Positions 1 to 64,000 of a stretch of 64,000 nucleotides of DNA are shown in pieces (the first letter of the stretch is position 1; each line of letters begins with the position of its first letter). The position numbers and the translations under genes are program-made. This stretch comes from a virus, in the IMG/VR virus record IMGVR_UViG_3300042566_000678, positions 84,236 to 148,235 of that record. The stretch is one strand, 5' to 3'. The notes under the pieces are model-generated. The model had not been told where the DNA came from and made no database searches. It worked only from the letters and a program-made list of their open reading frames with translations.

Positions 1-299
1 TTCCAAAGGATTTTGTTTTCGTTGGCGAATGCTTCTAATTCCAATTTGATTGCCTTAAGTCTTTTCATTCTACTGGCTTCCATCGCTTCGTAAATACGAT
101 TATTTTCCTCTGTACCTTTATAGTTCTTATAGGTCAAATCATATACTTTCTGTGCTTCGGCTCTTGTATCTTCTGCTTCCTTAAACATATAAGAATAGCC
201 ATAATCACCATTACGAATTTTAAGTAACAATGGAGCATCCTCTTTAAGAGGTTTTTGGGGTCTACCTTTTGTAAACCATCTGAACTTATTATATCCCAT
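1..299 (-). CDS. Unknown protein, C-terminus cut by window edge
   Basis: An open frame starts at ATG 299 and runs off the left edge after 99 codons without a stop, so it is partial. The product begins MGYNKFRWFTKGRP and is rich in Lys, Glu and Tyr with a helical, probably coiled-coil second half. The start overlaps the stop of the upstream gene as TAATG, which indicates translational coupling. I do not recognise the family. The reading frame is supported by its position in the operon and the stop/start overlap. Confidence 0.7.
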   Translation of the reverse strand, partial: MGYNKFRWFTKGRPQKPLKEDAPLLLKIRNGDYGYSYMFKEAEDTRAEAQKVYDLTYKNYKGTEENNRIYEAMEASRMKRLKAIKLELEAFANENKILW

Positions 300-493
300 T
301 ACACAATACGATTTATATCTCGTATATAATCTGATAGTAATTCGGCTTCGTAAATATCCTGCTCCGTTAGGTTACATTCAATTTCCTCATCTAAAAACAA
401 ATCCAATGGTGGATTGTTATACTCTACATCATCATAAACCGATGAAGTATCCATGCCCAATGTTTCCAAGTAATACTCTTTTGTTCTGCTCAT
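299..493 (-). CDS. Small acidic protein, unknown
   Basis: 64 aa, beginning MSRTKEYYLETLGMDTSS; very acidic in the second half (clusters of Asp and Glu). An upstream in-frame ATG at 547 would add 18 hydrophobic residues, but that stretch lies across a promoter (513-543), so the start at 493 is chosen. The stop overlaps the next start (TAATG). No family recognised. Confidence 0.6.
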   Translation of the reverse strand: MSRTKEYYLETLGMDTSSVYDDVEYNNPPLDLFLDEEIECNLTEQDIYEAELLSDYIRDINRIV

Positions 494-512
494 AACTTTT
501 ATTTTTATAATG

Positions 513-543
513 TAAATATACAAAAAATATTTTACAATTCCAA
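513..543 (-). promoter_or_regulatory. Promoter, TTGGAA-N17-TATATTTA
   Basis: On the minus strand a TTGGAA box (538-543) lies 17 bp upstream of TATATTTA (513-520), matching the Bacteroidota -33/-7 pattern (TTG / TAnnTTTG). The next start codon is at 493. The same arrangement recurs through the window. Confidence 0.6.
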
Positions 544-550
544 GCATTTA

Positions 551-832
551 TTAAAATAAATCTGCCATAGTTAGAGGACCATTTTTATATGGTGCAATAT
601 CTAATTCATATGTAGTTTCATCAATTTGTGTATATGGTAGTGAATCCTTCAAAGGTCTAATTGCTTTTGTTCCAACCGAACCTTTCCACATTACCGCTAA
701 ATCCGCATCATATACTAAATTATCTTCAGATGAAAATATATATTTGCTTTGAATTGGGTTTGCATCTATAAAATAGATATTTTCTATAATAGTATCACCC
801 TCTTTCATAATAACTTTGTCCATTAAATTCAT
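551..832 (-). CDS. Unknown 93-aa protein
   Basis: Product of 93 aa starting MNLMDKVIMKEGD; mixed alpha/beta composition, no signal peptide or membrane segment, no motif recognised. The ATG overlaps the stop of the upstream gene (ATGA), so it belongs to the same operon. An alternative start three codons in (823) is equally possible. Function unknown. Confidence 0.6.
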   Translation of the reverse strand: MNLMDKVIMKEGDTIIENIYFIDANPIQSKYIFSSEDNLVYDADLAVMWKGSVGTKAIRPLKDSLPYTQIDETTYELDIAPYKNGPLTMADLF

Positions 833-1158
833 ACTAACTCCTGTTTTTTAAGTTTATTTTGTTGTCTTTTGTACTTTTTCTCTGCTGATAAATATAACTC
901 CCAAAACCTTTCCTTCCAATAATCTACGGATTTGGTTTCTTTTTTATCATATCGTAGAACACGTTTCTGCTTTCCGTTACGTGTCATAATCCATTCACCG
1001 AATATAGGTAAGTAGGCTGGAACTATATAATCTCCACCATGCTCTCTACTATGGTTGGCTAAATAGGTAATACTTTGTTGTGCTAGTTCCATAGCTTCAT
1101 TAAAGTTTTTGGAATCTATAAACCATTTGGTTTGTTCTATTGTTAGTGATACGTTCAT
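829..1158 (-). CDS. Unknown 109-aa basic protein
   Basis: 109 aa, MNVSLTIEQTKWFID at the N-terminus and a Lys-rich, helical C-terminus (YLSAEKKYKRQQNKLKKQ). Probably a soluble nucleic-acid or protein-binding helper, but this is only a charge-based guess. It is followed at once by the next gene with an ATGA overlap. Confidence 0.6.
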   Translation of the reverse strand: MNVSLTIEQTKWFIDSKNFNEAMELAQQSITYLANHSREHGGDYIVPAYLPIFGEWIMTRNGKQKRVLRYDKKETKSVDYWKERFWELYLSAEKKYKRQQNKLKKQELV

Positions 1159-1159
1159 A

Positions 1160-1399
1160 TTATTTGGCGGATTGAGATTTAACTAATGTGATTAATTTGA
1201 GTGGCGAAAGTGTCTGACCGAATATCAAATGTGATAAGATATTCAATCCAATTGCTTCCCAAAAAGTAATGTAACGTAATCCGAAGATTGATGGAACTAT
1301 CCAATTCCATACATACATTAGTGGTGCACCCATCAAAATTAGTGAGGATAATCCTATAAATAATATTCCAACTATTAAGTTTAATCTATCTGTATTCAT
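1160..1399 (-). CDS. Small inner-membrane protein, two TM helices
   Basis: 79 aa from the ATG at 1399 (MNTDRLNLIVG). Two hydrophobic helices are visible, about residues 7-30 and 36-60, followed by a short polar tail. An in-frame ATG at 1423 would only add a charged leader that overlaps the upstream gene, so 1399 is preferred. No family recognised; size and topology resemble many phage membrane proteins. Confidence 0.6.
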   Translation of the reverse strand: MNTDRLNLIVGILFIGLSSLILMGAPLMYVWNWIVPSIFGLRYITFWEAIGLNILSHLIFGQTLSPLKLITLVKSQSAK

Positions 1400-1410
1400 A
1401 ATTTTAAGTT

Positions 1411-1743
1411 TTAATCGAACCATTGTGAACGATTTGTTTTTACATTTTTAATTTGAGGGTCTTTATACTTTGGGTCACCACCCAATTTTTCAGCTGCCTG
1501 TGCTATTTCGTTTGAACGAAACTCATCACCAACTCTACCAATCTCCTTTGCAGTTTTTAACTCTTCAGTAGATAACTCACCACCATTACTCAATGCTGCG
1601 AATGTTTTAGCGTGATAGGTATCTAAAGGACGAGTGAATTGTTTTAGATATTTGGCTTTTGAATCTAAATACTCAAAGAAATCTGCTTCATCTAAACAAT
1701 TTAATTCGTTTTGAGTTAGTTCGTTTTCTGGATTGTATTTCAT
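1411..1743 (-). CDS. Unknown 110-aa soluble protein
   Basis: 110 aa, MKYNPENELTQNELNCLDEAD; predicted mostly helical and charged, no TM segment. Its start lies 16 bp after the hairpin that ends the MoxR-like gene, so it may be read by readthrough or by a promoter not obvious to me. Function unknown. Confidence 0.6.
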   Translation of the reverse strand: MKYNPENELTQNELNCLDEADFFEYLDSKAKYLKQFTRPLDTYHAKTFAALSNGGELSTEELKTAKEIGRVGDEFRSNEIAQAAEKLGGDPKYKDPQIKNVKTNRSQWFD

Positions 1744-1759
1744 ATTAGTATAAAATAAT

Positions 1760-1783
1760 GGCTGGATGTTTTCACACCCAGCC
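1760..1783 (-). terminator. Hairpin, possible weak terminator
   Basis: A 10-bp stem (GGCTGGGTGT / ACATCCAGCC, one G.U pair) with a GAAA loop follows the stop of the MoxR-like gene. The downstream tract (ATTATTTTATA) is T-rich but interrupted, so termination may be partial. Confidence 0.6.
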
Positions 1784-1795
1784 GTAGTGAATTAA

Positions 1796-3016
1796 TTACC
1801 AAACAATGTTTTCTTCATCATTAGCTTCAACCTTTTCTTCAAACAATGGTTTATCACCACTCTCATCACGAAGATACTTTTGAACTAATTGTTTGATGTA
1901 AGTACGTTCTGAATCAATACCACCATCCGTAGAATAGAATGGGAAGATAGAGATTTCAGCGGCCTCAACCAAATTGAAACCATCATATAACAACCCAGCT
2001 AACTCCACACTAGCACGCGTAGATACTGCCGTACTCAATTTACCTGCTTCATTACGAATCTGGTCACGAGTGTGAGCGGCGATTTCAGCAACTGCATTCA
2101 AGTCATAAGAATCAACGCCTGGATACAACATCGTAAGTAACTCCAACTCTTGCTCTTTATCAAGCACATCAACCTCAATCGTAGTGAATCGGTCCATAAT
2201 AGCCCGGTCAAGAACACGCGTTGATGTATATTCATTACCGATGTTAGCCGTTGCGATGAAAGTAACCCCCTCTGCAACAGGAACGATTGGTGAACCTTCA
2301 GCCTCATCCAAACGTAAGTAACGTTGTCCCTGGTCTAACACACTCATTAAGATGTTCCATGCTTCTGGGTGAGCTCTACTCAACTCATCTAATAAGATAA
2401 CTGCGTTAGGAGTTTTGATTGCCGTAACGAAAGCGGAATCAGAGAAGAAAGTACCCTTTTGTTTATCAAAGTGAGTATTACCAATTAATGCTGCTCTCGG
2501 GTCCTGCGTTGCTCCCAAGTTAAAGTAATGGAAAGGTCTTCCTAATGCTTCAACCAATGCTTTAGCTGCCAACGTCTTACCCGAACCAGCAGGTCCAGTC
2601 ATCATAATGTTACGAGCTCTAACTGCTGAACGGATTAAATATTTCCATTTCAAATCAGTCATAATTAACGATTTCGGTTTTAATGCTACCGAACTATTTT
2701 GGATAAAATCCACAATAGCGTTGTGTTCTTTTGGAATCTCATTCGTAGGTTCTGCGTTGGTAGTGTTTAATGGTTTAACCAACTTATCATACTCTTTCAT
2801 ATCTACTAATCGGTAGGTTTTGTTACCCAATTTGTTAATGTGTCCTCGAACTGCTTTGTTAGTTCGTAGTGCCTTTGAGCGGGTGATTTGATTTAATTTA
2901 ACGCCGGTTGTAACATCACCTTGTGTGTTCAACATTTGGATTCTACCATTAGATAATTTCTCTAATTTGTAAATCTCATTAGTGTAACCGAACTCTGAAT
3001 TTTTTAACTTTGTCAT
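1796..3016 (-). CDS. MoxR/CobS-like AAA+ ATPase
   Basis: 406 aa AAA+ ATPase. Walker A GPAGSGKT is at residues 141-148, Walker B VILLDE at 206-211, and the sensor-1 region FIATANIG at about 253-260 is followed by a conserved RVLDRAIMDRF. The family (MoxR/CobS/gas-vesicle GvpN type) remodels or activates partner proteins, usually together with a VWA-domain protein, and exactly such a protein is encoded just upstream (3135-5294). CobS/CobT-like pairs occur in several T4-related aquatic phages; their role there is not established. About 110 N-terminal residues precede the ATPase core and are not recognised. The gene has its own promoter and a hairpin after the stop, so it may be a single-gene unit. 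Confidence 0.9.
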   Translation of the reverse strand: MTKLKNSEFGYTNEIYKLEKLSNGRIQMLNTQGDVTTGVKLNQITRSKALRTNKAVRGHINKLGNKTYRLVDMKEYDKLVKPLNTTNAEPTNEIPKEHNAIVDFIQNSSVALKPKSLIMTDLKWKYLIRSAVRARNIMMTGPAGSGKTLAAKALVEALGRPFHYFNLGATQDPRAALIGNTHFDKQKGTFFSDSAFVTAIKTPNAVILLDELSRAHPEAWNILMSVLDQGQRYLRLDEAEGSPIVPVAEGVTFIATANIGNEYTSTRVLDRAIMDRFTTIEVDVLDKEQELELLTMLYPGVDSYDLNAVAEIAAHTRDQIRNEAGKLSTAVSTRASVELAGLLYDGFNLVEAAEISIFPFYSTDGGIDSERTYIKQLVQKYLRDESGDKPLFEEKVEANDEENIVW

Positions 3017-3070
3017 AGGAATTGGATTTATGTTTTATGTTTAATAATTAGTAACTCTCTCAATGTTTAG

Positions 3071-3101
3071 TAAAGATACGCAAAATAATTGATAATGTCA
3101 A
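3071..3101 (-). promoter_or_regulatory. Strong promoter, TTGACA-N17-TATCTTTA
   Basis: TTGACATT (from 3101 downward) and GCG-TATCTTTA (3071-3078) with 17 bp between the boxes; the whole segment is nearly identical to promoters at 5424, 33088 and 33409. It lies 55 bp upstream of the MoxR-like start codon. Confidence 0.75.
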
Positions 3102-3134
3102 GGTAATTGCCAAATATTTTTGAACTTTTTTTCA

Positions 3135-5294
3135 TTATTTTTTAAGAAATAATTCGTTCAAAGTTTTGGTGATTGGAACTAAACCATTTACATCAATAAA
3201 TTTAGCATCCTTACCATACATTTCAGAAAACACTTTCTTTGAACTTTCGTATGGTGTGTAATCAGATACAAAGTAACTCAACACCCCAATACCACGTTGT
3301 TTGATTCTCTTAACCATTTCAGCGGTGTGCTTACTTGCTACCTGACGAGAATAGTTAATTGAATCATTACCAAAGTTTGGTTCACCATCTGAAATGTTTA
3401 GGAAATAGGATTCCAAATCGTTAGATGATTCAACAAAGTGTTTCATAATTGCTTCGAAACACAAACCTTCAGGTGTAGTACCATTTGGTTCTAATGCTGC
3501 TACCAATTGTTTAACCTTTGTAAACTTATCAGTACGAGAATCGTATGCAATAACCATATAAGGTTTACTATTATTCCAGCTTCCACCATCAATTGTTGAA
3601 CGAACTGAAACCTGTACATCCAAGTTGTTTACCATCGTAGCTGCTTTACAGATAGCGATTGTAGTGGTCATTGCCTGTCTCCATCTATCACCTGCCATAG
3701 AGCCAGATGCATCTAATGAAATATGAAGAATGATTTTCTTAAATTTATCAACCTCTTTAGTGTAGAAAACGTTTTGGTAATCATAACCCAAAGCAGAAAC
3801 CAATCGGCGGTCAATTCGTCCATTTAACTGACGATTGTAAACCGTATCACGTTCTTCACTACGAACTTGCAATCTCTTACCCAATAAAGTTCCCAATGCT
3901 AATCCCTTTTGTAAGGTATTCTCATCAACAACCAACTCTTTAGTTCTCCAATCCTGTCTAGCCAAAGGAAATGCTTCGGATTTCATCAACTCTTCTGTCA
4001 ACTTTTTAACCACTACCACCTGCGTTTGAGGAACTTTACCCACACCTTCGATAGTTTCACCAGCAACATTCACCAATTCAGTACCCGATTTAGCAATCTG
4101 TTCTAATGCTTTATCATCTTTGTTAGTGATTGTTTTCTTTTTAGTTTCACCTTTTAAGAAATCTTGTTGTTTCTTAATTGCTTTCTCTAATTTCTTACGA
4201 TTAGCTTCACTTAAACCAGCACCTTTATCAGAACCTTTACCTTCAGATTCTTTAACTTTAACCTTACCTTTAAGTGGTTGGTTTAGAGAAGCAGATGGAC
4301 CTGAATCAGAACCCGAATCACCATCTTCTGAATCATCAAACTCAACCTCTAAATCATCATCTTCTTCACCATCTTCACCCTGTCCGTTGCCAGAACCCTC
4401 ACCTTTCTCTTGTGGTCCATCCTGCGCATCTTGCTTACCATTACCATTCTTTTCATCCTCCAGCTCATCAGCGATAGATTGAATGATAATCTCAACAATA
4501 CCTTCTGCAATCTCAACTGATTGTTGAGTAGAGGTGATACGATTGATATTGTTTAAGTTTAACAATTTAGAAATCTTACCTAAACCTCTCAACTTTGATA
4601 AGTTAGTGTTGGGGTTGGTGATATTGATAATACGGAACAAATAAGAATCAATTGTTTCCGTAGTATATTCATTTGAAAGTAATCCTTTATCAATAGAAGC
4701 ATCGTTGAAATATGTATCATATAAAGAACGATAGTAATCTCGGTAGCCAGGGCAGGTAGTGTAAACGTGATTGTCAATACGTTTATCTTCTACATAGTTA
4801 GTTAAGTTCTTAACCAAATCCCAAATCCGTTGTTTAGCCCAATTTTGGTGAGATTGATTACCTCTATCTACATTTTCAACCACATCTAAATACTTATCAA
4901 CCAATGTAGGATTGGCTTTGTAATTAACAAAGGTTTCAAAATCAGTAAGAACAATGTGAGATGCTTCGTGCAATGCTAAACCAACCGTAGAATCAAACTT
5001 ATCTGGCTTCAAATCAGAAGAGATAGTAACAGATTTACCATCGGTATAAGAATCACCTTTGACGGTAAAACGAACAGGAATGTTTCTGTTAGTAAGGATA
5101 TTAACAAAGTTAGAAATGGCTCTACGATGAGCATTTAACTTTAAATAATGTAGGGTAGAGTTTTCAGTAGCAGTTCTGGTAGGAACATCTGAATCATCCA
5201 AATCATCCCAACCATAATCTAAATCGTAATCATTAGCCCAAAAAGAAGTGGCTGATTTGGTAGATGTTTTACCTTTGAAGAAGTTGTTTATCAT
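3135..5294 (-). CDS. CobT-like VWA-domain protein with HExxH motif
   Basis: 719 aa. The C-terminal third is a von Willebrand A domain with a complete MIDAS: DASGS at 528-532, NGTTPEG near 604-610 and ISDGE near 634-638. The middle (about 290-360) is a highly acidic Asp/Glu/Gly/Ser linker, typical of CobT-type proteins. In the N-terminal third GLALHEASHIVL (109-113 is HEASH) matches the HExxH zinc-metallopeptidase signature, so this may be a protease-like or metal-binding domain. It is expected to work with the MoxR-like ATPase encoded next. The target is unknown. Two promoters lie upstream (5319, 5424). Confidence 0.85.
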   Translation of the reverse strand: MINNFFKGKTSTKSATSFWANDYDLDYGWDDLDDSDVPTRTATENSTLHYLKLNAHRRAISNFVNILTNRNIPVRFTVKGDSYTDGKSVTISSDLKPDKFDSTVGLALHEASHIVLTDFETFVNYKANPTLVDKYLDVVENVDRGNQSHQNWAKQRIWDLVKNLTNYVEDKRIDNHVYTTCPGYRDYYRSLYDTYFNDASIDKGLLSNEYTTETIDSYLFRIINITNPNTNLSKLRGLGKISKLLNLNNINRITSTQQSVEIAEGIVEIIIQSIADELEDEKNGNGKQDAQDGPQEKGEGSGNGQGEDGEEDDDLEVEFDDSEDGDSGSDSGPSASLNQPLKGKVKVKESEGKGSDKGAGLSEANRKKLEKAIKKQQDFLKGETKKKTITNKDDKALEQIAKSGTELVNVAGETIEGVGKVPQTQVVVVKKLTEELMKSEAFPLARQDWRTKELVVDENTLQKGLALGTLLGKRLQVRSEERDTVYNRQLNGRIDRRLVSALGYDYQNVFYTKEVDKFKKIILHISLDASGSMAGDRWRQAMTTTIAICKAATMVNNLDVQVSVRSTIDGGSWNNSKPYMVIAYDSRTDKFTKVKQLVAALEPNGTTPEGLCFEAIMKHFVESSNDLESYFLNISDGEPNFGNDSINYSRQVASKHTAEMVKRIKQRGIGVLSYFVSDYTPYESSKKVFSEMYGKDAKFIDVNGLVPITKTLNELFLKK

Positions 5295-5318
5295 AGTATC
5301 TATCTTTTAATGTATATA

Positions 5319-5349
5319 CAAATATAGTGAAAATAATTGAGAATGTCTA
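5319..5349 (-). promoter_or_regulatory. Promoter, TAGACA-N17-TATATTTG
   Basis: TATATTTG (5319-5326) is a perfect Bacteroidota -7 element; 17 bp upstream is TAGACA (5344-5349). The VWA gene starts at 5294. Confidence 0.65.
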
Positions 5350-5423
5350 ATGGTATTTTACCAACTTTTGGTGTTATTTTACCCAATATTGATTTTATTT
5401 TATATCTAACTCTCATTACCCTA

Positions 5424-5454
5424 TAAAGATACGCAAAATATATGATAATGTCAA
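5424..5454 (-). promoter_or_regulatory. Strong promoter, TTGACA-N17-TATCTTTA
   Basis: TTGACA (5449-5454), 17-bp spacer, GCG-TATCTTTA (5424-5431). It is followed by the leader GGGTAATGAGAGTTAG, similar to the leaders at 33088 and 33409. It stands in tandem with the promoter at 5319 ahead of the VWA gene. The rest of 5295-5528 holds no convincing gene. Confidence 0.75.
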
Positions 5455-5482
5455 GCTTTTTCTTAAATATATTTTTGGACAT

Positions 5483-5507
5483 AAAAAAACCTCCCACTTT
5501 GGGAGGT
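5483..5507 (-). terminator. Rho-independent terminator
   Basis: Perfect 7-bp stem ACCTCCC / GGGAGGT with a 5-nt loop (5489-5507) followed on the minus strand by seven T. It ends the small lipoprotein gene and insulates it from the promoters that follow. Confidence 0.9.
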
Positions 5508-5528
5508 CTAATTATTAAATAGGTTTAA

Positions 5529-5690
5529 TTATTTAGCTACTGAATCAACTGCCGCCGAATCTGTTGCTACCGAATCTGCTGCAACAGTATCAACTGCTAC
5601 TGAATCTGCTGCTGCTTCTGTGTTTTTCTCACCACAAGCTACTAATCCTAATCCTAATGCGATAAACGCTACGAATAATAAATTTTTCAT
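5529..5690 (-). CDS. Tiny lipoprotein with Asp-Ser-Val-Ala repeats
   Basis: 53 aa, MKNLLFVAFIALGLGLVACG then a tail built from repeats of A-D-S/T-V-A (five copies). The lipobox LVAC places the lipidated Cys at residue 19, so the mature protein would be a 35-residue flexible acidic peptide anchored in the outer membrane. A strong terminator follows. Short lipoproteins of this kind are common in Bacteroidota; in a phage it could act at the envelope, but no function can be assigned. Confidence 0.75.
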   Translation of the reverse strand: MKNLLFVAFIALGLGLVACGEKNTEAAADSVAVDTVAADSVATDSAAVDSVAK

Positions 5691-5700
5691 ACTTTTTGTT

Positions 5701-6021
5701 TTATTGTTTATTTGTTTTTGGTTTATAATAACGTCTTTTTTTCTTTACAGGAACTTCGTTTCCTTTTACTACATCAGCTACTTCGCCCATTTCTTTGGCT
5801 ACTTTCTTAACTGCTTTAGTAACATCTTCAACTTGCTCCTTAACTTTTTCAATCTTTACCTTTGTTTCTGTAAAGGTTTTGTTTACTTCTGCAATAGATT
5901 CCTCTACTACATCTGGGATTGAATCCCCATCCGAGTCTTTAATTTTACCACCTTTGGTAAGTAAGTAGACCACACCAACTGCAACCGCTGCTAATGCGAG
6001 AATGATTAGAATTGTATTCAT
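5701..6021 (-). CDS. Membrane-anchored coiled-coil protein
   Basis: 106 aa. One N-terminal TM helix (about residues 3-21) is followed by DSDGDSIPD, which resembles a thrombospondin type 3 calcium-binding repeat, then a long amphipathic helix (KTFTETKVKIEKVKEQVEDV) and a very basic C-terminus (KKKRRYYKPK). The layout, TM plus coiled coil, is compatible with a spanin-like or structural envelope role, but no homologue is recognised. Confidence 0.65.
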   Translation of the reverse strand: MNTILIILALAAVAVGVVYLLTKGGKIKDSDGDSIPDVVEESIAEVNKTFTETKVKIEKVKEQVEDVTKAVKKVAKEMGEVADVVKGNEVPVKKKRRYYKPKTNKQ

Positions 6022-6054
6022 TTATTTTTATTTATTTGGTTACTATTATAAATA

Positions 6055-6321
6055 TTAATCTTCGCCATATAACGAAAATCTTTTCTGTGGGACTTCCACT
6101 TCAACTTTGGTAACTATTTGAATAGTTCCTTCCCTCGCATCAATATAGAATTGAGTGCTACCATACGATTGAAACCATGCTTCCAAAGCATCTGTAAGAG
6201 AACCGTAAGTTTGCCCAGCACCGATTGTCAAACCATTACCCTCTTTAGCAGCTTTCCATCTATCTCCAGGTGGAAATCTATTAAAAATAACCTTACGTTC
6301 TTCTTTAGTTTCTTTTTCCAT
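6055..6321 (-). CDS. Unknown 88-aa protein
   Basis: 88 aa, MEKETKEERKVIFNRFPPGDRWKA; soluble, alpha/beta. Its start overlaps the upstream stop (TAATG), so it is translationally coupled to the 69-aa protein. No family recognised. Confidence 0.6.
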   Translation of the reverse strand: MEKETKEERKVIFNRFPPGDRWKAAKEGNGLTIGAGQTYGSLTDALEAWFQSYGSTQFYIDAREGTIQIVTKVEVEVPQKRFSLYGED

Positions 6322-6530
6322 TATTCAAATACCTCTACGATTTTTGATTGTGCTGCTCCTTTGATGTTATACTCTAACTGAATGTTAGATGCTTCAAATT
6401 CCTTAACAACTCTTGCTTCTGCTTCGGTCACCGATTGAGCATCCACTAAATATTGTTCTGTTACTTTTTTAGTTCCACCCTTACCATTGTCTGTGTGTAA
6501 CTCTACTGCTACTTGAAAGTACTTCGCCAT
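6321..6530 (-). CDS. DUF4494-like small protein (tentative)
   Basis: 69 aa containing KKVTEQYLVDAQSVTEAEARV, a pattern that I associate with the DUF4494 family found in Bacteroidota and their phages; the family is usually longer, so this would be a short member. Function of the family is unknown. Promoter 6572-6602 stands upstream. Confidence 0.65.
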   Translation of the reverse strand: MAKYFQVAVELHTDNGKGGTKKVTEQYLVDAQSVTEAEARVVKEFEASNIQLEYNIKGAAQSKIVEVFE

Positions 6531-6571
6531 AGTTTTTTTGTTTATTTATTAGTTTTAATTTTTAAGTGATA

Positions 6572-6602
6572 CAAATATACGAATAATATTTTATATCTCC
6601 AA
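6572..6602 (-). promoter_or_regulatory. Promoter, TTGGAG-N17-TATATTTG
   Basis: TATATTTG at 6572-6579 with TTGGAG at 6597-6602, spacing 17 bp; 42 bp upstream of the start codon at 6530. Confidence 0.7.
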
Positions 6603-6618
6603 ATGTTTTAAGGTTTTT

Positions 6619-7122
6619 TTAAGTAGTTGGTAATTCTGTTAGTTTAAAGGCAATAGTAACACGCAAATTGTTATATCCTTTTCTTGGTGCCATTCCTTTG
6701 TGTTTATATTTATGTTCAAATAATACTGCCGAATTTGGTATTGGTGTTACGGCAATGGGTTCACCATCTACCATAAAATAAGTTTCACCAACTAAAGATA
6801 TATCATCGGTATCATTAAAGTAATATAAAAATGTGTAACCTATATCATTATTGAAAGAATCAACGTGCCAACTCCCATCTTGTCCTAATGTTTGACCATT
6901 GGCATATAACCTATCAATTTTAAACTTTTTATTACTTAACTTTTCGATTTCAGATAACCATTCCACAAAGAACGGGTGTTCCATCAACTCCGAATACCAA
7001 AATCTATTAGCTGTTACATCTTTTGTACTATAACCAGAATAAACCCATTGTAAATTTTCAACAATTTTTACAAGTTGATTATACTTTTCTTGTGTTAAGA
7101 AATCAAAATATCTCTGTATCAT
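6619..7122 (-). CDS. 2OG-Fe(II) oxygenase
   Basis: 167 aa, single-domain double-stranded beta-helix hydroxylase. The iron triad is visible as WHVDS (HxD) in the middle and a distal His in LFEHKYKHKG; the 2-oxoglutarate-binding Arg is in NLRVTIAFK near the C-terminus. Such small phage enzymes hydroxylate proteins or nucleic acid using 2-oxoglutarate and oxygen; substrate unknown. It is the last gene of a tightly packed operon that carries two further oxygenases. Confidence 0.85.
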   Translation of the reverse strand: MIQRYFDFLTQEKYNQLVKIVENLQWVYSGYSTKDVTANRFWYSELMEHPFFVEWLSEIEKLSNKKFKIDRLYANGQTLGQDGSWHVDSFNNDIGYTFLYYFNDTDDISLVGETYFMVDGEPIAVTPIPNSAVLFEHKYKHKGMAPRKGYNNLRVTIAFKLTELPTT

Positions 7123-7124
7123 AA

Positions 7125-7832
7125 TTATTCAATTGTAGTTTCATCCTCTGTTGCTTCATCTTCATCGCCATCATCTACCACACCTTGTGTGATAATAGTT
7201 CCTCTCTTTGGTATCCTCCGTTTACCTACCAACAGAAAGAAGCAGTTATAGCAAAGGAATCGTAGATTCTCCAACTTATGGTTTTGCCAATCATTATCTA
7301 AAAAATCTAATAATAGTGGAACTTTTCCATCGGTTGCTCTTTTCTCATCAAAACCACAACACGTACATTCTTCTGCAAAGTAACCAGATGTAATCAATCT
7401 ACGCTTTAATCTTGCAATTGGATAATCTGGTTTACCTTCACCTCTTAATATTTTATCTAATGCATTCTCACCACTATGAACTTGGTTAGCACGGATAATA
7501 CCAATACCAGCTGGATTTAATAAGTTTTCAAATATACCATAGGTTTTAGCCCATTTTTTATAGGTATTATAAGATACACCCAATGTCCTAGCTGCCTCAA
7601 ATGCGGATTTGGATTTAGATTGTGCATCTCTAATATCGTTTTCCAATATAGGACGAAACCCTGCTCCACGTGGATATGCTCCCGTAGACCATTTTTTCTT
7701 CACCATCGTATCTTTTATTTTTTCGATACGCTCTTCAGGTGTAAGTTTCTCCTCTTTGGGTTGGTCTACATCTTCCCACTTATCCTCACTATCTTCACCC
7801 CAATTAGCAAAAAACCTTTCTTCTTTCGGCAT
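7125..7832 (-). CDS. HTH plus degenerate HNH-type zinc protein
   Basis: 235 aa. After an acidic N-terminus there is a helix-turn-helix-like segment (AARTLGVSYNTYKKWAKTYG, about 97-116), then an HNH-like fold with CTCC and CYNC zinc pairs. Where catalytic HNH enzymes have a His-His pair and CxxCH, this protein has LLLDFLD and CYNCFF, so the catalytic histidines appear to be lost. It is probably a DNA-binding protein rather than a nuclease. The C-terminus is acidic. Neighbours overlap or lie within 2 bp. Confidence 0.7.
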   Translation of the reverse strand: MPKEERFFANWGEDSEDKWEDVDQPKEEKLTPEERIEKIKDTMVKKKWSTGAYPRGAGFRPILENDIRDAQSKSKSAFEAARTLGVSYNTYKKWAKTYGIFENLLNPAGIGIIRANQVHSGENALDKILRGEGKPDYPIARLKRRLITSGYFAEECTCCGFDEKRATDGKVPLLLDFLDNDWQNHKLENLRFLCYNCFFLLVGKRRIPKRGTIITQGVVDDGDEDEATEDETTIE

Positions 7833-7833
7833 A

Positions 7834-8079
7834 TTAATCTATATTGTATTCTCGTATAAGATGAATTGGTGTGATGTATTTACCTGCATCATCTGTTAAA
7901 TGATGGTTTAATACATTAAATTCCAAATGTTCCCAAGCATCACTATAAGTCATACCATCTCTAGTCATTAGAGTAGTAATCATTATATCCGTATCATATA
8001 TGTATCTACCGGTATCGTAGCAGTTTCCTATAATAGCCCCATCAAATCCATCCCATTTTATTTTCTCTTCTTCTTCCAT
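7834..8079 (-). CDS. Unknown 81-aa protein
   Basis: 81 aa, MEEEEKIKWDGFDGAIIG; contains MTRDGMTYSDAWEHLEFNV, a pattern seen in small phage proteins of unknown function. Soluble. It lies in the oxygenase operon with 1-2 bp gaps on both sides. Confidence 0.65.
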   Translation of the reverse strand: MEEEEKIKWDGFDGAIIGNCYDTGRYIYDTDIMITTLMTRDGMTYSDAWEHLEFNVLNHHLTDDAGKYITPIHLIREYNID

Positions 8080-8080
8080 A

Positions 8081-8689
8081 TTATTCCTCTATATGTTTAT
8101 ACCAACCGGTTATAATATATTTAGTTTCAGTTTCACTAACTTGACCTTTATGAAAATGTGTCCAAAATGCAGGCCATATTAAAAATTTACCAGCTTCTGC
8201 TTTTTCTGTGTGGTTTTGTGATTTAAACTGCGTTCCACCTGCCTCTACATCATTTAGATATATCATCCACGCCAAAACTCTATTAGAACTATTGGGATAG
8301 CCGGGGTTCTCACAATGCCAATTATAAAAACCTTCACCTGGTAAGTATCGTTGTATGTTATATCCTTCCAAATCAAACTTTTGTATGCTATCTAATGCTG
8401 GATGTTCCAACATATAAGAATCTAATCCCTTTTCCAATTTAGAATTTATATATTGTACATAATCAAACCATTCTGGTTCACCACGTTGTATAGCATCTTC
8501 GATAAAGCCAGGATACATAGAAATATCGGTTGATTTTTTAGTAGTATTTTCATCTTTAGTTTCAATTACCCCACCATTTATCACATACGATGTACCTTTA
8601 TGTTTGAAATTTGATTTTTCAAATAACTCTATAAGGTCTTTGCAAAACTCTTGTGATAATAAATTTGGTACTCTATGTATAAAATCCAT
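8081..8689 (-). CDS. 2OG-Fe(II) oxygenase, prolyl-hydroxylase type
   Basis: 202 aa. YNWHCEN gives the first His with an acidic partner (HxE rather than HxD), followed by AWMIYLNDVEAGGTQF, a hallmark of prolyl 4-hydroxylase-like enzymes, then WPAFWTHFHKGQ (distal His) and TKYIITGWY. The usual Arg near the C-terminus is replaced by Lys in this last motif, as in P4H-type enzymes. Substrate unknown. Confidence 0.85.
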   Translation of the reverse strand: MDFIHRVPNLLSQEFCKDLIELFEKSNFKHKGTSYVINGGVIETKDENTTKKSTDISMYPGFIEDAIQRGEPEWFDYVQYINSKLEKGLDSYMLEHPALDSIQKFDLEGYNIQRYLPGEGFYNWHCENPGYPNSSNRVLAWMIYLNDVEAGGTQFKSQNHTEKAEAGKFLIWPAFWTHFHKGQVSETETKYIITGWYKHIEE

Positions 8690-8691
8690 TA

Positions 8692-8952
8692 TTACTCCTT
8701 TATAAATTTATCAACTGCTTTTTGATTTCTATCTAAAATCCGTTTAACATTATCCCAAGCATCATCATTCTCTTTTAATAACTTTGGATTCACACATTCA
8801 ATACGAGTTGGTTCATCTCTAACTGGAACGATATAAGAAATAATATCAGCATCCTTTGCTAATGATTCTTTTATTAGTTCCATCATTTCTCCCAAATTAC
8901 TATTAGGTACACCATCTATATTAATGTAGTGAACCAAAATTATCTTATCCAT
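8692..8952 (-). CDS. Unknown 86-aa protein
   Basis: 86 aa, MDKIILVHYINIDGVPNS; alpha/beta, charged C-terminal helix. It lies between two oxygenase genes and its start overlaps the upstream stop (TAATG). No family recognised; the context suggests a partner of the oxygenases. Confidence 0.65.
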   Translation of the reverse strand: MDKIILVHYINIDGVPNSNLGEMMELIKESLAKDADIISYIVPVRDEPTRIECVNPKLLKENDDAWDNVKRILDRNQKAVDKFIKE

Positions 8953-9533
8953 TATACTAAATTAAAGTTTATAACACACCGCATACCATTTGTTGGTTGT
9001 TCCGCAGTGTGATAGTATTTACCATTAAATATAACTGCTCTACCTTTTTTTGGTGTTATACGATGTAAAACCTCATAATCGGTATGTTTTAAATCTTTAG
9101 CAACATCTTCACCTGCTTCAAATTTTTTATTTACAATTACAGTATCACCATCACTATCCAATACATAATATAATACAACCAAATGTTCGGATGTAGAATC
9201 TATATGCAATTTATCAACAAATTCTTTTCTCCAATCTGTATTTAATGGGAATTGTAAAAAAGAACGGACCTGTAATACATCTTGATAATCAAATCCATAT
9301 AATTCTGCACCTTTATCACCAACATCTTCAATTAGATTATAAAATTGACTATTTGTTTTATAATCCAATCTATAATAATGATTCATAACAGGTGTGTTAG
9401 TTGATGATATAGTTGGATATGTTGCATCATTCAAATAAAACCAAGGAAACCCACCATTTAATAAAGTTTCTTTTATTTCATCTTGCTTTTCCAATGATAC
9501 AATATCATCTACAATCAAAAACTTATCACTCAT
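8952..9533 (-). CDS. 2OG-Fe(II) oxygenase
   Basis: 193 aa. LHIDSTSEHLVVLYYV holds the HxD pair, VIFNGKYYHTAEQ the distal His, and MRCVINFNLV at the C-terminus the 2OG-binding Arg. It is distant in sequence from the other five oxygenases. It is coupled to the ClpP-like gene by a TAATG overlap. Substrate unknown. Confidence 0.85.
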   Translation of the reverse strand: MSDKFLIVDDIVSLEKQDEIKETLLNGGFPWFYLNDATYPTISSTNTPVMNHYYRLDYKTNSQFYNLIEDVGDKGAELYGFDYQDVLQVRSFLQFPLNTDWRKEFVDKLHIDSTSEHLVVLYYVLDSDGDTVIVNKKFEAGEDVAKDLKHTDYEVLHRITPKKGRAVIFNGKYYHTAEQPTNGMRCVINFNLV

Positions 9534-10099
9534 TATAGTATTTCATCAATTACACCCAAATCCAACGCTTCGTCTGCTGGGATGTACCAATCAATCTTTT
9601 CTTTATATACTTCCTTCAATCTTGTCTTCTTAATGCCAGTTCTACGGACTGTGAAATCTTCAATCCATTTCTGTAATCGTTTCATCTCAATCACATCATC
9701 ATCAATATCCTTCAATGTACCAGCCGATACGGATGAAACTTGGTGATACAATAGAGTTGATGTTGGGTATGCAAATCGTTTATGACCTCCCAATGTAATT
9801 AAGAATCCACAACTCATAGCAACACCTGTAACAATCGTATGTATCGGTGTCGTTGAACGTTCCATCACACCTAACAAACCCATACATTGATACACTTGTC
9901 CACCATAACTATCTATATATATCTTAATTGGTTGAGGTTCGTATGTTAAACCATGTATAGAATACAATTTTTTTAAGTATTCATCATCCTCAACTATATC
10001 TACAATTGACTTTGTTAATTCCAATATCGTAGATTGCTCTACCTGTTTGGCAAAGTGTAGTGTTCTATTTTTAGGTAGTAATAATCCTCCTGCGCTCAT
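9533..10099 (-). CDS. ClpP-like serine protease
   Basis: 188 aa, near the usual ClpP length. The GGQVYQCMGLLGVM segment, the nucleophile in GVAMSCGF (Ser96) and LLYHQVSS (His119) match ClpP; Asp170 in KEKIDWYIP is the likely third triad residue. Phage ClpP-like proteins serve as prohead proteases in some phages and as host-type proteases in others. No cognate ATPase or capsid gene is adjacent here, so the role is open. Confidence 0.85.
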   Translation of the reverse strand: MSAGGLLLPKNRTLHFAKQVEQSTILELTKSIVDIVEDDEYLKKLYSIHGLTYEPQPIKIYIDSYGGQVYQCMGLLGVMERSTTPIHTIVTGVAMSCGFLITLGGHKRFAYPTSTLLYHQVSSVSAGTLKDIDDDVIEMKRLQKWIEDFTVRRTGIKKTRLKEVYKEKIDWYIPADEALDLGVIDEIL

Positions 10100-10102
10100 A
10101 TA

Positions 10103-10405
10103 TTAATCGTCTAAACTTTCTAAATGGTTAAATTCTGCAATGGCTTCACCTAATTCATCATCACTCCACTCACTCAAAGAATCTTTTAAATCAGTATTTT
10201 CAGTTTCGTAAATAGATTCTGCCATTTCTTTAATACCATAATTCCAAGTAGATTCATCGTACCCCAAACCTACCGTAATTCCTTTAAAAATATCCAATAA
10301 CTCGTGTATATCTGTATCTGAATTAGCTAGTTCAATACTAACCTTTCTACCCCATTGTTCTCCTGTAATCTTTGTAGGTTGTGCACCTTTACTTATATAT
10401 GTCAT
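10103..10405 (-). CDS. Unknown 100-aa acidic protein
   Basis: 100 aa from ATG 10405 (MTYISKGAQPTKITGEQWGRK); C-terminus very acidic (SEWSDDELGEAIAEFNHLESLDD). An in-frame ATG at 10435 would overlap the small membrane ORF upstream and is less likely. Unknown function. Confidence 0.6.
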   Translation of the reverse strand: MTYISKGAQPTKITGEQWGRKVSIELANSDTDIHELLDIFKGITVGLGYDESTWNYGIKEMAESIYETENTDLKDSLSEWSDDELGEAIAEFNHLESLDD

Positions 10406-10421
10406 ATCTATTTTTTGTTTA

Positions 10422-10505
10422 TTACATAGTTGCACACTTCAATACCAAAAAGCACAAAGCGAAACCAACTATGAAAAGTATTAGGGGTGTTTTAATTTCC
10501 TTCAT
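10422..10505 (-). CDS. Possible 27-aa membrane peptide
   Basis: ATG at 10505, product MKEIKTPLILFIVGFALCFL plus seven residues: essentially one TM helix with a positively charged N-terminus. It fills the gap between two genes, starting 2 bp after the upstream stop. The size makes this uncertain. Confidence 0.45.
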   Translation of the reverse strand: MKEIKTPLILFIVGFALCFLVLKCATM

Positions 10506-10507
10506 AT

Positions 10508-10930
10508 CTATTTTGATTCAAAATCTAATTCTAATTGATTACTTCCCGTCGTTGGTTGTTGTGGTAATGTAGTTGTATAACTCCATGCAGAACCACTTGG
10601 ATTCCACATCGTTGTTGTAGATGGATTATATGTAATAGAACCATATCCAGGCGTAGCTATAATAGTTCCACTACTACCGGTTGTTACTGTTAGCGTTGTG
10701 TCAGTTCCACAAGTTACCTTATATGGATTGTATGGGTCATATGGTTGGATAAATGGTAATGTTTGTATTGGTGCAGTATTTGGAACTCCAAATGGAAAAG
10801 ATGGTGTTGATTCATCCTTAACCTCACCTAACTTATCTTTTAGGGTATCCCACTGCTTTGGTGTGGGTGAATAATCATTGCAGGCTTCTACAAAACCTTG
10901 CATCCAAACTACAAATTCTTTTGATGTCAT
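10508..10930 (-). CDS. Phage protein with WMQGF motif and Pro/Thr-rich tail
   Basis: 140 aa. The N-terminal 35 residues (EFVVWMQGFVEACNDYSPTP, QWDTLKDKL) match a widespread but uncharacterised phage motif. Residues 45-135 are low complexity, rich in Pro, Thr, Ser, Gly and Tyr, followed by a short acidic tail. No signal peptide. Function unknown. Confidence 0.65.
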   Translation of the reverse strand: MTSKEFVVWMQGFVEACNDYSPTPKQWDTLKDKLGEVKDESTPSFPFGVPNTAPIQTLPFIQPYDPYNPYKVTCGTDTTLTVTTGSSGTIIATPGYGSITYNPSTTTMWNPSGSAWSYTTTLPQQPTTGSNQLELDFESK

Positions 10931-10934
10931 AATC

Positions 10935-11138
10935 TTATTTATCTAAATATTCTTTTACTTTACTCCAATACATATAACCCCTATCAGCTCCCATATCACT
11001 CAATACCTCATCACATACCTTTTTGGCAAATAGAATCGCAGTAGGACGATATAACCTACTATAATCACTCATCTTCGGTGGTTCTGTGTTCATAAAGAAC
11101 TCAATCAATTGTTCCCCTTTTTCTTCTGGTGTTATCAT
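10935..11138 (-). CDS. Unknown 67-aa protein
   Basis: 67 aa, MITPEEKGEQLIEFFMNTEP; helical and charged, no TM segment. Same operon as neighbours (gaps of 4 and 1 bp). No family recognised. Confidence 0.6.
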   Translation of the reverse strand: MITPEEKGEQLIEFFMNTEPPKMSDYSRLYRPTAILFAKKVCDEVLSDMGADRGYMYWSKVKEYLDK

Positions 11139-11139
11139 C

Positions 11140-11313
11140 TTATTTATCTTCTACCCAAATGTGCATATCACTTTGAATTGGATTGCCGGTATAGTCGGGG
11201 TTCAAAACGGATTTCCATTTCTGCCCGCATCTTCTACATTTCATTTTAGATGGCATCCACCCAAAGTTCGTTTCGTAACGATGTCCTAAAATCTTACATA
11301 ACAATTTTTTCAT
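11140..11313 (-). CDS. Small zinc-ribbon protein (DUF1660-like)
   Basis: 57 aa from ATG 11313. MKKLLCKILGHRYET at the N-terminus and CRRCGQKW with an earlier Cys-His pair look like the DUF1660-type prophage proteins, which probably bind one zinc. An upstream in-frame ATG (11358) overlaps the esterase gene and is not preferred. Function unknown. Confidence 0.6.
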   Translation of the reverse strand: MKKLLCKILGHRYETNFGWMPSKMKCRRCGQKWKSVLNPDYTGNPIQSDMHIWVEDK

Positions 11314-11314
11314 T

Positions 11315-11899
11315 TCAAAGATTATCAAATATGAATTTAGCAAACTTTCTATGTCCACTTGAAATTAAATGTATCCCATCGGACGAGTCACCACGAAAAA
11401 TACTATCTTCCATAGGAATTACAACACATTCTTTTAAATCCGTTTGTATTCTCTTTTGTAATGAAATGTATCTATTACGGCATTTAGTTTCAACTTCAGC
11501 TGAATAGATTGTGGTTTGTATCACTCTTTGTGGATTATACCCAACAATTACAATTGGTACTGCTCCCATCTTTTTTGCGATGTAAACCATACTTTGAATG
11601 TTTTTGATGGTTTCATCCTCTTTAACACTACTAAATGAGTCGTTGATACCACCATAAATTATTACAGTATCGTATTCATACGAACCCAATGGATATTTTT
11701 CCATTTGATTTAACATCCATTTAGTTCGTTTACCAGCCTTTGAGATGTTATCATATTTAGCGTGTCTTAACCTTGAAAGTTGATGCTGCCATCCACCTCT
11801 ATAAGCCGTTAGAGAATCACCAACGAAAAGAATTTTTTCTTCTTCTTCCGTAAATCCCATCAAAAACCAACACAATAATGTTATAAGTCCTATTCTCAT
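11315..11899 (-). CDS. Secreted SGNH/GDSL hydrolase
   Basis: 194 aa. Signal peptide of about 17 residues (MRIGLITLLCWFLMGF). The four SGNH blocks are present: FVGDSLTA (block I, nucleophile Ser29), SKAGKRT (II), YGGINDS (III, 82-88) and DGIHLISSGH (V, Asp174 and His177). The family hydrolyses esters on lipids or acetylated sugars. Export suggests action in the periplasm or on surface polysaccharide, for example removal of O-acetyl groups. Its start overlaps the stop of a 24-codon upstream ORF (ATGA). Confidence 0.85.
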   Translation of the reverse strand: MRIGLITLLCWFLMGFTEEEEKILFVGDSLTAYRGGWQHQLSRLRHAKYDNISKAGKRTKWMLNQMEKYPLGSYEYDTVIIYGGINDSFSSVKEDETIKNIQSMVYIAKKMGAVPIVIVGYNPQRVIQTTIYSAEVETKCRNRYISLQKRIQTDLKECVVIPMEDSIFRGDSSDGIHLISSGHRKFAKFIFDNL

Positions 11900-11970
11900 T
11901 TTAAATATTTTCTAATTCCATACCCAACGATACTGCCGGTATAGTTGTCGTAGATTGTACACAATTCCAT
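11896..11970 (-). CDS. Possible 24-aa leader peptide
   Basis: ATG 11970 opens 24 codons ending in TGA that overlaps the esterase start as ATGA. The tight coupling is the only argument for it; there is no recognisable sequence. Confidence 0.25.
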   Translation of the reverse strand: MELCTIYDNYTGSIVGYGIRKYLK

Positions 11971-11992
11971 TCGGAATAAAAATCGTAGGATT

Positions 11993-12148
11993 TTATTTGT
12001 GAACTTCATTTTTGGTTTTAAGTTGTTTGATTTGGTCTTTTAAGGATTTAATCTCGCTCTTTAATTGGAATGTTCCAATCATTTGAATAGAAATACACAC
12101 CAATAGACCTATTAGTACCCATACCAATGTATTATCTCTCTTATTCAT
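11993..12148 (-). CDS. Single-TM coiled-coil protein, 51 aa
   Basis: 51 aa, MNKRDNTLVWVLIGLLVCIS then a 27-residue Lys/Glu heptad helix. One TM segment plus a coiled coil resembles small spanin-like proteins, though it is very short. The promoter at 12168 lies 20 bp upstream of the start codon, so this is the first gene of the operon that runs down to about 6619. Confidence 0.65.
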   Translation of the reverse strand: MNKRDNTLVWVLIGLLVCISIQMIGTFQLKSEIKSLKDQIKQLKTKNEVHK

Positions 12149-12167
12149 AACTTTTTATTTATTTGAA

Positions 12168-12198
12168 CAAAGATACGAAATTATCCGATTAAATCCAA
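12168..12198 (-). promoter_or_regulatory. Promoter, TTGGAT-N17-TATCTTTG
   Basis: TATCTTTG at 12168-12175 and TTGGAT at 12193-12198, 17 bp apart, directly upstream of the 51-aa gene. Confidence 0.7.
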
Positions 12199-12222
12199 AT
12201 AATATCTATATTTTTTTATAGG

Positions 12223-12320
12223 ATGGGGGAAACCGAAGATTGGGGGGAAGGCGCACTATCAAAAATTTTTAGGTTCGACACCTTTTCTCCCCCCGCCCCC
12301 TCCGCGCTACTTAAAGGTGT
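12223..12320 (-). promoter_or_regulatory. G/C-tract intergenic region with two exclusive hairpins
   Basis: In a strongly AT-rich genome this stretch holds runs of five and six G or C. Two helices compete. One pairs ACACCTTT (12313-12320, inside the 3' end of the nuclease gene) with AAAGGTGT (12278-12285). The other pairs the CCTT/CCCCCC segments (12242-12251) with 12281-12294. They share 12281-12285, so both cannot form at once. A perfect AAAAATTTTT lies in the loop. It may be a terminator or a switch at the end of the nuclease gene. Confidence 0.5.
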
Positions 12321-12960
12321 AACCCGTTAGTTTTTGTATAACTGAAATATCTACTTGATTGTTTAGGAAACCATCTGGATTAGATAAATCATTATTAAAT
12401 AGATATGCTAACCATTTGTTTGCCGATGGGATGTGAATTACCTTCCAACATTGTGTAGGAACTGATACTAAACCAATCTTCTTTGCTTCTCCTACCGAAC
12501 CACTCCACACTCTTACTCTATCATTTATTAATGCCCAATCTCTTGTTGCAGTTTCTAATGATTTCCAATCTCCTGCATTCAATCTATGAGTTTGTGCTAC
12601 CATATTTGAAAAGTAGAAACACTCATCTTGTACCGCTTGAGTTTGACAAAGATTATCAGCTGCTGGCATTACGTGCCCTCTATCGTATCCACTCTTTACA
12701 TAGTAGAATGCAATATTAGTTTCATCCACCAATTGTGGGTCTGGCTTAAAGTTATCCTTTCTTTTTAGTGGAGTTGGGCAACCCACCATTGCTTTGGTTG
12801 TTTCCCATTGTACTAATACAGGGTATCTTTTTGATTTACTGAATGTAGTTGTGTAATTTTGGTGTTTGATTGTTACTAAATCTTGTGCTACTAATCCACT
12901 AGCTACTAAAAGTACTACCGCTAATGTATTCAACCAATTCTTCCATGTTTGTTTGTTCAT
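12307..12960 (-). CDS. Secreted DNA/RNA non-specific endonuclease (NUC1 family)
   Basis: 217 aa from ATG 12960; two other in-frame ATGs lie 3 and 5 codons upstream. A signal peptide ends near residue 25 (VLLVASGLVAQ). The catalytic signature DRGH is at residues 93-96 (YDRGHVMPAADN), with the metal-ligand Asn region FYFSNMVAQ following, as in Serratia nuclease. The family cuts DNA and RNA without sequence preference using one Mg ion. Export to the periplasm or medium suggests degradation of incoming or released DNA. It overlaps the upstream gene by about 60 bp. Confidence 0.9.
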   Translation of the reverse strand: MNKQTWKNWLNTLAVVLLVASGLVAQDLVTIKHQNYTTTFSKSKRYPVLVQWETTKAMVGCPTPLKRKDNFKPDPQLVDETNIAFYYVKSGYDRGHVMPAADNLCQTQAVQDECFYFSNMVAQTHRLNAGDWKSLETATRDWALINDRVRVWSGSVGEAKKIGLVSVPTQCWKVIHIPSANKWLAYLFNNDLSNPDGFLNNQVDISVIQKLTGYTFK

Positions 12961-13306
12961 CGTATTCATCTTCATTAAAATATTCGTTTAAGTATTGTTT
13001 TCCTGATTGTGTTAAATAAATAATTTCTTCCCCTGGCTTTGTATCATCTTCCTTATACATCCCCATAAACCCTTTTTCTGTTAGTTCATATACTACCATC
13101 CTTGATACTATATATGATTGTAGATACTTTATCTCATTTCCATCTTCCAATGAAATCTCTTCTCCTTTGAGGAACTTTTGGAAAAAGTAATGATTGATAA
13201 ACTCATTTGTATCTTTAAGGATTTCTCCTTCTAATTTCATACCAAATAGTCTCTTTACTACCATTAGGTATTTATCTGTTGCTTCTTGTACTGATTGTGG
13301 GTACAT
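12899..13306 (-). CDS. Unknown 135-aa protein
   Basis: 135 aa, MYPQSVQEATDKYLMVVKRL. A segment with YELTEKGFMGMYKED and YLTQSGKQYLNEYF recalls the wing of a winged-helix DNA-binding domain, a weak similarity. The acidic C-terminus overlaps the start of the nuclease gene by about 60 bp in another frame. Confidence 0.6.
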   Translation of the reverse strand: MYPQSVQEATDKYLMVVKRLFGMKLEGEILKDTNEFINHYFFQKFLKGEEISLEDGNEIKYLQSYIVSRMVVYELTEKGFMGMYKEDDTKPGEEIIYLTQSGKQYLNEYFNEDEYDEQTNMEELVEYISGSTFSS

Positions 13307-13311
13307 ATTTG

Positions 13312-13548
13312 TTATTTGTGAAAGTGAATCATAATACCAGCATCTCCTGCTGATATTATATGTGTTCCACTTTTGTTTGATACTACATATCCGTATTTAA
13401 TAAACCGATATATTATTACATCTTTATTTTCGAATGTTGCGTGTATTGCGTTTGTTGCAAAATCTAAATGTGGGTGTACGATGTGCCCCATTTTCCAACT
13501 ATCTCTAAACTCTTCTTCTAATTCGTTTGGCGAAATAAGGATTATCAT
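13312..13548 (-). CDS. Unknown 78-aa protein
   Basis: 78 aa, MIILISPNELEEEFRDSW; beta-rich second half. It overlaps the upstream membrane-protein gene by 4 bp. No family recognised. Confidence 0.6.
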   Translation of the reverse strand: MIILISPNELEEEFRDSWKMGHIVHPHLDFATNAIHATFENKDVIIYRFIKYGYVVSNKSGTHIISAGDAGIMIHFHK

Positions 13549-13880
13549 TTAATTAAGTTTCGTAGTACAATTGTTAAAGATATAAATATCCAAATTGTAT
13601 TAAATGTTATTAGTGTTGGTAATGATTTCCTCATACTTGCCCATATCAATGCCGATGATGTTGCCAATGTTAGAAAATGCAATTGCCATATCTCTATACC
13701 ATATAATAATCCTGGTAATATTACCACTGCCTTTGCCATCCAAGCCATAAACTCTATGGTGTTGTAATCTGTCCAATAGGATTTCTTACTAAACATTTTA
13801 AGTGTGTTCCAAACCTTTTGGTAGCCAATTAGACCATACCAAATTCCAATAAATGTAATAAAAATAAGTGTGTTTATCAT
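13545..13880 (-). CDS. Multi-pass membrane protein
   Basis: 111 aa with about four hydrophobic helices (near 3-20, 44-62, 66-82 and 90-108) separated by short polar loops containing KKSYWTDYN and RKSLP. Overlaps neighbours by 4 bp on both sides, so it is tightly coupled. No family recognised; a holin-like role is possible but unsupported. Confidence 0.65.
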   Translation of the reverse strand: MINTLIFITFIGIWYGLIGYQKVWNTLKMFSKKSYWTDYNTIEFMAWMAKAVVILPGLLYGIEIWQLHFLTLATSSALIWASMRKSLPTLITFNTIWIFISLTIVLRNLIK

Positions 13881-14392
13881 TTAGTTTCTTTTTTAATCCA
13901 ATGTAAAAACATCATAAAAATATATTCATCTTCACCACATACTAACTCATCTCTCCAATGCTCCAATTCATGCGAGTTGTAAATCAACAAACCATCACCC
14001 AACTTAATATCTTTACAAGTTACAGATTCATCATAATCTTTTGAACAAATAGGCCATTCTATATTTGATGGATTTTCTATACAAATTGATAATGTTACAC
14101 CAATATCTTCTCTATCTATATGTTTAGGGAGTCTTGAACCATTTACATATTCTCTACAATATGTATTTACAGTTTCTACTTCAAAACCAACTAATTCTTC
14201 TATCTTTTCTTTTAAAGTGTGTAACCAAATGTAACATTCAGGAATATCACTTGTCCATACGCCAGTTGCGCCAGGTGCCGAAGCTGGACTATACTCAACC
14301 ATATCTGGTCTGTTACACATTAAATCCATAGTTCTTTGTGTTATTTTTTCACAATCTTCTATTGGGATTACATTTTCTAAATAATGTATCAT
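13877..14392 (-). CDS. 2OG-Fe(II) oxygenase-like protein
   Basis: 171 aa. LPKHIDREDIGVTLSI provides the HxD pair and YNSHELEHWRDEL a distal His; the C-terminal segment EDEYIFMMFLHW lacks the usual Arg, so cofactor binding may differ. It sits 3 bp from thyA. Substrate unknown. Confidence 0.75.
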   Translation of the reverse strand: MIHYLENVIPIEDCEKITQRTMDLMCNRPDMVEYSPASAPGATGVWTSDIPECYIWLHTLKEKIEELVGFEVETVNTYCREYVNGSRLPKHIDREDIGVTLSICIENPSNIEWPICSKDYDESVTCKDIKLGDGLLIYNSHELEHWRDELVCGEDEYIFMMFLHWIKKETK

Positions 14393-14395
14393 AGT

Positions 14396-15559
14396 TTAAT
14401 TACTTAAAGGTGCTTTAATCTTTGGATGTGATTGGTAATCATTCAATTCAAAACAATCAGGTCTGTACGATAGTATCTTATCATTAAATGATTTTGGACC
14501 TAAATGTTCTTTTACTTTCTCATGCTGATACCAATTTCTTTCTGTTATTGTAATAGTTGGTAAATCATATGGTTCTCTACTGATTTGCTCTTTAGCCTGT
14601 TCAATATGATTTTTGTATAAATGTACATCGCCCAAATTACCAATCAAATCTTCAGGTATCATATTAACTTCTTTTGCAATAATCTCTAATAGTAATGCGT
14701 AAGATGCTATGTTAAATGGTAATCCTAAAAATGTATCTACACTTCGTTGATTCCACATTAAAGAGATTGCTCGTGTTGGGATGTTCAATTCATCTAACAC
14801 ATCAAATGTTATCCTTTTATCTGGAGTCCAGTCAAATTTTCTTTCATTTTTTAAAATAAAAATTTCAAATCTTTGGTCATAACTCAACTCTCTCGTATAA
14901 ACTTGGAATCCATAATGGCAAGGTGGTAAAACCATTTGGTCTAACTCTGCTACATTCCAAGCATTTACCATCAATCTTCTACTATCTGGATTTGTTTTTA
15001 GAGAATGAACTAATTGTAGAATCTGGTCATACCATAATGAACCTTTCTCATTACCTCTCATATCTACCCAACCTTGCCATTGTCTCCACTGCTTACCATA
15101 GATTGGTCCTAAATCACCCCACTTTTTGGCAAAATCTTTATCATTTTTTATTTTACTAATAAATTCTTCTTTTGTTAAGGGAATTAATTCATCGGTATTA
15201 CTAAACATCGCTTCAATATGTGGTTGTATTCCCATAATGTCACCACATCTATAACCGTCAATAATATCTTCAACCGCATTAGTATAGTTTTTAAACGCAT
15301 CACCATCCCAAATGTGGCAATCGTAATCCAATAGGAATTTGATGTTAGTATCACCACGTAGAAACCATAGGAGTTCTGTAACAATTGTCTTCCAAGCCAT
15401 CTTCTTTGTAGTAAGTAAAGGGAATCCTTGTGACATCTTATGACGGATTTGTCTACCGAATACAGATATAGTACCCGTACCGGTTCTATCTTGCTTTTCA
15501 ACTCCGTTGTCTAAAATATCTTCTAATAAGTCTTGGTATTTACTATCTATTGTGTTCAT
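14396..15559 (-). CDS. thyA: Thymidylate synthase (ThyA type)
   Basis: 387 aa, longer than bacterial ThyA (about 264) because of insertions at roughly 96-145 and 226-262. Conserved parts: QDRTGTGT (23-30), YGKQWRQW (154-161), the nucleophile in LPPCHYGFQ (Cys214), and FLGLPFNIASYALL (277-290), whose Asn is the residue that selects dUMP over dCMP. It makes dTMP from dUMP with methylene-tetrahydrofolate. The TAATG overlap couples it to the tandem oxygenase genes, which raises the idea of modified thymine, but the enzyme itself looks like an ordinary synthase. Confidence 0.95.
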   Translation of the reverse strand: MNTIDSKYQDLLEDILDNGVEKQDRTGTGTISVFGRQIRHKMSQGFPLLTTKKMAWKTIVTELLWFLRGDTNIKFLLDYDCHIWDGDAFKNYTNAVEDIIDGYRCGDIMGIQPHIEAMFSNTDELIPLTKEEFISKIKNDKDFAKKWGDLGPIYGKQWRQWQGWVDMRGNEKGSLWYDQILQLVHSLKTNPDSRRLMVNAWNVAELDQMVLPPCHYGFQVYTRELSYDQRFEIFILKNERKFDWTPDKRITFDVLDELNIPTRAISLMWNQRSVDTFLGLPFNIASYALLLEIIAKEVNMIPEDLIGNLGDVHLYKNHIEQAKEQISREPYDLPTITITERNWYQHEKVKEHLGPKSFNDKILSYRPDCFELNDYQSHPKIKAPLSN

Positions 15560-16167
15560 TATTTAATATATACAAAATTGGTTATACAATATCTACCATA
15601 TCCACTATATGGTTCTACCTCTTCAATCATTTTAATTGGTGTTACTTCGTGCAATCTCCAAGATGGAAATACAACCAATCTATTGTTTTTATATGTTATA
15701 CCCGCATCTAATTCTGGCAATATCAAATCGCCACCTTCAAACTTTTTAGGTTCTTTATGACACCAATACAGATAAGTCAATACTGCCGAATCGCTGTGTG
15801 CTTTGTAGTAATCTTTTTCTTCATAATAACTTATCAATGTTGAATCACTATTAGTATATCCGATATATCTAAAACAATTATCCATACCTTCAAAGTTAGA
15901 TATAACCTCCAATGAAAATAACTTTCTATTTAAGGTTAGTATATTAGAAAAATCACGTCTTGCATATAACCCATCTAAAAATAAAGCAGAGTTTTTCTTT
16001 AATGCTTTTCCCGTATCCAAATCATGTGCAGTACCCGTTTCTTCGGGTGGCATTAATTTTTTATCATACGTTAAAAAATCCAATTCTTTCCAAATTTCTA
16101 TTTGCTCTTCATCGGTAAAAAAATCATCTATAACCAAAAAATCTTTGGAATCACTTGCTACTTTCAT
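15559..16167 (-). CDS. 2OG-Fe(II) oxygenase, tandem copy 1
   Basis: 202 aa. KAHSDSAVLTYLYW holds the HxD pair, FEGGDLIL follows, RLVVFPSWRLHEVTPI holds the distal His, and YGRYCITNF the Arg. It is clearly paralogous to the next gene: same length, same LVIDDFF N-terminus, same motif spacing. The two copies are separated by a single base, evidence for tandem duplication. Confidence 0.88.
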   Translation of the reverse strand: MKVASDSKDFLVIDDFFTDEEQIEIWKELDFLTYDKKLMPPEETGTAHDLDTGKALKKNSALFLDGLYARRDFSNILTLNRKLFSLEVISNFEGMDNCFRYIGYTNSDSTLISYYEEKDYYKAHSDSAVLTYLYWCHKEPKKFEGGDLILPELDAGITYKNNRLVVFPSWRLHEVTPIKMIEEVEPYSGYGRYCITNFVYIK

Positions 16168-16168
16168 A

Positions 16169-16780
16169 TTATTTTCCTATTGACGGATATACAAATAAAA
16201 ATTTTGAGATAGAGTATCTACCTTTACCTTGCCCAATTTCTTCCATAGATACTGGCGAAACTGAATGTACATTGTGTGATGGGAATATAACCAATCTATT
16301 GTTTTTCATACTAATAACCTCACCAATTTGATGTAGAGTTAAATCCCCACCTTCAAATGCTTTTGGTTCTTTATAACACCAATATAAGCAAGTTAGGATT
16401 GCTGCATCGGTATGTGGTTTGTAGTGGTCATCATTCTCATAATAATTCAATAGAGTTCTATCAAAGTTTACATAAAATGCATACTTAAACTCTGGACTCA
16501 TTGTTGGGAACTTTTCATATACCTCCGTACAAATATACTTATCGTACATATTCAGTATAGATGAATCTTCACGTTTCTCATAGTAATCATCTAAAAATAT
16601 ACCAGAGTTCTGTTTGATTATATTACCATCCTCACCCTTTGCTCCAGCAGTAATGCTTGGTGGTTGTAATGCATCCTTACTTTGTAATGTATCCAACTCT
16701 CTCCAAAGAGATATTAGTTCACTCTCATTAAAGAAATCATCTACAATTAAGTATTGTTTAGAATTACTTGATACTTGCAT
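16169..16780 (-). CDS. 2OG-Fe(II) oxygenase, tandem copy 2
   Basis: 203 aa, paralogue of the preceding entry. KPHTDAAILTCLYW (HxD), FEGGDLTL, RLVIFPSHNVHSVSPV (distal His) and KGRYSISKF (Arg) are all kept, so both copies look active. The divergence between copies suggests different substrates. Its start overlaps the end of the upstream coiled-coil gene by 17 bp. Confidence 0.88.
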   Translation of the reverse strand: MQVSSNSKQYLIVDDFFNESELISLWRELDTLQSKDALQPPSITAGAKGEDGNIIKQNSGIFLDDYYEKREDSSILNMYDKYICTEVYEKFPTMSPEFKYAFYVNFDRTLLNYYENDDHYKPHTDAAILTCLYWCYKEPKAFEGGDLTLHQIGEVISMKNNRLVIFPSHNVHSVSPVSMEEIGQGKGRYSISKFLFVYPSIGK

Positions 16781-17135
16781 ATCCTGCTTTTTGTTTTATT
16801 TTACGATTTTCCTCAAAGTAATCTTCGTTTAATTGTTCACTATATGCATCGCTGAACATAGCATATCTAATAAACTCTTTACGATTGTGTTTATCTAAAC
16901 CACCTATCCCAAACTCGTATTTAGCAATTAGGTTTTTTAGGTTTTCAACCTCTTCGTTTCTAACTTTATTCTCCATCTCTTGCTCTCCTTGCAAATCATA
17001 GATTACGGCTTGTAGAGAATCTGCTTTACATTCTGTTTGTGATACTATCGGTGCAGTATCATTACGATGGATTACTACGAATACGATAATTTGTGCTAAC
17101 ACAACACCAAAGATAAATGCGATTAAATATTTCAT
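16764..17135 (-). CDS. Single-TM coiled-coil protein
   Basis: 123 aa. An N-terminal TM helix (MKYLIAFIFGVVLAQIIVFVV) is followed by a periplasmic-side region with a long heptad-like helix (SLQAVIYDLQGEQEMENKV to NLIAKYEF) and a charged C-terminus. This is the layout of an inner-membrane spanin or a tail-associated membrane protein, without family proof. It is the first gene behind promoter 17160. Confidence 0.65.
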   Translation of the reverse strand: MKYLIAFIFGVVLAQIIVFVVIHRNDTAPIVSQTECKADSLQAVIYDLQGEQEMENKVRNEEVENLKNLIAKYEFGIGGLDKHNRKEFIRYAMFSDAYSEQLNEDYFEENRKIKQKAGYASIK

Positions 17136-17159
17136 AACTTTTAGATTTTAAATGTTTTA

Positions 17160-17190
17160 CAAATATACTACTTTTTGTAGATTTTACCAA
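17160..17190 (-). promoter_or_regulatory. Promoter, TTGGTA-N17-TATATTTG
   Basis: TATATTTG 17160-17167 and TTGGTA 17185-17190, 17 bp apart, 25 bp upstream of the start at 17135. It directly follows the terminator of the HAD gene. Confidence 0.7.
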
Positions 17191-17215
17191 ATAAAAAAGG
17201 GGAAATCTTCCCCTT
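17191..17215 (-). terminator. Rho-independent terminator
   Basis: Stem AAGGGGAA / TTCCCCTT (17197-17215) with a 3-nt loop, then a T tract on the minus strand. The stop codon of the HAD gene lies in the stem. It overlaps the -35 side of the next promoter. Confidence 0.85.
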
Positions 17216-17744
17216 AAAATGTTTCTTTTGCTTGTTGTACGTTTATTCGTATGTTTGGGTACTTCTTTTGCAGTTTCTTTACTGCTTCCACATTCTTTCT
17301 GGAATCATCTAAAAAAAATATATCATCGTACCCTTTTTGGATTTGTGTTTCAATCCAATCTGCTTTCTTTTGTGGGTCATTCGATGCAAGTGTTACAATA
17401 TAAACATCACCCATACCAATATCTTTTAGGTATTTCTTTACAGGCTCATATGCTGCTCTCGCAGTAAGGATAGTTACTCTGGCAATTCCCTCATCGTTTA
17501 TAATCTTTTTAAGATACTTTGTGAACGGACGGATTTGCTTTGGTTTGTTTACCTTTTCAAAATCATTAAAATTGAATGTATCACCCGGTCTTTCATCATA
17601 TACTGCGTACTCACCTGGAGTTAGTTTAGATTTAGAACCATCTTTATGTGTGATGTATATAAATGATTTGGTTTTGACAAGTGTGTCATCAAAATCTAAA
17701 ACTCGTAATCTTTTCTCTACCAATAAATCTTTTAACTTTATCAT
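17214..17744 (-). CDS. HAD-superfamily phosphatase
   Basis: 176 aa. Motif I VLDFDDTLVKT (about 15-25) carries the DxDxT nucleophile; ILTARAAYEP is motif II, and FFLDDSRKNVEAV supplies motif IV aspartates. This resembles the phosphatase half of phage polynucleotide kinase and small 5'-nucleotidases. The likely substrate is a nucleotide or a 3'-phosphate end of RNA or DNA. It is a single-gene unit with its own promoter (17765) and terminator. Confidence 0.85.
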   Translation of the reverse strand: MIKLKDLLVEKRLRVLDFDDTLVKTKSFIYITHKDGSKSKLTPGEYAVYDERPGDTFNFNDFEKVNKPKQIRPFTKYLKKIINDEGIARVTILTARAAYEPVKKYLKDIGMGDVYIVTLASNDPQKKADWIETQIQKGYDDIFFLDDSRKNVEAVKKLQKKYPNIRINVQQAKETF

Positions 17745-17764
17745 ACTATATATTTTCGTACTTA

Positions 17765-17795
17765 CAAAGATAACTATATTATTTGATATTTCCTA
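17765..17795 (-). promoter_or_regulatory. Promoter, TAGGAA-N17-TATCTTTG
   Basis: TATCTTTG 17765-17772 and TAGGAA 17790-17795, 17 bp apart, 21 bp upstream of the HAD start codon. Confidence 0.65.
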
Positions 17796-17803
17796 GTCTT
17801 TTC

Positions 17804-18574
17804 TTAATATTTTTCTACTTTTTTGTAATCAATTATTTCGGTAGGTTTCATAATAATCTCATTCCAAAGTGCGGTTTTGTTTTTCTTACACTCATCCCAA
17901 TTCCTACATAAATTGTTTTCATTATCTGGATAAGAGAAACGGAATAGATTTGCTGCTCTATCACCATTATCTACCACCAAAGATTTAACGTCTGATTGGA
18001 ATGCTGCTACTAAATTACCTTTAACCTTTACTAATATATTACTCTCCGGTCTGAAGAATGATTTAGCTTGTGTAGTAAATGTGGAAATAGAAAATTGAGC
18101 TTTATTATCTATACTATCTTGTAAGTTAGCCAATCCTTCCTCACTTGTCCAATGTAATGTTACAACTTCAACTGGCTTCTCACCATATGTATCGTTTGTA
18201 AATCGTTTATCTAATAGTATATATGGTTCTATTGCACCTCTACTGTAAAAGAATGAAAACTTATCATTTTGTATATCAACAATATATTCAGCAAACTCAT
18301 CAGCTAAACCCCACACTCTATGGTTTATAAAATCTTCTATAAAATCTAATACATTTTTTTGTGTTAAATCTTCAAACCTTTGTGTTTCTACATATAGTTG
18401 AAATCCAAACCATTTGTTTACTAATGCAATTAGTTCTGGACTATTATCAATCATACCACCACGAGTATCAAACCCCTTCTTTTGTAAAGATAAAAACTCG
18501 TTGGCAACGGCTTCCCACTCTGCTATGGTAGCGAAACTTTTATATGGGTGATAATATCCTCTTACTTCTGTCAT
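17804..18574 (-). CDS. Unknown 256-aa protein
   Basis: 256 aa, MTEVRGYYHPYKSFATIAEW. Mixed alpha/beta with two adjacent segments (AQFSISTFTTQAKSFFRPES, LVKVKGNLVAAFQSDVKSLV) that resemble a compact beta-sheet domain. No signal peptide. It sits with a GAF-like membrane protein and a ParB-like structural candidate. I do not recognise the family. Confidence 0.7.
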   Translation of the reverse strand: MTEVRGYYHPYKSFATIAEWEAVANEFLSLQKKGFDTRGGMIDNSPELIALVNKWFGFQLYVETQRFEDLTQKNVLDFIEDFINHRVWGLADEFAEYIVDIQNDKFSFFYSRGAIEPYILLDKRFTNDTYGEKPVEVVTLHWTSEEGLANLQDSIDNKAQFSISTFTTQAKSFFRPESNILVKVKGNLVAAFQSDVKSLVVDNGDRAANLFRFSYPDNENNLCRNWDECKKNKTALWNEIIMKPTEIIDYKKVEKY

Positions 18575-18577
18575 TAT

Positions 18578-19207
18578 TTACTTTTCGTCTTGTAGGAAAT
18601 TTGAAATATACCCCGCTAATCTATTTGATTCTGCTGATAAATATGATAATTGTTCTTGCTTCAATTGTTTTGGTTTCTTTACCCAATCTACACCCAACGT
18701 TCCCATAAACTCATTTGTTCCTAAATTAAACAAACCAAATACATACGATGCTCTAGTACCAACTGCTTCTGCTCCACCTTTTAATCCAAATGTTGCTATT
18801 GTCTCATCGTTAAAATCTGCTATGAATATACTACCATTTTTTAATAATTCATCAAATGCTCTAGAGTATAATGAAGATGGGATGTTTCTAAATGTATGTG
18901 CTATTGGTGATACCCCGCTTGCATTTACTTCATGGAACACAGAAAACTTTTGTATTGATTTTGGTGAATGTAAAAACTTACCACCATTGTGAAATTGAGA
19001 AATCCAAACTCTATCTGCACTCAATGTATCTAATATAGTTTCCAATTCTTTGTTTATAACACAACTCTTTGCAAGTTCTTCCTTTACGGGGTCTGTTATT
19101 GGTTGGGGTTTTGAAAACTTAACTTTTGCCCATTCTACAACAGTAGGACCTAATGTAGATACTATAAATGCAACTGCAATACTAGCAAATATTTCTAAAT
19201 TATTCAT
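18578..19207 (-). CDS. Membrane-anchored GAF-like protein
   Basis: 209 aa. One N-terminal TM helix (about 5-24) is followed by a domain with RVWISQFHNGGKFLHSP, EAVGTRASYVFGLF and GTLGVDWV, a pattern like GAF sensor domains. GAF domains bind small molecules or nucleotides, but no ligand can be predicted. The arrangement would place the domain on the cytoplasmic face. Related proteins of unknown role occur in other large phages. Confidence 0.7.
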   Translation of the reverse strand: MNNLEIFASIAVAFIVSTLGPTVVEWAKVKFSKPQPITDPVKEELAKSCVINKELETILDTLSADRVWISQFHNGGKFLHSPKSIQKFSVFHEVNASGVSPIAHTFRNIPSSLYSRAFDELLKNGSIFIADFNDETIATFGLKGGAEAVGTRASYVFGLFNLGTNEFMGTLGVDWVKKPKQLKQEQLSYLSAESNRLAGYISNFLQDEK

Positions 19208-19209
19208 TA

Positions 19210-21444
19210 TTAATCCTGGTCAGGGTTTCCCTTATAGTATCTGTTTATAGAATGTAGGTAATCACTTGCTAATGCAGTTTTTGCCTGAACCCACGCTGGT
19301 ACATCAAAGTTTTCACCTTTTGATTGGATTGTTTGTTGAATACCTTGTGCCGATTCCATTGCGGATGTTATACTACTGATAAACATTCCACTCTCATCCG
19401 CAGTTGTATCCATATCTTCTACCACTGTATTTTCAGTCTTTATCTTTCTCTTTTGCTGAATTATACTTTGTATTTGTGAAAATATACTTTGTATATCCTT
19501 ATCCAATTGCTTCTCATCTGCGGACATCGGTGTTGTAATATCCACATTAGAATAAAGTTTCTTCTTTTTAGCAATTAGAACATCAACTTTTTTAATTAAA
19601 TCGTGTCTTACTTTATCCAAATCTTTAATGATAGCAGATGTATCTGTATCTTCTTTGATTACACCCTCTATTCTCAATCTATCAGTTACATTTGTTATTT
19701 CATCGTAATCGGAATTTCTCAATTCATCCTCAATATCTCTTCTACTTGCCTTTGGGTCTTTTAACAATATAGTTCCAATTTTCTTACGAGTGAATGAACC
19801 ACCCTTATCCCAAATTGCCATAATTGCTTTGAAATGCCAATCGTTTGTAGTTACTTCGGTTACTTCTTTCTTTGGTGCTTCTGCATTTGCGTCTGCTTTC
19901 TTTTGTTGAATACCAATTTGGTCTGCGAAATCATTTGATATTTTAACCAACTCTTTGATTGGCATATCAATTACTCTTACATTCATCATAGCAGGTTTAC
20001 CACTTGCTACCGCAGAAGATGTAACTGCTGCCCATCTGTGATGACCATCTAATACATATCCATCGTTTGATACATAGATTGGTGCAGTAATCTTTGGATG
20101 ATTGGGTTCTGTTTCCAATGCCTTTGTCATACCTGCTACCTTTGCCCCAACCAATTCAGTTTGAGTTGCTTTCAATTGGTCTGCTGCTACTTCTTGTGGT
20201 TCTGATACTTTTACACCATTCTTCTTTAATAGAACTTTGAATTGTGATTCTGTATCTACTTCACCATCATTATTTTTTGGTAATTTATCAGCGATTGAAC
20301 CTGGCTTTGCGTATCCTTTGAATTGTGGCATATCCTCACGAGGAATACCTTTGTTTCCTTTACAATATAAGTTAGTACCAGGAATTGTAATATCACATAG
20401 ATTAAAGTTTGGTGCTTTCTCACCTGCCGCTTTAGCTTCAGCTGCTGCTTTTGCTAATTGGTCTATCTTCATAGATACCATACTACGGAACTTTTGTGGA
20501 ATATCTTTGATGTGTGATTGTTTATCTACATCTAATTCAGGTCCTTTAGTTGAATTGTTTGAAACCTTATTTACTCTTTCCTTTGCCCAATTTTCTAAAT
20601 CGTTGGTAGAGTAATTGTTGGTTCTAAACTTACTTTCGTGTTCACTTTCACCACCAATCTTTGCCAATCTTTTTAATAGATTATCATATTGAGAGTCTTT
20701 TAATCCTAACGCAGATTGTGGGTCTTTTTCCCCTTTGATAAGTAGGTTCATTAGTTTTTCACCAGTAGTACCTTTTATATCTTCTAAATCTGATTTGATT
20801 TTTTTAGGTGATAAGTTGGAGGTTGGTTCTGCTTTTTGGGAATATTTAGCTATTATATCCTTTGCATATTTGTTACCAGGATTACCAACAACCGCAGTCA
20901 TAAAATCCATAGGTTTTAACTTTTTGGATTTCAAATCATCTGCCACTTTTGATAGGTTTACACCATTCTCATCTGCCCACCCTGCTACTGCTTGTGCTCT
21001 TAAACCAGTTGTGGATGCAATACCATTTACGGTTGCCATACCATCTACTTTAGGTTCTGCTTTTACCTCACCACCATTATCTGCTTTGGCTTTGGCTATA
21101 TCACTTGCCGATGGTTTTGAATGGATTGCCGGATTAGCTTTCTTTACTGAATATACATTACCAGTCTTCTTATTCTTTACTACCACATCTTCACCTAAAT
21201 TTACTGGCTCACCTGTTAATGCTTTTTCAAATGCAGCTTCTGCTCTATCTACCAACTCTTGATGATATTGCATTTCACTATGCAATGCAATCAATTGTGG
21301 TTTTAATTTAACCTTTGCATTGTGGTCACCAACCTTAAATTGGTCAATTAAAGCACGTTGTTCTTTTTGCTTTGCTTGATATTGTTGAACTGCTCTTTGG
21401 TATAGCTCTGATGCCTTCTTAAATTGAGATGATATATTTGCCAT
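19210..21444 (-). CDS. Large ParB-like domain protein, probable virion or scaffold protein
   Basis: 744 aa. The N-terminal 80 residues form a Gln/Lys-rich coiled coil. Around 430-510 the segment APIYVSNDGYVLDGHHRW plus VRVIDMPIKELVKI matches the ParB/Srx fold (the DGHHR box). The rest is Lys/Ala-rich and unrecognised. ParB-like domains occur in phage structural proteins as well as nucleases. It is clustered with a DUF3008-like and a DUF5856-like gene, which supports a virion or injected-protein role. Confidence 0.7.
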   Translation of the reverse strand: MANISSQFKKASELYQRAVQQYQAKQKEQRALIDQFKVGDHNAKVKLKPQLIALHSEMQYHQELVDRAEAAFEKALTGEPVNLGEDVVVKNKKTGNVYSVKKANPAIHSKPSASDIAKAKADNGGEVKAEPKVDGMATVNGIASTTGLRAQAVAGWADENGVNLSKVADDLKSKKLKPMDFMTAVVGNPGNKYAKDIIAKYSQKAEPTSNLSPKKIKSDLEDIKGTTGEKLMNLLIKGEKDPQSALGLKDSQYDNLLKRLAKIGGESEHESKFRTNNYSTNDLENWAKERVNKVSNNSTKGPELDVDKQSHIKDIPQKFRSMVSMKIDQLAKAAAEAKAAGEKAPNFNLCDITIPGTNLYCKGNKGIPREDMPQFKGYAKPGSIADKLPKNNDGEVDTESQFKVLLKKNGVKVSEPQEVAADQLKATQTELVGAKVAGMTKALETEPNHPKITAPIYVSNDGYVLDGHHRWAAVTSSAVASGKPAMMNVRVIDMPIKELVKISNDFADQIGIQQKKADANAEAPKKEVTEVTTNDWHFKAIMAIWDKGGSFTRKKIGTILLKDPKASRRDIEDELRNSDYDEITNVTDRLRIEGVIKEDTDTSAIIKDLDKVRHDLIKKVDVLIAKKKKLYSNVDITTPMSADEKQLDKDIQSIFSQIQSIIQQKRKIKTENTVVEDMDTTADESGMFISSITSAMESAQGIQQTIQSKGENFDVPAWVQAKTALASDYLHSINRYYKGNPDQD

Positions 21445-21447
21445 TTC

Positions 21448-21825
21448 TTATTTCAATGTTAGTAAATACTTTGTTTTATTACATTTTGCCATTAACTCAT
21501 CACGTAAGTTTAATAGGTCTGTATCTCTTCTTGCATCCAACACATCTGTAAGGTTGATTGCGGTTTCAATCATATCATCAATTGCAGTTATTACATTAGC
21601 ATCGCTGATATTTACAAAATCATAAGATAATCCAGCTACATCAACTCTACCATACTTACCCATAGCTGTTTCCGTAAACTCATCAACCAACTCTGTTATA
21701 GCATCAAATGCTTTACCCAATGCTTCGTGTTTTGCATAGATTTTAGTTTGCCAATGAAAGAACTTCAATGCGTTTGAAAAGTGTTGTGTATCTGCGATGT
21801 ATTGTTGTAAATCTTTATTTTCCAT
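21448..21825 (-). CDS. DUF5856-like phage protein, ferritin-like helices
   Basis: 125 aa, all helical. The segment NALKFFHWQTKIYAKHEALG recalls the first helix of Dps/ferritin-like proteins (FHWQ plus H), and I associate the pattern with the DUF5856 family of T4-related phages. Metal binding is possible but not proved. It is coupled to the next gene by a TAATG overlap. Confidence 0.65.
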   Translation of the reverse strand: MENKDLQQYIADTQHFSNALKFFHWQTKIYAKHEALGKAFDAITELVDEFTETAMGKYGRVDVAGLSYDFVNISDANVITAIDDMIETAINLTDVLDARRDTDLLNLRDELMAKCNKTKYLLTLK

Positions 21826-22781
21826 TATCTAAAATTGTTTCTCGTTATCTTGCTTATTAAATCGTAATCTTTTGGGTCTAACTTTTTCTTCAAAACCTTT
21901 GCAAAATCTACTGTTCTTGGATGGGATACTGCGTGTTGAATATCTTCATCATTTTCTAATTCTTTTTCTAACTGGCGTATTCTACCCATATTCTTTAACG
22001 AAGTCCAAGCATTCTTAACACCCTGAATAGTACTCTTTATACCATTCATCGTTGCATCCTTTGATGATTTTAAGAACTCACCAATCATATATCTAATTAA
22101 AAATCTTAAAAAGAAACTACCCGCTGCTATACCAATCATTTGCAATCCACTCATTACAACATCCGATATATCTTCGTTTAGTTTAGATTCTGTTTGAACT
22201 TTTTTTTTTAAAATAGCTCTAACACTTTCCTTAATACTTTCAATTTGCTTTCTTTCGTAGTATAATTCTTTTAATGAATTGAATACTTGCTCACCATCTG
22301 CTACACCTTCTCTCCAACCACCACCTTTCTTCTCATACATTTTGATACGTTCAACAACAGGTCTACCTTCACAAACTTTACCAGTTGCGTTCCAAAGTAC
22401 TCTGTTAGTTGGTAGTGGAAAATTCTTTTGTGTTCTATTGTTTGGTAAATCTTGGATAGATGCTATGGTAGCATTTGGATTTACATCTGCCGATTCGGTT
22501 CTAAAACAACCACAACTTGCATCATATCCTTTTATAGTGTTTTCAGCACTAACGGGTAAAACAGCTGATGGTAAATCTTCATCTTCCAAATCTATTTTGT
22601 TTTCCTTCTTAACGTGGGTGGGTAAACCTTTGTGTTTTGTAGATGCAAAATCTTTTGCTGCTTTATCGGTCATAGAATCTGCCGCTTTCTCAACTTCTGG
22701 AGATGGGTTTTCTAAATCGCCTTTTTGGGCGGCATGAACCATTCCCATAAATCTTTGTTGTGCTTTACTAACTGACGGCAT
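21825..22781 (-). CDS. DUF3008-like N-terminus with membrane C-terminal region
   Basis: 318 aa. The first 60 residues (SKAQQRFMGMVHAAQKGD, AKDFASTKHKGLPTHV) match the small phage domain DUF3008. The middle is Cys-containing (SCGCFR) and charged; about 205-235 has a hydrophobic segment (MIGIAAGSFFLRFLIRYMIG). Probably a virion-associated or injected protein, in view of its neighbours; function unknown. Confidence 0.7.
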   Translation of the reverse strand: MPSVSKAQQRFMGMVHAAQKGDLENPSPEVEKAADSMTDKAAKDFASTKHKGLPTHVKKENKIDLEDEDLPSAVLPVSAENTIKGYDASCGCFRTESADVNPNATIASIQDLPNNRTQKNFPLPTNRVLWNATGKVCEGRPVVERIKMYEKKGGGWREGVADGEQVFNSLKELYYERKQIESIKESVRAILKKKVQTESKLNEDISDVVMSGLQMIGIAAGSFFLRFLIRYMIGEFLKSSKDATMNGIKSTIQGVKNAWTSLKNMGRIRQLEKELENDEDIQHAVSHPRTVDFAKVLKKKLDPKDYDLISKITRNNFR

Positions 22782-22821
22782 ATCTTTTAATATATAGTTT
22801 TACCAATATAAATATATAGAT

Positions 22822-24018
22822 TTAAAGTTTAACTAATGATTTTTGATACTCCGTTAGTTTATTTACCGATATATCAAACACATCGTATTTGAATTTGCCC
22901 TCTGCCTTATTGTCAAACATCACCATAGGTAACATAGTTAGGAATCTAAATCTGTTTTGGTCTGCAAGTAAATCATCACAATTACACTTTACAACTACAT
23001 CGTTGTATGTTGCACCATCTAATGGTTTGAACTTATTATTTATATCAATGTTGGTAAATCGTAGTTCACTAGCCAAATAATCAACTGCTATTTCAGTATC
23101 ACAATGGATAGTTGAAAAGTATGGTTCTAAATAACCAATTACATCTTCTCTTGCATTTTCCAGCACTAAACCAATATCATACTTTGGAACAATTGTTGGG
23201 TATTGATATTCATCATACAATGGAGTTGTTCCCCATTTACGAATGAACTCTCTTGTCTGTCTCATAGCTAGGTAATTCCAATCATCACTTTTCTTTTGTA
23301 AATCATCCGTTTGATTTGCGTGTTCAAATTGTCCACCTCTACAAGTCAAATGATAAACCAATGCATTCCAAGGTTGTACGAAATCAAAACCATTTAATAG
23401 GAAACGATTGAACAAATCTCTATCCTCACTATGTGATTTCATAATTGGGTCATGCCCACCCACCGATAAGAAATCTTCTCTAGCTATCAACCAAGGAGCA
23501 AACACTCCCTTCGTTGTTCTATCATTATCTAAATTATGTTCTACGAAATCATTAAATCTCTGTTTCATAAAACCATCCTTCACATTTTCTTCTGGCCACA
23601 ATCCAAAGTTTTCAACTATCTTTGCTGGGTCTGCTGGATGTAATGGTGGTTCGATTCTTGTAGCTGATACTACCAATCCTTTCTGCCAATTCTTATATAG
23701 ATTTAAATCCATATCTTTACCCGCCAACATATCTGCATGATATATAACTACGAACTCCGTAGTTGCTTTCTCTACTAATAAGTTGTATGCATTACCAATA
23801 CCATATAATTCTGTATGTGGGTTCTTATGGAAATCTACACCATTCTCCTTACACCAATTCTCCGTACCATCATTATCAGCATCAATGAATACTAATATCT
23901 TATGGGTTTTATTATAGCAGTTATCTCTAATATACTGAACTGCGTGTTTTAAGTATCGTAAGTTATTCTTACTGGTGATACAAAATGTAAAATCTGGTAT
24001 TATTTCTATTGTTTCCAT
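22822..24018 (-). CDS. Glycosyltransferase, GT-A (GT2-like)
   Basis: 398 aa. N-terminal GT-A fold: FTFCITSKNNLRYLKHAV, VFIDADNDGT, and the metal-binding motif YHADM; later GGHDP and EDRDLFNRF match the acceptor-side motifs of family 2. The C-terminal 100 residues are unrecognised. It transfers a sugar from a nucleotide donor, probably in decoration of virion proteins, DNA or host glycans. First in coordinate of a five-enzyme cluster with overlaps or short gaps. Confidence 0.85.
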   Translation of the reverse strand: METIEIIPDFTFCITSKNNLRYLKHAVQYIRDNCYNKTHKILVFIDADNDGTENWCKENGVDFHKNPHTELYGIGNAYNLLVEKATTEFVVIYHADMLAGKDMDLNLYKNWQKGLVVSATRIEPPLHPADPAKIVENFGLWPEENVKDGFMKQRFNDFVEHNLDNDRTTKGVFAPWLIAREDFLSVGGHDPIMKSHSEDRDLFNRFLLNGFDFVQPWNALVYHLTCRGGQFEHANQTDDLQKKSDDWNYLAMRQTREFIRKWGTTPLYDEYQYPTIVPKYDIGLVLENAREDVIGYLEPYFSTIHCDTEIAVDYLASELRFTNIDINNKFKPLDGATYNDVVVKCNCDDLLADQNRFRFLTMLPMVMFDNKAEGKFKYDVFDISVNKLTEYQKSLVKL

Positions 24019-24665
24019 TATTCTCCTACGTCTACCACGTGTCTATCCCAACCAATATGCTTACAATATCCTTCTGTGAATATCATTGCAAAGTATTCTC
24101 TTTCGTAATAGTATTTACTTATTTCTAACTCTCTACCAATTGGTGTGTACCCATCTTTTGGATAATCTACCAACTTTCGTAGTGATGGGTTGAATGTGAA
24201 TCCATGCCAATGTCCATCAAATCCCCAAATCAATCTACGAACTCCCTTACCATTTACATCATAGGTTGGGTCTATGGATGGGTGTGGTGTATCGTTAGGG
24301 TCTCTTGTCCATACACATATAATCTTTTCATCCAAATCAATTACATCCAAACAAGCCTCAATGAATCCTTCTTTGTAGAACTCCCAATCTTCTTCCATAT
24401 GGAAAATGTATGGGGTTGTTATCATAGTATATGCTTTATCTATACTACGAACTTGACCTATGTTTTTAGGATTATCTATAAACTTAATTAATGGGTACTT
24501 TTTAATCAAGTCATTATTGCAACCAACCACACCACTATCATCAATCACTATAAACTTTTTGATTGGATGTGTGTTAAACTTATGGAAACTATCCAAAGTT
24601 TTCTCTAACAAATCTGGTCTGTTACATGATGTAACTACAACTGAAACCTCTTTAAAGTCCTTCAT
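24018..24665 (-). CDS. Glycosyltransferase, GT2
   Basis: 215 aa, essentially a bare GT-A domain: VSVVVTSCNRPDLLEKTLDS, FIVIDDSG, NIGQVRSIDKAY and HMEEDWEF (DxD-equivalent). Overlaps both neighbours. Substrate unknown. Confidence 0.85.
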   Translation of the reverse strand: MKDFKEVSVVVTSCNRPDLLEKTLDSFHKFNTHPIKKFIVIDDSGVVGCNNDLIKKYPLIKFIDNPKNIGQVRSIDKAYTMITTPYIFHMEEDWEFYKEGFIEACLDVIDLDEKIICVWTRDPNDTPHPSIDPTYDVNGKGVRRLIWGFDGHWHGFTFNPSLRKLVDYPKDGYTPIGRELEISKYYYEREYFAMIFTEGYCKHIGWDRHVVDVGE

Positions 24666-25278
24666 AGAAATCGTTTTGTTTTCTTTGACGTTCTATATCT
24701 TTAATATGTTTGATTGAATATACCTCTTCCGTTGGGAATATAGAATAGGAATCATATCCCTGTACCTTCTCATGTACTTTACCTGCCCAAAAGATGTTTT
24801 GTTTGTTTCGATACAATCTACCTTGTACATCTGGATAATTTACCCAACCTTGCTCATTAACTTGCCATCTCCATTTTGCAATATCCTCCGGTGTTAAACC
24901 ATTTACGATGTTGATTCGTGGTAGCCAGAACATATCTATCTCTGGGTTTCCCTCTAATATAGTATGTAGGTTTTCTATAAGTGTTGGGTCTAAATCTTCA
25001 TCTGCATCTAATTGGAAAATCCAATCACCACTACAATTTTGATTTAGATGTTGTTTGAATTGCCCAAAATCCCCATTTAGTGGGAATGATACTAAACGTT
25101 GGATTGAACTATCTATTACAGATTTATTTAGATATTCAACTACCTCCACCGTTGCTTTTGGTGAATCGAATTGAACTACGATTTCATCTTCTTCTCTTTT
25201 GTGTGAAGATAAACGTGTTATAAGGTTTTGTATCTCAACTATCTCATTGGATACTGTAACTGCGTAACTTATTTTCAT
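24652..25278 (-). CDS. Glycosyltransferase, GT2
   Basis: 208 aa. ISYAVTVSNEIVEIQNLI, WIFQLDADEDLD (the DxD motif) and GRLYRNKQNIFWAGKVHE, a C-terminal motif typical of GT2 enzymes such as those adding heptose or glucose. The start is 8 bp from the upstream stop; the end overlaps the next gene by 14 bp. Confidence 0.87.
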   Translation of the reverse strand: MKISYAVTVSNEIVEIQNLITRLSSHKREEDEIVVQFDSPKATVEVVEYLNKSVIDSSIQRLVSFPLNGDFGQFKQHLNQNCSGDWIFQLDADEDLDPTLIENLHTILEGNPEIDMFWLPRINIVNGLTPEDIAKWRWQVNEQGWVNYPDVQGRLYRNKQNIFWAGKVHEKVQGYDSYSIFPTEEVYSIKHIKDIERQRKQNDFYEGL

Positions 25279-25286
25279 AATCTATT

Positions 25287-25820
25287 TTATTGTCTACCAA
25301 CTGGCTTTATTTCAAGTCCAATTTTCTTACCTAATTTTTCTACATTGAAATACACTTCACTCAATCTTTTTAATCCTGGTATTTTATAGGTTCTATAACA
25401 ATCGTAGTTTTTAAGTAGTGTATTATTTTTAACTTGCTTTTGATAAAATGCAGCTCCTGTCCTATCTATCTTTATAGCTTTAGCTTCTTTACTATATTGT
25501 AGATTTTCGGATAGTTCTGTATTAGTATCTTGTATATCTTTTAATAGTGCTACAACGTATAAAGGTTCTTGTATTTTCTGCATCAATTGAGTAAATACCC
25601 TTAAAGGTATTGCGTTTAACTTAATGCAATGTACTAATTTATCGCCTCTGTTAAAACCCAATACCAATAAGAGTGGAGTCTGCGAACCCCCATATGCTTT
25701 TGTTTTACCACTTACATAATCATACCCATATAATCTATAAAACCCACCATTTTTTATTTGGTTTTTTGTAGTGTTTCTTTCTAAATAGAAATATGGAATA
25801 TAATAATATAGGTTATTCAT
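25287..25820 (-). CDS. Unknown 177-aa protein in glycosyltransferase cluster
   Basis: 177 aa, MNNLYYYIPYFYLERNTTKN; Tyr-rich N-terminus, basic C-terminus, no membrane segment. It contains GGFYRLYGYDYVSGKTKAYG and a mid-section with CIKLNAIPLRVF. Its position between glycosyltransferase genes and the 8-bp overlap with the upstream one suggest a related role; a virion protein is also possible. Not recognised. Confidence 0.65.
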   Translation of the reverse strand: MNNLYYYIPYFYLERNTTKNQIKNGGFYRLYGYDYVSGKTKAYGGSQTPLLLVLGFNRGDKLVHCIKLNAIPLRVFTQLMQKIQEPLYVVALLKDIQDTNTELSENLQYSKEAKAIKIDRTGAAFYQKQVKNNTLLKNYDCYRTYKIPGLKRLSEVYFNVEKLGKKIGLEIKPVGRQ

Positions 25821-27078
25821 TTACTTTTGTCAACTTTGGGATATTCAACGGAATAAATTGTTTTATTGTTGGAACGTATTTAGTTAAAATACCATCAAAC
25901 AAAGTAGTCATTTTTTCTAAACCAAAATTTTGTTGGTTTTGTTTTCCTAATTGTTGAGATGCTGTTTTGTACTTATCGTATCCCTTATAAATATCGGTAA
26001 ATGTTTTAATTGCTCCGGTGTAATTCACATAGAACCATTTAGTTCCTTCCAAAATGAATTGGTCTTGTGCTGATGGGTGTACATCTTTCAACTCACCATC
26101 TAACAATACTGCACCTTTATTTAAGAAATCCAAATGCCCACTCCAATTAGATGCAATTACGGGCTTACCTGTCAAACTGAACTCTAATAATGGTCTACCA
26201 AATCCTTCACCATGTGTAAACGAAACCATAGTTTTTACCTTTGGATGTTGGTATAGTGCGTTCATTTCTGAATCACTTAACTCACCATGCAGTAAATAGA
26301 TAGATGGGATGTTCTTACCAAACTCTTCCGTAACCTCTTCTAATTTACCCATAGTTGCTTCTCTATCCATTACAGAGAAACCCGCTGATGATGTTTTAAG
26401 GATTAGTGCAGGTGCGTTCTTTTGCCCTCTAAATGCGTGACAGAATGATTTAATCATCATACCTACATCTTTTCTATCGTGCCCCAAATCACCTTTCAAC
26501 CAATGCCCTACAAATAGGAATGCAAAATCTTCTTTGATTTTATCCAACTCTGGTAATTCAACTTCTGCTTTCTTACCAAAGAACTCTTCGTTGTATCCCT
26601 CAAATAAAACCTCAACCGGCTTTTCTAATTTATGTTCTTTAACTACTCGTTGTGTGTTTCTATCAGTTTCACTATAAATAGTTTTAACTAATACATCTTT
26701 AGAAAACTCCGATGGTACAATAATCATATCCATACGATTACACCCTGCAATAAAATCAACAGAACAAGCCGTAGTTTCTATACCAGCAGTAATACCAATA
26801 TTATATGTACCCATTGGTTGGAACTCATTTGGTACAGTCACTTGCATATACACATCTGGCTTACGTTCTACACCAGCCACAATTCTTTTAATAATATCTT
26901 CATCATTACCAGTTAATGCAGTCATCGGTGTTGCTCCCCATCTGGTAGATATAATACGAACATCGTACTTATCCAATTTGATTAGAGAACGAACCAAATC
27001 TCGTGCATGGTCCCCATAACCACTCCTTGTGGCTACGGGTCCTTGAAATAATAGTAAAGGTTTTTTAACTTCTGCCAT
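25813..27078 (-). CDS. Glycosyltransferase, GT-B (GT4-like)
   Basis: 421 aa. Start of a GT-B N-domain (PLLLFQGPVATRSGYGDHAR) and in the C-domain the family motif HGEGFGRPLLEFSLTGKPVI (E-x7-E). Such enzymes transfer sugars from activated nucleotide donors with retention. Coupled to the next GT-B gene by a 3-bp gap. Confidence 0.88.
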   Translation of the reverse strand: MAEVKKPLLLFQGPVATRSGYGDHARDLVRSLIKLDKYDVRIISTRWGATPMTALTGNDEDIIKRIVAGVERKPDVYMQVTVPNEFQPMGTYNIGITAGIETTACSVDFIAGCNRMDMIIVPSEFSKDVLVKTIYSETDRNTQRVVKEHKLEKPVEVLFEGYNEEFFGKKAEVELPELDKIKEDFAFLFVGHWLKGDLGHDRKDVGMMIKSFCHAFRGQKNAPALILKTSSAGFSVMDREATMGKLEEVTEEFGKNIPSIYLLHGELSDSEMNALYQHPKVKTMVSFTHGEGFGRPLLEFSLTGKPVIASNWSGHLDFLNKGAVLLDGELKDVHPSAQDQFILEGTKWFYVNYTGAIKTFTDIYKGYDKYKTASQQLGKQNQQNFGLEKMTTLFDGILTKYVPTIKQFIPLNIPKLTKVNE

Positions 27079-27081
27079 AAC

Positions 27082-28476
27082 TTATTTAATATCTAATGTA
27101 AAAATCTCGTGTTTCTTTCTCGGTGTAAAGTTTTCTAATGCATCATTGATTCCATCGGTCATAGTTTTACACATATTCTCTAATGATAATCCACCTTCGC
27201 CTAATGCCCACTCTCTACCTTTTAATCCTAACGCCTTTCTTTCTTCTCTACCCATATTGTAGAACTCACTTAATGCCGATGTTACCTCATAAGTATCAAC
27301 GTGGTCTTCCATAATGTATGGTGTTGGTGGTGAACCTGTATAAGAACGAGAACGGCTCCATACTGGAATTACCCAATCTCCCCAAGTTACTTTATCTTCA
27401 AACTTTCTCCAATCGTGCAAAGAACCAATCTCCACATAATCTTCTTCGTTTAATGCTACACCACTATCTTTCCAACGGAAACCACATTGGTCTTGCAATC
27501 CACCAGTTACATTTACAATGACAGGTGTTCCTGCTACGATACTTTCTGCACTAGCCAATCCAAATCCTTCTGCTGATGAAATGTTTAAAGTAACATCTGC
27601 TATATTGTATAACTGATTTAATTGCTGCTCATTCCACTTTCTATCATCAAATATCACATTGATACCCGGAGCTAAATCTGCTACTACCTTCGGTAAATCC
27701 GTACCATTCTCATCTACCTTTTGTGTGTGCATCAATAAAGCACATTTATCACGTTTTTCTTCTGGTAGATTATTTACAAAATCTCTAAAAGATACAATCA
27801 CATCAATTGCCTGCTTTCTACGGATGTTTCGGTTGTTCCAATATGCTACAAAATCATATTTTTTATCACCCAATACCTCTTTGTAGAATTTATCATCAAT
27901 TTGAGTTGGTTTGTAATCTACATCGTTTATACCGTGTGGTACATACTTTACTTGCCAATCAGCAGGTTGTTTCCAACGTGATTTTGCATCCATTCCCCAT
28001 ACTCTACGAGTAATCCCATAGGTTTGTCTTGAAATAGTACCTACCCAATCACAACTCTCTAAATAATCTCTGTTGTATTGTGGGTCTGGTAAATCATCCC
28101 AAATGTGATAGAATAAAATTGGGATGTTTTGACGAATCTCATGCTCAATTTGATATAACCAAATCCAATACCTAGGGTCTGTAAAGTGTAGGATTGCATC
28201 TGGGTTTTCCATATTGATGATTTGACGTAACGAATCCGCAGTACCATATCCTGATGATGGGTAGATTTTTACATATGCATCTTCGATACCCGTTCTCTTA
28301 CGGACATCTTCACACAAATCCATAATCTTACCTTCTTCCGGATGTTTTACTGCTGCTCCGATTTGCACCCAATCGAAATCTTTTAATGTACCTAATACGA
28401 ATTGCTTTGACATATTTGCAATACCACTTGCCATCCGTAGGTCGTCTGATAGTAACAATATCTTCTTTTTTGCCAT
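27082..28476 (-). CDS. Glycosyltransferase, GT-B (GT4-like)
   Basis: 464 aa. N-domain KKILLLSDDLRMASGIANM and C-domain SSAEGFGLASAESIVAGTPV with the E-x7-E signature; GGLQDQCGFRW near 327-337 is characteristic of phage members. It is the first glycosyltransferase in transcription order, following the RHH regulator gene by 6 bp. Confidence 0.88.
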   Translation of the reverse strand: MAKKKILLLSDDLRMASGIANMSKQFVLGTLKDFDWVQIGAAVKHPEEGKIMDLCEDVRKRTGIEDAYVKIYPSSGYGTADSLRQIINMENPDAILHFTDPRYWIWLYQIEHEIRQNIPILFYHIWDDLPDPQYNRDYLESCDWVGTISRQTYGITRRVWGMDAKSRWKQPADWQVKYVPHGINDVDYKPTQIDDKFYKEVLGDKKYDFVAYWNNRNIRRKQAIDVIVSFRDFVNNLPEEKRDKCALLMHTQKVDENGTDLPKVVADLAPGINVIFDDRKWNEQQLNQLYNIADVTLNISSAEGFGLASAESIVAGTPVIVNVTGGLQDQCGFRWKDSGVALNEEDYVEIGSLHDWRKFEDKVTWGDWVIPVWSRSRSYTGSPPTPYIMEDHVDTYEVTSALSEFYNMGREERKALGLKGREWALGEGGLSLENMCKTMTDGINDALENFTPRKKHEIFTLDIK

Positions 28477-28482
28477 AATTTG

Positions 28483-28686
28483 TTAAAACGCTGAACCGCT
28501 TAATTGTAACTGATTGTAATTGTTTAATTTGTTTTTGTAATCTTCATCATTCAGATAAAGTTTTATACTCCGATTTACTAATTTTTGTAACGTTATTCCG
28601 TTTTCACTTATTGACGAAACCCTAAATGTTTGGTATAAATCAGAGATTATCTTTACCGAAGTCAGTTTAGTTTCTGCTTTTTTCAT
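28483..28686 (-). CDS. Ribbon-helix-helix DNA-binding protein
   Basis: 67 aa with a short strand (TKLTSVKIISDLYQTFR) followed by two helices (ITLQKLVNRSIKLYLND), the pattern of Arc/MetJ-type repressors that bind DNA as dimers. It is encoded first behind promoter 28713 and ahead of the glycosyltransferase genes, so it could regulate this unit. Confidence 0.7.
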   Translation of the reverse strand: MKKAETKLTSVKIISDLYQTFRVSSISENGITLQKLVNRSIKLYLNDEDYKNKLNNYNQLQLSGSAF

Positions 28687-28712
28687 AATAACCCTCTATA
28701 TATTTGTATATA

Positions 28713-28743
28713 TAAATATACAAAAAATAAAAAATCATACAAA
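28713..28743 (-). promoter_or_regulatory. Promoter, TTTGTA-N17-TATATTTA
   Basis: TATATTTA 28713-28720; the upstream TTTG lies about 17 bp away (28738-28743). 27 bp upstream of the ribbon-helix-helix gene. Confidence 0.55.
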
Positions 28744-28753
28744 AAAAATTAAA

Positions 28754-29623
28754 TTATTTTTGCCGAGCTGGACACCTATCCTTAAACTCACAGAATCTAC
28801 AATTTTTATTACCCTCACCTGGATTTGGTGTGTAATCCGCATCTAAATTATCTGTACCATCTTCGTTAAATACCGAATCTACGAATCTCATAAAGTCTTT
28901 AACCGCACGAGCCACCGATGGACCACCATTAGCAGGAACTAATTTAGATATGCGTGGTATAGTATATTCCGTATTCTCACTAATTTTTCGTTTAATGATT
29001 TGGAACTCGACTTGTATCCTGTCTATCGGGTGATTGTACTGCTCTGAATAATAATGTTTGTATAATAGTAATTGGTTTAGTTTAGTTTTGTCCGCCTTCT
29101 GTTCCTTTGTCCAACCACGCGTAGATGTTTTGAAATCAACAATCTTTAATAGGTTGAACTCTTTGTGGCGGGTTACTATATCCAAATATCCTAACATAGA
29201 TACATTGGGTTTTAGTTGGATGTTTAGGGGTAATTCTATACCTACCAACTCCCAACCTTTCTTTGCGAAGAAGTCATCACTATTTTTCTTAAAGTACTCC
29301 AAACAAATGACTCCATCGTTATAGAACTCCATAAGTTCCTCTTTGGAACATACGAACTTGCCTTCCTCAAACCCTTCATGCTCTTTCTTAAAAGTATCTA
29401 CAAGCCTTTCTTTAAGTAAAGCAGGTAAATCTATTTCGTTGGCCTCTTTCTTTGTCTTATTGTAGAATATACTCAAATAATGTTGTAGGGTTTCGTGAAA
29501 TGCAGTACCAAAGATTGTGTGAATACTACCAGAGTAGACACCTAACTTATCAATGTAGTTGAACTTGTACTGCTGCGGGCAGGTGGTGTACATTGAATAC
29601 CGTGAATAGGATACGCGAGCCAT
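28754..29623 (-). CDS. PD-(D/E)XK nuclease, Cas4/RecB-like with Fe-S cysteines
   Basis: 289 aa from ATG 29623 (an in-frame ATG at 29671 lies inside a terminator and is rejected). Motifs: SYSRYSMYTTCPQQYKF at the N-terminus, GTAFHETLQHYL (metal-binding His), YLDIVTRH then KIVDFKTS (catalytic D...DxK), QLLLYK, and a C-terminal CRFCEFKDRC. The N-terminal Cys and three C-terminal Cys form the typical Fe-S site of Cas4/AddB-type exonucleases. It probably processes DNA ends during recombination or host DNA breakdown. Confidence 0.88.
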   Translation of the reverse strand: MARVSYSRYSMYTTCPQQYKFNYIDKLGVYSGSIHTIFGTAFHETLQHYLSIFYNKTKKEANEIDLPALLKERLVDTFKKEHEGFEEGKFVCSKEELMEFYNDGVICLEYFKKNSDDFFAKKGWELVGIELPLNIQLKPNVSMLGYLDIVTRHKEFNLLKIVDFKTSTRGWTKEQKADKTKLNQLLLYKHYYSEQYNHPIDRIQVEFQIIKRKISENTEYTIPRISKLVPANGGPSVARAVKDFMRFVDSVFNEDGTDNLDADYTPNPGEGNKNCRFCEFKDRCPARQK

Positions 29624-29640
29624 AATATTTTCTTTAAGTA

Positions 29641-29671
29641 CAAATATACAAAAAAGACTTGGGATTACCAA
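29641..29671 (-). promoter_or_regulatory. Promoter, TTGGTA-N17-TATATTTG
   Basis: TATATTTG 29641-29648 and TTGGTA 29666-29671. The -35 box and spacer coincide with the hairpin of the upstream gene's terminator. Confidence 0.7.
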
Positions 29672-29677
29672 GTCTTT
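29650..29677 (-). terminator. Rho-independent terminator overlapping a promoter
   Basis: 10-bp perfect stem AAAGACTTGG / CCAAGTCTTT (29653-29677) with a 5-nt loop and a T tract; it ends the ParB/nuclease fusion gene. Confidence 0.85.
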
Positions 29678-29704
29678 CTCATGTTATTTTTAACTTATTT
29701 AATA

Positions 29705-30955
29705 CTATTTTAAACTATCTAATTGAGCTACAACCTTTCCATAATTTTCATAAAGGTTACCATATACAATAACCATATTATCTTTATGATTATCTAATAC
29801 ATTCTTAATTGGTAAAGTATGCCCACTAATACCAGCGGATTTCCAATCCCTTTCATTAAGATATGTAAATATAACCAACCAACGATTAATAGTTTCATCA
29901 TATGCTACTAAAATATATTGCCCCTCTCTAATACCCTGCCCACCTCGCCATTGTGTAGCTGAAGAATTAAAATTCGTTACCTTTATTTCAACTTTATCAT
30001 CAATATCATTGTGATAAATATCGGGGTCTGTGGCGTGACCATGTGCTGCTCTAACATCATATCCCTCACTTCGTAATATTTGAGCCCCAATCATCTCTGT
30101 TAAGTGAGAAATAATCGCAGAGGTAGAACCTTTAGTAAAATCCTTGTAGGGAAAATAATCTTCACCATTAATAACTACTTTACTTTCACGTGTGGAATGG
30201 ATTAAATTTGAAACTCTATTAAATATACTTTTGAAAATATCAGTAGTGTATATTTCACTCCAATTTCTATTAGGATTATTTGATTTAACTACTTTTGTTT
30301 TATTTCTACCAGTTGCCTCATCCCAAGCAGTTTTTACACTCATATCACCAGAATCAACTAGTGGTAATAAATCTTTACGCTTTGCTTTAATTTCTTGTAG
30401 TTTCTTTATCGTATCACGACTTGTACCCAATTGCTTAATATGTTCATCTTCTTGAGAAGTACTTCTATTAATAGCAAATTCTTTTACATGGGCCAAATTC
30501 ATTTGTTCAAACTCATTCAATTTAACAGAGTGAGTCATCTTACGATAGATGTTTGAACTAACCACAGATTGTAAAGTTGTATATGGTTCGTTTTCAAAAT
30601 CAGGATAAGGTTTATCCGAAAATACTACCCAAATTTCGGTGTTAGCAAGTTTTGCAGCTTCAGTCCTAGTGTGACCAGCATCAATTAAACCATCCTCCCA
30701 TATAATTACAGGTTGTTCGTTTGCAGTTAATCCCCGCTCAATACGTTTTTTAAAATCTTCTGATAATTTTAATTGAGTTGCCTTTTCTTCCTCAATGTTT
30801 GTATATATCTCTTTGTTAAGAGGATTTGGAATAAGTAAATTTGGGTCTACAAATATCTTATCTTTTTTCTTTGTTGTAACTAATTGAATTGTTGTTGGCA
30901 TTCCTTTTGGGGTTTTTGTAGGTATGGGTGATACCTGTATTTGATTTTTGTTCAT
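29705..30955 (-). CDS. ParB-like domain fused to restriction-endonuclease-like domain
   Basis: 416 aa. Residues 35-110 look like a ParB/Srx domain: IWEDGLIDAGHTRTEAAKLA, with DAGHTR at 92-97. A helical middle (145-215) resembles the HTH region that follows ParB domains. The C-terminal 180 residues contain ATDPDIYHND and DDKVEIKVTNF, a PD-(D/E)XK arrangement with Asp312, Glu323 and Lys325. This suggests a nuclease with its own recognition module. No methyltransferase is encoded nearby. It is next to a second restriction-enzyme-like gene. Confidence 0.75.
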   Translation of the reverse strand: MNKNQIQVSPIPTKTPKGMPTTIQLVTTKKKDKIFVDPNLLIPNPLNKEIYTNIEEEKATQLKLSEDFKKRIERGLTANEQPVIIWEDGLIDAGHTRTEAAKLANTEIWVVFSDKPYPDFENEPYTTLQSVVSSNIYRKMTHSVKLNEFEQMNLAHVKEFAINRSTSQEDEHIKQLGTSRDTIKKLQEIKAKRKDLLPLVDSGDMSVKTAWDEATGRNKTKVVKSNNPNRNWSEIYTTDIFKSIFNRVSNLIHSTRESKVVINGEDYFPYKDFTKGSTSAIISHLTEMIGAQILRSEGYDVRAAHGHATDPDIYHNDIDDKVEIKVTNFNSSATQWRGGQGIREGQYILVAYDETINRWLVIFTYLNERDWKSAGISGHTLPIKNVLDNHKDNMVIVYGNLYENYGKVVAQLDSLK

Positions 30956-30985
30956 AATTTATTGTTTTAAAGTTTAAAATTTATG

Positions 30986-31016
30986 CTAATATACAACTAA
31001 TATTTAAGATTTCCTA
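30986..31016 (-). promoter_or_regulatory. Possible promoter, TAGGAA-N17-TATATTAG
   Basis: TATATTAG 30986-30993 deviates from the -7 consensus at one position; TAGGAA lies 17 bp upstream (31011-31016), inside the 3' end of the previous gene. Confidence 0.4.
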
Positions 31017-31558
31017 ATAAAATCAACAAAATCTTGTAACTTTTTTTCGTTAATTGGTTTGTAGTTCGGATTTCTCCATATCGGTTTAGTTGATGAACGT
31101 TTCCCATCACACAGATAAAACACCTTATGAATATTACCCTCATCCATATAATACTCGTATGCCTTATCACTTACACTATTTTCTAATGCAAGAATAAAAG
31201 TAGTTGGTTTGGATGTAACACCATTTAGGATTCTACCAAAATCTGAACTAGCCCTTTCCATAAAACATCTATCTAAATATGCTTTACATTCACCAATCTT
31301 TTGCATAGTCCCATCTGTATGGTATAGGTGTCTATCTACCTGAAACTTTAAGGAATACCCACTTTTAGATACGGATTCAATAAAATCATTTTTCTTTGAT
31401 TCACCACCGATTTCAGTTTTCCAAATCAAATCTAACAATCCTTCTACCACCTCTTTCATAGTGGAACGAACCATACCCATTTCGCCTTTGTTGGCGTAAG
31501 ACCTTGCCATTCCGACATTATCTTCGTAATACTTAATGTAAGTTTGTAAGTTGCTCAT
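31004..31558 (-). CDS. Restriction-endonuclease-like protein
   Basis: 184 aa, the size of a small type II restriction enzyme. A helical N-terminus is followed by KFQVDRHLYHTDGTMQK and GECKAYLDRCFMERASSDF, in which Asp82 and Glu90-Cys-Lys92 fit the PD-(D/E)XK catalytic pattern. I cannot name a specific enzyme. No partner methylase is visible, so the phage DNA would need other protection (modified bases) or the enzyme would target host or rival DNA. Confidence 0.65.
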   Translation of the reverse strand: MSNLQTYIKYYEDNVGMARSYANKGEMGMVRSTMKEVVEGLLDLIWKTEIGGESKKNDFIESVSKSGYSLKFQVDRHLYHTDGTMQKIGECKAYLDRCFMERASSDFGRILNGVTSKPTTFILALENSVSDKAYEYYMDEGNIHKVFYLCDGKRSSTKPIWRNPNYKPINEKKLQDFVDFIRKS

Positions 31559-31559
31559 A

Positions 31560-31835
31560 TTAATAAGATTTTATGTTTTCTTCGTGATAAGTTGTGGTTT
31601 TACCGCTACTATTTTGTTGTGTTGTTATGGTTTCACCTCTACTTGTAAAGTAATGAAAATGCATTCCATCATAAAAACGATACATTTTCACACCATCTTT
31701 CTCAAAAAGATATTCTACCTCAAACCCATCATCTTTACCAACACGTTCCTTTGACATTGGTTCGTTAGTACAAGCCCCAAACAACATAGCACCTAGTACT
31801 ATGATTGTTATGTAAATCGCTAATATCTTTTTCAT
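31560..31835 (-). CDS. Small lipoprotein (DUF4884-like)
   Basis: 91 aa from ATG 31835. Signal peptide with lipobox FGAC, lipidated Cys at about residue 21. The mature part contains VEYLFEKDGVKMYRFYDG and HFHYFTSRGET, a pattern I associate with DUF4884-type phage lipoproteins. Function unknown; expected in the outer membrane. An ATG 45 bp upstream overlaps the previous gene and is rejected. Confidence 0.7.
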   Translation of the reverse strand: MKKILAIYITIIVLGAMLFGACTNEPMSKERVGKDDGFEVEYLFEKDGVKMYRFYDGMHFHYFTSRGETITTQQNSSGKTTTYHEENIKSY

Positions 31836-31836
31836 A

Positions 31837-32292
31837 TTACCAAGATGAAGAGTAATAGTAATCATCAGCATTAGTATCACTCAATGCTTCCTCTAAAATC
31901 TCAATTGTGTTTTCAATATCTTTGTAGTACCACTCATCGTATTCAGTACCACCAAAGAAGAAACCACTTGCAGTTGGTAATAATTCTTCTGCCAATGAAT
32001 TATCGTTTAGGATTTTCTTACATATATCCAATAATTCTTGCAACTTATCTAAACTTACATAATACTCACTACAATTATCCACACCATTTTGCACATTCTC
32101 TACGAACCATTGGTGAATTTGGTTTGCTTTACGCCAATAACCAACCTCTTCAATAACATAAGTAACACGTTTTGGGTCAATCTTTATAGATTCACCACCT
32201 TTGGTCACTTCCACTTTGTACTGCTCTTCTGGTGTTTGATGCTCCCATTGTCTAACATAGGTACGCTTCTCTAAATACATGTCTAATCCCAT
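31837..32292 (-). CDS. Conserved phage protein, MGLDMYL family
   Basis: 151 aa. The N-terminus MGLDMYLEKRTYV and the middle EVGYWRKANQIHQWF are typical of a widespread phage and bacterial family without assigned function. The C-terminus is very acidic and Tyr-rich. Follows the lipoprotein gene by one base. Confidence 0.75.
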   Translation of the reverse strand: MGLDMYLEKRTYVRQWEHQTPEEQYKVEVTKGGESIKIDPKRVTYVIEEVGYWRKANQIHQWFVENVQNGVDNCSEYYVSLDKLQELLDICKKILNDNSLAEELLPTASGFFFGGTEYDEWYYKDIENTIEILEEALSDTNADDYYYSSSW

Positions 32293-32310
32293 TGTTTTAT
32301 TTTTTAAAGT

Positions 32311-32550
32311 TTATAAATAATTTTTAATAACTGAAACTACATTTTCTATTCTATTGTAAAGTGCCTTATCTATCTTTGCACCTCTAGCTACTTCAAGTAA
32401 ATCATCGTAAAGGTAGCCATCATATAATCCGTATAACATATTCATAAGGTCAAAGCCAGTATTGAAATCAACCTCTTTAATAATATCCATAATTTCACCT
32501 AGCGTTGTTGGTGTCATATTGGCATGTCTATCAAATTTAATGTAACTCAT
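32311..32550 (-). CDS. Unknown 79-aa protein
   Basis: 79 aa, MSYIKFDRHANMTPTTLGE; helical, acidic, no TM segment. Part of a run of small genes that starts at promoter 33088. No family recognised. Confidence 0.6.
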   Translation of the reverse strand: MSYIKFDRHANMTPTTLGEIMDIIKEVDFNTGFDLMNMLYGLYDGYLYDDLLEVARGAKIDKALYNRIENVVSVIKNYL

Positions 32551-32553
32551 ATC

Positions 32554-32730
32554 TTATTTGTTTTGATTGTCTAACTCAATAATTTCTGGTCCGTATTTGA
32601 TGAACCGCTTTTTGGAATTGAAAATCTTAATTGCTTTCTCTTTTGAGGGAGCGGAGATGAAGATTTGTTCATCATCGAAATCGTTGTAACCCGGCACCCA
32701 GCCGTAATAATTAAATTGGTAATTTTTCAT
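32554..32730 (-). CDS. Unknown 58-aa protein
   Basis: ATG 32730 opens 58 codons: MKNYQFNYYGWVPGYNDFDD and a basic middle (SKEKAIKIFNSKKRFIKYG). It fills the gap exactly (3 bp from one neighbour, 12 bp from the other). No family recognised. Confidence 0.6.
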   Translation of the reverse strand: MKNYQFNYYGWVPGYNDFDDEQIFISAPSKEKAIKIFNSKKRFIKYGPEIIELDNQNK

Positions 32731-32742
32731 AACTTTTATATT

Positions 32743-33051
32743 TTATTCTTCACAAACCGTAAACTCAATTGCTGGTCCAAAGTCCCAAATCCCCCCACTA
32801 ACACCCATCCAATTGTAAGATGGTTCTAATATCGTTCTAACTTTCTCTCTATCTATGGAATCAAACTGAATCTCATACTCATGTGGTTGAGTGAGGTACT
32901 CACCGATTGCGTTGATGATTTCTTTACGAGAAGCAATTGGATACATACCAGTCTTTTTATTGTAAAAATCATTACAATACTCAATGAACATAGTAAGTTC
33001 ATTTAAAAAGTTTCTTTGAACTTGCATTGGAATTGGGGCTTCATTCATCAT
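32743..33051 (-). CDS. Unknown 102-aa protein
   Basis: 102 aa, MMNEAPIPMQVQRNFLNELT; helical N-terminal half, then YNWMGVSGGIWDFGPAIEF. First gene behind promoter 33088. Start may be the first or second ATG. No family recognised. Confidence 0.65.
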   Translation of the reverse strand: MMNEAPIPMQVQRNFLNELTMFIEYCNDFYNKKTGMYPIASRKEIINAIGEYLTQPHEYEIQFDSIDREKVRTILEPSYNWMGVSGGIWDFGPAIEFTVCEE

Positions 33052-33087
33052 ATCTTTGTTGTTTTATGTTTAACTCTTATTACTCTA

Positions 33088-33118
33088 TAAAGGTACGCAA
33101 AATAAATGAGAAAGTCAA
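33088..33118 (-). promoter_or_regulatory. Strong promoter, TTGACT-N17-TACCTTTA
   Basis: TTGACT 33113-33118, GCG-TACCTTTA ending at 33088, then the leader GAGTAATAAGAGTTAAAC that is repeated behind promoter 33409. Drives the small-gene run 33051 to about 31004. Confidence 0.75.
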
Positions 33119-33141
33119 GTCTTTTCTCAAATATTTTTTAA

Positions 33142-33372
33142 TTATTTTAATCGGTACATAAATAAATGCCCACAATCATCATCATAATCTACATCTTCTA
33201 CAACCTCATTCATACCACCGATAATGGATTGTAATTTATCCACATCAACGCTTCTCCAATAACCAAATCGGAAATACACATCGTAACTACCACCAAAAAC
33301 TTGTTTGATTTCAAAATCACCAAACTCTGCTTCAATCTTTTTTAATGTTGAAATACCTAATCCATTTCTCAT
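33142..33372 (-). CDS. Unknown 76-aa protein
   Basis: 76 aa, MRNGLGISTLKKIEAEFGDF; beta-rich with an acidic loop (VVEDVDYDDDCGHLF). It stands alone between two strong promoters of the same class. Likely an early gene; function unknown. Confidence 0.65.
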   Translation of the reverse strand: MRNGLGISTLKKIEAEFGDFEIKQVFGGSYDVYFRFGYWRSVDVDKLQSIIGGMNEVVEDVDYDDDCGHLFMYRLK

Positions 33373-33408
33373 ATCTGTATTTGTTTATGTTTAACTTTTA
33401 TTACATAG

Positions 33409-33439
33409 TAAAGGTACGCAATTTTTATCACAATGTCAA
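33409..33439 (-). promoter_or_regulatory. Strong promoter, TTGACA-N17-TACCTTTA
   Basis: TTGACA 33434-33439 and GCG-TACCTTTA ending at 33409, 17 bp apart; the leader GTAATAAAAGTTAAACATAA is shared with the promoter at 33088. Confidence 0.75.
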
Positions 33440-33491
33440 GTCTTTTCCAAAATATTTTTTTGATATATTTATATATACATTCGGGGGTTAT

Positions 33492-33650
33492 ATGAAATCA
33501 TTATTTACAAAAGCATTAGTTTATTCAATTGGAACAATTGTAGTTTCAGCTGCGGTATTTAGTATTACTATGGCAGGGTTGAACCTTGCTGGTAAGACAG
33601 ATGTTACAAAGCAAGTTATTGAAGAAATGGATGAAGTTTTAGGAATCTAA
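33492..33650 (+). CDS. Plus-strand 52-aa membrane protein
   Basis: ATG 33492, product MKSLFTKALVYSIGTIVVSA followed by more hydrophobic residues and a charged tail (DVTKQVIEEMDEVLGI). One TM helix or signal-like segment. It is preceded by GGGGGTTAT, an unusually purine-rich ribosome-binding candidate for this genome, and TATATTTA at 33464-33471 is a possible -7 element. Its stop overlaps the stop of the opposing repeat-protein gene. The only convincing plus-strand gene in the window. Confidence 0.65.
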   Translation: MKSLFTKALVYSIGTIVVSAAVFSITMAGLNLAGKTDVTKQVIEEMDEVLGI

Positions 33651-35227
33651 AGCATCAATCTAGAACCTATTAAGAAATTACTTAATATCGGTGCTCCAGC
33701 AGCAGTTGATGTGTTTATCTTATAGTTGAAACTCAAACCAAACTTTTTGGATAATTTATAATCTACGGATGTTCCTAATAGGAATCCAACATTAGTAGTA
33801 TAACTAACCTCACCCTTTGCAGTATTTAAACTTGCACCAGGAGTCATTACAAACACCTGTGGTGATAGAGTAAGTTTCTTTGATTTCTGATATGGTTTAG
33901 TCCAAAATACAACTGCTGAACTACTCATACTATAATCCTTACCGATAAATAAATTTACCAAACCTAAATTGTAACCATATACACCATACTTTGGATTTGG
34001 TATAATATGTGTAAATCCAGCCAATGCCATATAGTTACCAGATAGGTATGCAGTAGTTACTGAATAGGAGTTCATAGAAGCCATCTTTCCATCCTTAAAG
34101 TTCATCTTTGTTACACCACCACTCAAAGCAAACTGCTTCAATGTAGACCATACCATAGAGTTTAATGAATAGGTTACATTACCTGCTGCCGATGAACGTG
34201 ATATACCATTAGTAAGTATAGCTGCGAACTCACCAGGTGAACCTTCTACTACGCTTAAATCAGATGCTATTAATAGTGGATTTATTGGTGCTACTTTTTG
34301 TTTTTTCTCTTCTTTTTTTTCCTCTTTCTTTTCTTCCTTTTTTTCTTCTTTTTTAGATTCTTCTTTCTTTTCTTCCTTTTTAGATTCCGATTTAGATTCT
34401 TCTTTCTTTTCCTCACTCTTACTTTCAGATTTGCTTTCTGATTTGGATTCAGATTTGGATTCAGCTTTTGCTTCGGTTTTAGTTTCCGTTTTACTTTCAG
34501 ATGATGAAGATGAACTATTGGATGATGAACTACTACTACCACCGGCCGATGGAGATGATGAACTACTTGCTGGCGCTGGTGCGGATGATGCGGCAGGTGC
34601 TGGTGCTGAAGTAGTTGGTGTTGGTGGTGGAGGTGGAACTGCCGCCGATGCAGCTCCACTAGCTGCTCCACTCGCTGCCGAACTAGCCGCTCCACTTGCT
34701 GCCCCACTTGCCGCTGAACTTGCTGCTCCACTCGCTGCATTTGAGGCCGCTGAACTGGCTGCCGATGAAGCTGCTGAACTTGCTGCACTACTTGCGGCAG
34801 AACTCGCTGCCGATGAAGCTGCTGAACTCGCTGCTTGGGATGCTGCACTACTTGCGGCTTGAGCTGCTGCCGCTGATGCGGCTTGTGTAGCTGCTTGGGC
34901 TGCTGCTTGCTGAACTGCCTGATTTACCGTTTGTTGAACTGTCTGTTGAACTACTATTGTTGCCGTTTGGCATCCTTGTGCGGAGTATGCAGTATAAACT
35001 GTCTGTAACCATATTCGCATTGCACCACTTTGAACTTCATCTGGTGAGAATACTCTCATCTGGTCATAGAATGATACAAATGCACTTCCGTTGACATAAG
35101 TAGTAGTGGCAAGTTTTACCTCACCACTACACTTGTCAATAAATGTTTGTGTAAATGTTTGTCCTTTAGCTTTGGAAGCTAGACAAAAGATAAATAATAC
35201 ACTTAATAATATTCTTAAACTTTTCAA
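33647..35227 (-). CDS. Exported outer-membrane protein with Ala/Ser and Lys/Glu repeats
   Basis: 526 aa. Signal peptide of about 22 residues (MKSLRILLSVLFIFCLASKAKG). An N-terminal domain of about 85 residues contains one Cys pair (DKCSG ... GCQTA). Then come a Gln/Val/Ala linker, some 80 residues of Ala-Ala-Ser-Ser repeats, a Pro/Ala/Ser section and about 80 residues of Ser-Glu-Ser-Lys and Lys-Lys-Glu-Glu repeats. The last 210 residues alternate hydrophobic and polar residues like a beta-barrel and end in GSRLML. I infer an outer-membrane barrel with a long charged stalk. No homologue recognised. Confidence 0.7.
   Translation of the reverse strand: MKSLRILLSVLFIFCLASKAKGQTFTQTFIDKCSGEVKLATTTYVNGSAFVSFYDQMRVFSPDEVQSGAMRIWLQTVYTAYSAQGCQTATIVVQQTVQQTVNQAVQQAAAQAATQAASAAAAQAASSAASQAASSAASSAASSAASSAASSAASSAASSAASNAASGAASSAASGAASGAASSAASGAASGAASAAVPPPPPTPTTSAPAPAASSAPAPASSSSSPSAGGSSSSSSNSSSSSSESKTETKTEAKAESKSESKSESKSESKSEEKKEESKSESKKEEKKEESKKEEKKEEKKEEKKEEKKQKVAPINPLLIASDLSVVEGSPGEFAAILTNGISRSSAAGNVTYSLNSMVWSTLKQFALSGGVTKMNFKDGKMASMNSYSVTTAYLSGNYMALAGFTHIIPNPKYGVYGYNLGLVNLFIGKDYSMSSSAVVFWTKPYQKSKKLTLSPQVFVMTPGASLNTAKGEVSYTTNVGFLLGTSVDYKLSKKFGLSFNYKINTSTAAGAPILSNFLIGSRLML
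34296..34890 (-). repeat. Low-complexity repeats inside the exported protein
   Basis: Two imperfect tandem blocks: about 34640-34890 encodes alternating Ala-Ala-Ser-Ser, and 34296-34520 encodes Ser-Glu-Ser-Lys then Lys-Lys-Glu-Glu. Such blocks are prone to length change by slippage. Confidence 0.8.
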
Positions 35228-35260
35228 CCATCTGATATTTGCTACTTATATAAATATCAA

Positions 35261-36457
35261 TTAGTTTCCTTTTGTTGGAAATTTTGTCCAATCATTTGTC
35301 CACATTGGTTTATCCATTGTAGGTATTATCACATCCACTTCTTTATTACTCTTTGAAAGTGCAAGAGTTTTTAATTGGTCATTTGTTAGGATTGTAGTTG
35401 CTTTACTGATAAAGTTTAGTGTAGGGTTAAACGTTCCTACTGAATTGTTTTCAAATACTGAAATTCCATCTTTCACAAATTGTGCGGTTTCATTACTTTC
35501 CAAACTTAATCCACCTTTCATCCATCCCCAAATTACACTATTCTTCATTGTGAATTGTGTTGCTCTTCTAAATCTTAAACCTAAATTATGGTTTGATAAT
35601 GCAGTAGATGTATTCGGTCCAATCAAAATCATATTATAAAGTTTTGGATGTGTGAATGGAGTTGCAGATGAACCTGTTCCATCATTATCACATTCTACAC
35701 CATTTCCTGCATCACCATTATCTACGAATTGTGGGTCTCTCTTTGCTACACCATTTGTGATTGTTCCAGTGAATCCAAAATCAAAATCAAAATCATCATC
35801 TGCGGTTGCAAATGCATATAAGTTTTTAGGTGATACAGTCCCACCAAAGAACTCAAATGCATCATCGTTAGCGTAGATAGTTTGTACATTCTCAATGATT
35901 GTACCACTACCAACTCCACCTAATGTTAGTGCGTTGATTTCAGAGTTTGGCATTGCTGCAACTCCTGCGTATTCTATTCTTACATATTTTAGAATACCAC
36001 TATTATCCAAATCGTTTGTTCCACCAAACGCTCTACCAATACCACCTTCGATTGTTGGTTCGGATGTTCTATTGGTTTTTGCTCTACCCAATATTACAAT
36101 ACCACCCCAATCGCCAGGTGTTCTTTCACCGACTGCTCTACCCGATGTGAATACAATTGGTTTTGCCGAAGTTCCTTCTGCTATAATTTGTGCTCCTCTT
36201 TCGATACACAATGCACCTTTCTCACTTATATCTGATTTGATTATTGTACCCGGCTGAATGATAAGTTTTGCACCATCGGTTACATATACATATCCTTTTA
36301 ATATCCACTCTTTATCAGCGGTTAGGGTTGTAGTTGCTGAAATGTTTCCACTTAAAGTTGTAGTTGATGGTACATTTATTGGAGTAACTTCTCCACCCAA
36401 TTCTTTTGAACATCCAAAGATTGTTAAACTTGCAAATAATACTAATAATTTTTTCAT
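35261..36457 (-). CDS. Surface lipoprotein, partner of the TonB receptor
   Basis: 398 aa. Lipobox TIFGC with the lipidated Cys at residue 16. The body has NGVAK, GTIIKSD, GGIVILGRAKTN, LKYVRIEYAGVA and GLRFRRATQF, the repetitive beta-strand pattern of a right-handed parallel beta-helix. Bacteroidota often encode such lipoproteins directly behind TonB-dependent receptors, where they sit on the outer leaflet and capture the substrate. Here the start overlaps the receptor stop (ATGA). Probably acquired from a host together with the receptor. Confidence 0.8.
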   Translation of the reverse strand: MKKLLVLFASLTIFGCSKELGGEVTPINVPSTTTLSGNISATTTLTADKEWILKGYVYVTDGAKLIIQPGTIIKSDISEKGALCIERGAQIIAEGTSAKPIVFTSGRAVGERTPGDWGGIVILGRAKTNRTSEPTIEGGIGRAFGGTNDLDNSGILKYVRIEYAGVAAMPNSEINALTLGGVGSGTIIENVQTIYANDDAFEFFGGTVSPKNLYAFATADDDFDFDFGFTGTITNGVAKRDPQFVDNGDAGNGVECDNDGTGSSATPFTHPKLYNMILIGPNTSTALSNHNLGLRFRRATQFTMKNSVIWGWMKGGLSLESNETAQFVKDGISVFENNSVGTFNPTLNFISKATTILTNDQLKTLALSKSNKEVDVIIPTMDKPMWTNDWTKFPTKGN

Positions 36458-38937
36458 AGGTTGTAATTTAGTGTTAGTGAAATTGTTGTTTCGTTGTTTG
36501 TTTTAATTAAGGTACGATTTGGTTTTTGGTAATACTTAAATGGTTGTCTGAATATATCCGATACTGCTAATTTAATTTCTCCGTTTTTAATCTTACGAAG
36601 TAGAACTATATCCACCACATCACGAGAGTTTTCGAATATATCAGGATACCCTTGGAAACCAACTGCTGATATTCTATCTCCTACTCTATTGTATGATATG
36701 TTAAATGTGTTATTATTTTTGTGTAAGTTTAATCCACCATTTACTACATAGTTTGATTGCCCTTGCAATTGTCTTTTTACTGAACCTATTTGGACTTCCG
36801 AATTGATGAACGATGTGTTTGAGTATAAATCTAACCACTCATTTAATTTCTTACGAAGTTCTATCTCTACCCCATAAACTAATGCTTCTTTTGGGTTTTT
36901 GTATGTTAGTAAAAGGTTTGATGGAACTGAACCATCTGCTACTACTTGCTCAATTGGATTGAAGAACTTTTTACCAAAGAAACCAATTGATATATTTTCA
37001 CCTGATTTAGGATACAACTCAAACTTTATATCTGAATTGAATATATCAGTCTTTTGTAAGTTTGGATTTCCCAATAGTTGTGCGTTTCTTACAAAATCAT
37101 AATAAGCAAAGTTTGCTACCTCTCTGAACTCCGGTCTTGCTAATGTTTTACTTACGGATAATCTAACCTTTGTTTTTTCCGATGTTGAATATGTTGCGTT
37201 TAATGATGGTAGTAAATCAAAGTATTCTCTATCTACTGAAATCTTCTGTCCACCAAAATCAGATGTTTGTACTTTGAATAAATTGTACTCCGTTCTGAAA
37301 CCAGTGTTTATCTTTAACTTATCAATTTCTTTTTCGTACATCACATATCCATTTGCCAAATCAAAATCAGCAGTATATCTATCCGTATTGTTTGTGATTT
37401 CGTTTAACATATCCAATGCTTCGTATCTGAATATTCTTGCTTTGAAGTTTCTTAATTTCTTCAAGTAACCCACTCCTAAACGAATATCTCCTATGGATTT
37501 GTTTAATCCCCCATTGAATGAGTTTTCATCCATTACACTCCAAAAACGGTAGGTGTCTCTCCACGCTATTGTGTAAGGTGTTGTTGTGTATAAAGATGAT
37601 ATGAATGGAGTTACTCTATAATCGGGTTGGTCTCTCAACATAAGGTTGTATCCTACATTAAAATCCCAAGTCTTAAATTTACCTTCGAATTGTGTATTGA
37701 TTACTGCTTTTTGAATTGAGTTTGATGATTTACTATCCACATACTGAACATTATCATAGTTCTCACCAACTCTACTTAAAAACGATGATTCGGTTTGGTA
37801 GTTAGCAAGTGTTTTCCAACTATAACGATTCTCTCCCAAATACACTATGTTTAACAATCCGTTTAATGATTGTACATTTGAATAGTTTTGGTCTTTGTAT
37901 TTGTATGCTAATTCCGTTGATGATTGGTAATCAATTCTTTCGGTTGTGTTGGCTGAATATGTATTTCTTGCAGTTGAACTGAATAAGATGTTCCATTTGT
38001 TTTTCACCACACCAAATGATAAACTACCATTTAAGTTTGGGATAGATGTTGATGTTTCAGTTTGTGGTGAACCTATTAGTTTTGTGTATGCTCTTCTATC
38101 ACCATTACTGCCAATTCGGAATGTATTTGTTGATGGAAATGTTTTTGGGAATTGTATAGGGTCTACCAACCTAAAATCCTGTCCAGTTGATAGTGAACCC
38201 CAACTTCCTCCCAATGATATATTAAGGAAATCACCACTAACTTCCTTTGTTGTAATTTGTACCAAACCTCCTGCGAAATCACCCGGTAAGTTTGCAGATG
38301 CTCCTTTGTTGATGATGATATTATCTATAAGTGATGTTGGGATAATATCAAATGAGAATGCTCTCCTATCGGGTTCGGTTGATGGTAGGATTGATTTGTT
38401 TAGTAGAGCCGAGTTGTATCTATCAGCTAAACCTCTAACTAAAACAAACTTATCGTTTTGGATTGTTACTCCACTAACTCGTTTAAGTGCATCACCAACA
38501 GTTCTATCTGGTGTTTTCTTTATTGATTCAATTGATAAACCATCTGCTACAATGTAAGATGCTTTAAGTGTGTTGATAAGTGCAGATGCGGTTTCTTTCT
38601 TTGCAACTTGCTTTACCACAACTTCTTGCAACAATTTAGTATCCTCTTCTAATTGAATATCTAAATTAGTTGTTGTATCAATTGTAATATCTTTGTTGTA
38701 TTCTTTATATCCAACAAAAGATGCTTTTACTGAATAGTTTCCTTTTGCTATATTGGTAAATTGATATTTGGATTCAATATCAGATGTTGTTCCTGCTTTC
38801 TTATTTGTTGTATTATTGGTAAGCCAAATTGTTACACCTATAAGTTCTTCTTTGTTTGATTTTACTTTACCTGAAAGGTTTTGAGAGAAAATTTGATGTG
38901 AAAGTAACAGAATTGATAATAAAAATAGTTTCCTCAT
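36454..38937 (-). CDS. TonB-dependent outer-membrane receptor
   Basis: 827 aa, full length for the family. Signal peptide (MRKLFLLSILLLSHQIFSQ), a CarboxypepD_reg-like domain at about 20-105 (GVTIWLTNNTTNKKAGT, VKASFVGYKEY), a plug at about 120-250 (KTPDRTVGDALKRVSGVTI, GLADRYNSALLN, FSFDIIPTSLIDNIIINKG) and a barrel of alternating residues to the C-terminus. These receptors import chelates, vitamins or glycans using TonB and the proton motive force. A complete one encoded by a phage is very unusual. Possible roles: nutrient import during infection, or display or masking of a phage receptor. Confidence 0.92.
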   Translation of the reverse strand: MRKLFLLSILLLSHQIFSQNLSGKVKSNKEELIGVTIWLTNNTTNKKAGTTSDIESKYQFTNIAKGNYSVKASFVGYKEYNKDITIDTTTNLDIQLEEDTKLLQEVVVKQVAKKETASALINTLKASYIVADGLSIESIKKTPDRTVGDALKRVSGVTIQNDKFVLVRGLADRYNSALLNKSILPSTEPDRRAFSFDIIPTSLIDNIIINKGASANLPGDFAGGLVQITTKEVSGDFLNISLGGSWGSLSTGQDFRLVDPIQFPKTFPSTNTFRIGSNGDRRAYTKLIGSPQTETSTSIPNLNGSLSFGVVKNKWNILFSSTARNTYSANTTERIDYQSSTELAYKYKDQNYSNVQSLNGLLNIVYLGENRYSWKTLANYQTESSFLSRVGENYDNVQYVDSKSSNSIQKAVINTQFEGKFKTWDFNVGYNLMLRDQPDYRVTPFISSLYTTTPYTIAWRDTYRFWSVMDENSFNGGLNKSIGDIRLGVGYLKKLRNFKARIFRYEALDMLNEITNNTDRYTADFDLANGYVMYEKEIDKLKINTGFRTEYNLFKVQTSDFGGQKISVDREYFDLLPSLNATYSTSEKTKVRLSVSKTLARPEFREVANFAYYDFVRNAQLLGNPNLQKTDIFNSDIKFELYPKSGENISIGFFGKKFFNPIEQVVADGSVPSNLLLTYKNPKEALVYGVEIELRKKLNEWLDLYSNTSFINSEVQIGSVKRQLQGQSNYVVNGGLNLHKNNNTFNISYNRVGDRISAVGFQGYPDIFENSRDVVDIVLLRKIKNGEIKLAVSDIFRQPFKYYQKPNRTLIKTNNETTISLTLNYNL

Positions 38938-38989
38938 TATTGTTTTTTTAGTTCAACAATAAGTAGGAAACTATCTTATTAAAATACCA

Positions 38990-39006
38990 TTTCGTATGTT
39001 ACGAAA
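38990..39006. promoter_or_regulatory. Perfect inverted repeat upstream of the TonB receptor gene
   Basis: TTTCGTA-TGT-TACGAAA, 7-bp arms with a 3-bp centre, 53 bp upstream of the receptor start. It could be an operator for a dimeric regulator or a short hairpin. No clear promoter boxes were found in 38938-39019. Confidence 0.5.
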
Positions 39007-39019
39007 TTGTTAAATTATA

Positions 39020-39820
39020 CTATGCACCCAATGCTTTACTGAACCCATCTGGACAAGTTCTAGTACATACTAAAGATGCAACAACTGGTGCTACTGCAGC
39101 TCCGATTGCGATACCAACTCCAGCAGGCGTTGCCCATAATGCAGCTGAATCTAAACTATAATAGATACAATTTGAACATACGTTTCTTAATAATTGTGGG
39201 TCAACATTTCCACCAACACCAGGTATTGCTAAAAACCCATCTGCCACTATATTTCCCATTGCCGTTGATACTGCCATTTTAGCTGCCATATCTGCAACAT
39301 AAAGAACCGGCGTAGCCATCAATGATAATGTAGTTGAAGTTGCTGCTCCAGCAGGTTGTGCAGGTGTAAATGCTGCAACACAACCCATAGAGATTGCTGC
39401 CGTTAATCCTAATCTACAAGCATTTGCATCTGCCCAATTGTATGCAGATATTGCACCTGCTGCTACAATTTCAACACCTGCTACGATTTGTTGTTCGGCT
39501 TGTTTAGATAATTGAACGAACTCATTTTGAGTTACATCAAATCCTACCTTTGCAAATTCTTCCGTAGTACTTGCTACTGTGTTGGCTGCACTTTCTACTC
39601 TGTGTGCTGTATCAGTTGCAAATGTTACTGAATAATTGTATGCATCTTCAACACTACCTATTGCGGTATTAACACCACCAATCATTGGTTGAATAACATT
39701 ATCGTTAATTGCATTGCCAGCATCTACTACCGCATCTCCAATTGGTTTAATAACATTATCGTTAATTGCATTTCCCGCATCTACAAATGCGTCTTCGATT
39801 GCTTTTCCTGCTCCACCCAT
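39020..39820 (-). CDS. Ala/Gly-rich amphipathic protein with N-terminal repeats
   Basis: 266 aa. Residues 13-27 and 32-46 are near-identical repeats (VDAGNAINDNVIKPI and VDAGNAINDNVIQPM). The middle has ISAYNWADANACRLGLTAAI, and hydrophobic Ala-rich stretches follow (about 170-200 and 225-250). Three Cys pairs occur late (NVCSNC, CTRTC). No signal peptide. It could insert in membranes or be an injected virion protein; not recognised. Confidence 0.65.
   Translation of the reverse strand: MGGAGKAIEDAFVDAGNAINDNVIKPIGDAVVDAGNAINDNVIQPMIGGVNTAIGSVEDAYNYSVTFATDTAHRVESAANTVASTTEEFAKVGFDVTQNEFVQLSKQAEQQIVAGVEIVAAGAISAYNWADANACRLGLTAAISMGCVAAFTPAQPAGAATSTTLSLMATPVLYVADMAAKMAVSTAMGNIVADGFLAIPGVGGNVDPQLLRNVCSNCIYYSLDSAALWATPAGVGIAIGAAVAPVVASLVCTRTCPDGFSKALGA
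39683..39784 (-). repeat. 57-bp period direct repeat
   Basis: Two copies of about 45 bp (39740-39784 and 39683-39727), differing at few positions, encode the N-terminal repeats of the Ala/Gly-rich protein. Confidence 0.75.
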
Positions 39821-39845
39821 AATTTTTGTTTTTTTGTTTAGTTTA

Positions 39846-40154
39846 TTAATTTATTTCCATTCTCATTAAATACAAATCGTTGTTTTCAAAAAAATCTTTG
39901 AATCCAAACATCTTTGCTAATTTCTTTGCTTTAAGATTACCTTTTAGGGGTGCTCCGTATATTTCGGTATATCCTTCTTTTTTAAAATTATCAAGTATAC
40001 CAACATATATATACATCATTCTCTTAAAAAAAGAATGTGACCATACATCTTCATTAAAAGTTATGTGCATTGCAACCTTGCTACGATTATGTAGATAATC
40101 ACATTCCACTAACACATCTTCATCTTGATATAACGTTACTCTTATTGGTGGCAT
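39846..40154 (-). CDS. GNAT-like acetyltransferase fold (tentative)
   Basis: 102 aa. YTEIYGAPLKGNLKAKKLAKMFGFK followed by a short strand (DLYLMRMEIN) matches the C-terminal half of GNAT acetyltransferases, and the N-terminal strands fit a reduced form of the fold. Small GNAT-like proteins of this size are common in phages. Substrate unknown. Confidence 0.55.
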   Translation of the reverse strand: MPPIRVTLYQDEDVLVECDYLHNRSKVAMHITFNEDVWSHSFFKRMMYIYVGILDNFKKEGYTEIYGAPLKGNLKAKKLAKMFGFKDFFENNDLYLMRMEIN

Positions 40155-40157
40155 TTT

Positions 40158-40898
40158 TTATTTATTTACCCAATTTTCCAATGCTTCTATATACCCACCA
40201 CTCATATGGTCTTTTATATTTTTACCTGAAAATAGTGCTTTTATGTATAACCAAAATGATTTTAGTGATTTATCATTTTTCAATCTATTACCATTATTAT
40301 CTAATCTTACTTGATGATTGACGTGATAAAATCTAATGTATGGTGTATGTGTTACTAAATCGTTGTTATGTACTATTCGTAAAGTATCTATATCACTTTT
40401 ATCATAGTTTTCTTTAAACACATTATTACCAACTCTCGGGCTACCAATAGTTGTTGCACTAACATTATAGTGAGGAAAGTGTTTCTTTATTGAGTATGCA
40501 TATAATGTTGCTACTGCACCACCTAAACTATGCCCACTAACTACAATATCAGTAGTTTCACCTTGTAGGTTTTCTAATGCAGTATCAATAGCATCGTAAG
40601 TATCACCTATTACTGATTCCCAACAATATTTAAATCCAATATGAACCTTCTCACCATCTTCAATGAATGGTACTTTATCAATTGAAGCATCGTTTTGGAA
40701 ATCCTTCTTTGATTCACTACCTCTCCAAACTACATATATAGTTTTATTTCTCGTAGCCACAAATCCTTGTGTATCTGATTTTTTATTCTCAATCCACTTT
40801 ACTAACGATAATCCCAATTCATCCCAATTTATCTGGTCTTTGTTTGAATACGCTAATACTGCTAATTTTGAGTTATATAGTGCTTCCTTTCTTGTCAT
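40158..40898 (-). CDS. Class 3 lipase (alpha/beta hydrolase)
   Basis: 246 aa. The nucleophile elbow VVSGHSLGGAVATLYAY holds Ser at about residue 118; IYVVWRGSESKKDFQND supplies the oxyanion strand, TIGSPRVGNNVF and RIVHNNDLVTH the acidic residue, and FYHVNHQV a candidate His. This is the Lipase_3 family, which hydrolyses acyl esters. No signal peptide is visible, so it may reach membranes only after holin action or act inside the cell. Lysis or membrane remodelling is a reasonable inference. Confidence 0.85.
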   Translation of the reverse strand: MTRKEALYNSKLAVLAYSNKDQINWDELGLSLVKWIENKKSDTQGFVATRNKTIYVVWRGSESKKDFQNDASIDKVPFIEDGEKVHIGFKYCWESVIGDTYDAIDTALENLQGETTDIVVSGHSLGGAVATLYAYSIKKHFPHYNVSATTIGSPRVGNNVFKENYDKSDIDTLRIVHNNDLVTHTPYIRFYHVNHQVRLDNNGNRLKNDKSLKSFWLYIKALFSGKNIKDHMSGGYIEALENWVNK

Positions 40899-40904
40899 AA
40901 TTTA

Positions 40905-41624
40905 TTATTTTTGGAACTTACCCTTTTTAATCATTCTTAAAAGGATACGAGCACAAGCAATATCTAATGCCTTCTTTGTAGATGTTCCGATTGTTGATTG
41001 GTTAAATTTAACATCTGATAAATTATCATCGTTCAATAATGATAGTTCACGAGTTGTAGTTGCATCACCTAAACCAGATGCTCCAAATACCTCGCCTGTC
41101 TCTGCGTCTGTGAAACGAACTTGTAAACCTAAACGAGTAACCATTTTGTTTTTAACACCATCTTTTAAATTGATTGTTTCATCCTCACTAATAGAGAAAT
41201 CATATACCTCAATAGATACAAAATAATGTGCTAATCTAATCTTACCTCTACCATCTAACTTATCTTGGGAAATGCCCGCTTGAGAAGCTTGAAATTGTTT
41301 AACCATTCTATTTTTGATTTCGGTTTTGTCCTCTGTAAAAGTAAAACGGTTGAGATTTTCAAGGTATTCCATAGATATATTCGCCACACCAAGACCCACC
41401 TTCTTTTCTTTAAGTTCCGGATATTGTTCCAAAATTTCATCACTAATTCCACATTTTAAGATTTGAATTGGAATTGTTGGACCATCGTAGTCCATCAACT
41501 CGCTTATGTCCACTTTTGTTTCAAAACTCGCTTTGTAGTTTTCAGTAGTAGTTTTTCCAACTACTTGTCCCTTTGCAATAAAGGTCAATAATCCCATTGC
41601 TAAAATTAGAAATATATTCTTCAT
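40905..41624 (-). CDS. Exported CsgG-like protein
   Basis: 239 aa. Signal peptide of about 19 residues (MKNIFLILAMGLLTFIAKGQ), not a lipoprotein. The middle RFTFTEDKTEIKNRM and the later LAHYFVSIEVYDFSI, RLGLQVRFTDAETGEVFGA follow the order of CsgG-type proteins, which form outer-membrane secretion pores with curli systems. CsgG-like genes are known in marine T4-related phages. The lipidation Cys of classical CsgG is missing. Confidence 0.65.
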   Translation of the reverse strand: MKNIFLILAMGLLTFIAKGQVVGKTTTENYKASFETKVDISELMDYDGPTIPIQILKCGISDEILEQYPELKEKKVGLGVANISMEYLENLNRFTFTEDKTEIKNRMVKQFQASQAGISQDKLDGRGKIRLAHYFVSIEVYDFSISEDETINLKDGVKNKMVTRLGLQVRFTDAETGEVFGASGLGDATTTRELSLLNDDNLSDVKFNQSTIGTSTKKALDIACARILLRMIKKGKFQK

Positions 41625-41656
41625 ATCTTATAGTTTTTTCTTTCCTATAAGTATAT

Positions 41657-41689
41657 AAAAAAAGGGAAAAACTTTCGTTCTTCCCTTTT
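41657..41689 (-). terminator. Rho-independent terminator with GAAA loop
   Basis: 13-position stem with one G.U pair (arms 41660-41672 and 41677-41689), GAAA tetraloop and T tract. It ends the membrane-protein unit 41697-43432. Confidence 0.9.
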
Positions 41690-41696
41690 CAATACA

Positions 41697-41996
41697 TTAT
41701 CCTAATTCCTCTTCTTCCTTCATTGGTTCTGGCTTAATACTATCCAAATGATTTAGCTTATCATTTTCGGCTTTCTTATTAACAAACTTGTCAACCGATG
41801 CTATACCAAATGAACCCAATGTGATGGTTAAGAAACCATTAAAGATATACTCATTGATAAGTAATTCCTTACCCATATATCCTGTTACTAAATCAACTGC
41901 TATTGCAACCACCATTATTCCGAATGATGCAAATCCTACAACTGATTTTTCGTTGATGTTATTATCATCATCAAACAAATCTTTAAAAAAACCCAT
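41697..41996 (-). CDS. Small membrane protein, holin-like
   Basis: 99 aa with two TM helices (about 19-38 and 50-68), an acidic N-terminus (FDDDNN) and a very charged C-terminus. The size and topology fit class II holins, but no family match. Located beside another two-TM protein, before a terminator. Confidence 0.65.
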   Translation of the reverse strand: MGFFKDLFDDDNNINEKSVVGFASFGIMVVAIAVDLVTGYMGKELLINEYIFNGFLTITLGSFGIASVDKFVNKKAENDKLNHLDSIKPEPMKEEEELG

Positions 41997-42017
41997 AGTT
42001 ACTCCCCTTATTTTTAA

Positions 42018-42365
42018 TTAATCTATATTATGGTGTGCTTCATCATTTTGTGGTGCAGAACCTGCGCCAGTGTTTGATAAGGATACACCGTCTTCCTCGT
42101 CCATTTTTTGAACTAACATTTTATCTTTGTCTGTATCAGAGAACCAATAATCTATAATCTTACCATAAGAACCAATGAATGCTCCTAATAATAAAAGTAA
42201 TAATTCTTTCCACTCTTGCCCAACAACCGTATCTGCGTGAATAGAAATAAGAATACCAAATGTTGTGAGCATGAATGTGATTAAGACAATTAATGTCATT
42301 AACCACCTTCTATTCATCATTGTGTTTAGTAGGTCCTTAAATCCTGATGGAGTTTGTTGTTCCAT
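42018..42365 (-). CDS. Small membrane protein, holin-like
   Basis: 115 aa. Two TM helices (about 21-42 and 52-70); IIDYWFSDTDKDKM after the second helix recalls the YWFG/S motif seen after the TM region in many phage holin-like proteins. C-terminus acidic and His-containing. Together with 41697-41996 it may form the lysis pore. Confidence 0.65.
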   Translation of the reverse strand: MEQQTPSGFKDLLNTMMNRRWLMTLIVLITFMLTTFGILISIHADTVVGQEWKELLLLLLGAFIGSYGKIIDYWFSDTDKDKMLVQKMDEEDGVSLSNTGAGSAPQNDEAHHNID

Positions 42366-42371
42366 AATATA

Positions 42372-42695
42372 TTACCAAGCCGCTGGCTTCTCTTTGAACT
42401 CGTCTGCTTCTTTTTTAGGTTTTGGAGCAGGTGCAGGTTGAGCTGGTTTAGCTGAACCATTTCCTTCACCACCTTTGTTGATGATAATAGTTTTACCACC
42501 AGCTGATTGTTGTTGAGTTTGGTTGTTTTGGATGTTAATTACCGGAGCTGCTGCTGGAGCTGCTGCTGGCTGGTCACCACCACCGAACATTTGTGAACCT
42601 AACCAAGCTCCGCCTGCGGTTACTATTGTTCCTACTGTCCCAATTAGTGTTTTAACTAATCCTGACATTGTTCCATCGTTTGATTCTTCTGACAT
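42372..42695 (-). CDS. Membrane protein with Pro/Ala/Gln-rich tail
   Basis: 107 aa. One weak TM segment (LVKTLIGTVGTIVTAGGAWL), then low-complexity AAPAAAPV, NIQNNQTQQQ and a Lys/Pro-rich C-terminus. Clustered with the holin-like proteins. No family recognised. Confidence 0.6.
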   Translation of the reverse strand: MSEESNDGTMSGLVKTLIGTVGTIVTAGGAWLGSQMFGGGDQPAAAPAAAPVINIQNNQTQQQSAGGKTIIINKGGEGNGSAKPAQPAPAPKPKKEADEFKEKPAAW

Positions 42696-42719
42696 AATCT
42701 TTGTTTTTGTAATTTGTTA

Positions 42720-43091
42720 TTATAATTTATTAAAATCTGCTATTCCTAATGCGTTTCCTTCCATATCAAATAAAGCAATTCTATATGCAGAAGATGGTAA
42801 AGCGTTTGCGTATATTTTCAATACGTTATTTCCAGCTTTTATATCAACCTCTTCTTTTGATACTGATTTATTTTCTATGTTTAATATCTTTACTATATAT
42901 TTTCCAGCAGTTTCTGCTTTTACGTTCATAGAAACCTCATCTTTTACGAATGGTGTTTCTACTCTAATACCCATATTTCCAACTATTTGTAATTTTTCGT
43001 TTACTACGGTTGGAGTTGGTACGAATAATTCTTCATTTTGGCAAGATGCTAACAATCCAATTGCCAATATTGATGCTACTATTTTTTTCAT
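42720..43091 (-). CDS. Small lipoprotein with CTD-like beta fold
   Basis: 123 aa. Lipobox LLASC (Cys17). The mature part ends AGKYIVKILNIENKSVSKEE and RIALFDMEGNALGIADF, close in pattern to the C-terminal sorting domains of Bacteroidota T9SS cargo (GxYxVxI ... G). It is paralogous in layout to the next gene. ATG overlap with it is 4 bp. Confidence 0.7.
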   Translation of the reverse strand: MKKIVASILAIGLLASCQNEELFVPTPTVVNEKLQIVGNMGIRVETPFVKDEVSMNVKAETAGKYIVKILNIENKSVSKEEVDIKAGNNVLKIYANALPSSAYRIALFDMEGNALGIADFNKL

Positions 43092-43432
43092 TTTATTTTT
43101 ATTATTGTTTTTCCTAATTCTTTTTTAGCAACATCTTCCAATAACAGATATAAATATCTACTTTGTAACGATTTCGTATAAATCTTTCTTACATTTTCTC
43201 CACTTTGCCCAATAAACTTATCTCTACCTACTACTTGTCCACTTTCTTTGTCTATTAAAGTTAATGTATAAGTTCCTTTTTCTGGTAAATCAAAGTGTAG
43301 AGATTCTCCATTTGTAACACTACTTTCACTTACACTAAATATATCATCAATTGATAATCCTTCCGGCATTACCAATTCAGGTCCACTACACCCAACCAAT
43401 AGTATCAAAAATAAATATAGTATCCTTTTCAT
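43088..43432 (-). CDS. Small lipoprotein with CTD-like beta fold
   Basis: 114 aa. Lipobox ILLVGC (Cys15). Mature part contains KGTYTLTLIDKESGQVVGRD, again like a T9SS-type C-terminal domain. Coupled to the lectin-domain gene upstream by a one-base overlap, so probably made together with it. Confidence 0.7.
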   Translation of the reverse strand: MKRILYLFLILLVGCSGPELVMPEGLSIDDIFSVSESSVTNGESLHFDLPEKGTYTLTLIDKESGQVVGRDKFIGQSGENVRKIYTKSLQSRYLYLLLEDVAKKELGKTIIKIK

Positions 43433-45366
43433 TAGTTCATCTTTACTTTTAATGATATACCTTCTTTGTTTACCGCATCTGTTGCTGAAACTGATGTTAA
43501 ACCTAATGTACCTCCAATACCGATTAATGGTATAAATGTTATTTTGTATTCTGTATTATCATCCAACAATCCGTTTCCACTATAAATCAAAGAACCAAAG
43601 TTTATATACTTACCACTATCGTTTGAAAAGTTTGTAGGGTTTCCGGTAGTTGTATATTCTGTACCTTCGTATTTTAATGCATCACTATCATAGTTTAGTT
43701 TTAACTGAATACCTTTTAGTGATTGCCCTAATGTATTTACTTTTACACTTACCACTACTTTACCACCAACTATTTCACTTGATACATATGTAGAAACCTC
43801 CATAGGTATAGTTAAGTTCATAGTACGATTTACACTTGCAGTAGCTTGTGTATTTTGTGCTATCGTATGTGACATATTCACATCTCCCTTTAATGCTACC
43901 ACCACATTATACACATAATCATTTACAGTGGCATCAACCGCCAATGGAAAGTTTGCCCTGTATGGTCTATTTACCGATGTCCAATTTGATTTCGTTATAC
44001 CATCGTATGTACTTTTGTTTATTAATCTAAATAAATTATCTTCACTCCAAGTAGAAACTATCGGTACTGCACCTATTACGTTTTGTAATATTTTATATGA
44101 ATCTATTTCATTAAATACATTGTTTCCATCCACATCCGCATTTAAGAATTGAACCCCATTTGTAAATGTATTACTTTCAGTTCCACTCAATCCTCTATTA
44201 GCCAACTCTTGAAATGCCAAATATGCATCACCAACTGTCAATACACTAAAATATAGATTTGTTAAAGTAGCTGCTGGTAGTTTTGATAAATACATAACCA
44301 TATCGGTTTTACTTTTAACAAAATCACTTGTATTAACTACACTACCATTTGTACCCAAAGTTAAACCATTTGTTGTACTAACTGCCGTTGCTCCGTTTGC
44401 TGTATAATTTTTTACAGACCATTGCGATGGATTTATACCACCCCCAAAATAAAAATTAACCTTTGATGATGGTACATCTATGGGGTTTATTACATTTGCT
44501 GAATAGAAATTAGTAAAGGTTTGTGAATCAGGATTAGTCCAAGTTCCATATTCAATTATGTATGGGTTGCTCCAATTGTTTGATAAATCATTCCACGTTG
44601 ATGCACCATTCCAATTTGTTACCGCATAGTTCTCACTACCATTACTACCATTTGGTTCACCAGGTGCCCAGTTATTATAAACACCTACAATGTTTCCGGC
44701 ATTTTGTCCGTTTGAGGTTTTCATTACAGTTCCCTTTTCAGGTCCTGCATCAATTACCCATCTACCATCAACAACTTCATCTGTTGCCGCAAACCATATA
44801 CTAGCTTGAGGAACATTGGCAAATATAAAAGCGTTTTCATCGGCAGAAGTAATTGTTACCAAATATCCTGTCTGTCCTTTGAATGTTGTTAGTAATGATG
44901 CAGCTCTTGCTCCAGTGTAAGTATCTCCAGTTGTTACAGGTTTATAAAAGTGTCCGTTGATTGGATTGTAATAGAAACCGGTTGGATTTAAGGTTGCCGA
45001 TACTGATATTTGAACATTACCAGCAGTTGCACCAGTATTTATTTTTAAGGATGCTAATGCGTTGTTTATATTTGCTTGTGTACCTGTAAAAACTAAACGA
45101 GCTTTATTACCCGTTAAAGTAAAACCAGATGCTGGAGTTAGACCAGTTGTTGTAGTTAAATTGAAAGTTGTACCCGTTGGTGGATTGATAAACCCTATTG
45201 ATGCTAATAAAATATCAGTAGAAGTAAATCCATTCAAAACAAATCCACTACACGCCTGCCCACTTACGTTTAATTCAAACTTTTTAGAGGCAGGTTGTGT
45301 AATGGATTGTGCTATGGATATACTACTGGATAATAATATTAATATTACAACAAGTAGTTTTCTCAT
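43432..45366 (-). CDS. Exported C-type lectin / cohesin-like protein
   Basis: 644 aa. Signal peptide (MRKLLVVILILLSSSISIAQ). About 120-285 is a C-type lectin-like domain: FYKPVTTGDTYTGARA, GYLVTITSADENAFI, WAPGEPNGSNGSENYA and STWNDLSNNW contain the EPN and WND calcium/sugar-binding motifs. About 390-460 holds a dockerin-like loop (NADVDGNNVFNEID). The C-terminal 120 residues (VSVKVNTLGQSLKGIQLKLN) resemble a cohesin-type beta-sandwich. It should bind glycans at the cell surface. The C-terminal half is paralogous to the next protein. Confidence 0.78.
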   Translation of the reverse strand: MRKLLVVILILLSSSISIAQSITQPASKKFELNVSGQACSGFVLNGFTSTDILLASIGFINPPTGTTFNLTTTTGLTPASGFTLTGNKARLVFTGTQANINNALASLKINTGATAGNVQISVSATLNPTGFYYNPINGHFYKPVTTGDTYTGARAASLLTTFKGQTGYLVTITSADENAFIFANVPQASIWFAATDEVVDGRWVIDAGPEKGTVMKTSNGQNAGNIVGVYNNWAPGEPNGSNGSENYAVTNWNGASTWNDLSNNWSNPYIIEYGTWTNPDSQTFTNFYSANVINPIDVPSSKVNFYFGGGINPSQWSVKNYTANGATAVSTTNGLTLGTNGSVVNTSDFVKSKTDMVMYLSKLPAATLTNLYFSVLTVGDAYLAFQELANRGLSGTESNTFTNGVQFLNADVDGNNVFNEIDSYKILQNVIGAVPIVSTWSEDNLFRLINKSTYDGITKSNWTSVNRPYRANFPLAVDATVNDYVYNVVVALKGDVNMSHTIAQNTQATASVNRTMNLTIPMEVSTYVSSEIVGGKVVVSVKVNTLGQSLKGIQLKLNYDSDALKYEGTEYTTTGNPTNFSNDSGKYINFGSLIYSGNGLLDDNTEYKITFIPLIGIGGTLGLTSVSATDAVNKEGISLKVKMN

Positions 45367-46991
45367 TACTCTACATTTAATCTAAACTTATTTCCTTTTC
45401 CATCTACCGCATCTGATAATTCAGTATAGAATAAACCAGCGGTATTAGTTAGAGGAACGTTTGATGTGAAAGTTAATTTATATGGTGTACCAGTTTTAAT
45501 TCTTGCAGTTTTGATTTGGTCCATAGAACCAAATGTTAATCTACCATCTTTGTTTGTTGAAAAGTTAGTTATAGATGAACCAGCATCAAATACTATACCA
45601 TCTAAAGTTAATTTAGAACTATCATATTTTAAAATAACTTCCAATCCAGCTAATCCTTCTTGTGATAAATTACCAGTTAGTATCACCTTATTGTTTTCAA
45701 TTTTAGATGTTAAACTTAAAGTTGCGGTTCCTGCTACTTGATTTGCATATATTCCTCTACTAGCAATGGTTCTATTCATTGTTGTTTGACCACCTGTACT
45801 ATTTGCAGATATTGGTTGACCAGGATTAGATGAATGTGAGAAGTCTAAATCACCACTAAATGCATAAGAGAATAACTCTGTTTGATTTGCCGTTGTTATA
45901 TTAACTACGTTGTTAGATTGTGCAGGTGTAATATTAGGATATACCGCTTGTTTAGCTGATATAAACCCTAACGATGTTGCAGCTTGTCTAGTTATGTTTG
46001 CTTTTGATGATACATCTTGTCCTAAAATATAGGCAAATAAGTAATATGCATCATTATTATTAAAATCAGTATCTCCAGTTGTTACATTACCAATTGCCTT
46101 TTCAATTGCAGGATATTGGAATATAGATGATGTACCATTTAATCCAACATCGGTTACTGCTAAAAATGCTCTATACGCATCTGTAACCGTTACTACATTG
46201 TTTAAATAAGCTGCCCCAAATGTTGGAACAATATAGACACCAAATGTATCACCAATATTAAATTGTGCAAAATCAGCTATACCACCACCACTTAATGCTT
46301 TCTTTGCTAATGGTGGAACACCCCAGTTTGTACTACCATCTCCATTTAGTGGTTGTATTTGAACTGATAATGATGAAATATCAAAATTGGATGGATAGCC
46401 AACTTTCACTCTAAATGCAGAAACGTGTTTTACATCTGCATCTGCGAATGATAATTGAAGAACTTGCGAACCAATCGGTATAATTGGTGCATCGTTTGTT
46501 CCGTTTGCCGTTGCCAAATCCAATTTATGTATTCCTTGATATGTTGAGTTTTCTAATAAGATAAACTTTTCGGTTGCCCATAAACCATCAATTACCGCAT
46601 CTGCTCTTTGTGTTGTAAATTGTTTTACTATCCAATCGTTATTTGGTGAATAATTCCAAGGTGTTGAAGCATATTGTTTATCCAATTCACCAACTCCAAT
46701 TGTAGGATTTTGTGTGAACATATAATTTGGCCAAGTTGCTTCAAAGTTTTGTGCAGTTTGTCCTTGTGAAAATTCAGTAGGTCCTAACTTTTGTAAGTGT
46801 TTGTTTGAGTATTGGTAGCGCATCCATAGGTATCTTGGATTTGTACTTCCCTTAACAACATTGTACCTCATTGTTAGTGTATCACCAACTCTGTAAGGTT
46901 TTGAGTTGATGATTTCTTGGTTAATGATAAGTTGTCCGTAAGACATAAATGATGTTAAAAACAACACCAAACCGAATAATAAGTTTTTCAT
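45366..46991 (-). CDS. Exported cohesin-like protein, paralogue of the lectin protein
   Basis: 541 aa. Signal peptide (MKNLLFGLVLFLTSFMSYGQ). The N-terminal half is unrecognised and rich in aromatic residues. A dockerin-like loop (GDTDFNNNDAYYLF) lies near 315, and the C-terminal 110 residues (VILTGNLSQEGLAGLEVILK, LTFGSMDQIKTARIK) look cohesin-like, matching the order in the adjacent lectin protein. One-base overlaps on both sides. An interacting surface pair is a plausible inference. Confidence 0.7.
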   Translation of the reverse strand: MKNLLFGLVLFLTSFMSYGQLIINQEIINSKPYRVGDTLTMRYNVVKGSTNPRYLWMRYQYSNKHLQKLGPTEFSQGQTAQNFEATWPNYMFTQNPTIGVGELDKQYASTPWNYSPNNDWIVKQFTTQRADAVIDGLWATEKFILLENSTYQGIHKLDLATANGTNDAPIIPIGSQVLQLSFADADVKHVSAFRVKVGYPSNFDISSLSVQIQPLNGDGSTNWGVPPLAKKALSGGGIADFAQFNIGDTFGVYIVPTFGAAYLNNVVTVTDAYRAFLAVTDVGLNGTSSIFQYPAIEKAIGNVTTGDTDFNNNDAYYLFAYILGQDVSSKANITRQAATSLGFISAKQAVYPNITPAQSNNVVNITTANQTELFSYAFSGDLDFSHSSNPGQPISANSTGGQTTMNRTIASRGIYANQVAGTATLSLTSKIENNKVILTGNLSQEGLAGLEVILKYDSSKLTLDGIVFDAGSSITNFSTNKDGRLTFGSMDQIKTARIKTGTPYKLTFTSNVPLTNTAGLFYTELSDAVDGKGNKFRLNVE

Positions 46992-47473
46992 TATAATAGT
47001 TTTTTGATTAAGGTTTCACAAGTCTTTTTAATAGCATTTCTGGCTGATTGCTGATTGAATTGACCACCTTCATTAACTAATAATGTACTGGTAGATACTT
47101 CGGATGAACTTTCTTCTGCCAAAAACTGCTTTAATTTCTTGCCGTTTTTGTAAAGTGTGCCCTTTATTCGTATAACTACTTCAGTTTCATCTGAATGAAA
47201 AACTGATATGTTTGTTTTGGTTGTTAGAATATCGAAGAAAACGATTTCTGTTTTGAGAACGATTGTGTTCTCATCTATGGTTTCCATCAAAGGATGGTTC
47301 TCTTGTACTAATTCTTGTAAGATATTTTTTACACCAAAAGCCAGGTTTTTGTTGCCGGTTAAAGGTCCTATTTGAACGCTATTAACAACTTTCTCAACAA
47401 AAACTGGCTCTGTACTTTGTGCCATACCCATAATAGGTAATAGCACCAACAATATTGATGTAATTAGTCTCAT
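46991..47473 (-). CDS. Exported CsgG-related small protein
   Basis: 160 aa from ATG 47473, which has GGGAGAAATT in front; an ATG 12 bp further upstream is rejected for that reason. Signal peptide MRLITSILLVLLPIMGMAQS. The rest (IDENTIVLKTEIVFFDILTT, VVIRIKGTLYKNGKKL, NAIKKTCETLIKKLL) follows the order of the CsgG-like protein at 40905 in reduced form. First gene of the envelope operon that includes the lectin and cohesin proteins. Confidence 0.55.
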   Translation of the reverse strand: MRLITSILLVLLPIMGMAQSTEPVFVEKVVNSVQIGPLTGNKNLAFGVKNILQELVQENHPLMETIDENTIVLKTEIVFFDILTTKTNISVFHSDETEVVIRIKGTLYKNGKKLKQFLAEESSSEVSTSTLLVNEGGQFNQQSARNAIKKTCETLIKKLL

Positions 47474-47516
47474 AATTTCTCCCATAAATAAATATAGGAG
47501 AAATCATAAAACGATA

Positions 47517-47981
47517 TTAAATTTTAAGTTTTAAGGAAGCAATTTCCTTTTCAGGCGTTCCGTATTTTTGACAAAGGTTTAGTATTTCAGTTTTACCATA
47601 TTTGGTAGAATATAGAATATCCAAATATTCTTCTGCCTGTAATGTGGATACTTGATTATCTTTTGCTACCAACTCAATTAACCATTTTTCATAATCAGCT
47701 GATTTTTTACCTTTCATGTATTTTAGATAATATTTTTTCTTTGGTATTACATCAATCATAACTTTGTAGAATTGTTCAGCCTCTAATGTCTCAACCAATG
47801 GTTGTATTTCAGCCAAAAATTCTACAAATTCATAATTCATTGATAGGTAACGAAAAATAAGATAATTAGTCCAAGTCTTTTTATCCTCTACGGATATTGT
47901 ATTGAAATAATCAGATTTCTGATGTTCCGTTATTGCCGATATGTGGTCAAATAAGCCCAAGCGGGTTTTTTCCTTCGCCAT
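47517..47981 (-). CDS. 62: Clamp loader small subunit (T4 gp62-like)
   Basis: 154 aa. LGLFDHISAITEHQKSDYF, SVEDKKTWTNYLIFRYLSM and the helical rest match gp62-type small subunits of T4-related phages, which are short and divergent. gp62 binds four gp44 ATPase subunits and stabilises the open sliding clamp. gp44-like and gp45-like genes are in the same operon, which supports the call. It overlaps the zinc-ribbon gene by 35 bp. Confidence 0.75.
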   Translation of the reverse strand: MAKEKTRLGLFDHISAITEHQKSDYFNTISVEDKKTWTNYLIFRYLSMNYEFVEFLAEIQPLVETLEAEQFYKVMIDVIPKKKYYLKYMKGKKSADYEKWLIELVAKDNQVSTLQAEEYLDILYSTKYGKTEILNLCQKYGTPEKEIASLKLKI

Positions 47982-48210
47982 TTTCTTTTGGTTTTCTTAA
48001 TTCGGGTTGTAACAACTCTTCTAATGGTTCTCCACACTCTACACATAAGTAGATTTCAAATGGGATAATTTCATCCGATGCTGCACCTGTGAGTAATTTA
48101 CTCATCTTTTTAAACTTATACCCAATTGCAAAAGTATCACCTCCACAATTTGCACAAGCCATATCCTTTGCTTGTGATATGTTTGGTTTTCCTAAATTAC
48201 CACCTATCAT
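47947..48210 (-). CDS. Zinc-ribbon protein
   Basis: 87 aa with two CxxC pairs, CANCGGD (about 19-25) and CVECGEP (about 55-61), which should hold one zinc. The C-terminus is Pro/Lys-rich. Short ribbon proteins at this place in the replication operon occur in related phages; role unknown, perhaps DNA or protein binding. Confidence 0.7.
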   Translation of the reverse strand: MIGGNLGKPNISQAKDMACANCGGDTFAIGYKFKKMSKLLTGAASDEIIPFEIYLCVECGEPLEELLQPELRKPKENGEGKNPLGLI

Positions 48211-48512
48211 CGTATCACCATTAAAACTTCTTGCTCTCGCAATAAAATATAATCTTTACCAGCCAACTTAATAGTTTGTGTATCATAACTATTGTGTGGT
48301 AGTAATACTTTGTTACCAACCTCTAAAGTCATAGGGATACGAGTTCCGTTTTGTGTAAATACACCAGGTCCAACTGATATTACTTTACCCAATTTGTTTT
48401 CCCCATATTGTGCAGTCTCTGGTAAGATAATACCACCAACTGTCTTTTCTTGCTTTTCAATCTCAATTAAAACTCTATCACCAATAGGTTTTGCTGTTTC
48501 TGTGTTTTCCAT
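48207..48512 (-). CDS. groES: GroES/Cpn10 co-chaperonin
   Basis: 101 aa, normal Cpn10 length. GDRVLIEIEK, GGIILPETAQ (mobile loop end), GKVISVGPG and ILLREQEVLMVI are classical GroES elements. In T4 the unrelated-in-sequence gp31 replaces host GroES to fold the capsid protein; this protein probably does the same with host GroEL. Lies in the replication operon between clamp loader and zinc-ribbon genes. Confidence 0.9.
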   Translation of the reverse strand: MENTETAKPIGDRVLIEIEKQEKTVGGIILPETAQYGENKLGKVISVGPGVFTQNGTRIPMTLEVGNKVLLPHNSYDTQTIKLAGKDYILLREQEVLMVIR

Positions 48513-48515
48513 AAT

Positions 48516-49475
48516 TTATTTTTTAATAATTCCAATTATACCTATAACTCCTGCCATAAAGCAGATTTCTTTATCTACTACCATAGAATCTCTATATTGA
48601 GCTTCTGCTAATGATAGAATAACACTAGCCGTATTACCAGCTGCGTAATCATCTACCTTTTCATACAAATATGCATACAACTCCGTAAAATCATTTAATC
48701 TATTATCCAATACCAATTGTCTGATATTTAGATATGTATTACGTTTATCATCACTAGCTTTCAAATAATCAACTAATTTGGATTTAACATCCGATTGAAT
48801 CAAAGTTTGAGTATCAATTTTTAATTCACCCTTCGATGATTGTAGTTGGCAAGTATTTATAACTCTACGAATATCAGGATAATACTGATTAATAATCTCT
48901 GCCAAATTCTTAATATCAAATGCAATACCCTCTTTAGTTAATACCTTACTAACATGAACTGCAACATCTTTCTTTGATGGTGGTATTACCGCAAATGTTT
49001 GACATCTAGAAATGATTGGTTCAATAATCTTTTCGTGATAGTTACAAGTTAGAATGAAACGGCAATGTGCACTAAATGTTTCCATTACATTACGAAGAAT
49101 TGCCTGACCATTTGGTGTTAAATAATCTGCCTCATCTAAAATGATAATTTTATAACCACCAAAACCAACTCCACTTGCAAAGTTTTTAATTTTAACACGT
49201 AGAGTTTCCACACCATTCTCATCCGATGCATTGATAATCATATAATCACATTTGATTGTGTTTGCTATGATTTTAGCTAATGTAGTTTTACCAGTACCAG
49301 CTTTACCATAAAGTAATAAATGTGGTATATCGTTTCTCTCCAAATAGCCCTCTACTTTTTCTTTCAATAACTCATTACCAATATATTCATTTAATACCTT
49401 TGGACGGTATTTTTCCACCCACAAACTATGGTTTGAAGATGCATCCTCTACTTTTTCTGTTTCAAAAAACGCCAT
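48516..49475 (-). CDS. 44: Clamp loader large subunit (T4 gp44 / RFC-like)
   Basis: 319 aa AAA+ protein. WVEKYRPKVLNEYIG (RFC box II), Walker A LLYGKAGTGKTTLAK at about 54-68, Walker B IIILDEADYL, then RFILTCNYHEKI (sensor 1) and SRCQTF (the SRC arginine finger). It loads the sliding clamp on primer ends with ATP. The C-terminal 100 residues form the collar helices. Start 6 bp from the glycosyltransferase stop. Confidence 0.95.
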   Translation of the reverse strand: MAFFETEKVEDASSNHSLWVEKYRPKVLNEYIGNELLKEKVEGYLERNDIPHLLLYGKAGTGKTTLAKIIANTIKCDYMIINASDENGVETLRVKIKNFASGVGFGGYKIIILDEADYLTPNGQAILRNVMETFSAHCRFILTCNYHEKIIEPIISRCQTFAVIPPSKKDVAVHVSKVLTKEGIAFDIKNLAEIINQYYPDIRRVINTCQLQSSKGELKIDTQTLIQSDVKSKLVDYLKASDDKRNTYLNIRQLVLDNRLNDFTELYAYLYEKVDDYAAGNTASVILSLAEAQYRDSMVVDKEICFMAGVIGIIGIIKK

Positions 49476-49481
49476 TATATT

Positions 49482-50603
49482 TTATTGTTTATCTGTTAAT
49501 TTATTATGCAATATTTGTAACATAACATCATTGTTTTTTGATAATTCACTACAACGATTTATAGCCATAACCTCTCTTTCTTTTCTGAACCCATCGTTAT
49601 CCAATAGTTTATCCAACATTTCAAATAAATCCTTTTTGAATTTGAAGAACATACCATCGGGTTCGATTTCTCTATAACAATCTGATTCCTGATAAATCAT
49701 TGGTGTACCATTCATCATACAATCCGTAGCTGCTACACTCCACCCATAGTTAGTTTGCCTCATTTGAATACCAACTAAACAATTTTGTAATCTATTATAG
49801 TATTCGTGCTTTGGTACTTTCGTATTATCAATCCAACTATGTTCGGGTGTACCATCTAATTGTGGCACCCATACATTAAAGTCTTGCCGTTTCTCTCTAT
49901 ACTCTTCCATCAATTTAATGAAAGATGGATACCCTTTATAAGCTGCTGCTCTGTGGTTGAATACAATCGTATTAGTTTTTTCATTAGATGGTGTAGATAC
50001 AATTTTACTATCATCTATACCAAGATTCCATACTGTAAGTATTTTATCTAAATTACTAACAAATCCATCACTATACCAAATACTAGCTTCTTCCAATACT
50101 CTGTTCTTTTGGTCTTGTGTATTTAAGAAGCAAGTTTCCATTTGAGATACACCCAACAACTCAATCGGCATCCATCTCCATTTGTTCTTTCTATCCTCTG
50201 CGTTGCATGATTTCATCTCCCACCAATGTGCGTAACCAATGATTTTGGTATCAAATGAGTTTTTATATCTACCCACTTGCGGCCAATCTGGTAAATGGGA
50301 ATAAATTACATCATATTCAACATTCTCCAACACTTTATTCATATCGGGTGGATATGTACGCATCTTTATCATATCACCAGAGAATGGTAGTATGTGCTGC
50401 TTTACATTTAATAAGTTCAGCTTTTGTACGGGTTTTGGTAGTATAATATTCCAAAAGTATTCACCATAACTTTCCAATCCTTTAATGTGGTTATAAATTA
50501 CATCCACAAAAGAATCTTTCTCTATATTAGAGGAATTGGTGATATTTGGTATTACCAATACGCGTCTAGCTTCGTTACTTATTTGTCCTTCCCAAAATTG
50601 CAT
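49482..50603 (-). CDS. Glycosyltransferase, GT-B, in replication operon
   Basis: 373 aa. The C-domain has TIVFNHRAAAYKGYPSFIKL and TNYGWSVAATDCMMNGTPMI, a GT4-like arrangement; the N-domain carries YDVIYSHLPDWPQV and IGYAHWWEMK. T4 codes for glucosyltransferases that act on DNA, so its location between gp44 and the sliding clamp raises DNA modification as a possibility, though the sequence does not show it. Confidence 0.75.
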   Translation of the reverse strand: MQFWEGQISNEARRVLVIPNITNSSNIEKDSFVDVIYNHIKGLESYGEYFWNIILPKPVQKLNLLNVKQHILPFSGDMIKMRTYPPDMNKVLENVEYDVIYSHLPDWPQVGRYKNSFDTKIIGYAHWWEMKSCNAEDRKNKWRWMPIELLGVSQMETCFLNTQDQKNRVLEEASIWYSDGFVSNLDKILTVWNLGIDDSKIVSTPSNEKTNTIVFNHRAAAYKGYPSFIKLMEEYREKRQDFNVWVPQLDGTPEHSWIDNTKVPKHEYYNRLQNCLVGIQMRQTNYGWSVAATDCMMNGTPMIYQESDCYREIEPDGMFFKFKKDLFEMLDKLLDNDGFRKEREVMAINRCSELSKNNDVMLQILHNKLTDKQ

Positions 50604-50604
50604 A

Positions 50605-51825
50605 TTACCTTCCTACCTCTGATAAATAAAGTTCTTTCATTTTCTCCCAACTAATACCAATTGCATCTACATAAAATAGAACCTCTGGCTTAATCTTACC
50701 TTCTTCGTATAATTTAATGTAACGATTTTTGGCTTTCTTTTTCCACCAATCCATTGTGTATTGAATACCATTCTTAAACTTATCCTTCAATACCAACTCA
50801 TCTTCTGTAATTTTATCACATAGAAACTCATTACCATTCTCATACATTTGAGCGAGATATACACCTCTTTGAAATCCGTGGTCATAAGCATCTGATTTAA
50901 TTCCCAACTCTTTATAGATTGATTGAATAATCTTTTGCTTAATACCACTTACAGGTCCATTCTTTTCATAACCCATATTAGCACCATTTCTCTCACGTTC
51001 TTGTGTGATATTTTTACTATACCACTCTGAACGATTTTCTTTTATCCATTGATGCCAAGGGTCATAAACCGAATCATCTGGCTTTGTAGAAATCTTACCT
51101 TTACTTTCCCCTAATGTTTTGAAATGTGGGATACCATTATACTGTGAGTGAATACCATATAGGGATGTTGTACCTATACCAACTAATGGATTACCATACT
51201 TACGTTTCCAATAATCCCGTACCTCTGGTGCGGTTGCTAATGCTGCGATTAGTTTACCACCCAAAAAGTTATAACCAAATGGTTGTGTTGATACGATAGT
51301 AGTTGCAATAGCAGTACAATTCAATTTACCCTTCTTAAACTTATCATCTTTACTCCAACCAATGTATGCATCTCTAACACCTAATGATGTAATATCAGAA
51401 CCTAAACAAATCTGTCCTAATATTTTATTAGTCTTTCTATCTTTTGCATAGATTTTAACATTACGGCCTGGGTTAGCTGAAAACTCCATCGTATGAATAA
51501 GTCTACGAATATCCGTCCATCGAGTTGACTCTTTTGGGTTTTCTTCAACAATCTCCACATATGGGTCTAACTCATCCAATTCTTTCAGAGTTAGCTCCAT
51601 ATCGTATATATCAGTTGGTCTCCACAATACATCGTAGAATTGACCTAAATATGATTTTTTAGGAAACGTTGTCTTTAAATCCGCATTCCATTCCATCCAC
51701 TTTTTATAAAGCGTTTGTTCTTCAACGGACATTTCTTTGAGATAATCCAAGTTCTCAATGAACTTTCGTTTCATCTCATCGTAATTAAAAACCTCCTTCG
51801 GTTCTTCGGTATCCCAAAATTTCAT
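50605..51825 (-). CDS. DUF4338/DruA-like protein (tentative)
   Basis: 406 aa. The part RDAYIGWSKDDKFKKGKLNC, FLGGKLIAALATAPEVRDYW and GNPLVGIGTTSLYG follows the pattern of DUF4338 proteins, the family of DruA from the Druantia defence system. The rest is charged and helical. In a phage replication operon, a DNA transaction is more likely than defence. The family link is by eye only. Confidence 0.55.
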   Translation of the reverse strand: MKFWDTEEPKEVFNYDEMKRKFIENLDYLKEMSVEEQTLYKKWMEWNADLKTTFPKKSYLGQFYDVLWRPTDIYDMELTLKELDELDPYVEIVEENPKESTRWTDIRRLIHTMEFSANPGRNVKIYAKDRKTNKILGQICLGSDITSLGVRDAYIGWSKDDKFKKGKLNCTAIATTIVSTQPFGYNFLGGKLIAALATAPEVRDYWKRKYGNPLVGIGTTSLYGIHSQYNGIPHFKTLGESKGKISTKPDDSVYDPWHQWIKENRSEWYSKNITQERERNGANMGYEKNGPVSGIKQKIIQSIYKELGIKSDAYDHGFQRGVYLAQMYENGNEFLCDKITEDELVLKDKFKNGIQYTMDWWKKKAKNRYIKLYEEGKIKPEVLFYVDAIGISWEKMKELYLSEVGR

Positions 51826-51837
51826 ATATGTAATTTA

Positions 51838-52557
51838 TTATGCTCCAGCTTGAACTTCAACTAAATAATACTTTGATGTAAAATCATCAATTTGGAATGC
51901 AACGTGTGCTAATCCTTGTGTTGAAATTTGTAATTTAGCTGAATTTGCATCTTTGTTTGCTACCAATACCTCTTTGAGATATTTAGCGGAGAATGAAATT
52001 GCTTTAACTTCTGCACCATACGAAGAATGTACAGTATATGTAATTCGGTTAGAGTTTACATTTGAATAACCCAATACCAAATTCAAATCACCCTTCTCTG
52101 TAAGAATTGTAAATGTATCTACATCGGATAATGCGTTTTTACCTTTGATAAAACGGTCAATGAATGCATTATCTAATTCAATTTGAATATCAAAATCAGG
52201 CAATGATTTCAAATCAGGTACGGCTGGAATAACTGCTAATTCAGCCAATTGATAATTTACTTTTGTCTTGTCACTTTTGATATTTAATGAAATACTTTTT
52301 TCTTCCATTTTACCAACCTCTAATTCAATATCATCACCCATTACGGATAACATACGATTTAGATTTGATGTAGTGTAAACACCCAACTCTGCGGTATCAA
52401 ATGTGAAATTTGCTAATTCAACCTCACCTAATAAAGTTTTATCATCGGAAATAAACTTTGTAGTTAATGTACTACCATCTGTTTTCCAAGCAACACTTTC
52501 AATAAGTCCAGCCAAATTATACTTTTGAATGAAACGATTTAATCTTACTTTGTTCAT
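51838..52557 (-). CDS. 45: Sliding clamp (T4 gp45-like)
   Basis: 239 aa, near gp45 length. Two repeated clamp folds: FIQKYNLAGLIESVAWKTDG, LGEVELANFTFDTAELGVY, LNRMLSVMGDD, and later IDRFIKGKNALSDVDTFTI and ISFSAKYLKEVLVANKD. It forms a trimeric ring that tethers the polymerase. Also needed for late transcription in T4. First gene behind promoter 52579. Confidence 0.9.
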   Translation of the reverse strand: MNKVRLNRFIQKYNLAGLIESVAWKTDGSTLTTKFISDDKTLLGEVELANFTFDTAELGVYTTSNLNRMLSVMGDDIELEVGKMEEKSISLNIKSDKTKVNYQLAELAVIPAVPDLKSLPDFDIQIELDNAFIDRFIKGKNALSDVDTFTILTEKGDLNLVLGYSNVNSNRITYTVHSSYGAEVKAISFSAKYLKEVLVANKDANSAKLQISTQGLAHVAFQIDDFTSKYYLVEVQAGA

Positions 52558-52578
52558 AATTTATTGTTTTAATTTTTA

Positions 52579-52609
52579 CAAATATACGAAAATTTAATTT
52601 AGAAACCAA
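52579..52609 (-). promoter_or_regulatory. Promoter, TTGGTT-N17-TATATTTG
   Basis: TATATTTG 52579-52586 and TTGGTT 52604-52609. The -35 box lies within the end of the DNA polymerase gene; 22 bp upstream of the clamp start. Confidence 0.75.
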
Positions 52610-55127
52610 AAAATTGTGAGAGTTTTTTTTCTGCGTGGTTTACCTTCTCCCATTTCAATGCTCTGTAAAAGTCATTCATCTTATTTTCCAACTCTGCTTC
52701 AAAAATCCTATCCACATCAATGTACTTTTTAACAAAATCCATAATTTCATCTGGGTCATTATAGTTTTTAAAAGCCACCGTATCCAATCCAAATGGATTT
52801 TGTTTTAGGTAAACCCATTTAATCTTATCACCATCCCTAATTGGCTCATACATAAATGCACAATTATAATGTTTGAGTAATCGGTTATATGTGATTGCTG
52901 CTTTAACGTGTGCAGGTGTTCCTTTTTCAAATGCACCTATTCGTTTATCCAAAGTTTTAGTATCATACTTACTAATCTCCTTTACTGCTCCACCCTTTGC
53001 TATAAGTGATGCATCCAAGCCAGATAAACTCAATTTGAAATCTCGTAATTCCCTATCAACATCCTCATTGGTTTTACCTGTTAGAATATCACGTAGGATA
53101 CCACTCATAAAGTCTTGAAATGCTTTAGGGAATGATGAACGAACTACATCCAATCCTTTCACATCCAACTTATCGCAAGGAATACCATTCTTTAGAATCA
53201 TCCATTGAGCGTAACGTTTCTTTGCTACCCAAAATCCTGCTTTGGAAATGTATTCCTTTTTAATTTCAAATCTGTGTTTATCCTTTGATATGAAGAAGAA
53301 CCTTTCAGCTAACATATCGTAGAACTTATTAAGGAATGATTGTGTTTCTTCTGCAATATCATTTACCACCGAAGCCATACGTTTCTCGTCAAATGTTTTG
53401 TATTCTGGAAAACGATGTTTAACCAATGGTTCTGCTAACATATAGATTGAATCCGTATCTATATACACATTGTAATCTTCTTTAGTACCTAATTCTTTTT
53501 GGTACTTAATGTTTGCCATCTCTGCCGTTTTCTTAATAACAGTTTGACCCGTAATCGTAACTGCCTCTGCATTATCAATATCGTAAAACCGAAAGGCAGG
53601 AAGACCAAGAACACCATACATAGAGTTAAGAAGAATCTTCTGAACCAACTGCCTTTTAGCATAAAATTCATATTTCTCCGTATCACCCGCTTCACCATAT
53701 TGCTTTTCTAATTTTCTAAATTCAACCCTTTGTGAAAACCATAAATCTAAAATATCTGCAATAAGTCCAGGCTTACTCTGGTCATACAGAACCCCATTAG
53801 CGGCTACCCCCAATCCGTGCTCCTTAATCATTTGTTGTACTTCACTTTTACTATAAGTTTCTGTACTACCTTCCGATGTTACATCATAGGTTTTATCCGT
53901 ACCCCTAATCCATTCTTCTGCATCCCAATTCTCAATCTTACCCATCTTTGTTTCAGGTGAGATATTTAGGGTCATAATGATAGATGGATATAGAGATGTT
54001 AAATCCAAGTCATAAATCCAATCATACTTACCAACGATAGGTTCTTTAACATACGCACCAATGAACTTCTCTTGATTATTATCATTTATTTCCTGCATCC
54101 GCTCTCGTCTATCCGCAGGTTTGTTTGGTGCTACTAAATTCTTTTGTTTAAGATAATTTAAACAAGCCCCTTCCAAATACTTTGATGAATACACAAAGTC
54201 CTCATACGGAACGTGTCCCGCGTGGCAGATGGCTCTACATAGTTCTATAAATTGTAGTTTCTTTTCTAAACCAACCACTAACTCAACGTCTACTATATTG
54301 TAATCAATGTATTTGTTTATATCCTCTCTGAATAAATCATCCAAATTACCTTTATATTCCAACTTACCTTTACCCAACTCTTTAGTTGCTATATAATTTA
54401 AGGTGTATGATGGTTCTAATGTATAGGTGTATGTTTTATATAAGTGAATATAATCTAATGCACTAACTCCAGCAAAACTCCAACGATTTCTGTATGGTGA
54501 ATAGAAGCATTCCCCAATAGGTGATAGACGAGTTGCATTACTCCTACCCAATACATTTGTAATACGATTGAATAGGTATGGAACGTCAAACGAATCAATA
54601 TTCCAACCCGTAATAATGGATGGATGTATTTCTTCATAGATTGTTAAAAATGCTCTTAACAAATCTCTTTCGTTACTATATGATTTAACAATCCTATTTC
54701 CAGTAGTAGTGTTTTTAACTTTATCATCCTTATCCAAAACCAAAGCATAGTAAATATCAGTTGCACTATCATGTAGAGCAATTGCAGTAATCTCATTCTT
54801 TGCTTTTTGAGTATCCGGTAGACCTGATAACATTTCCACCTCAATGTCAAATGTCATTATAACATGTCCAACCGATGGAATATCGCTTGAATTATATAAA
54901 TCTACTAATATACGAGTTGTTTCGGGAACATCTGATTCGAATAGGTTTGGGTCATCTTTTGTAAACTCATATGTTTTAGAAACTTTAACTCCACTTAACG
55001 ATGTTGCTTCACCAAATGGGTCAGGTCTCCAAGCATATGGTTTAAAATCTAAAACGTGATAACCTGTAAGGTCATCCCACAAATGTACTTTGTTTTTGCC
55101 CTTTTGATAAAATATATTTTGATACAA
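52599..55127 (-). CDS. 43: DNA polymerase, family B (T4 gp43-like)
   Basis: 842 aa, complete. Exonuclease motifs: Exo I FDIE (93-96), Exo II GWNIDSFD (174-181), Exo III YNIVD (276-280). Polymerase motifs: A DLDLTSLYPS (373-382), B KILLNSMYGVLG (497-508), C YIDTDSIY (555-562). All catalytic acids are present, so replication and proofreading should both work. The C-terminus KKLSQFFGF is the expected clamp-binding peptide. No intein or split. Confidence 0.97.
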   Translation of the reverse strand: MYQNIFYQKGKNKVHLWDDLTGYHVLDFKPYAWRPDPFGEATSLSGVKVSKTYEFTKDDPNLFESDVPETTRILVDLYNSSDIPSVGHVIMTFDIEVEMLSGLPDTQKAKNEITAIALHDSATDIYYALVLDKDDKVKNTTTGNRIVKSYSNERDLLRAFLTIYEEIHPSIITGWNIDSFDVPYLFNRITNVLGRSNATRLSPIGECFYSPYRNRWSFAGVSALDYIHLYKTYTYTLEPSYTLNYIATKELGKGKLEYKGNLDDLFREDINKYIDYNIVDVELVVGLEKKLQFIELCRAICHAGHVPYEDFVYSSKYLEGACLNYLKQKNLVAPNKPADRRERMQEINDNNQEKFIGAYVKEPIVGKYDWIYDLDLTSLYPSIIMTLNISPETKMGKIENWDAEEWIRGTDKTYDVTSEGSTETYSKSEVQQMIKEHGLGVAANGVLYDQSKPGLIADILDLWFSQRVEFRKLEKQYGEAGDTEKYEFYAKRQLVQKILLNSMYGVLGLPAFRFYDIDNAEAVTITGQTVIKKTAEMANIKYQKELGTKEDYNVYIDTDSIYMLAEPLVKHRFPEYKTFDEKRMASVVNDIAEETQSFLNKFYDMLAERFFFISKDKHRFEIKKEYISKAGFWVAKKRYAQWMILKNGIPCDKLDVKGLDVVRSSFPKAFQDFMSGILRDILTGKTNEDVDRELRDFKLSLSGLDASLIAKGGAVKEISKYDTKTLDKRIGAFEKGTPAHVKAAITYNRLLKHYNCAFMYEPIRDGDKIKWVYLKQNPFGLDTVAFKNYNDPDEIMDFVKKYIDVDRIFEAELENKMNDFYRALKWEKVNHAEKKLSQFFGF

Positions 55128-55149
55128 CTTATTATTGGTTTAATTTATA

Positions 55150-55180
55150 CAAAGATACGAAATATAAACCAAAAGAACAA
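55150..55180 (-). promoter_or_regulatory. Promoter, TTGTTC-N17-TATCTTTG
   Basis: TATCTTTG 55150-55157 with TTGTTC 55175-55180; 23 bp upstream of the polymerase start. Confidence 0.65.
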
Positions 55181-55185
55181 ATAGT

Positions 55186-55650
55186 TTAGTACATTTTTAC
55201 TAAACTATCTGCTGCGTATGTTACTGCCGCATTTGTTCCTTTGTGTCTACATTTGTAACCCATTCCTTCCACCATTCCTACTGCTTGACGGAACACTTCA
55301 TTTGATTTGAATTGTGGGTCTGGGTTTAAATCTACGTCAATATATGTTGCCTTTGGTAATCCCGCTTCTCTTAAATATTCTGCTACCTCAATAGAAGACC
55401 ATACTTCATGTATCAAACGATTACCTGAATAGTTCTCTCTATTTGTGTTCCAACGAGTGAAAAGTAAGTGAGCTCCTTTGCCGGGAGTATAAAGTGCAAT
55501 TACAATTGCATAGATTGTTTTTGTTTTGAATACTTGTGAATCGCATCCAATTAAGATTTCGATACCATCATTCGTAGATAGGTATTCAGATATATATGTT
55601 ACTAACTCTACTTTCTTTCTGTCAATTAATCTTCTGAATACCTTTTTCAT
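55186..55650 (-). CDS. RNase H-like protein, YkuK/DUF458 family
   Basis: 154 aa. IEILIGCDSQVFKTKTIYAI with an Asp on the first strand, RENYSGNRLIHEVWSSIEV (Glu) and ATYIDVDLNPDPQFKSNEV (Asp) give the strand-acid pattern of the RNase H fold, as in YkuK-type proteins. It may remove RNA primers, as T4 RNase H does, or act on other nucleic acid. Immediately upstream of the polymerase gene. Confidence 0.75.
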   Translation of the reverse strand: MKKVFRRLIDRKKVELVTYISEYLSTNDGIEILIGCDSQVFKTKTIYAIVIALYTPGKGAHLLFTRWNTNRENYSGNRLIHEVWSSIEVAEYLREAGLPKATYIDVDLNPDPQFKSNEVFRQAVGMVEGMGYKCRHKGTNAAVTYAADSLVKMY

Positions 55651-55655
55651 ATTCT

Positions 55656-56186
55656 TTACCTTATTTTAAATTTGTGTTTACTACCATCGCTTTTACTATA
55701 AATAACATATAATGGTGAAACTTCAAATTGCATTTCTCTAAACTTATTTGTATATTGTTGCCACTTACCTTTCTTTAAATAAGCAACCGTCATATGTGGA
55801 TGATACTCTGGATAATCGTTTGAATGTGGTAGTTTTTTTAAGAGTTCGTTTGCTCTTTGTAATCCTTCACCACTTGCATCAAACTTTAATACATCGTAAT
55901 CTGGGTTACCTTCGAAAATAGATGGGTTTGTTAGTTTAATATCACCAAACGGAACTTGGTTGATAATTTGAGAAACCACACCATCTGGTACATTTGTGTG
56001 TAGACCATATAGTAATGTAATGTGTGGTTCTGTTTCTAAACCATAGTGACCATTCTCATCATCATATACATCAACATTACTAATTGTACTTGTCAATATA
56101 GATTCATCAAAATCTATGTATAACATAGCACATCCATACTGATATGGTGTCTTTTGTATTTCTTTTAATATCTTGCGTAGTTTCAT
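55656..56186 (-). CDS. 2H phosphoesterase (LigT / possible Acb1-like)
   Basis: 176 aa from ATG 56186; a longer frame to 56252 runs into a tRNA and is rejected. Two HxT motifs, EPHITLLYG (His55) and YHPHMTVAYL (His131), define the 2H family. Members open 2',3'-cyclic phosphates, ligate tRNA halves or, as T4 Acb1, cleave cyclic oligonucleotide alarms of CBASS immunity. The position next to the tRNA array fits tRNA repair; the phage setting fits immune evasion. Sequence alone does not decide. Confidence 0.8.
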   Translation of the reverse strand: MKLRKILKEIQKTPYQYGCAMLYIDFDESILTSTISNVDVYDDENGHYGLETEPHITLLYGLHTNVPDGVVSQIINQVPFGDIKLTNPSIFEGNPDYDVLKFDASGEGLQRANELLKKLPHSNDYPEYHPHMTVAYLKKGKWQQYTNKFREMQFEVSPLYVIYSKSDGSKHKFKIR

Positions 56187-56203
56187 TTTGTTTGGTTTAA
56201 TTG

Positions 56204-56352
56204 CTGTGGGGGCAGGATTCGAACCTGCAAAGGGAGATTCAGTAAGTAACACTTATGCCGGCCGGCTGGTGGTCTACCCCATATCACTTACCTATTTCTT
56301 TATCCCCGCCGTAGAGACGGTACGGTATGGCTGCCAATTTCACCACCCCACA
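56204..56352 (-). ncRNA. Oversized tRNA-like RNA, about 149 nt
   Basis: A 7-bp acceptor-type helix (TGTGGGG at 56346-56352 with CCCCACA at 56205-56211) and a perfect T arm (GCAGG-TTCGAAT-CCTGC) are present, and the first 25 nt match a tRNA-Leu D arm (GGTGAAATTGGCAGCC). The best anticodon-like hairpin (CCGTA-CCGTCTC-TACGG) has C, not U, at position 33. About 60 extra nt, themselves foldable (GTAAGT/ACTTAC, GCCGGCCGGC), sit between it and the T arm. Either a tRNA with a giant variable arm or insertion, or a tRNA mimic. Confidence 0.6.
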
Positions 56353-56356
56353 ATTT

Positions 56357-56551
56357 TTAAGGTCTGCCGAATGTTATATTATTCTGTAACCTTATTTCTT
56401 TATTATTTAATACCCATATTTCACCATCATCCATACCACAAGTAAAATATAAATCGTGCTCCTGTGAGTAATCTATACACATAAATGCGTAACCTTTCAT
56501 ACCATCTGATATACGAATTATAGGTATTGTTGGGTTCAATTGTATTATCAT
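56357..56551 (-). CDS. Conserved phage protein, 64 aa
   Basis: 64 aa from ATG 56551: MIIQLNPTIPIIRISDGMKG, then DYSQEHDLYFTCGMDDGEIW and NITFGRP. This order (I..NP.IP ... G.A..IDY..EHDLYW ... N.T.GR) recurs in many phage genomes without known role. A longer frame (to 56566) is possible. Confidence 0.7.
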   Translation of the reverse strand: MIIQLNPTIPIIRISDGMKGYAFMCIDYSQEHDLYFTCGMDDGEIWVLNNKEIRLQNNITFGRP

Positions 56552-56579
56552 ACCTATAAATATCAATTTATATTAAATG

Positions 56580-56669
56580 TAGAGGATAGCGGATTCGAAC
56601 CGCTGGTAGGGTATTACCCCCACGACAGTTTAGCAAACTGCTGGTTTAAGCCAACTCACCCAACCCTCT
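56580..56669 (-). tRNA. tRNA-Ser(GCU)
   Basis: Acceptor AGAGGGT/ATCCTCT, anticodon loop TTGCTAA, T loop TTCGAAT, long variable arm (type II). N73 is A; CCA not encoded. Confidence 0.88.
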
Positions 56670-56672
56670 ATT

Positions 56673-56747
56673 TGGTAGCCCCACCAAGACTCGAACTTGG
56701 AAATTCGCTTTAGAAGAGCGACGGTATATCCCTTTACCTATGGGGCC
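56673..56747 (-). tRNA. tRNA-Arg(UCU)
   Basis: Acceptor GGCCCCA/TGGGGCT, anticodon loop CTTCTAA, T arm CCAAG-TTCGAGT-CTTGG; A73 and CCA encoded. Confidence 0.92.
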
Positions 56748-56753
56748 AGATTT

Positions 56754-56826
56754 GAACTAACTCACTGGAAACCTTATAGTTGAATTTAATCAACTTATGG
56801 GTTAAGCACTCCTTTTATGTTAGTTC
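56754..56826 (-). ncRNA. Closed spacer RNA S1
   Basis: Ends pair as GAACTAAC/GTTAGTTC (8 bp); an inner hairpin AGTTGA/TCAACT and a helix AACC/GGTT are visible. It fills most of the gap between tRNA-Arg and tRNA-Ser. No T loop and no ORF. Confidence 0.5.
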
Positions 56827-56843
56827 CTCGTGCTCCAAGTGTG

Positions 56844-56929
56844 AGGAGAGTGAGGGATTCGAACCCCCGGCCCTGTTACAGGCTACGGTTTTCAAGACCG
56901 TCGCGATAGACCAACTCTGCCAACTCTCC
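56844..56929 (-). tRNA. tRNA-Ser(UGA)
   Basis: Acceptor GGAGAGT/ACTCTCC, anticodon loop CTTGAAA, T loop TTCGAAT, type II variable arm. N73 reads U; CCA not encoded. Confidence 0.88.
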
Positions 56930-56935
56930 TTTTTA

Positions 56936-57283
56936 CTATATTTGTTCTGATGCTAAAGTATCCGATTCTATTTTGATTGGTGGATATTTCTTACGGATTT
57001 CTAATGAATCTTCCAATGCCCACTTTTGTTTAAGTTTGGCACGTTTCTCCATATTTTTAAGTTGTTCTTTTTTCTTTATAATATCTTTCGATAATTTTTC
57101 TATACGAACATACTTACTTGCATAATCCTCATCGGTTGCATCAACCCATTGAATTTTTCTTTGTAATTCTTTGATTTCAGTTTTTATTGTTTCAACCAAA
57201 GGTGCTTCATCACTAAACTTTGGGTCAATTGAACCACCCAATGTGTTGAATAAAAGCATAATAGACATTCCTAATTCTTTCAT
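56936..57283 (-). CDS. Coiled-coil protein between tRNA genes
   Basis: 115 aa. A short hydrophobic N-terminus (MKELGMSIMLLFNTLGG) could be a weak signal or membrane anchor; residues 30-95 are a continuous Lys/Glu-rich helix. No family recognised. It lies between tRNA-Ser and tRNA-Gln, transcribed with them. Confidence 0.6.
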   Translation of the reverse strand: MKELGMSIMLLFNTLGGSIDPKFSDEAPLVETIKTEIKELQRKIQWVDATDEDYASKYVRIEKLSKDIIKKKEQLKNMEKRAKLKQKWALEDSLEIRKKYPPIKIESDTLASEQI

Positions 57284-57300
57284 AATATTTTTATTTAATG

Positions 57301-57371
57301 TTACCCGAGCAGGATTCGAACCTACCCTAACTGCACCAAAAACAGTTGTGCTACCGCTACACCATCGAGCA
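57301..57371 (-). tRNA. tRNA-Gln(UUG)
   Basis: Acceptor TGCTCGA/TCGGGTA with G.U pairs, anticodon loop TTTTGGT, T arm GTAGG-TTCGAAT-CCTGC, A73. Confidence 0.88.
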
Positions 57372-57376
57372 ATTCG

Positions 57377-57450
57377 CAGTTCGTACGGGATTCGAACCCG
57401 TGGTCTCTTCCGTGACAGGGAAGCATGTTGGGCCTCTACACCAACGAACT
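57377..57450 (-). tRNA. tRNA-Asp(GUC)
   Basis: Acceptor AGTTCGT/ACGAACT, anticodon stem CTTCC/GGAAG with loop CTGTCAC, T arm ACGGG-TTCGAAT-CCCGT, G73 as expected for Asp. Confidence 0.92.
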
Positions 57451-57455
57451 AAATT

Positions 57456-57639
57456 AAAACAAACTTTTTGTGTCCTTTTACACATCATAACCATTTTATT
57501 GGTGGTTACATTTTCACGTTGGGTTAATTACTCCCTGCTTATAGTAACTCTCTCCTGACCTGTATGACTATTCCGGCTTCAACAGGACCATTTTAGATTT
57601 TATATACCATGGGGTTACACCATAGTCTTCGTTTGTTTT
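57456..57639 (-). ncRNA. Closed spacer RNA S2, 184 nt
   Basis: Ends pair as AAAACAAAC/GTTTGTTTT (9 bp). Inner hairpins: TGTGT/ACACA (57469-57484), TAACCA/TGGTTA (57488-57508), CCTGT/ACAGG (57559-57586), ATGG/CCAT (57609-57623). It fills the whole gap between tRNA-Asp and tRNA-Thr and holds no convincing ORF. Confidence 0.55.
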
Positions 57640-57640
57640 G

Positions 57641-57713
57641 AGCTTCCAATCGGAATCGAACCAATAACCTACGCATTACAAGTGCGTTGCTCTACCAATT
57701 GAGCTATGGAAGC
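57641..57713 (-). tRNA. tRNA-Thr(UGU)
   Basis: Acceptor GCTTCCA/TGGAAGC, anticodon stem ACGCA/TGCGT with loop CTTGTAA, T loop TTCGATT. Confidence 0.93.
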
Positions 57714-57718
57714 AAATT

Positions 57719-57901
57719 ATGTATCAGTTCCATACCGGCCTATTAGGAACTATTAGGGTTTCTCGGACGAGGTGCACAACCCAATCGGCTATAATGTGTT
57801 ATCAGTTACTTGGTTTCCACCATAAGGAATTAGTAAATGGGGTTCGAACCCACCTCATTGAATGTATGCCTACATCAACTTTCACTGCACATTTGATACA
57901 T
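57719..57901 (-). ncRNA. Closed spacer RNA S5 with a tRNA-like T arm, 183 nt
   Basis: Ends pair as ATGTATCA/TGATACAT (8 bp) and abut tRNA-Thr and tRNA-Glu. Inside is a T-arm-like hairpin (GTGGG-TTCGAAC-CCCAT) whose neighbours do not form an acceptor stem, and further hairpins including GGGTT/AACCC around CTCG/CGAG. Possibly a degenerate tRNA absorbed in a larger RNA. Confidence 0.5.
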
Positions 57902-57903
57902 TG

Positions 57904-57977
57904 TACTCCGTACGGGACTCGAACCCGTAAGCTTCCACGTGAAAGGCGGATGTCCTAACCAATTAGACGAACGGAGC
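57904..57977 (-). tRNA. tRNA-Glu(UUC)
   Basis: Acceptor GCTCCGT/ACGGAGT, anticodon stem TCCGC/GTGGA with loop CTTTCAC, T arm ACGGG-TTCGAGT-CCCGT, A73. It starts 6 bp after a promoter -7 box. Confidence 0.92.
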
Positions 57978-57982
57978 ATTTA

Positions 57983-58013
57983 CAAATATAAGTATTTAAT
58001 TTCATAATTCCAA
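57983..58013 (-). promoter_or_regulatory. Promoter inside the tRNA array, TTGGAA-N17-TATATTTG
   Basis: TATATTTG 57983-57990 and TTGGAA 58008-58013; transcription would begin at about the 5' end of tRNA-Glu. Confidence 0.75.
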
Positions 58014-58032
58014 ACTTTATCGGAATTATTTT

Positions 58033-58116
58033 TGGTGAGAGTAGAAGGACTCGAACCTCCGAACTCGTAGAGAGCTGATTTACAGTCAGCCGCAATTGCC
58101 ACTATGCGATACTCCC
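58033..58116 (-). tRNA. tRNA-Tyr(GUA), copy 1
   Basis: Acceptor GGGAGTA/TACTCTC, anticodon stem GCTGA/TCAGC with loop CTGTAAA, long variable arm, T loop TTCGAGT; A73 and CCA encoded. Confidence 0.92.
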
Positions 58117-58121
58117 AATTG

Positions 58122-58193
58122 AGCAGGTAGTCAGATTCGAACTGACGTCTCCGGTTTGGAAGACCAGAGCACTAACCTCTGTGCTATACCTGC
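58122..58193 (-). tRNA. tRNA-Gly(UCC)
   Basis: Acceptor GCAGGTA/TACCTGC, anticodon loop CTTCCAA, T arm GTCAG-TTCGAAT-CTGAC. N73 is U. Confidence 0.92.
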
Positions 58194-58201
58194 TTATTTC
58201 C

Positions 58202-58413
58202 CCACATTGAGATTACTTGTGAGTAGTTATTTCGGTTTTTTCTTCTGTTCCAAAAACCTGCGAGGCATCCCTCATAAAAACAGTCAACACTACTGGGAGG
58301 AGGTGTGTCACTCTCCTTTATTCCCACGAAGTCCCACTCGCGCCGTAGACTTTCTGCGGAATCATTCTTTAAGTCTTGATTCGAAGACTTTGAGTATCTC
58401 TTACTCATTGTGG
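58202..58413 (-). ncRNA. Closed spacer RNA S8, about 210 nt
   Basis: Ends pair as CCACATTGAG/CTCATTGTGG (9 of 10), touching tRNA-Met. Inner hairpins: GAGG/CCTC (58262-58273), CCGTAG/CTGCGG (58343-58359), AAGTCTT/AAGACTT (58371-58390). A 74-codon ORF (58184-58408, MSKRYSKSSNQDLKND) overlaps it and also runs into tRNA-Gly; the RNA explanation is preferred. Confidence 0.5.
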
Positions 58414-58484
58414 ACCAGGTAGGAATCGAACCTACTACCTTTTGATTATGAGTCAACTGCTCTAACCGAGTGAGCTACAAGTCC
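58411..58484 (-). tRNA. tRNA-Met(CAU), copy 1
   Basis: Acceptor GGACTTG/CTGGTCC (one mismatch), anticodon loop CTCATAA, T arm GTAGG-TTCGATT-CCTAC, A73. Could be elongator Met or an Ile tRNA with modified C34. Confidence 0.88.
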
Positions 58485-58491
58485 AATAAGG

Positions 58492-58600
58492 TGCCGGTGG
58501 AGAGATTGGTTACTCACACGATGTCCTTTTCGGTTACACCACCATACTAGTATAGGTACGTCTAATGGTTGTACTTCCCATTCGTTCCGCCACACCGGCA
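58492..58600 (-). ncRNA. Closed spacer RNA S9, acceptor-like ends, 109 nt
   Basis: Ends pair as TGCCGGTG/CACCGGCA (8 bp), and the first bases (GCCGGTGTGGCGGAAC) look exactly like the start of a tRNA-Leu. No TTCRA T loop, no clear anticodon hairpin. A palindrome ATACTAGTAT and GTAC/GTAC pairing lie inside. Either a decayed tRNA or a tRNA mimic. Confidence 0.5.
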
Positions 58601-58607
58601 TATTTCT

Positions 58608-58715
58608 TTTGTAATGTCTGTACGGTTTGTGTCTTATCTACTCCTTTATACGAGCTTCAAAAGTTTCCATTTCATACATAGCGTCCGTTCCGTCATTCTT
58701 TCGAATCATTACAAA
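58608..58715 (-). ncRNA. Closed spacer RNA S3, 108 nt
   Basis: Ends pair as TTTGTAATG/CATTACAAA (9 bp). It abuts tRNA-Ala and leaves 7 bp to S9. Inner complementarity ACGG/CCGT. No ORF. Confidence 0.5.
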
Positions 58716-58716
58716 G

Positions 58717-58790
58717 TGGAGAATGTGGGATTCGAACCCACGACCTCTTGAATGCAAATCAAGCGTTCTAGCCAACTGAACTAAATCCCC
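58717..58790 (-). tRNA. tRNA-Ala(UGC)
   Basis: Acceptor GGGGATT/ATTCTCC (one mismatch), anticodon stem CTTGA/TCAAG with loop TTTGCAT, T arm GTGGG-TTCGAAT-CCCAC, A73. Confidence 0.92.
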
Positions 58791-58793
58791 ATT

Positions 58794-58901
58794 AAAGATA
58801 GCTTATGATGTTCACATTTTCCATCATAAGAAGAAACGACCAGTCAAGTTGTGAATCTTACTTTACGTTGCCTGCAACAGGTGCATCTTACTTCTATCTT
58901 T
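58794..58901 (-). ncRNA. Closed spacer RNA S4, 108 nt
   Basis: Ends pair as AAAGATAG/CTATCTTT (8 bp) and abut tRNA-Ala and tRNA-Leu. A second perfect 9-bp helix (CTTATGATG/CATCATAAG, 58802-58830) stacks directly on the closing stem; CCTG/CAGG forms a further hairpin. ATCTTACTT is repeated inside. Confidence 0.6.
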
Positions 58902-58902
58902 G

Positions 58903-58985
58903 TACTCGAAGAGGGACTTGAACCCACACGCCCATACGGACAAAACATTTTAAGTGTTTCTTGTCTACCATTCCAACATTCGAGC
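58903..58985 (-). tRNA. tRNA-Leu(UAA)
   Basis: Acceptor GCTCGAA/TTCGAGT, anticodon stem AAACA/TGTTT with loop CTTAAAA, type II variable arm, T loop TTCAAGT, A73. Confidence 0.9.
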
Positions 58986-59002
58986 AACTTATTTTAGTAT
59001 TA

Positions 59003-59033
59003 CAAATATAATAAAAATATTTTATATATCCAA
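59003..59033 (-). promoter_or_regulatory. Promoter of the left tRNA block, TTGGAT-N17-TATATTTG
   Basis: TATATTTG 59003-59010 and TTGGAT 59028-59033, 18 bp upstream of tRNA-Leu(UAA), directly after the surface lipoprotein gene. Confidence 0.75.
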
Positions 59034-59034
59034 A

Positions 59035-61218
59035 TTATTCTACATATTTTGTCCAACTATCTACATTAAAACATCCTCCACAATCGGATTTTTTTTGTAA
59101 TAATTTTTGAACGCTTTGAACTCTAATTTCCGATAAATTTGGATTGTTATAAGTATATAATCTATCTATAAAAATAGATGGTAATCCTTTAATGTTTAAA
59201 TATCTTAAATTATTATTCCAAACTAAAAACCAACTTAAAAGTGGATTTTTTGTACAATCCAATGATTCAATTTTATTATCATGCACCCAAAGTCCTTTAA
59301 GCATTGGGTTGCCACTCAAATTTAAAGCTGTCAATCTGTTATTTTGCATATACAATTGTTGCAGGTTTGGATTGTGAGTTATATCAATTGATGTTACACC
59401 TCTGGTTGTTCCGTATCCAGTTCTACCTTCTGTATTACCAAAATCCAATTCAGTTAAATTTGGATTTCTAGAAACATCAAATGTTACAATATCATTATCC
59501 CCTGCACCAAAGTATTGTAATTTTGATAATGAACTTACATCAATACTTGTCAATTTATTATCCCAAAGTGAAACCCAAGTCAGATTAGTATTTTTGGATA
59601 AATCAACACTACTAATTTCATTGTGAATAATTCTTAACCTTTGTAGATTAGGGAATGCCTCTATACCTCTGATACTTACAATACCCATAGGATTTAGGAT
59701 TTCTATGGTAGTTGCGTTTGCAATTGGTGCAGTTTTAATCCGCCCATCCAAAACAAAATCATATCCCCTATCTATTAGTGCTTGCTCAAATCTACTATCT
59801 GGCACACTCATATACTCCGGCAATGCCGATAGAGATGGTGGTGGAGTTGTTACAATTGGACCAGGTACAAATGGTGTAGATGGTGATGATGCCGTTGGTG
59901 GGGTAGGTACTATTGGTGCTACATATACCGGTGGTGGTGTATCATCCAATGTTCTGAAATTGCGTTCATCACCATATACTATACCCTTTGAGTTTATACA
60001 ATATGCTCTAATATAGTAGGTTGAATTTGGTATTAATTCATTTACATCTACCATATATCCACCCAAACCTTTCCCATATATAAGTTTTCTATCTGAAATT
60101 GTAGGTGTTTTTTCTCTACTAATAACCACACCCTTTTCAGTTACAGGTGTATTACCTTCATTTGTAACCTCACCACCAATTCTTGCACTCTTAAATGAAA
60201 TATTCCCAATATCGTTGGTAGATATTTTAGCAAATGTATAATCTAATGTTGAAAAATTGATTTCATCACCATATACAATACCCGCTTCATTTTGAGCGTA
60301 TGCTCTTACATAGTATTTAGTATTTACCTCCAATTTAGTAACTACTATTTTATATTCACCCAAGTCTGTGACTGATGATTTGAACTTTAAATCCTCCACC
60401 GATGGTTTTGGTGATTTAGATACAACTACACCACGTTCTTTCAATTCTCCCCTACCCAAATCTTTTACATTACCACTTAATGTTACCACATCTAATCCAA
60501 CATCCGTTGCAGGATTTGTTTGGATTGTAGGTAGTTTATACTCTAATGTTGAAAATGAAAGTTCTTTACCATACGATGTACCCATAGCATTTGTAGCAAA
60601 GGCACGGACATTGTACTTTGTTCCTGCTTTTAGTTTGATTACAACTAAATTGAATACACCCATACCATCACCTGTATTGAATGTACTATCGGTAGTTGTA
60701 GGTGTTTGGTTGGTACTAATGCAAAATCCTCGCTTTAATATAGGTGTTTCACCATCATCTGTAATATTACCATATAGTTTTACCGATGTTAGAGTTATAT
60801 TACCCAAACTATCGGTTGTTAAAGTTGGTAGTATATAATCACCAGTTGTAAAATTCTTTAATTGACCATATGCAATACCATATTTGTTTTTGGCGTATGC
60901 ATTATAGTAATAGGTTTTATTTGGTGTTAGTTTGGTTAGTTGTGATTTAAATATTGTAACATTTGTATCCAATTTAATGGTAGTACCATATCCACCAACA
61001 TCTGGATTAGTTGCGTAAATAAATCCACGTTCAATTGTAGGTGCATAGGGTACATCTTCTACTTTACCTACAATAAATGCTGATTTAAGTGTAACATTGG
61101 TTGCATCCTCTGTTAATACAGATGGTGGTAAATCAATAATCGTTGGTGTTAGTGCTTCTTCCTTTGCACACCCTAATAATAGGAAAATACCTATTAGACT
61201 GATTTGTAACTTTTTCAT
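59035..61218 (-). CDS. Surface lipoprotein with four FN3-like repeats and leucine-rich repeats
   Basis: 727 aa. Lipobox LLLGC (Cys17). Residues about 30-415 are four tandem repeats of some 90 aa, each ending in the same motif: YGIAYGQLKNFTT, MGTSYGKELSFST, AGIVYGDEINFST, KGIVYGDERNFRT. After a Pro-rich linker (about 425-465) the C-terminal 250 residues are leucine-rich repeats (SVDLSKNTNLTWVSLWDNKL, TELDFGN, LTALNLSGNPML). Two Cys close to the end (DCGGC). This is the design of surface adhesins. It lies inside the tRNA array with its own promoter (61243). Confidence 0.82.
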   Translation of the reverse strand: MKKLQISLIGIFLLLGCAKEEALTPTIIDLPPSVLTEDATNVTLKSAFIVGKVEDVPYAPTIERGFIYATNPDVGGYGTTIKLDTNVTIFKSQLTKLTPNKTYYYNAYAKNKYGIAYGQLKNFTTGDYILPTLTTDSLGNITLTSVKLYGNITDDGETPILKRGFCISTNQTPTTTDSTFNTGDGMGVFNLVVIKLKAGTKYNVRAFATNAMGTSYGKELSFSTLEYKLPTIQTNPATDVGLDVVTLSGNVKDLGRGELKERGVVVSKSPKPSVEDLKFKSSVTDLGEYKIVVTKLEVNTKYYVRAYAQNEAGIVYGDEINFSTLDYTFAKISTNDIGNISFKSARIGGEVTNEGNTPVTEKGVVISREKTPTISDRKLIYGKGLGGYMVDVNELIPNSTYYIRAYCINSKGIVYGDERNFRTLDDTPPPVYVAPIVPTPPTASSPSTPFVPGPIVTTPPPSLSALPEYMSVPDSRFEQALIDRGYDFVLDGRIKTAPIANATTIEILNPMGIVSIRGIEAFPNLQRLRIIHNEISSVDLSKNTNLTWVSLWDNKLTSIDVSSLSKLQYFGAGDNDIVTFDVSRNPNLTELDFGNTEGRTGYGTTRGVTSIDITHNPNLQQLYMQNNRLTALNLSGNPMLKGLWVHDNKIESLDCTKNPLLSWFLVWNNNLRYLNIKGLPSIFIDRLYTYNNPNLSEIRVQSVQKLLQKKSDCGGCFNVDSWTKYVE

Positions 61219-61242
61219 ATTTTACTTTTAGATTTTATGAAA

Positions 61243-61273
61243 CAAATATACAACATTTATTTCACAATTCCTA
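61243..61273 (-). promoter_or_regulatory. Promoter, TAGGAA-N17-TATATTTG
   Basis: TATATTTG 61243-61250 and TAGGAA 61268-61273, 25 bp upstream of the surface lipoprotein start. Confidence 0.7.
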
Positions 61274-61289
61274 ATTTTTTTAATAAAAG

Positions 61290-61359
61290 TTGCGTGTTCG
61301 GGGTTCGAACCCAATTGGCTTTCCTTATGAGAGATAGCTATTTTCCACTAATCCACGCA
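61290..61359 (-). tRNA. tRNA-Met/Ile(CAU), copy 2
   Basis: Acceptor TGCGTGG/ACACGCA (one mismatch), anticodon loop CTCATAA on an imperfect stem, T arm TTGGG-TTCGAAC-CCCGA, A73. Initiator or Ile2 identity cannot be settled by eye. Confidence 0.8.
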
Positions 61360-61362
61360 ATC

Positions 61363-61436
61363 TGGTGTGATTGAAGGGAATCGAACCCTTATTGAATGCA
61401 CCACAAACATTTGTCCTACCATTAGACGACAATCAC
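61363..61436 (-). tRNA. tRNA-His(GUG)
   Basis: Acceptor GTGATTG/CAATCAC preceded by G-1 at 61437, anticodon loop TTGTGGT, T arm AAGGG-TTCGATT-CCCTT; CCA encoded. Confidence 0.92.
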
Positions 61437-61438
61437 CG

Positions 61439-61509
61439 AGGTGAATATTGGATTTGAACCAATGTAAATGGTTTTGCAGACCACCCCCTCGCCTCTCGGG
61501 CAATTCACC
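61439..61509 (-). tRNA. tRNA-Cys(GCA)
   Basis: Acceptor GGTGAAT/ATTCACC, anticodon loop CTGCAAA, T arm ATTGG-TTCAAAT-CCAAT; N73 is U as in bacterial tRNA-Cys. Confidence 0.93.
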
Positions 61510-61514
61510 TTATG

Positions 61515-61586
61515 TAGTTCCATAGAGACTCGAACTCCAACTTTGACATCCGTAGTGTCAGGTGCTATCCATTACACCATAGAACC
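61515..61586 (-). tRNA. tRNA-Arg(ACG)
   Basis: Acceptor GGTTCTA/TGGAACT, anticodon stem TGACA/TGTCA with loop CTACGGA, T loop TTCGAGT, A73. Needs A-to-I editing of A34 for full use. Confidence 0.92.
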
Positions 61587-61591
61587 AATTG

Positions 61592-61662
61592 CACACCCAC
61601 TAGGATTCGAACCCAGAACAACGGAGTTGGAGTCCGTTATGATACCATTTCACCATAGATGC
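61592..61662 (-). tRNA. tRNA-Trp(CCA)
   Basis: Acceptor GCATCTA/TGGGTGT with G.U pairs, anticodon stem ACGGA/TCCGT with loop CTCCAAC, T arm CTGGG-TTCGAAT-CCTAG, G73. Confidence 0.92.
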
Positions 61663-61668
61663 GTATTT

Positions 61669-61732
61669 ACTTTCCAACTGAAAAAATTACCTCCAAAAAA
61701 TTTTTGGACCTTTACCCAAAAGTTGAAAAAGT
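61669..61732 (-). ncRNA. Closed spacer RNA S7, 64 nt
   Basis: Ends pair as ACTTT-CAACT with AGTTG-AAAGT (10 pairs around a small internal loop); inside is the self-complementary CCAAAAAATTTTTGG. Abuts tRNA-Trp. Confidence 0.45.
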
Positions 61733-61740
61733 GTAGGAAT

Positions 61741-61812
61741 AATACGAACATCCCCCCGTAGTGGATTCAAACCACATTTTTTTCTCGTCTGGAACGGGGG
61801 ATAATTCGTATT
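61741..61812 (-). ncRNA. Minimal tRNA-like hairpin S6 (long acceptor helix plus T arm)
   Basis: Ends pair as AATACGAA/TTCGTATT (8 bp) and continue, after a 2/1-nt internal loop, as ATCCCCC/GGGGGAT (7 bp). On the 3' side a T-arm-like hairpin GTGG-TTTGAAT-CCAC follows. There is no room for D and anticodon arms; the remaining bases form a linker with seven A. It directly precedes tRNA-Trp's spacer and abuts tRNA-Ile. It looks like a tRNA minihelix. Confidence 0.6.
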
Positions 61813-61813
61813 G

Positions 61814-61887
61814 TAGGAATAATAGGAATCGAACCTATAACCGCTGACGTATCAGGTCAGTGCTCTAACCAATTGAGCTATATTCCT
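61814..61887 (-). tRNA. tRNA-Ile(GAU)
   Basis: Acceptor AGGAATA/TATTCCT, anticodon stem CTGAC/GTCAG with loop CTGATAC, T arm ATAGG-TTCGATT-CCTAT, A73. Confidence 0.93.
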
Positions 61888-61890
61888 ATG

Positions 61891-61963
61891 TAGAGTAGGC
61901 AGGACTCGAACCTGCAACCTCACGCACCCAAAACGTGTAATCTAGCCATTGATATACTACTCT
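61891..61963 (-). tRNA. tRNA-Pro(UGG)
   Basis: Acceptor AGAGTAG/CTACTCT, anticodon loop TTTGGGT, T arm GCAGG-TTCGAGT-CCTGC, A73. Confidence 0.93.
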
Positions 61964-61969
61964 ATATTG

Positions 61970-62042
61970 TGAACCCGTTGGGAATCGAACCCAAAACCCC
62001 TACATTAAAAGTGTAGTGCTCTACCAATTGAGCTACGAGTTC
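61970..62042 (-). tRNA. tRNA-Lys(UUU)
   Basis: Acceptor GAACTCG/CGGGTTC, anticodon stem CTACA/TGTAG with loop CTTTTAA, T arm TTGGG-TTCGATT-CCCAA, A73. Confidence 0.93.
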
Positions 62043-62045
62043 TTG

Positions 62046-62122
62046 TGGTGGAACCTGTGGAAATCGAATCACACTCCTTTGGTTTTTCAGACCAACGTAC
62101 GCACCAGCTATACCAAAGTTCC
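62046..62122 (-). tRNA. tRNA-Phe(GAA)
   Basis: Acceptor GGAACTT/AGGTTCC, anticodon stem TTGGT/ACCAA with loop CTGAAAA, T loop TTCGATT on a stem that needs one bulged base; CCA encoded. Confidence 0.88.
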
Positions 62123-62127
62123 AATTG

Positions 62128-62210
62128 TGGGAGTTGATGGATTCGAACCACCTACCCATGCAGGTTACCAGATTTACAGTCTAGCGCTTAACCAATTCAG
62201 CCTAACTCCC
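62128..62210 (-). tRNA. tRNA-Tyr(GUA), copy 2
   Basis: Acceptor GGGAGTT/AACTCCC, anticodon loop CTGTAAA, long variable arm, T loop TTCGAAT, A73. A second tRNA-Tyr distinct in sequence from the copy at 58033. Confidence 0.88.
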
Positions 62211-62252
62211 CGTTCAAATCCGATTTTGATATGTAGCATCGGGAACTACCTG

Positions 62253-62325
62253 TACTCTCGATAGGATTCGAACCTATAAAACCCGGTGTCTAAAACCGGT
62301 GACTTTACCTTTTGTCCACAAGAGT
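62253..62325 (-). tRNA. tRNA with UAG anticodon, short variable loop (Leu codon CUA/CUG)
   Basis: Acceptor ACTCTTG/CGAGAGT, anticodon stem CCGGT/ACCGG with loop TTTAGAC, T arm ATAGG-TTCGAAT-CCTAT, A73. The anticodon is that of Leu, but the variable loop has only about 5 nt whereas tRNA-Leu is normally type II; the D arm (GGACAAAAGGTAAAGTC) and anticodon stem look like tRNA-Gln. Confidence 0.75.
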
Positions 62326-62337
62326 ATTTGTTGTAGT

Positions 62338-62856
62338 TTATTCATAACCCCTGTAATTTCTTAAATAAACATTTCTTTTATTATATTTTCTTTGAGAGTT
62401 ACCATTGTTTTTACTACCATAATTTTCAGTTTGTGAATGGCAATTTGGACAAAGTAATCTTAAATTATTCAAATTGTTATTATCAGAATTACCATCTATA
62501 TGGTCTAATTGTAATGTTAGTGGTCTACCATTCCATTCAGCTGATATTCCACAATCAAAACATTCATTTTTCACACTATCTTTTAGATACCTTTTAAGTG
62601 CAAAATTATTAGTAGATGTACCATTTAATATTTTTGGTAAACTTATTGTTTTACTTTTATATTCCGCACAGCATTTTGAATTACAATATTGTTTTACATA
62701 GTTATTTAATTCAGCATCACAATTTTTACATTTAGGTTTTGTTCTTCCACTTGTCCTTTTAGGATATACTTTATTGTTATATTTAGCAGCACAGCTATTT
62801 GAACAAAACTTTCTATTTTTTGGTATATCAATACCACATTCATTACATTTATTCAT
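62338..62856 (-). CDS. HNH homing-type endonuclease
   Basis: 172 aa. Two N-terminal zinc-finger-like units (NKCNECG with FCSNSCAAKYN; PKCKNCD with YCNSKCCAEY) are followed by an intact HNH domain: ECFDCG, LQLDHIDGNSDNNNL and LRLLCPNCHSQT. The basic tail (SQRKYNKRNVYLRNY) may contact DNA. Free-standing HNH nucleases in phage tRNA regions are known selfish elements that cut tRNA-less relatives. Lies between tRNA(UAG) and tRNA-Val. Confidence 0.92.
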   Translation of the reverse strand: MNKCNECGIDIPKNRKFCSNSCAAKYNNKVYPKRTSGRTKPKCKNCDAELNNYVKQYCNSKCCAEYKSKTISLPKILNGTSTNNFALKRYLKDSVKNECFDCGISAEWNGRPLTLQLDHIDGNSDNNNLNNLRLLCPNCHSQTENYGSKNNGNSQRKYNKRNVYLRNYRGYE

Positions 62857-62882
62857 TTTCGAACTATTTAGTGTTATACCTA

Positions 62883-62913
62883 TAAATATACACTTATATA
62901 TTCAAACAACAAT
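62883..62913 (-). promoter_or_regulatory. Possible promoter, ATTGTT-N17-TATATTTA
   Basis: TATATTTA 62883-62890 with TTG near 62908-62913; 27 bp upstream of the HNH start. The 14 bp ATATTTATAGGTAT just downstream is also found before the gene at 56551. Confidence 0.45.
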
Positions 62914-62920
62914 TTTATTG

Positions 62921-62994
62921 TGATGGGTACAGGATTTGAACCTGTAAACCTCTTGGATGTAAGCCAAGCGCTCTACCAATTGAGCTAACCCACC
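62921..62994 (-). tRNA. tRNA-Val(UAC)
   Basis: Acceptor GGTGGGT/ACCCATC, anticodon stem CTTGG/CCAAG with loop CTTACAT, T arm ACAGG-TTCAAAT-CCTGT, A73. Confidence 0.93.
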
Positions 62995-63026
62995 ATTTCA
63001 CCATTATGTCAAAGAACTTATTCTTG

Positions 63027-63098
63027 CGTTGGTAATAGGACTCGAACCTATAATCTTCCGGTTAACAGCCGGGCGCTTCACCATTAAGCTATACCAAC
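63027..63098 (-). tRNA. tRNA-Asn(GUU)
   Basis: Acceptor GTTGGTA/TACCAAC, anticodon loop CTGTTAA, T arm ATAGG-TTCGAGT-CCTAT, G73. It begins 5 bp after a terminator. Confidence 0.92.
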
Positions 63099-63133
63099 AA
63101 AAAAACCCCTAACTTTTTTACAAGTCAGGGGTT
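63097..63133 (-). terminator. Rho-independent terminator
   Basis: AACCCCT/AGGGGTT plus ACTT/AAGT (63104-63133) and seven T on the minus strand. It ends the 47-aa gene and precedes tRNA-Asn. Confidence 0.9.
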
Positions 63134-63160
63134 GTTTTAATTTAAGTATGTAGTTTGGTT

Positions 63161-63304
63161 TTATCCCAAGTCTACATCATTTAATATTGTTACCCCTAAC
63201 TGTGTTTTAATTCCTTTCGAACTAAAATCACACACGCGATTGCCTACCCATGCCAAAGTTGACATCGGTTGATAAGTAATCGTATGTAGGTTAAGAGTTT
63301 TCAT
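63161..63304 (-). CDS. Small 47-aa protein inside the tRNA array
   Basis: ATG 63304: MKTLNLHTITYQPMSTLAWV, GNRVCDFSSKG and GVTILNDVDLG. Mixed composition with one Cys, no TM segment. It has an AT-rich leader (63305-63360) with no clear consensus promoter, and a strong terminator after the stop. Being a terminated single gene supports that it is real. Function unknown. Confidence 0.6.
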   Translation of the reverse strand: MKTLNLHTITYQPMSTLAWVGNRVCDFSSKGIKTQLGVTILNDVDLG

Positions 63305-63361
63305 TTCTTTATTTATAATAATATATATGTAATTTTTTTATTTTTAATTAAATTATTTTAG

Positions 63362-63432
63362 AGCGGTGGGATGGAATTGAACCACCTCATCCGACCTGGA
63401 CGGCCGGTATGCTACCGTAACACTTCCACCGC
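63362..63432 (-). tRNA. tRNA-Gly(UCC)-like, altered anticodon loop
   Basis: Acceptor GCGGTGG/CCACCGC, anticodon stem CCGGC/GTCGG with loop CGTCCAG, T arm GGTGG-TTCAATT-CCATC. Position 33 is G instead of the near-universal U, and C32 could pair with G38. Possibly non-functional in translation. Confidence 0.7.
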
Positions 63433-63438
63433 TTGTGG

Positions 63439-63508
63439 AGCGAAACAAAGGAATCAAACCTCCTCTTCTCTACGGATGTAGAGTGTGCTATCGTTACACC
63501 AATCTCGC
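63439..63508 (-). tRNA. tRNA-like, 6-nt anticodon loop
   Basis: Acceptor GCGAGAT/GTTTCGC with G.U pairs, D arm like the preceding Gly tRNA, T loop TTTGATT. The anticodon hairpin CTCTAC-ATCC-GTAGAG closes down to 4-6 nt, so a normal 7-nt loop with U33 cannot be drawn. UCC is the nearest anticodon. Confidence 0.6.
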
Positions 63509-63509
63509 T

Positions 63510-64000
63510 TATATTATTACGGATGAGAATACTCACGTAAAAGAACCAGCTTTCGTTGGATTATTGTTTCCCAACTTTTCCACTACCTTTTGGGTAGTAC
63601 CGATTCAATGCGGGTTGGTTAAGCCAACCACTCATAAAGTTACAAACTACTCTCTCTTTACTCCGCTTCTTCTACTCTGCCGAACAGATTCACACTTGCG
63701 GTGTTAGAAGTTTTTCGAAAGAATCACAGACCTCTTGCGGAGGTATCGTGGCAAGGAACAACTCCCTACTATGTACGCACCTTTCGTTTGCAACTGACGA
63801 ACACTTTTGCTCTTTTTGTTTATAGTTTGCACTAACAGGCAAATTGAGTTTGGTTCGTAGATGGTTTCAAGTAGTGGTTCGCCAACCTGCTTCGTTACCT
63901 TTTGAGCAACAAAATACTGAACTACTCGATGTGTTATCCCTAACACCATACTTTAAGTTTGCTTCATAACTCCTACCTTGGTAGGTGAAGAGTAAGGATA
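63510..64000 (-). ncRNA. Large ornate structured RNA, continues beyond window
   Basis: No convincing ORF in 490 nt, higher GC than the surroundings, and a dense series of short hairpins: TGAG/CTCA 63524-63535, GTTGG/CCAAC 63555-63575, ACTACC/GGTAGT 63582-63598, GGTTGG/CCAACC 63613-63629, CTTCTA/TAGAAG 63669-63710 enclosing ACAC/GTGT 63692-63704, ACCTC/GAGGT 63730-63744, TTCGT/ACGAA 63783-63801, TTTGC/GCAAA 63826-63843, GGTT/AACC 63876-63887, GTGTTA/TAACAC 63931-63946, CCTAC/GTAGG 63972-63985. Two loops are CGCAA on the minus strand. Size, structure and tRNA neighbourhood recall GOLLD/ROOL-type phage RNAs; identity is unproved. Strand is assumed from the adjacent tRNAs. Confidence 0.65.

Follow-up and report, generated by a model that had tools for sequence, protein, structure and literature searches.

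A tRNA-shaped RNA with a giant variable arm in phages and Bacteroidota, and its possible part in asparagine synthesis

The RNA and its neighbours in the phage window

The window, that is, the whole 64,000-nucleotide stretch of DNA analysed here, comprises bases 84236-148235 of a virus record 148235 bases in size. On its minus strand, at 56352-56204, it encodes a tRNA-like RNA of 149 bases that consists of a complete tRNA body and an 80-nt variable arm. We used two covariance models of such RNAs: R1, which finds members free of the constraints of the letter pattern described below, and R2, which was trained on bacterial chromosomal members only. Base 56353 (position -1), which lay outside the span given in an earlier note on this DNA, is included in the covariance model. 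The parts of the window copy are as follows.

56204-56353, minus strand: whole tRNA-like RNA, from position -1 to G73, as matched by R2 and R1
56346-56352, minus strand: acceptor stem, 5' strand UGUGGGG, with U1 and G2 (pair 1-72 is U-A in 82/82 members)
56327-56343, minus strand: D arm of the Leu type, with G18, G19 and A at 20a (read from the sequence; the D stem covaries)
56309-56325, minus strand: anticodon-type arm CCGUA-CCGUCUC-UACGG with a 5-bp stem (read from the sequence; the loop has 7 nt in all model-found members)
56314-56320, minus strand: loop C32 C33 G34 U35 C36 U37 C38 (UCUC at 35-38 is invariant in 82/82)
56229-56308, minus strand: giant variable arm of 80 nt (foot, middle and 8-bp upper helix, with two-sided changes)
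56282-56289, minus strand: upper helix of the variable arm, 5' strand (columns 70-77 of alignment A1)
56269-56278, minus strand: apical motif GGUAGACCAC, a component of the search pattern
56257-56266, minus strand: apical 10-nt palindrome GCCGGCCGGC (palindromes are in excess across phage apices)
56244-56251, minus strand: upper helix of the variable arm, 3' strand (columns 126-133 of alignment A1)
56212-56228, minus strand: T arm GCAGG-UUCGAAU-CCUGC with a 5-bp stem (read from the sequence)
56204-56211, minus strand: acceptor 3' strand CCCCACA and G73 (G73 in 82/82 model-found members)

The acceptor stem thus has 7 bp (UGUGGGG/CCCCACA). Its canonical form, the T arm, the Leu-type D arm and an anticodon-like hairpin without U33 had all been described in the earlier note, and all are borne out by the sequence, the loop CCGUCUC having C33. 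That note had counted about 60 extra, self-complementary bases before the T arm, which is about right: the 80-nt stretch folds back on itself, and the variable arm of an ordinary class II tRNA has roughly 15-20 nt. R2, which does not contain the window copy, matched 56353-56204 with 111.7 bits (E = 1.7e-30), and its runner-up within the window was a tRNA-Asp with 37.6 bits. R1 gave the window copy 133.7 bits, a score for which the training set contained this copy. The folding energy of the window copy is unremarkable (z = -1.08; 29 of 200 shuffles were equally or more stable); because this is chance level, proof of the structure was drawn from its relatives.

ARAGORN called 25 tRNAs in the window, and the phage also encodes an ordinary tRNA-Asp. 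Without introns, ARAGORN left the tRNA-like RNA uncalled, and neither with nor without introns did it find two ordinary tRNAs or a tRNA-Leu of normal length, the parses that the earlier note had set against its own. Rfam at gathering score gave no match to the RNA in the 64-kb window; at E ≤ 10 the sole match to its region was the GlsR5 snoRNA model on the opposite strand (14.4 bits, where the gathering score is 100), and the tmRNA model RF00023 matched nothing at 56204-56353 at this same permissive limit. Other features noted around the RNA are listed here.

55656-56162, minus strand: 168-aa 2H phosphoesterase adjoining the tRNA-like RNA (Pfam 2_5_RNA_ligase2 over the cut-off; Acb1 (anti-CBASS) slightly below the cut-off; PHROG RNA ligase)
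59035-61218, minus strand: protein with FN3-type and leucine-rich repeats, inside the tRNA array
62338-62856, minus strand: HNH endonuclease, inside the tRNA array
63520-63929, minus strand: GOLLD RNA (295 bits), at the far end of the tRNA array

GOLLD was also seen in contigs L008 and L012, beside a similar tRNA array. L008, a phage contig of 287 kb that holds both the tRNA-like RNA and GOLLD, also has a tmRNA at 7779-8171.

An RNA family in phages and Bacteroidota chromosomes

When viral contigs were scanned for Leu-type D loops separated by 80-110 bases from a T loop, 12 stretches were returned, seven of which are homologues of the window RNA (L004, L006, L010 and L013, and the identical L008, L011 and L012). 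The others are non-members, namely L007 and four contigs that share one identical sequence (L002, L003, L005 and L009). This shared stretch is tRNA-Leu-like, with a spacing of 112 bases and poorly matched acceptor ends, and lies within tRNA arrays in which several tRNAs serve one and the same amino acid. A pattern of the letters shared by the homologues matched 107 viral stretches and at least 120 stretches in GTDB genomes. After removal of matches without a T arm or with fewer than six acceptor pairs, 222 members were kept, comprising 105 viral loci (including the window copy) and 115 genome loci, with 151 distinct sequences. Eight pattern matches (L031, L034, L035, L116, L148, L162, L170 and L209) were excluded from the counts for want of a T arm, a cut end or fewer than six acceptor pairs, no ground being recorded for L170; L034 is a true member interrupted by a contig end. 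The genome members are in Bacteroidota, as judged from the taxa of 80 of the at least 120 stretches, and the matches listed include Pedobacter, Chitinophaga, Aquirufa, Cytophagaceae, Cyclobacteriaceae, Saprospiraceae and relatives. Also among the matches listed were Pseudomonas, Acidimicrobiaceae and two Bacteroidales, which were dropped; the covariance model finds nothing in those four genomes.

Searches of named phages by blastn yielded one true member, at 3004-3147 of LR756504.1 (L275), an unannotated 636-kb uncultured phage. The search that found it also gave seven 28-base matches to Sinorhizobium phages; another gave no record covering 80% of the query, the rows listed being T-arm matches, and two more gave no matches. 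No member was found in a search of plasmids. Rfam had no family matching 12 bacterial loci up to E = 0.5, and ARAGORN called 0 of the 222 members, so that this tRNA gene finder overlooks a common gene. The tRNA-like RNA of the window is a member of a large, previously undescribed RNA family. Among open-licence PMC papers, searched by titles and the starts of abstracts, no report of it was found, and the motif table of PMC2864571 holds several Bacteroidetes motifs, the term "tRNA-like" being absent from that table.

The family has a common structure that is supported by covariation. An alignment of 44 representatives contains 36 base pairs, both sides of which have changed in 28 cases, and in 82 distinct members found by the model 96.6% of the cells are paired, compared with 46.7-55.7% when the partner is slid; no shuffle of the 82-member set attained any of the observed measures. 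The acceptor, D, anticodon and T arms are of standard size with covarying helices, and the anticodon and T loops have 7 nt. In the variable arm, a 4-bp foot is followed by a bulge and a helix of 3 bp, above which lie a conserved internal loop and an upper helix that reaches 8 bp at most; the base pairs of the arm, in the foot and higher, covary across the family, so "giant variable arm", one of the names proposed in the earlier note, is the right one. Molecules range from 109 to 196 nt. Compared with the class II tRNAs (Leu, Ser and Sec), the RNA has the same Leu-type D arm and the same placement of the arm between the anticodon and T stems, whereas its arm is several-fold longer with internal loops, it has G73 where tRNA-Leu has A73, and it is without a usable anticodon. 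It resembles tmRNA in being tRNA-like and in occurring in large phages (L008 has both), but it retains the anticodon arm and has no Rfam tmRNA match. A pairing of the GUC of the loop with the GAC of the tip motif was considered and dropped: 51 of the 82 distinct model-found members have a GACCA string and 31 are without one.

We also noticed a second type of long tRNA-like RNA in phages, of 99-144 nt with near-identical ends (UAGUCAGG...CCUGACUA; one copy is UAGUUAGG), a Leu-type D arm and A at the discriminator position. Because these RNAs score only 33-53 bits with R1, they do not belong to the family of the window RNA. They lie at the following positions.

L007, 7663-7804, 7899-8007 and 8055-8161: three second-type RNAs in tandem
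L032, 4906-5049 and 5865-5973: second-type RNAs
L013, 12280-12378: second-type RNA

The RNA is widespread on Bacteroidota chromosomes. We counted it with R1 at E ≤ 1e-15, with filters so strict that absences may include misses. The order to which a Pedobacter genome belongs gave 97 positives among 121 sampled genomes, that of an Aquirufa genome 85 of 118 and that of a Chitinophaga genome 54 of 119; a draw across the phylum gave 40 of 395. Positive genomes carry between one and seven copies, which frequently lie in tandem. An AsnC/Lrp-type gene is the upstream neighbour at 96 of the 115 genome loci, nearly always divergent; three such genes were tested, and the best NCBIfam match of each was AsnC (153-179 bits, cut-off 227), with Lrp far lower. 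The promoter-like box TAnnTTTG, a Bacteroidetes promoter element, occurs upstream in 92 of 106 genome regions (shuffled mean 26.5), a terminator-like hairpin occurs at 75 of 88 genome loci (shuffled 3-7), and three or more ordinary tRNAs lie nearby at only 1 of 115. By these sequence signals the chromosomal copies are stand-alone genes with promoter and terminator signals of their own. The AsnC-like regulator probably controls the adjoining RNA gene.

Phage members occur on about 100 contigs, and their setting is different. No AsnC-like neighbour was found at any of the 105 viral loci, a TAnnTTTG-type box was found in 15 of 77 (shuffled 14.7) and terminator-like sites in 5 of 73 (shuffled 1-2), and ordinary tRNAs are present at 81 of the 104 loci besides the window, with at least three at 59. 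The tip of the variable arm also has a character of its own: 37 of 47 distinct phage tips contain a perfect palindrome at least six bases long (against 8.4 on average and 15 at most in shuffles), the sequences of which differ, although some tips were cut short by the boundary rule and counted as misses. We rejected the palindromic tip as a family-wide trait, since chromosomal tips are at chance (12 of 38; shuffles 11.8). In addition, the D loop is enlarged by an insert in 21 viral members and in no chromosomal member; of the 10 distinct forms of this insert, 6 have a perfect palindrome at least six bases long.

L016, L017, L026, L051, L064 and L072, viral loci: examples of hairpin-like D-loop inserts

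GOLLD and ROOL, the multimers of which use kissing loops (PMC12286853), share the phage tRNA-array neighbourhood, GOLLD lying 7 kb away in the window. By analogy with these cages, the self-complementary phage tips suggest that phage copies form dimers through kissing loops. Such dimers are putative, and the new RNA differs from both in its size (150 nt against hundreds), its tRNA fold and its presence on the chromosomes of whole orders, the palindromic tip being confined to its phage copies.

Invariant letters and co-occurrence with GatB

The letters of the tRNA body are highly constrained. In the 82 distinct model-found members, U1-A72, G2-C71, U35, C36, U37, C38 and G73 are invariant, position 34 is G in 79 and differs in three, and position 33 is U in 75, the window copy having C33. 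Among distinct pattern-found sequences, G73 is present in 74/74 phage and 77/77 genome members, and U1-A72 in 73/74 and 77/77, the exception being L068. The family D loops listed have A at 20a and no U20a. The commonest loop of the family is CUGUCUC, which resembles the loop CUGUCAC of the tRNA-Asp of the window phage, and the loop of the window copy differs from the latter at positions 37 and 33. With tRNA-Asp (GUC) the RNA thus has in common a similar loop, G73 and G2-C71, whereas U1-A72, U37, the Leu-type D arm and the giant variable arm set it apart.

According to the review PMC9976931, G73, G34, U35, C36 and C38 are the five strong determinants for aspartate, U1-A72 confers amidation of Asp-tRNA-Asn, G1-C72 and U20a prevent amidation of tRNA-Asp, and G1-C72 of bacterial tRNA-Asp is called crucial; a table in it gives A73 as Leu identity. 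The family carries all five aspartate determinants (G34 in 79/82, the others in 82/82) and also has the U1-A72 and the lack of U20a that characterize tRNA-Asn as a GatCAB substrate. It does not have the G1-C72 of bacterial tRNA-Asp, U1-A72 standing in its place in 82/82, which could weaken recognition by AspRS, nor the A73 of tRNA-Leu, G73 being present in 82/82. The RNA therefore looks like a chimera, with an Asp loop on an acceptor end of the tRNA-Asn type. The tRNA-Asn of the window phage has G1-C72; should the tRNA-Asn of the RNA-bearing genomes have this pair too, the RNA would be their sole Asp-type substrate for GatCAB. U33 and a purine at 37 would be expected of a decoding tRNA; with U37 in 82/82, decoding should be blocked.

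Translation needs GatB only if GlnRS or AsnRS is missing. We scanned 119 genomes of the Chitinophaga order for the three proteins: AsnRS matched in all 119 (115 over the cut-off), GlnRS was present in 67 and GatB in 93. GatB occurs in 52 of the 54 genomes with the RNA and in 41 of the 65 without it. Among the 67 genomes with GlnRS the figures are 40/41 with the RNA and 7/26 without (p = 4.7e-10), or 39/41 and 6/26 if two tiny GatB fragments are scored absent (p = 7e-10); in the 52 genomes without GlnRS they are 12/13 and 34/39 (p = 1). On a tree of the 67 genomes, made from GlnRS alone by a quick method, phylogenetically independent pairs of genomes that differed in the RNA differed in GatB in the same direction 6.2 times and in the opposite direction 0.0 times on average, and the sign test gave a median p of 0.031 (range 0.016-0.22 across pairings), with G612 scored as GatB-positive from a contig-end fragment and G607 as GatB-negative. 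GatB was found in 40/40 RNA-bearing genomes and 292/355 others of the phylum-wide draw (p = 0.001), so most Bacteroidota lacking the RNA in that draw also have GatB. Judged by GatB, GatCAB is thus available in 52/54 and 40/40 RNA-bearing genomes. Asparagine synthetase (TIGR01536) is no rarer in Chitinophaga-order genomes with the RNA (43/54) than in those without (55/65; p = 0.63), and the RNA is therefore no simple substitute for AsnB; the figures also speak against explaining it by asparagine auxotrophy alone. GlnRS is itself commoner with the RNA (41/54 against 26/65, p = 9e-5), a bias that is unexplained.

A carrier for asparagine and the alternatives

Starting from the established family, with its structure, distribution, bacterial transcription signals, invariant letters and GatB association, we propose, with a probability of roughly 0.6, that the window RNA is a phage-borne member of a group of non-decoding, tRNA-shaped carriers of Bacteroidota that are charged by AspRS and amidated to Asn-RNA by GatCAB. 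Charging is suggested by the letters, and amidation by the letters together with the GatB co-occurrence. Given its tRNA body, the RNA would be matured by RNase P and the CCA enzyme in the manner of a tRNA. AspRS would load aspartate by way of the Asp-type anticodon loop and G73, and GatCAB would convert Asp-RNA into Asn-RNA, for which U1-A72, the absence of U20a and the presence of GatB speak. The giant arm and U37, and in some members also the absence of U33, would keep the RNA away from Asp codons; an amidated RNA that decoded these codons would insert Asn, which would make sense of U37 and of so bulky an arm. The Asn product would feed or report the asparagine supply, with the AsnC-like neighbour probably controlling the gene, and phages would carry a copy within their tRNA arrays, presumably to sustain the supply of Asn during infection.

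The closest known system is tRNA-dependent asparagine synthesis, in which AspRS and GatCAB act on tRNA-Asn in a transamidosome. The new RNA has in common with it U1-A72, the lack of U20a, G73, determinants of Asp-type charging and co-occurrence with GatB. It differs in having the anticodon letters of Asp, so that a discriminating AspRS could serve, in having U37 and an 80-nt arm, and so in not being for decoding, and in being a dedicated gene beside an AsnC-like regulator.

The same letters and GatB link would also fit if the RNA were a sensor, the charging of which with Asp or Asn, or the competition of which for AspRS and GatCAB, signalled Asp/Asn/Gln status to the AsnC-like regulator or to ribosomes, with the giant arm as read-out domain. 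The AsnC-like neighbour at 96/115 genome loci and the conserved loop strands within the arm agree with such a role, which we nevertheless regard as rather unlikely: phage copies are without this neighbour (0/105), and we know of no RNA binding by AsnC-type proteins.

The earlier note had also raised the possibility of a decoy for tRNA-targeting defence enzymes. An RNA that mimicked tRNA-Asp or long-arm tRNAs could soak up anticodon nucleases or further toxins that attack tRNAs, as a phage counter-defence, and the usual family loop is that of tRNA-Asp save for position 37, the window phage carries 25 tRNAs, and phage copies sit in tRNA arrays (59/104 loci with at least three tRNAs). This idea may suit the phage copies; it leaves unexplained why most of the genomes sampled from two orders, and nearly half of those from a third, have a chromosomal gene, in one to seven copies, that is equipped with promoter and terminator signals, and gives no reason for the invariant U1-A72 or the GatB link, and we consider it quite improbable. 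Still less probable is a genuine tRNA that decodes Asp codons and has an unusual arm. Most members do have GUC at 34-36 on a full tRNA body, but U37 is found in 82/82, position 33 is not U in 7/82 and 34-36 is not GUC in 3/82, the arm of the window copy has 80 nt, the same phage has an ordinary tRNA-Asp, and ARAGORN recognizes 0/222. An intron-interrupted tRNA that becomes normal after removal, as the earlier note had suggested and ARAGORN with introns offers in the form of a tRNA-Gly(acc) whose intron has 57 nt, is scarcely credible. The exons of this parse would pair with a C:A mismatch in the anticodon stem and in conflict with those helices of the anticodon and variable arms that covary. 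Across the family the anticodon stem covaries as five closed base pairs topped by a loop of 7 nt, and the variation in length (109-196 nt) sits in the arm, not in the loop, and leaves the tRNA body undisturbed.

The carrier reading also bears on why bacteria keep GatCAB. A table in PMC4206432 gives 67 genera that keep GatCAB despite having both AsnRS and GlnRS, 18 of them without asparagine synthetase, and Bacteroidetes are among the genera with AsnRS, GlnRS and GatCAB; for Bacteroidota, the RNA is a candidate answer to the retention puzzle posed there. At somewhat less than even odds, we put forward the wider view that the family is a new class of RNA, a non-translating tRNA chimera through which Bacteroidota would make asparagine by AspRS and GatCAB, and of which the phage versions are modified at the tip and possibly dimerize. 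If this is true, the chimera would explain the retention of GatCAB in many Bacteroidota that have AsnRS and GlnRS. We know of no other tRNA-shaped RNA that is kept by entire bacterial orders for amino-acid chemistry and not for decoding, and the RNA would then be the first to be conserved on that scale for such a purpose.

Follow-up and report, generated by a model that had tools for sequence, protein, structure and literature searches.

The long spacers between the tRNA genes of this phage are very probably small RNA genes, or 'cassettes', embedded in a polycistronic tRNA transcript, from which they would be released as stable RNAs once the tRNAs are cut out. We analysed the terminal 64 kb of a virus record of 148,235 bases (the window), in which ARAGORN places 25 tRNAs at 56579..63432, every one of them on the minus strand. 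In an Rfam search of the window, gathering scores were reached only by tRNAs and by a GOLLD RNA (63520..63929, minus strand; RF02032, 295.2 bits) at the upstream end of the array, and no Rfam match was obtained inside any spacer module, up to E=5. All gaps of 25-300 nt in the window were folded, the borders of the spacers being the tRNA ends given by ARAGORN. Relatives, collected via neighbouring proteins and DNA patterns, are mostly incomplete contigs from uncultured viruses. The nearest named relative by its polymerase is Microcystis phage Mel-JY01 (49.5%), which has just one tRNA near its polymerase gene.

An earlier note on this DNA had proposed that every long spacer of the array is closed by a helix formed from its own ends. 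Its coordinates are correct, and the array lies on the minus strand. The terminal helix was confirmed in seven of the nine spacers named, that is in S1 (GAACTAAC/GTTAGTTC), S2 (AAAACAAAC/GTTTGTTTT), S5 (ATGTATCA/TGATACAT), S9 (TGCCGGTG/CACCGGCA), S3 (TTGTAATG/CATTACAA), S4 (AAAGATAG/CTATCTTT) and S6 (AATACGAA/TTCGTATT), and had to be withdrawn for S7 and S8. S8 (58194..58409, minus strand) is structured, and bases 58410-58413 of its claimed stem form the 3' end of tRNA-Met, so that forming this stem would put it in competition with the tRNA. The first 18 nt of S8 fold into a local hairpin, which relatives keep paired by compensatory change (ATGAGTA..TACTCA versus ACGAGTA..TACTCG). The closing stem of S7 (61669..61732, minus strand) is particular to this phage, as its 3' strand, AGTTGGAAAGT, is missing in four relatives (L018, L062, L063 and L065), in which the 5' strand pairs locally as a hairpin. 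Nor does the rule extend to every spacer, since 57978-58032 is promoter-like and no closing stem is present at 62211-62251 or 62995-63025.

We then asked how far chance accounts for such helices. The earlier reader had picked module ends freely, as can be seen from S6 and S7, and likewise S3 and S9, sharing a single gap, and from S1 beginning 16 nt past tRNA-Ser(UGA). A naive shuffle test on whole gaps gave p<0.05 for S2, S4 and S5 only, and missed modules because one gap can hold two of them. Because of this free choice of ends, we adopted a fixed geometry, with the 5' strand 0-3 nt past a tRNA and the 3' strand 2-7 nt before the next tRNA. From 61 loci of related viral contigs that carry such an array we took the spacers of 40-300 nt, clustered them to drop homologues, with the independence of the clusters judged by blastn alone, and tested one member per cluster against dinucleotide shuffles, whose p-values cannot fall below about 1/500 to 1/2000. 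A closing helix at p<0.01 was found in 11 of 48 non-homologous clusters where 0.5 would be expected (binomial 1.6e-12), in a set that is not a random sample because its loci were partly gathered with the S3 and S9 patterns; three displaced control geometries gave 0, 0 and 1 clusters. The replication sets therefore matter. A closing helix was present in 4 of 17 new clusters from new relatives (2e-5) and in 4 of 28 gaps from unrelated named phages (Lak-C1, Cellulophaga phi17:2 and two huge phages). Around three quarters of the spacer families have no terminal helix under the fixed geometry. The effect is thus genuine and reaches beyond this phage, though it is not universal.

The best documented module is S3 (58607..58716, minus strand), an RNA family without Rfam match that lies directly after tRNA-Ala and consists of the closing stem P1, a hairpin P2 with a GNAA tetraloop, P3 and a variable P4. 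It was found by pattern in 29 viral contigs, each time on the same strand as the tRNA beside it. Its covariance model R1 scores 132.6 bits on the copy in the window and gives 37 matches in the fetched loci, some of which are duplicate loci of one contig; it has no match in the T5 region. In an alignment of 25 sequences, 98% of the cells are paired and 8 pairs, distributed over P1, P2 and P3, have changed on both sides; none of 500 shuffles matches this. The covariance-model alignment is biased to its own structure, and an independent MAFFT alignment agrees for P1 and P3; moreover, RNAalifold recovers the same fold unaided from the first S3 alignment. The search pattern contained part of P2 and P3, and the P2 variants that retain the GNAA loop come from loci found outside this pattern (L048, L119, L121 and L124). 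In the window it follows tRNA-Ala; other phages carry it after Leu, and elsewhere it comes after Ser or Glu.

S2 (57456..57639, minus strand), with 184 nt, nine helices and a closing stem formed by 57631-57639 and 57456-57464, is likewise an RNA family without Rfam match. RNAalifold predicts 49 pairs, of which 12 are compensated, two of these in the closing stem, and none of 500 shuffles matches this. S1 (56754..56826, minus strand) is present in six further contigs, its outer pair varying between G-C, G-U and A-U among homologues, and copies in three contigs are 96-99% identical. A hairpin motif, GGAGTNNTTAACC, is common to the otherwise different S1 and S2; in the 1.77 Mb of fetched sequence, all of its 40 occurrences fall within S1 or S2, and it may bind a common partner of the two. 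Two further modules have few or no relatives. S4 (58794..58901, minus strand) lies flush with tRNA-Leu(UAA) and gives p=0.001 in the fixed-geometry test, and no homologue was found among the collected relatives. S5 (57719..57901, minus strand), which holds a T-arm-like hairpin, gives p=0.0025 and has a single homologue, 88% identical and with the same stem. By blastn, S1, S2, S3 and S9 have no match among 50,697 phage records and find no named phage, and the S3 and S9 patterns match none of 84,980 bacterial and archaeal genomes. We found no description of these RNA families in the literature, and no protein partner or target of the modules.

A second group of modules resembles tRNA. S9 (58492..58600, minus strand) has an 8-bp acceptor-like closing stem followed by CC, a D-loop with an inserted hairpin, and an 8-nt T-loop, UAACCAAY. 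Its acceptor-like stem and T stem covary, with compensation (alignment A2), and by eye the sequence of the D-loop hairpin differs between phages yet stays pairable. S9 is thus an RNA resembling tRNA-Leu in which the elbow is altered. The loop at its anticodon position is mostly a short palindrome built around CTAG or TCGA, and might serve as a kissing dimer site. S6 (61741..61812, minus strand) is minihelix-like, with an inner stem CCCCCGU/ACGGGGG inside the outer one and a T-arm-like hairpin, GUGG-UUUGAAU-CCAC. It has homologues in L080, L095 and L117, and in the last of these the entire inner helix is swapped for ACCGGGT/ACCCGGT. The last 9 bases of the tRNA-Ile 3' end (61813-61821) are copied after S6 at 61733-61741 (TATTCCTAC), perhaps as the scar of a cassette insertion. 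X1 (56205..56352, minus strand; 148 nt) is tRNA-Leu-like in sequence and fold with an enlarged middle, to be compared with T5 RNA1; it has no ARAGORN call, and parts of it are conserved in many relatives. X2 (61290-61360) is a tRNA-like gene with the anticodon loop CTCATAA (CAU) and a mismatched anticodon stem, again without ARAGORN call and conserved in relatives. Taken together, the closing stems of S1, S2, S3 and S9 show compensatory changes, as does the inner stem of S6, and the proposed alternation of tRNAs with closed RNA domains draws support from the geometry and from covariation in four families.

The acceptor-stem or T-arm-like parts of S9, S6 and X1 raise the question of whether the spacers are simply decaying tRNA genes that retained an acceptor stem by descent. 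This seems to us very unlikely, because the altered T-loop and the D-loop hairpin of S9 are conserved and compensated across phages. Compared with tRNA, S9 also has no standard anticodon arm; ARAGORN and the tRNA covariance model make no tRNA call within any S module, S1, S2 and S3 included, and RF00005 does not match S9 or S6 even at E=5. For S9, S6 and X1 themselves, a decayed-tRNA origin may apply.

The distribution of the modules among phages bears on two further readings. At the Glu-Thr junction, some phages have 4 nt, while others carry S5 or one of several unrelated modules. The modules thus behave as cassettes, the same junction being empty or occupied by unrelated modules, phage by phage. 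They are also exchanged horizontally, since the S1 copies of the window and L035 share 97% identity despite polymerase genes that are only 72% identical. The earlier note had considered that spacers could be scaffolds helping tRNA maturation, in which case they would be passive supports or insulators for tRNA folding and processing and the closing stems alone would matter. The stems do abut the tRNA ends. However, sister phages keep the same tRNA pair (Glu-Thr) with only the 4-nt gap, and the interiors of S3 and S2 are strongly conserved, with compensated helices of their own, beyond what a scaffold needs, which makes this role very improbable. Alternatively, the closing stems could be terminal inverted repeats of mobile DNA elements. 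Modules indeed appear, vanish and shift between junctions, and the tRNA-Ile copy after S6 would fit an insertion; but the ends are unrelated between modules, the stems are compensated, the internal RNA structure is conserved, and S3 is present in one copy per genome in 12 of 12 positive records (13 searched), always on the strand of the array. We therefore give this alternative very little credence; the same ends, several copies and both orientations of a transposable element with terminal inverted repeats were not found. Finally, that the spacers encode small peptides, given open frames in S3 of this phage (MIRKNDGTDAMYEMETFEARIKE) and in S8, can practically be dismissed, as most S3 homologues have no start codon, length changes break the frame, and neither the S3 nor the S8 peptide has a PHROGs match; S3 was accordingly rejected as coding.

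Two sites may serve as promoters of the array. A promoter-like sequence of the Bacteroidota type, TTG-N20-TAnnTTTG, lies at 57983..58013 (minus strand) in the unclosed Tyr>Glu spacer and is found in 17 of the 24 members of that spacer cluster. A second such site (59003..59033, minus strand) is located in the long gap upstream of tRNA-Leu(UAA)-S4-Ala-S3-S9-Met, and these are the only two minus-strand sequences of this type in the array. In relatives, a phage tmRNA is predicted upstream of GOLLD and the array (L063:6776-7162, L018:511-898 and L033:2309-2709), with a conserved tag that is unusually long, e.g. ANVELSTMTFEDAMAWMNSFDYAVAA; the record of the window stops before the corresponding position. 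Between the predicted tmRNA and GOLLD, L063:7163-7510 contains repeats of about 60 nt at a spacing of about 140 nt; a promoter-like block of about 40 nt is common to them and to the region upstream of tRNA-Leu(UAA). An HNH endonuclease gene (62338-62856) is inserted between tRNA-Val and tRNA-Leu, and in relatives ORFs of similar length occupy other junctions.

The nearest known kind is that of the stable RNAs of the T5 and T4 tRNA clusters, by position and architecture and not by homology. The RNAs of T5 and T4 share no homology with each other either, so that lack of homology bears on family and not on kind. As in those phages, the modules lie within a phage tRNA cluster and on its strand. 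In T5, RNAI, RNAIII, RNAIV, RNA1, RNA2, RNA2H and RNA3, of 73-172 nt, are located between tRNA genes. When the annotated ends are used, six of these seven close on their own termini (p 0.001-0.043), with helices of 12 bp (RNAIII), 10 bp (RNA2H), 8 bp (RNAIV and RNA2), 6 bp (RNA3) and 5 bp (RNAI). Some are annotated as tRNA-like. In contrast to T5, the modules described here belong to families that span many phages, covary and are exchanged as cassettes. The earlier note's comparison with RNAs C and D of T4 is apt in context, both being small RNAs of a tRNA cluster, with RNA D beginning 1 nt past tRNA-Arg and RNA C having a T-arm-like hairpin; T5 is closer, as neither C nor D has a long terminal closing helix (0/2), and we saw no family relationship. 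RNAC and RNAD are described as late RNAs of unknown function (PMC9697503). GOLLD, a phage RNA found near tRNA islands and also of unknown function (PMC12286853), shares the array, but it is far larger and its structure is unrelated to that of the spacer modules.

We propose the following scenario for the cassettes. The array would be transcribed from the Bacteroidota-type promoters. From established tRNA biology, the upstream tRNA would then be cut at its 3' end by RNase Z and exonucleases and the downstream one at its 5' end by RNase P, so that excision of the tRNAs would also free each spacer. Because the module ends pair flush with the tRNA cuts, the released RNA of 70-190 nt would have no long single-stranded tail and should persist as a stable RNA. 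The conserved interiors suggest that the modules function in trans. Quick turnover of cassettes at fixed junctions suggests an interaction with variable host factors, conceivably tRNA-directed defences; this last point is a reasonable but weak guess, made because rapid exchange at fixed sites is reminiscent of arms-race genes. Phage tRNAs are reported to counter tRNA-cutting defences (PMC11555353, PMC10264068). More speculatively, one could imagine the array as an arsenal of structured RNAs that act in trans. Each would be matured by the tRNA-processing enzymes, would neutralise or mimic a particular host factor such as a tRNA-cutting defence enzyme, and could be passed from phage to phage like a gene cassette.

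The stable RNAs of the T4 and T5 tRNA clusters have been annotated without function, and this old puzzle could become testable. Several RNA families of the same kind now have comparative structure evidence and cassette-like exchange, and covariance models for annotation are at hand together with candidate motifs. Culturable phages are open to experiment, namely T5 and Cellulophaga phage phi17:2, the latter having spacers that show the same feature. Across families, one architectural rule is shared: the ends of the RNA are sealed flush with the tRNA cuts.
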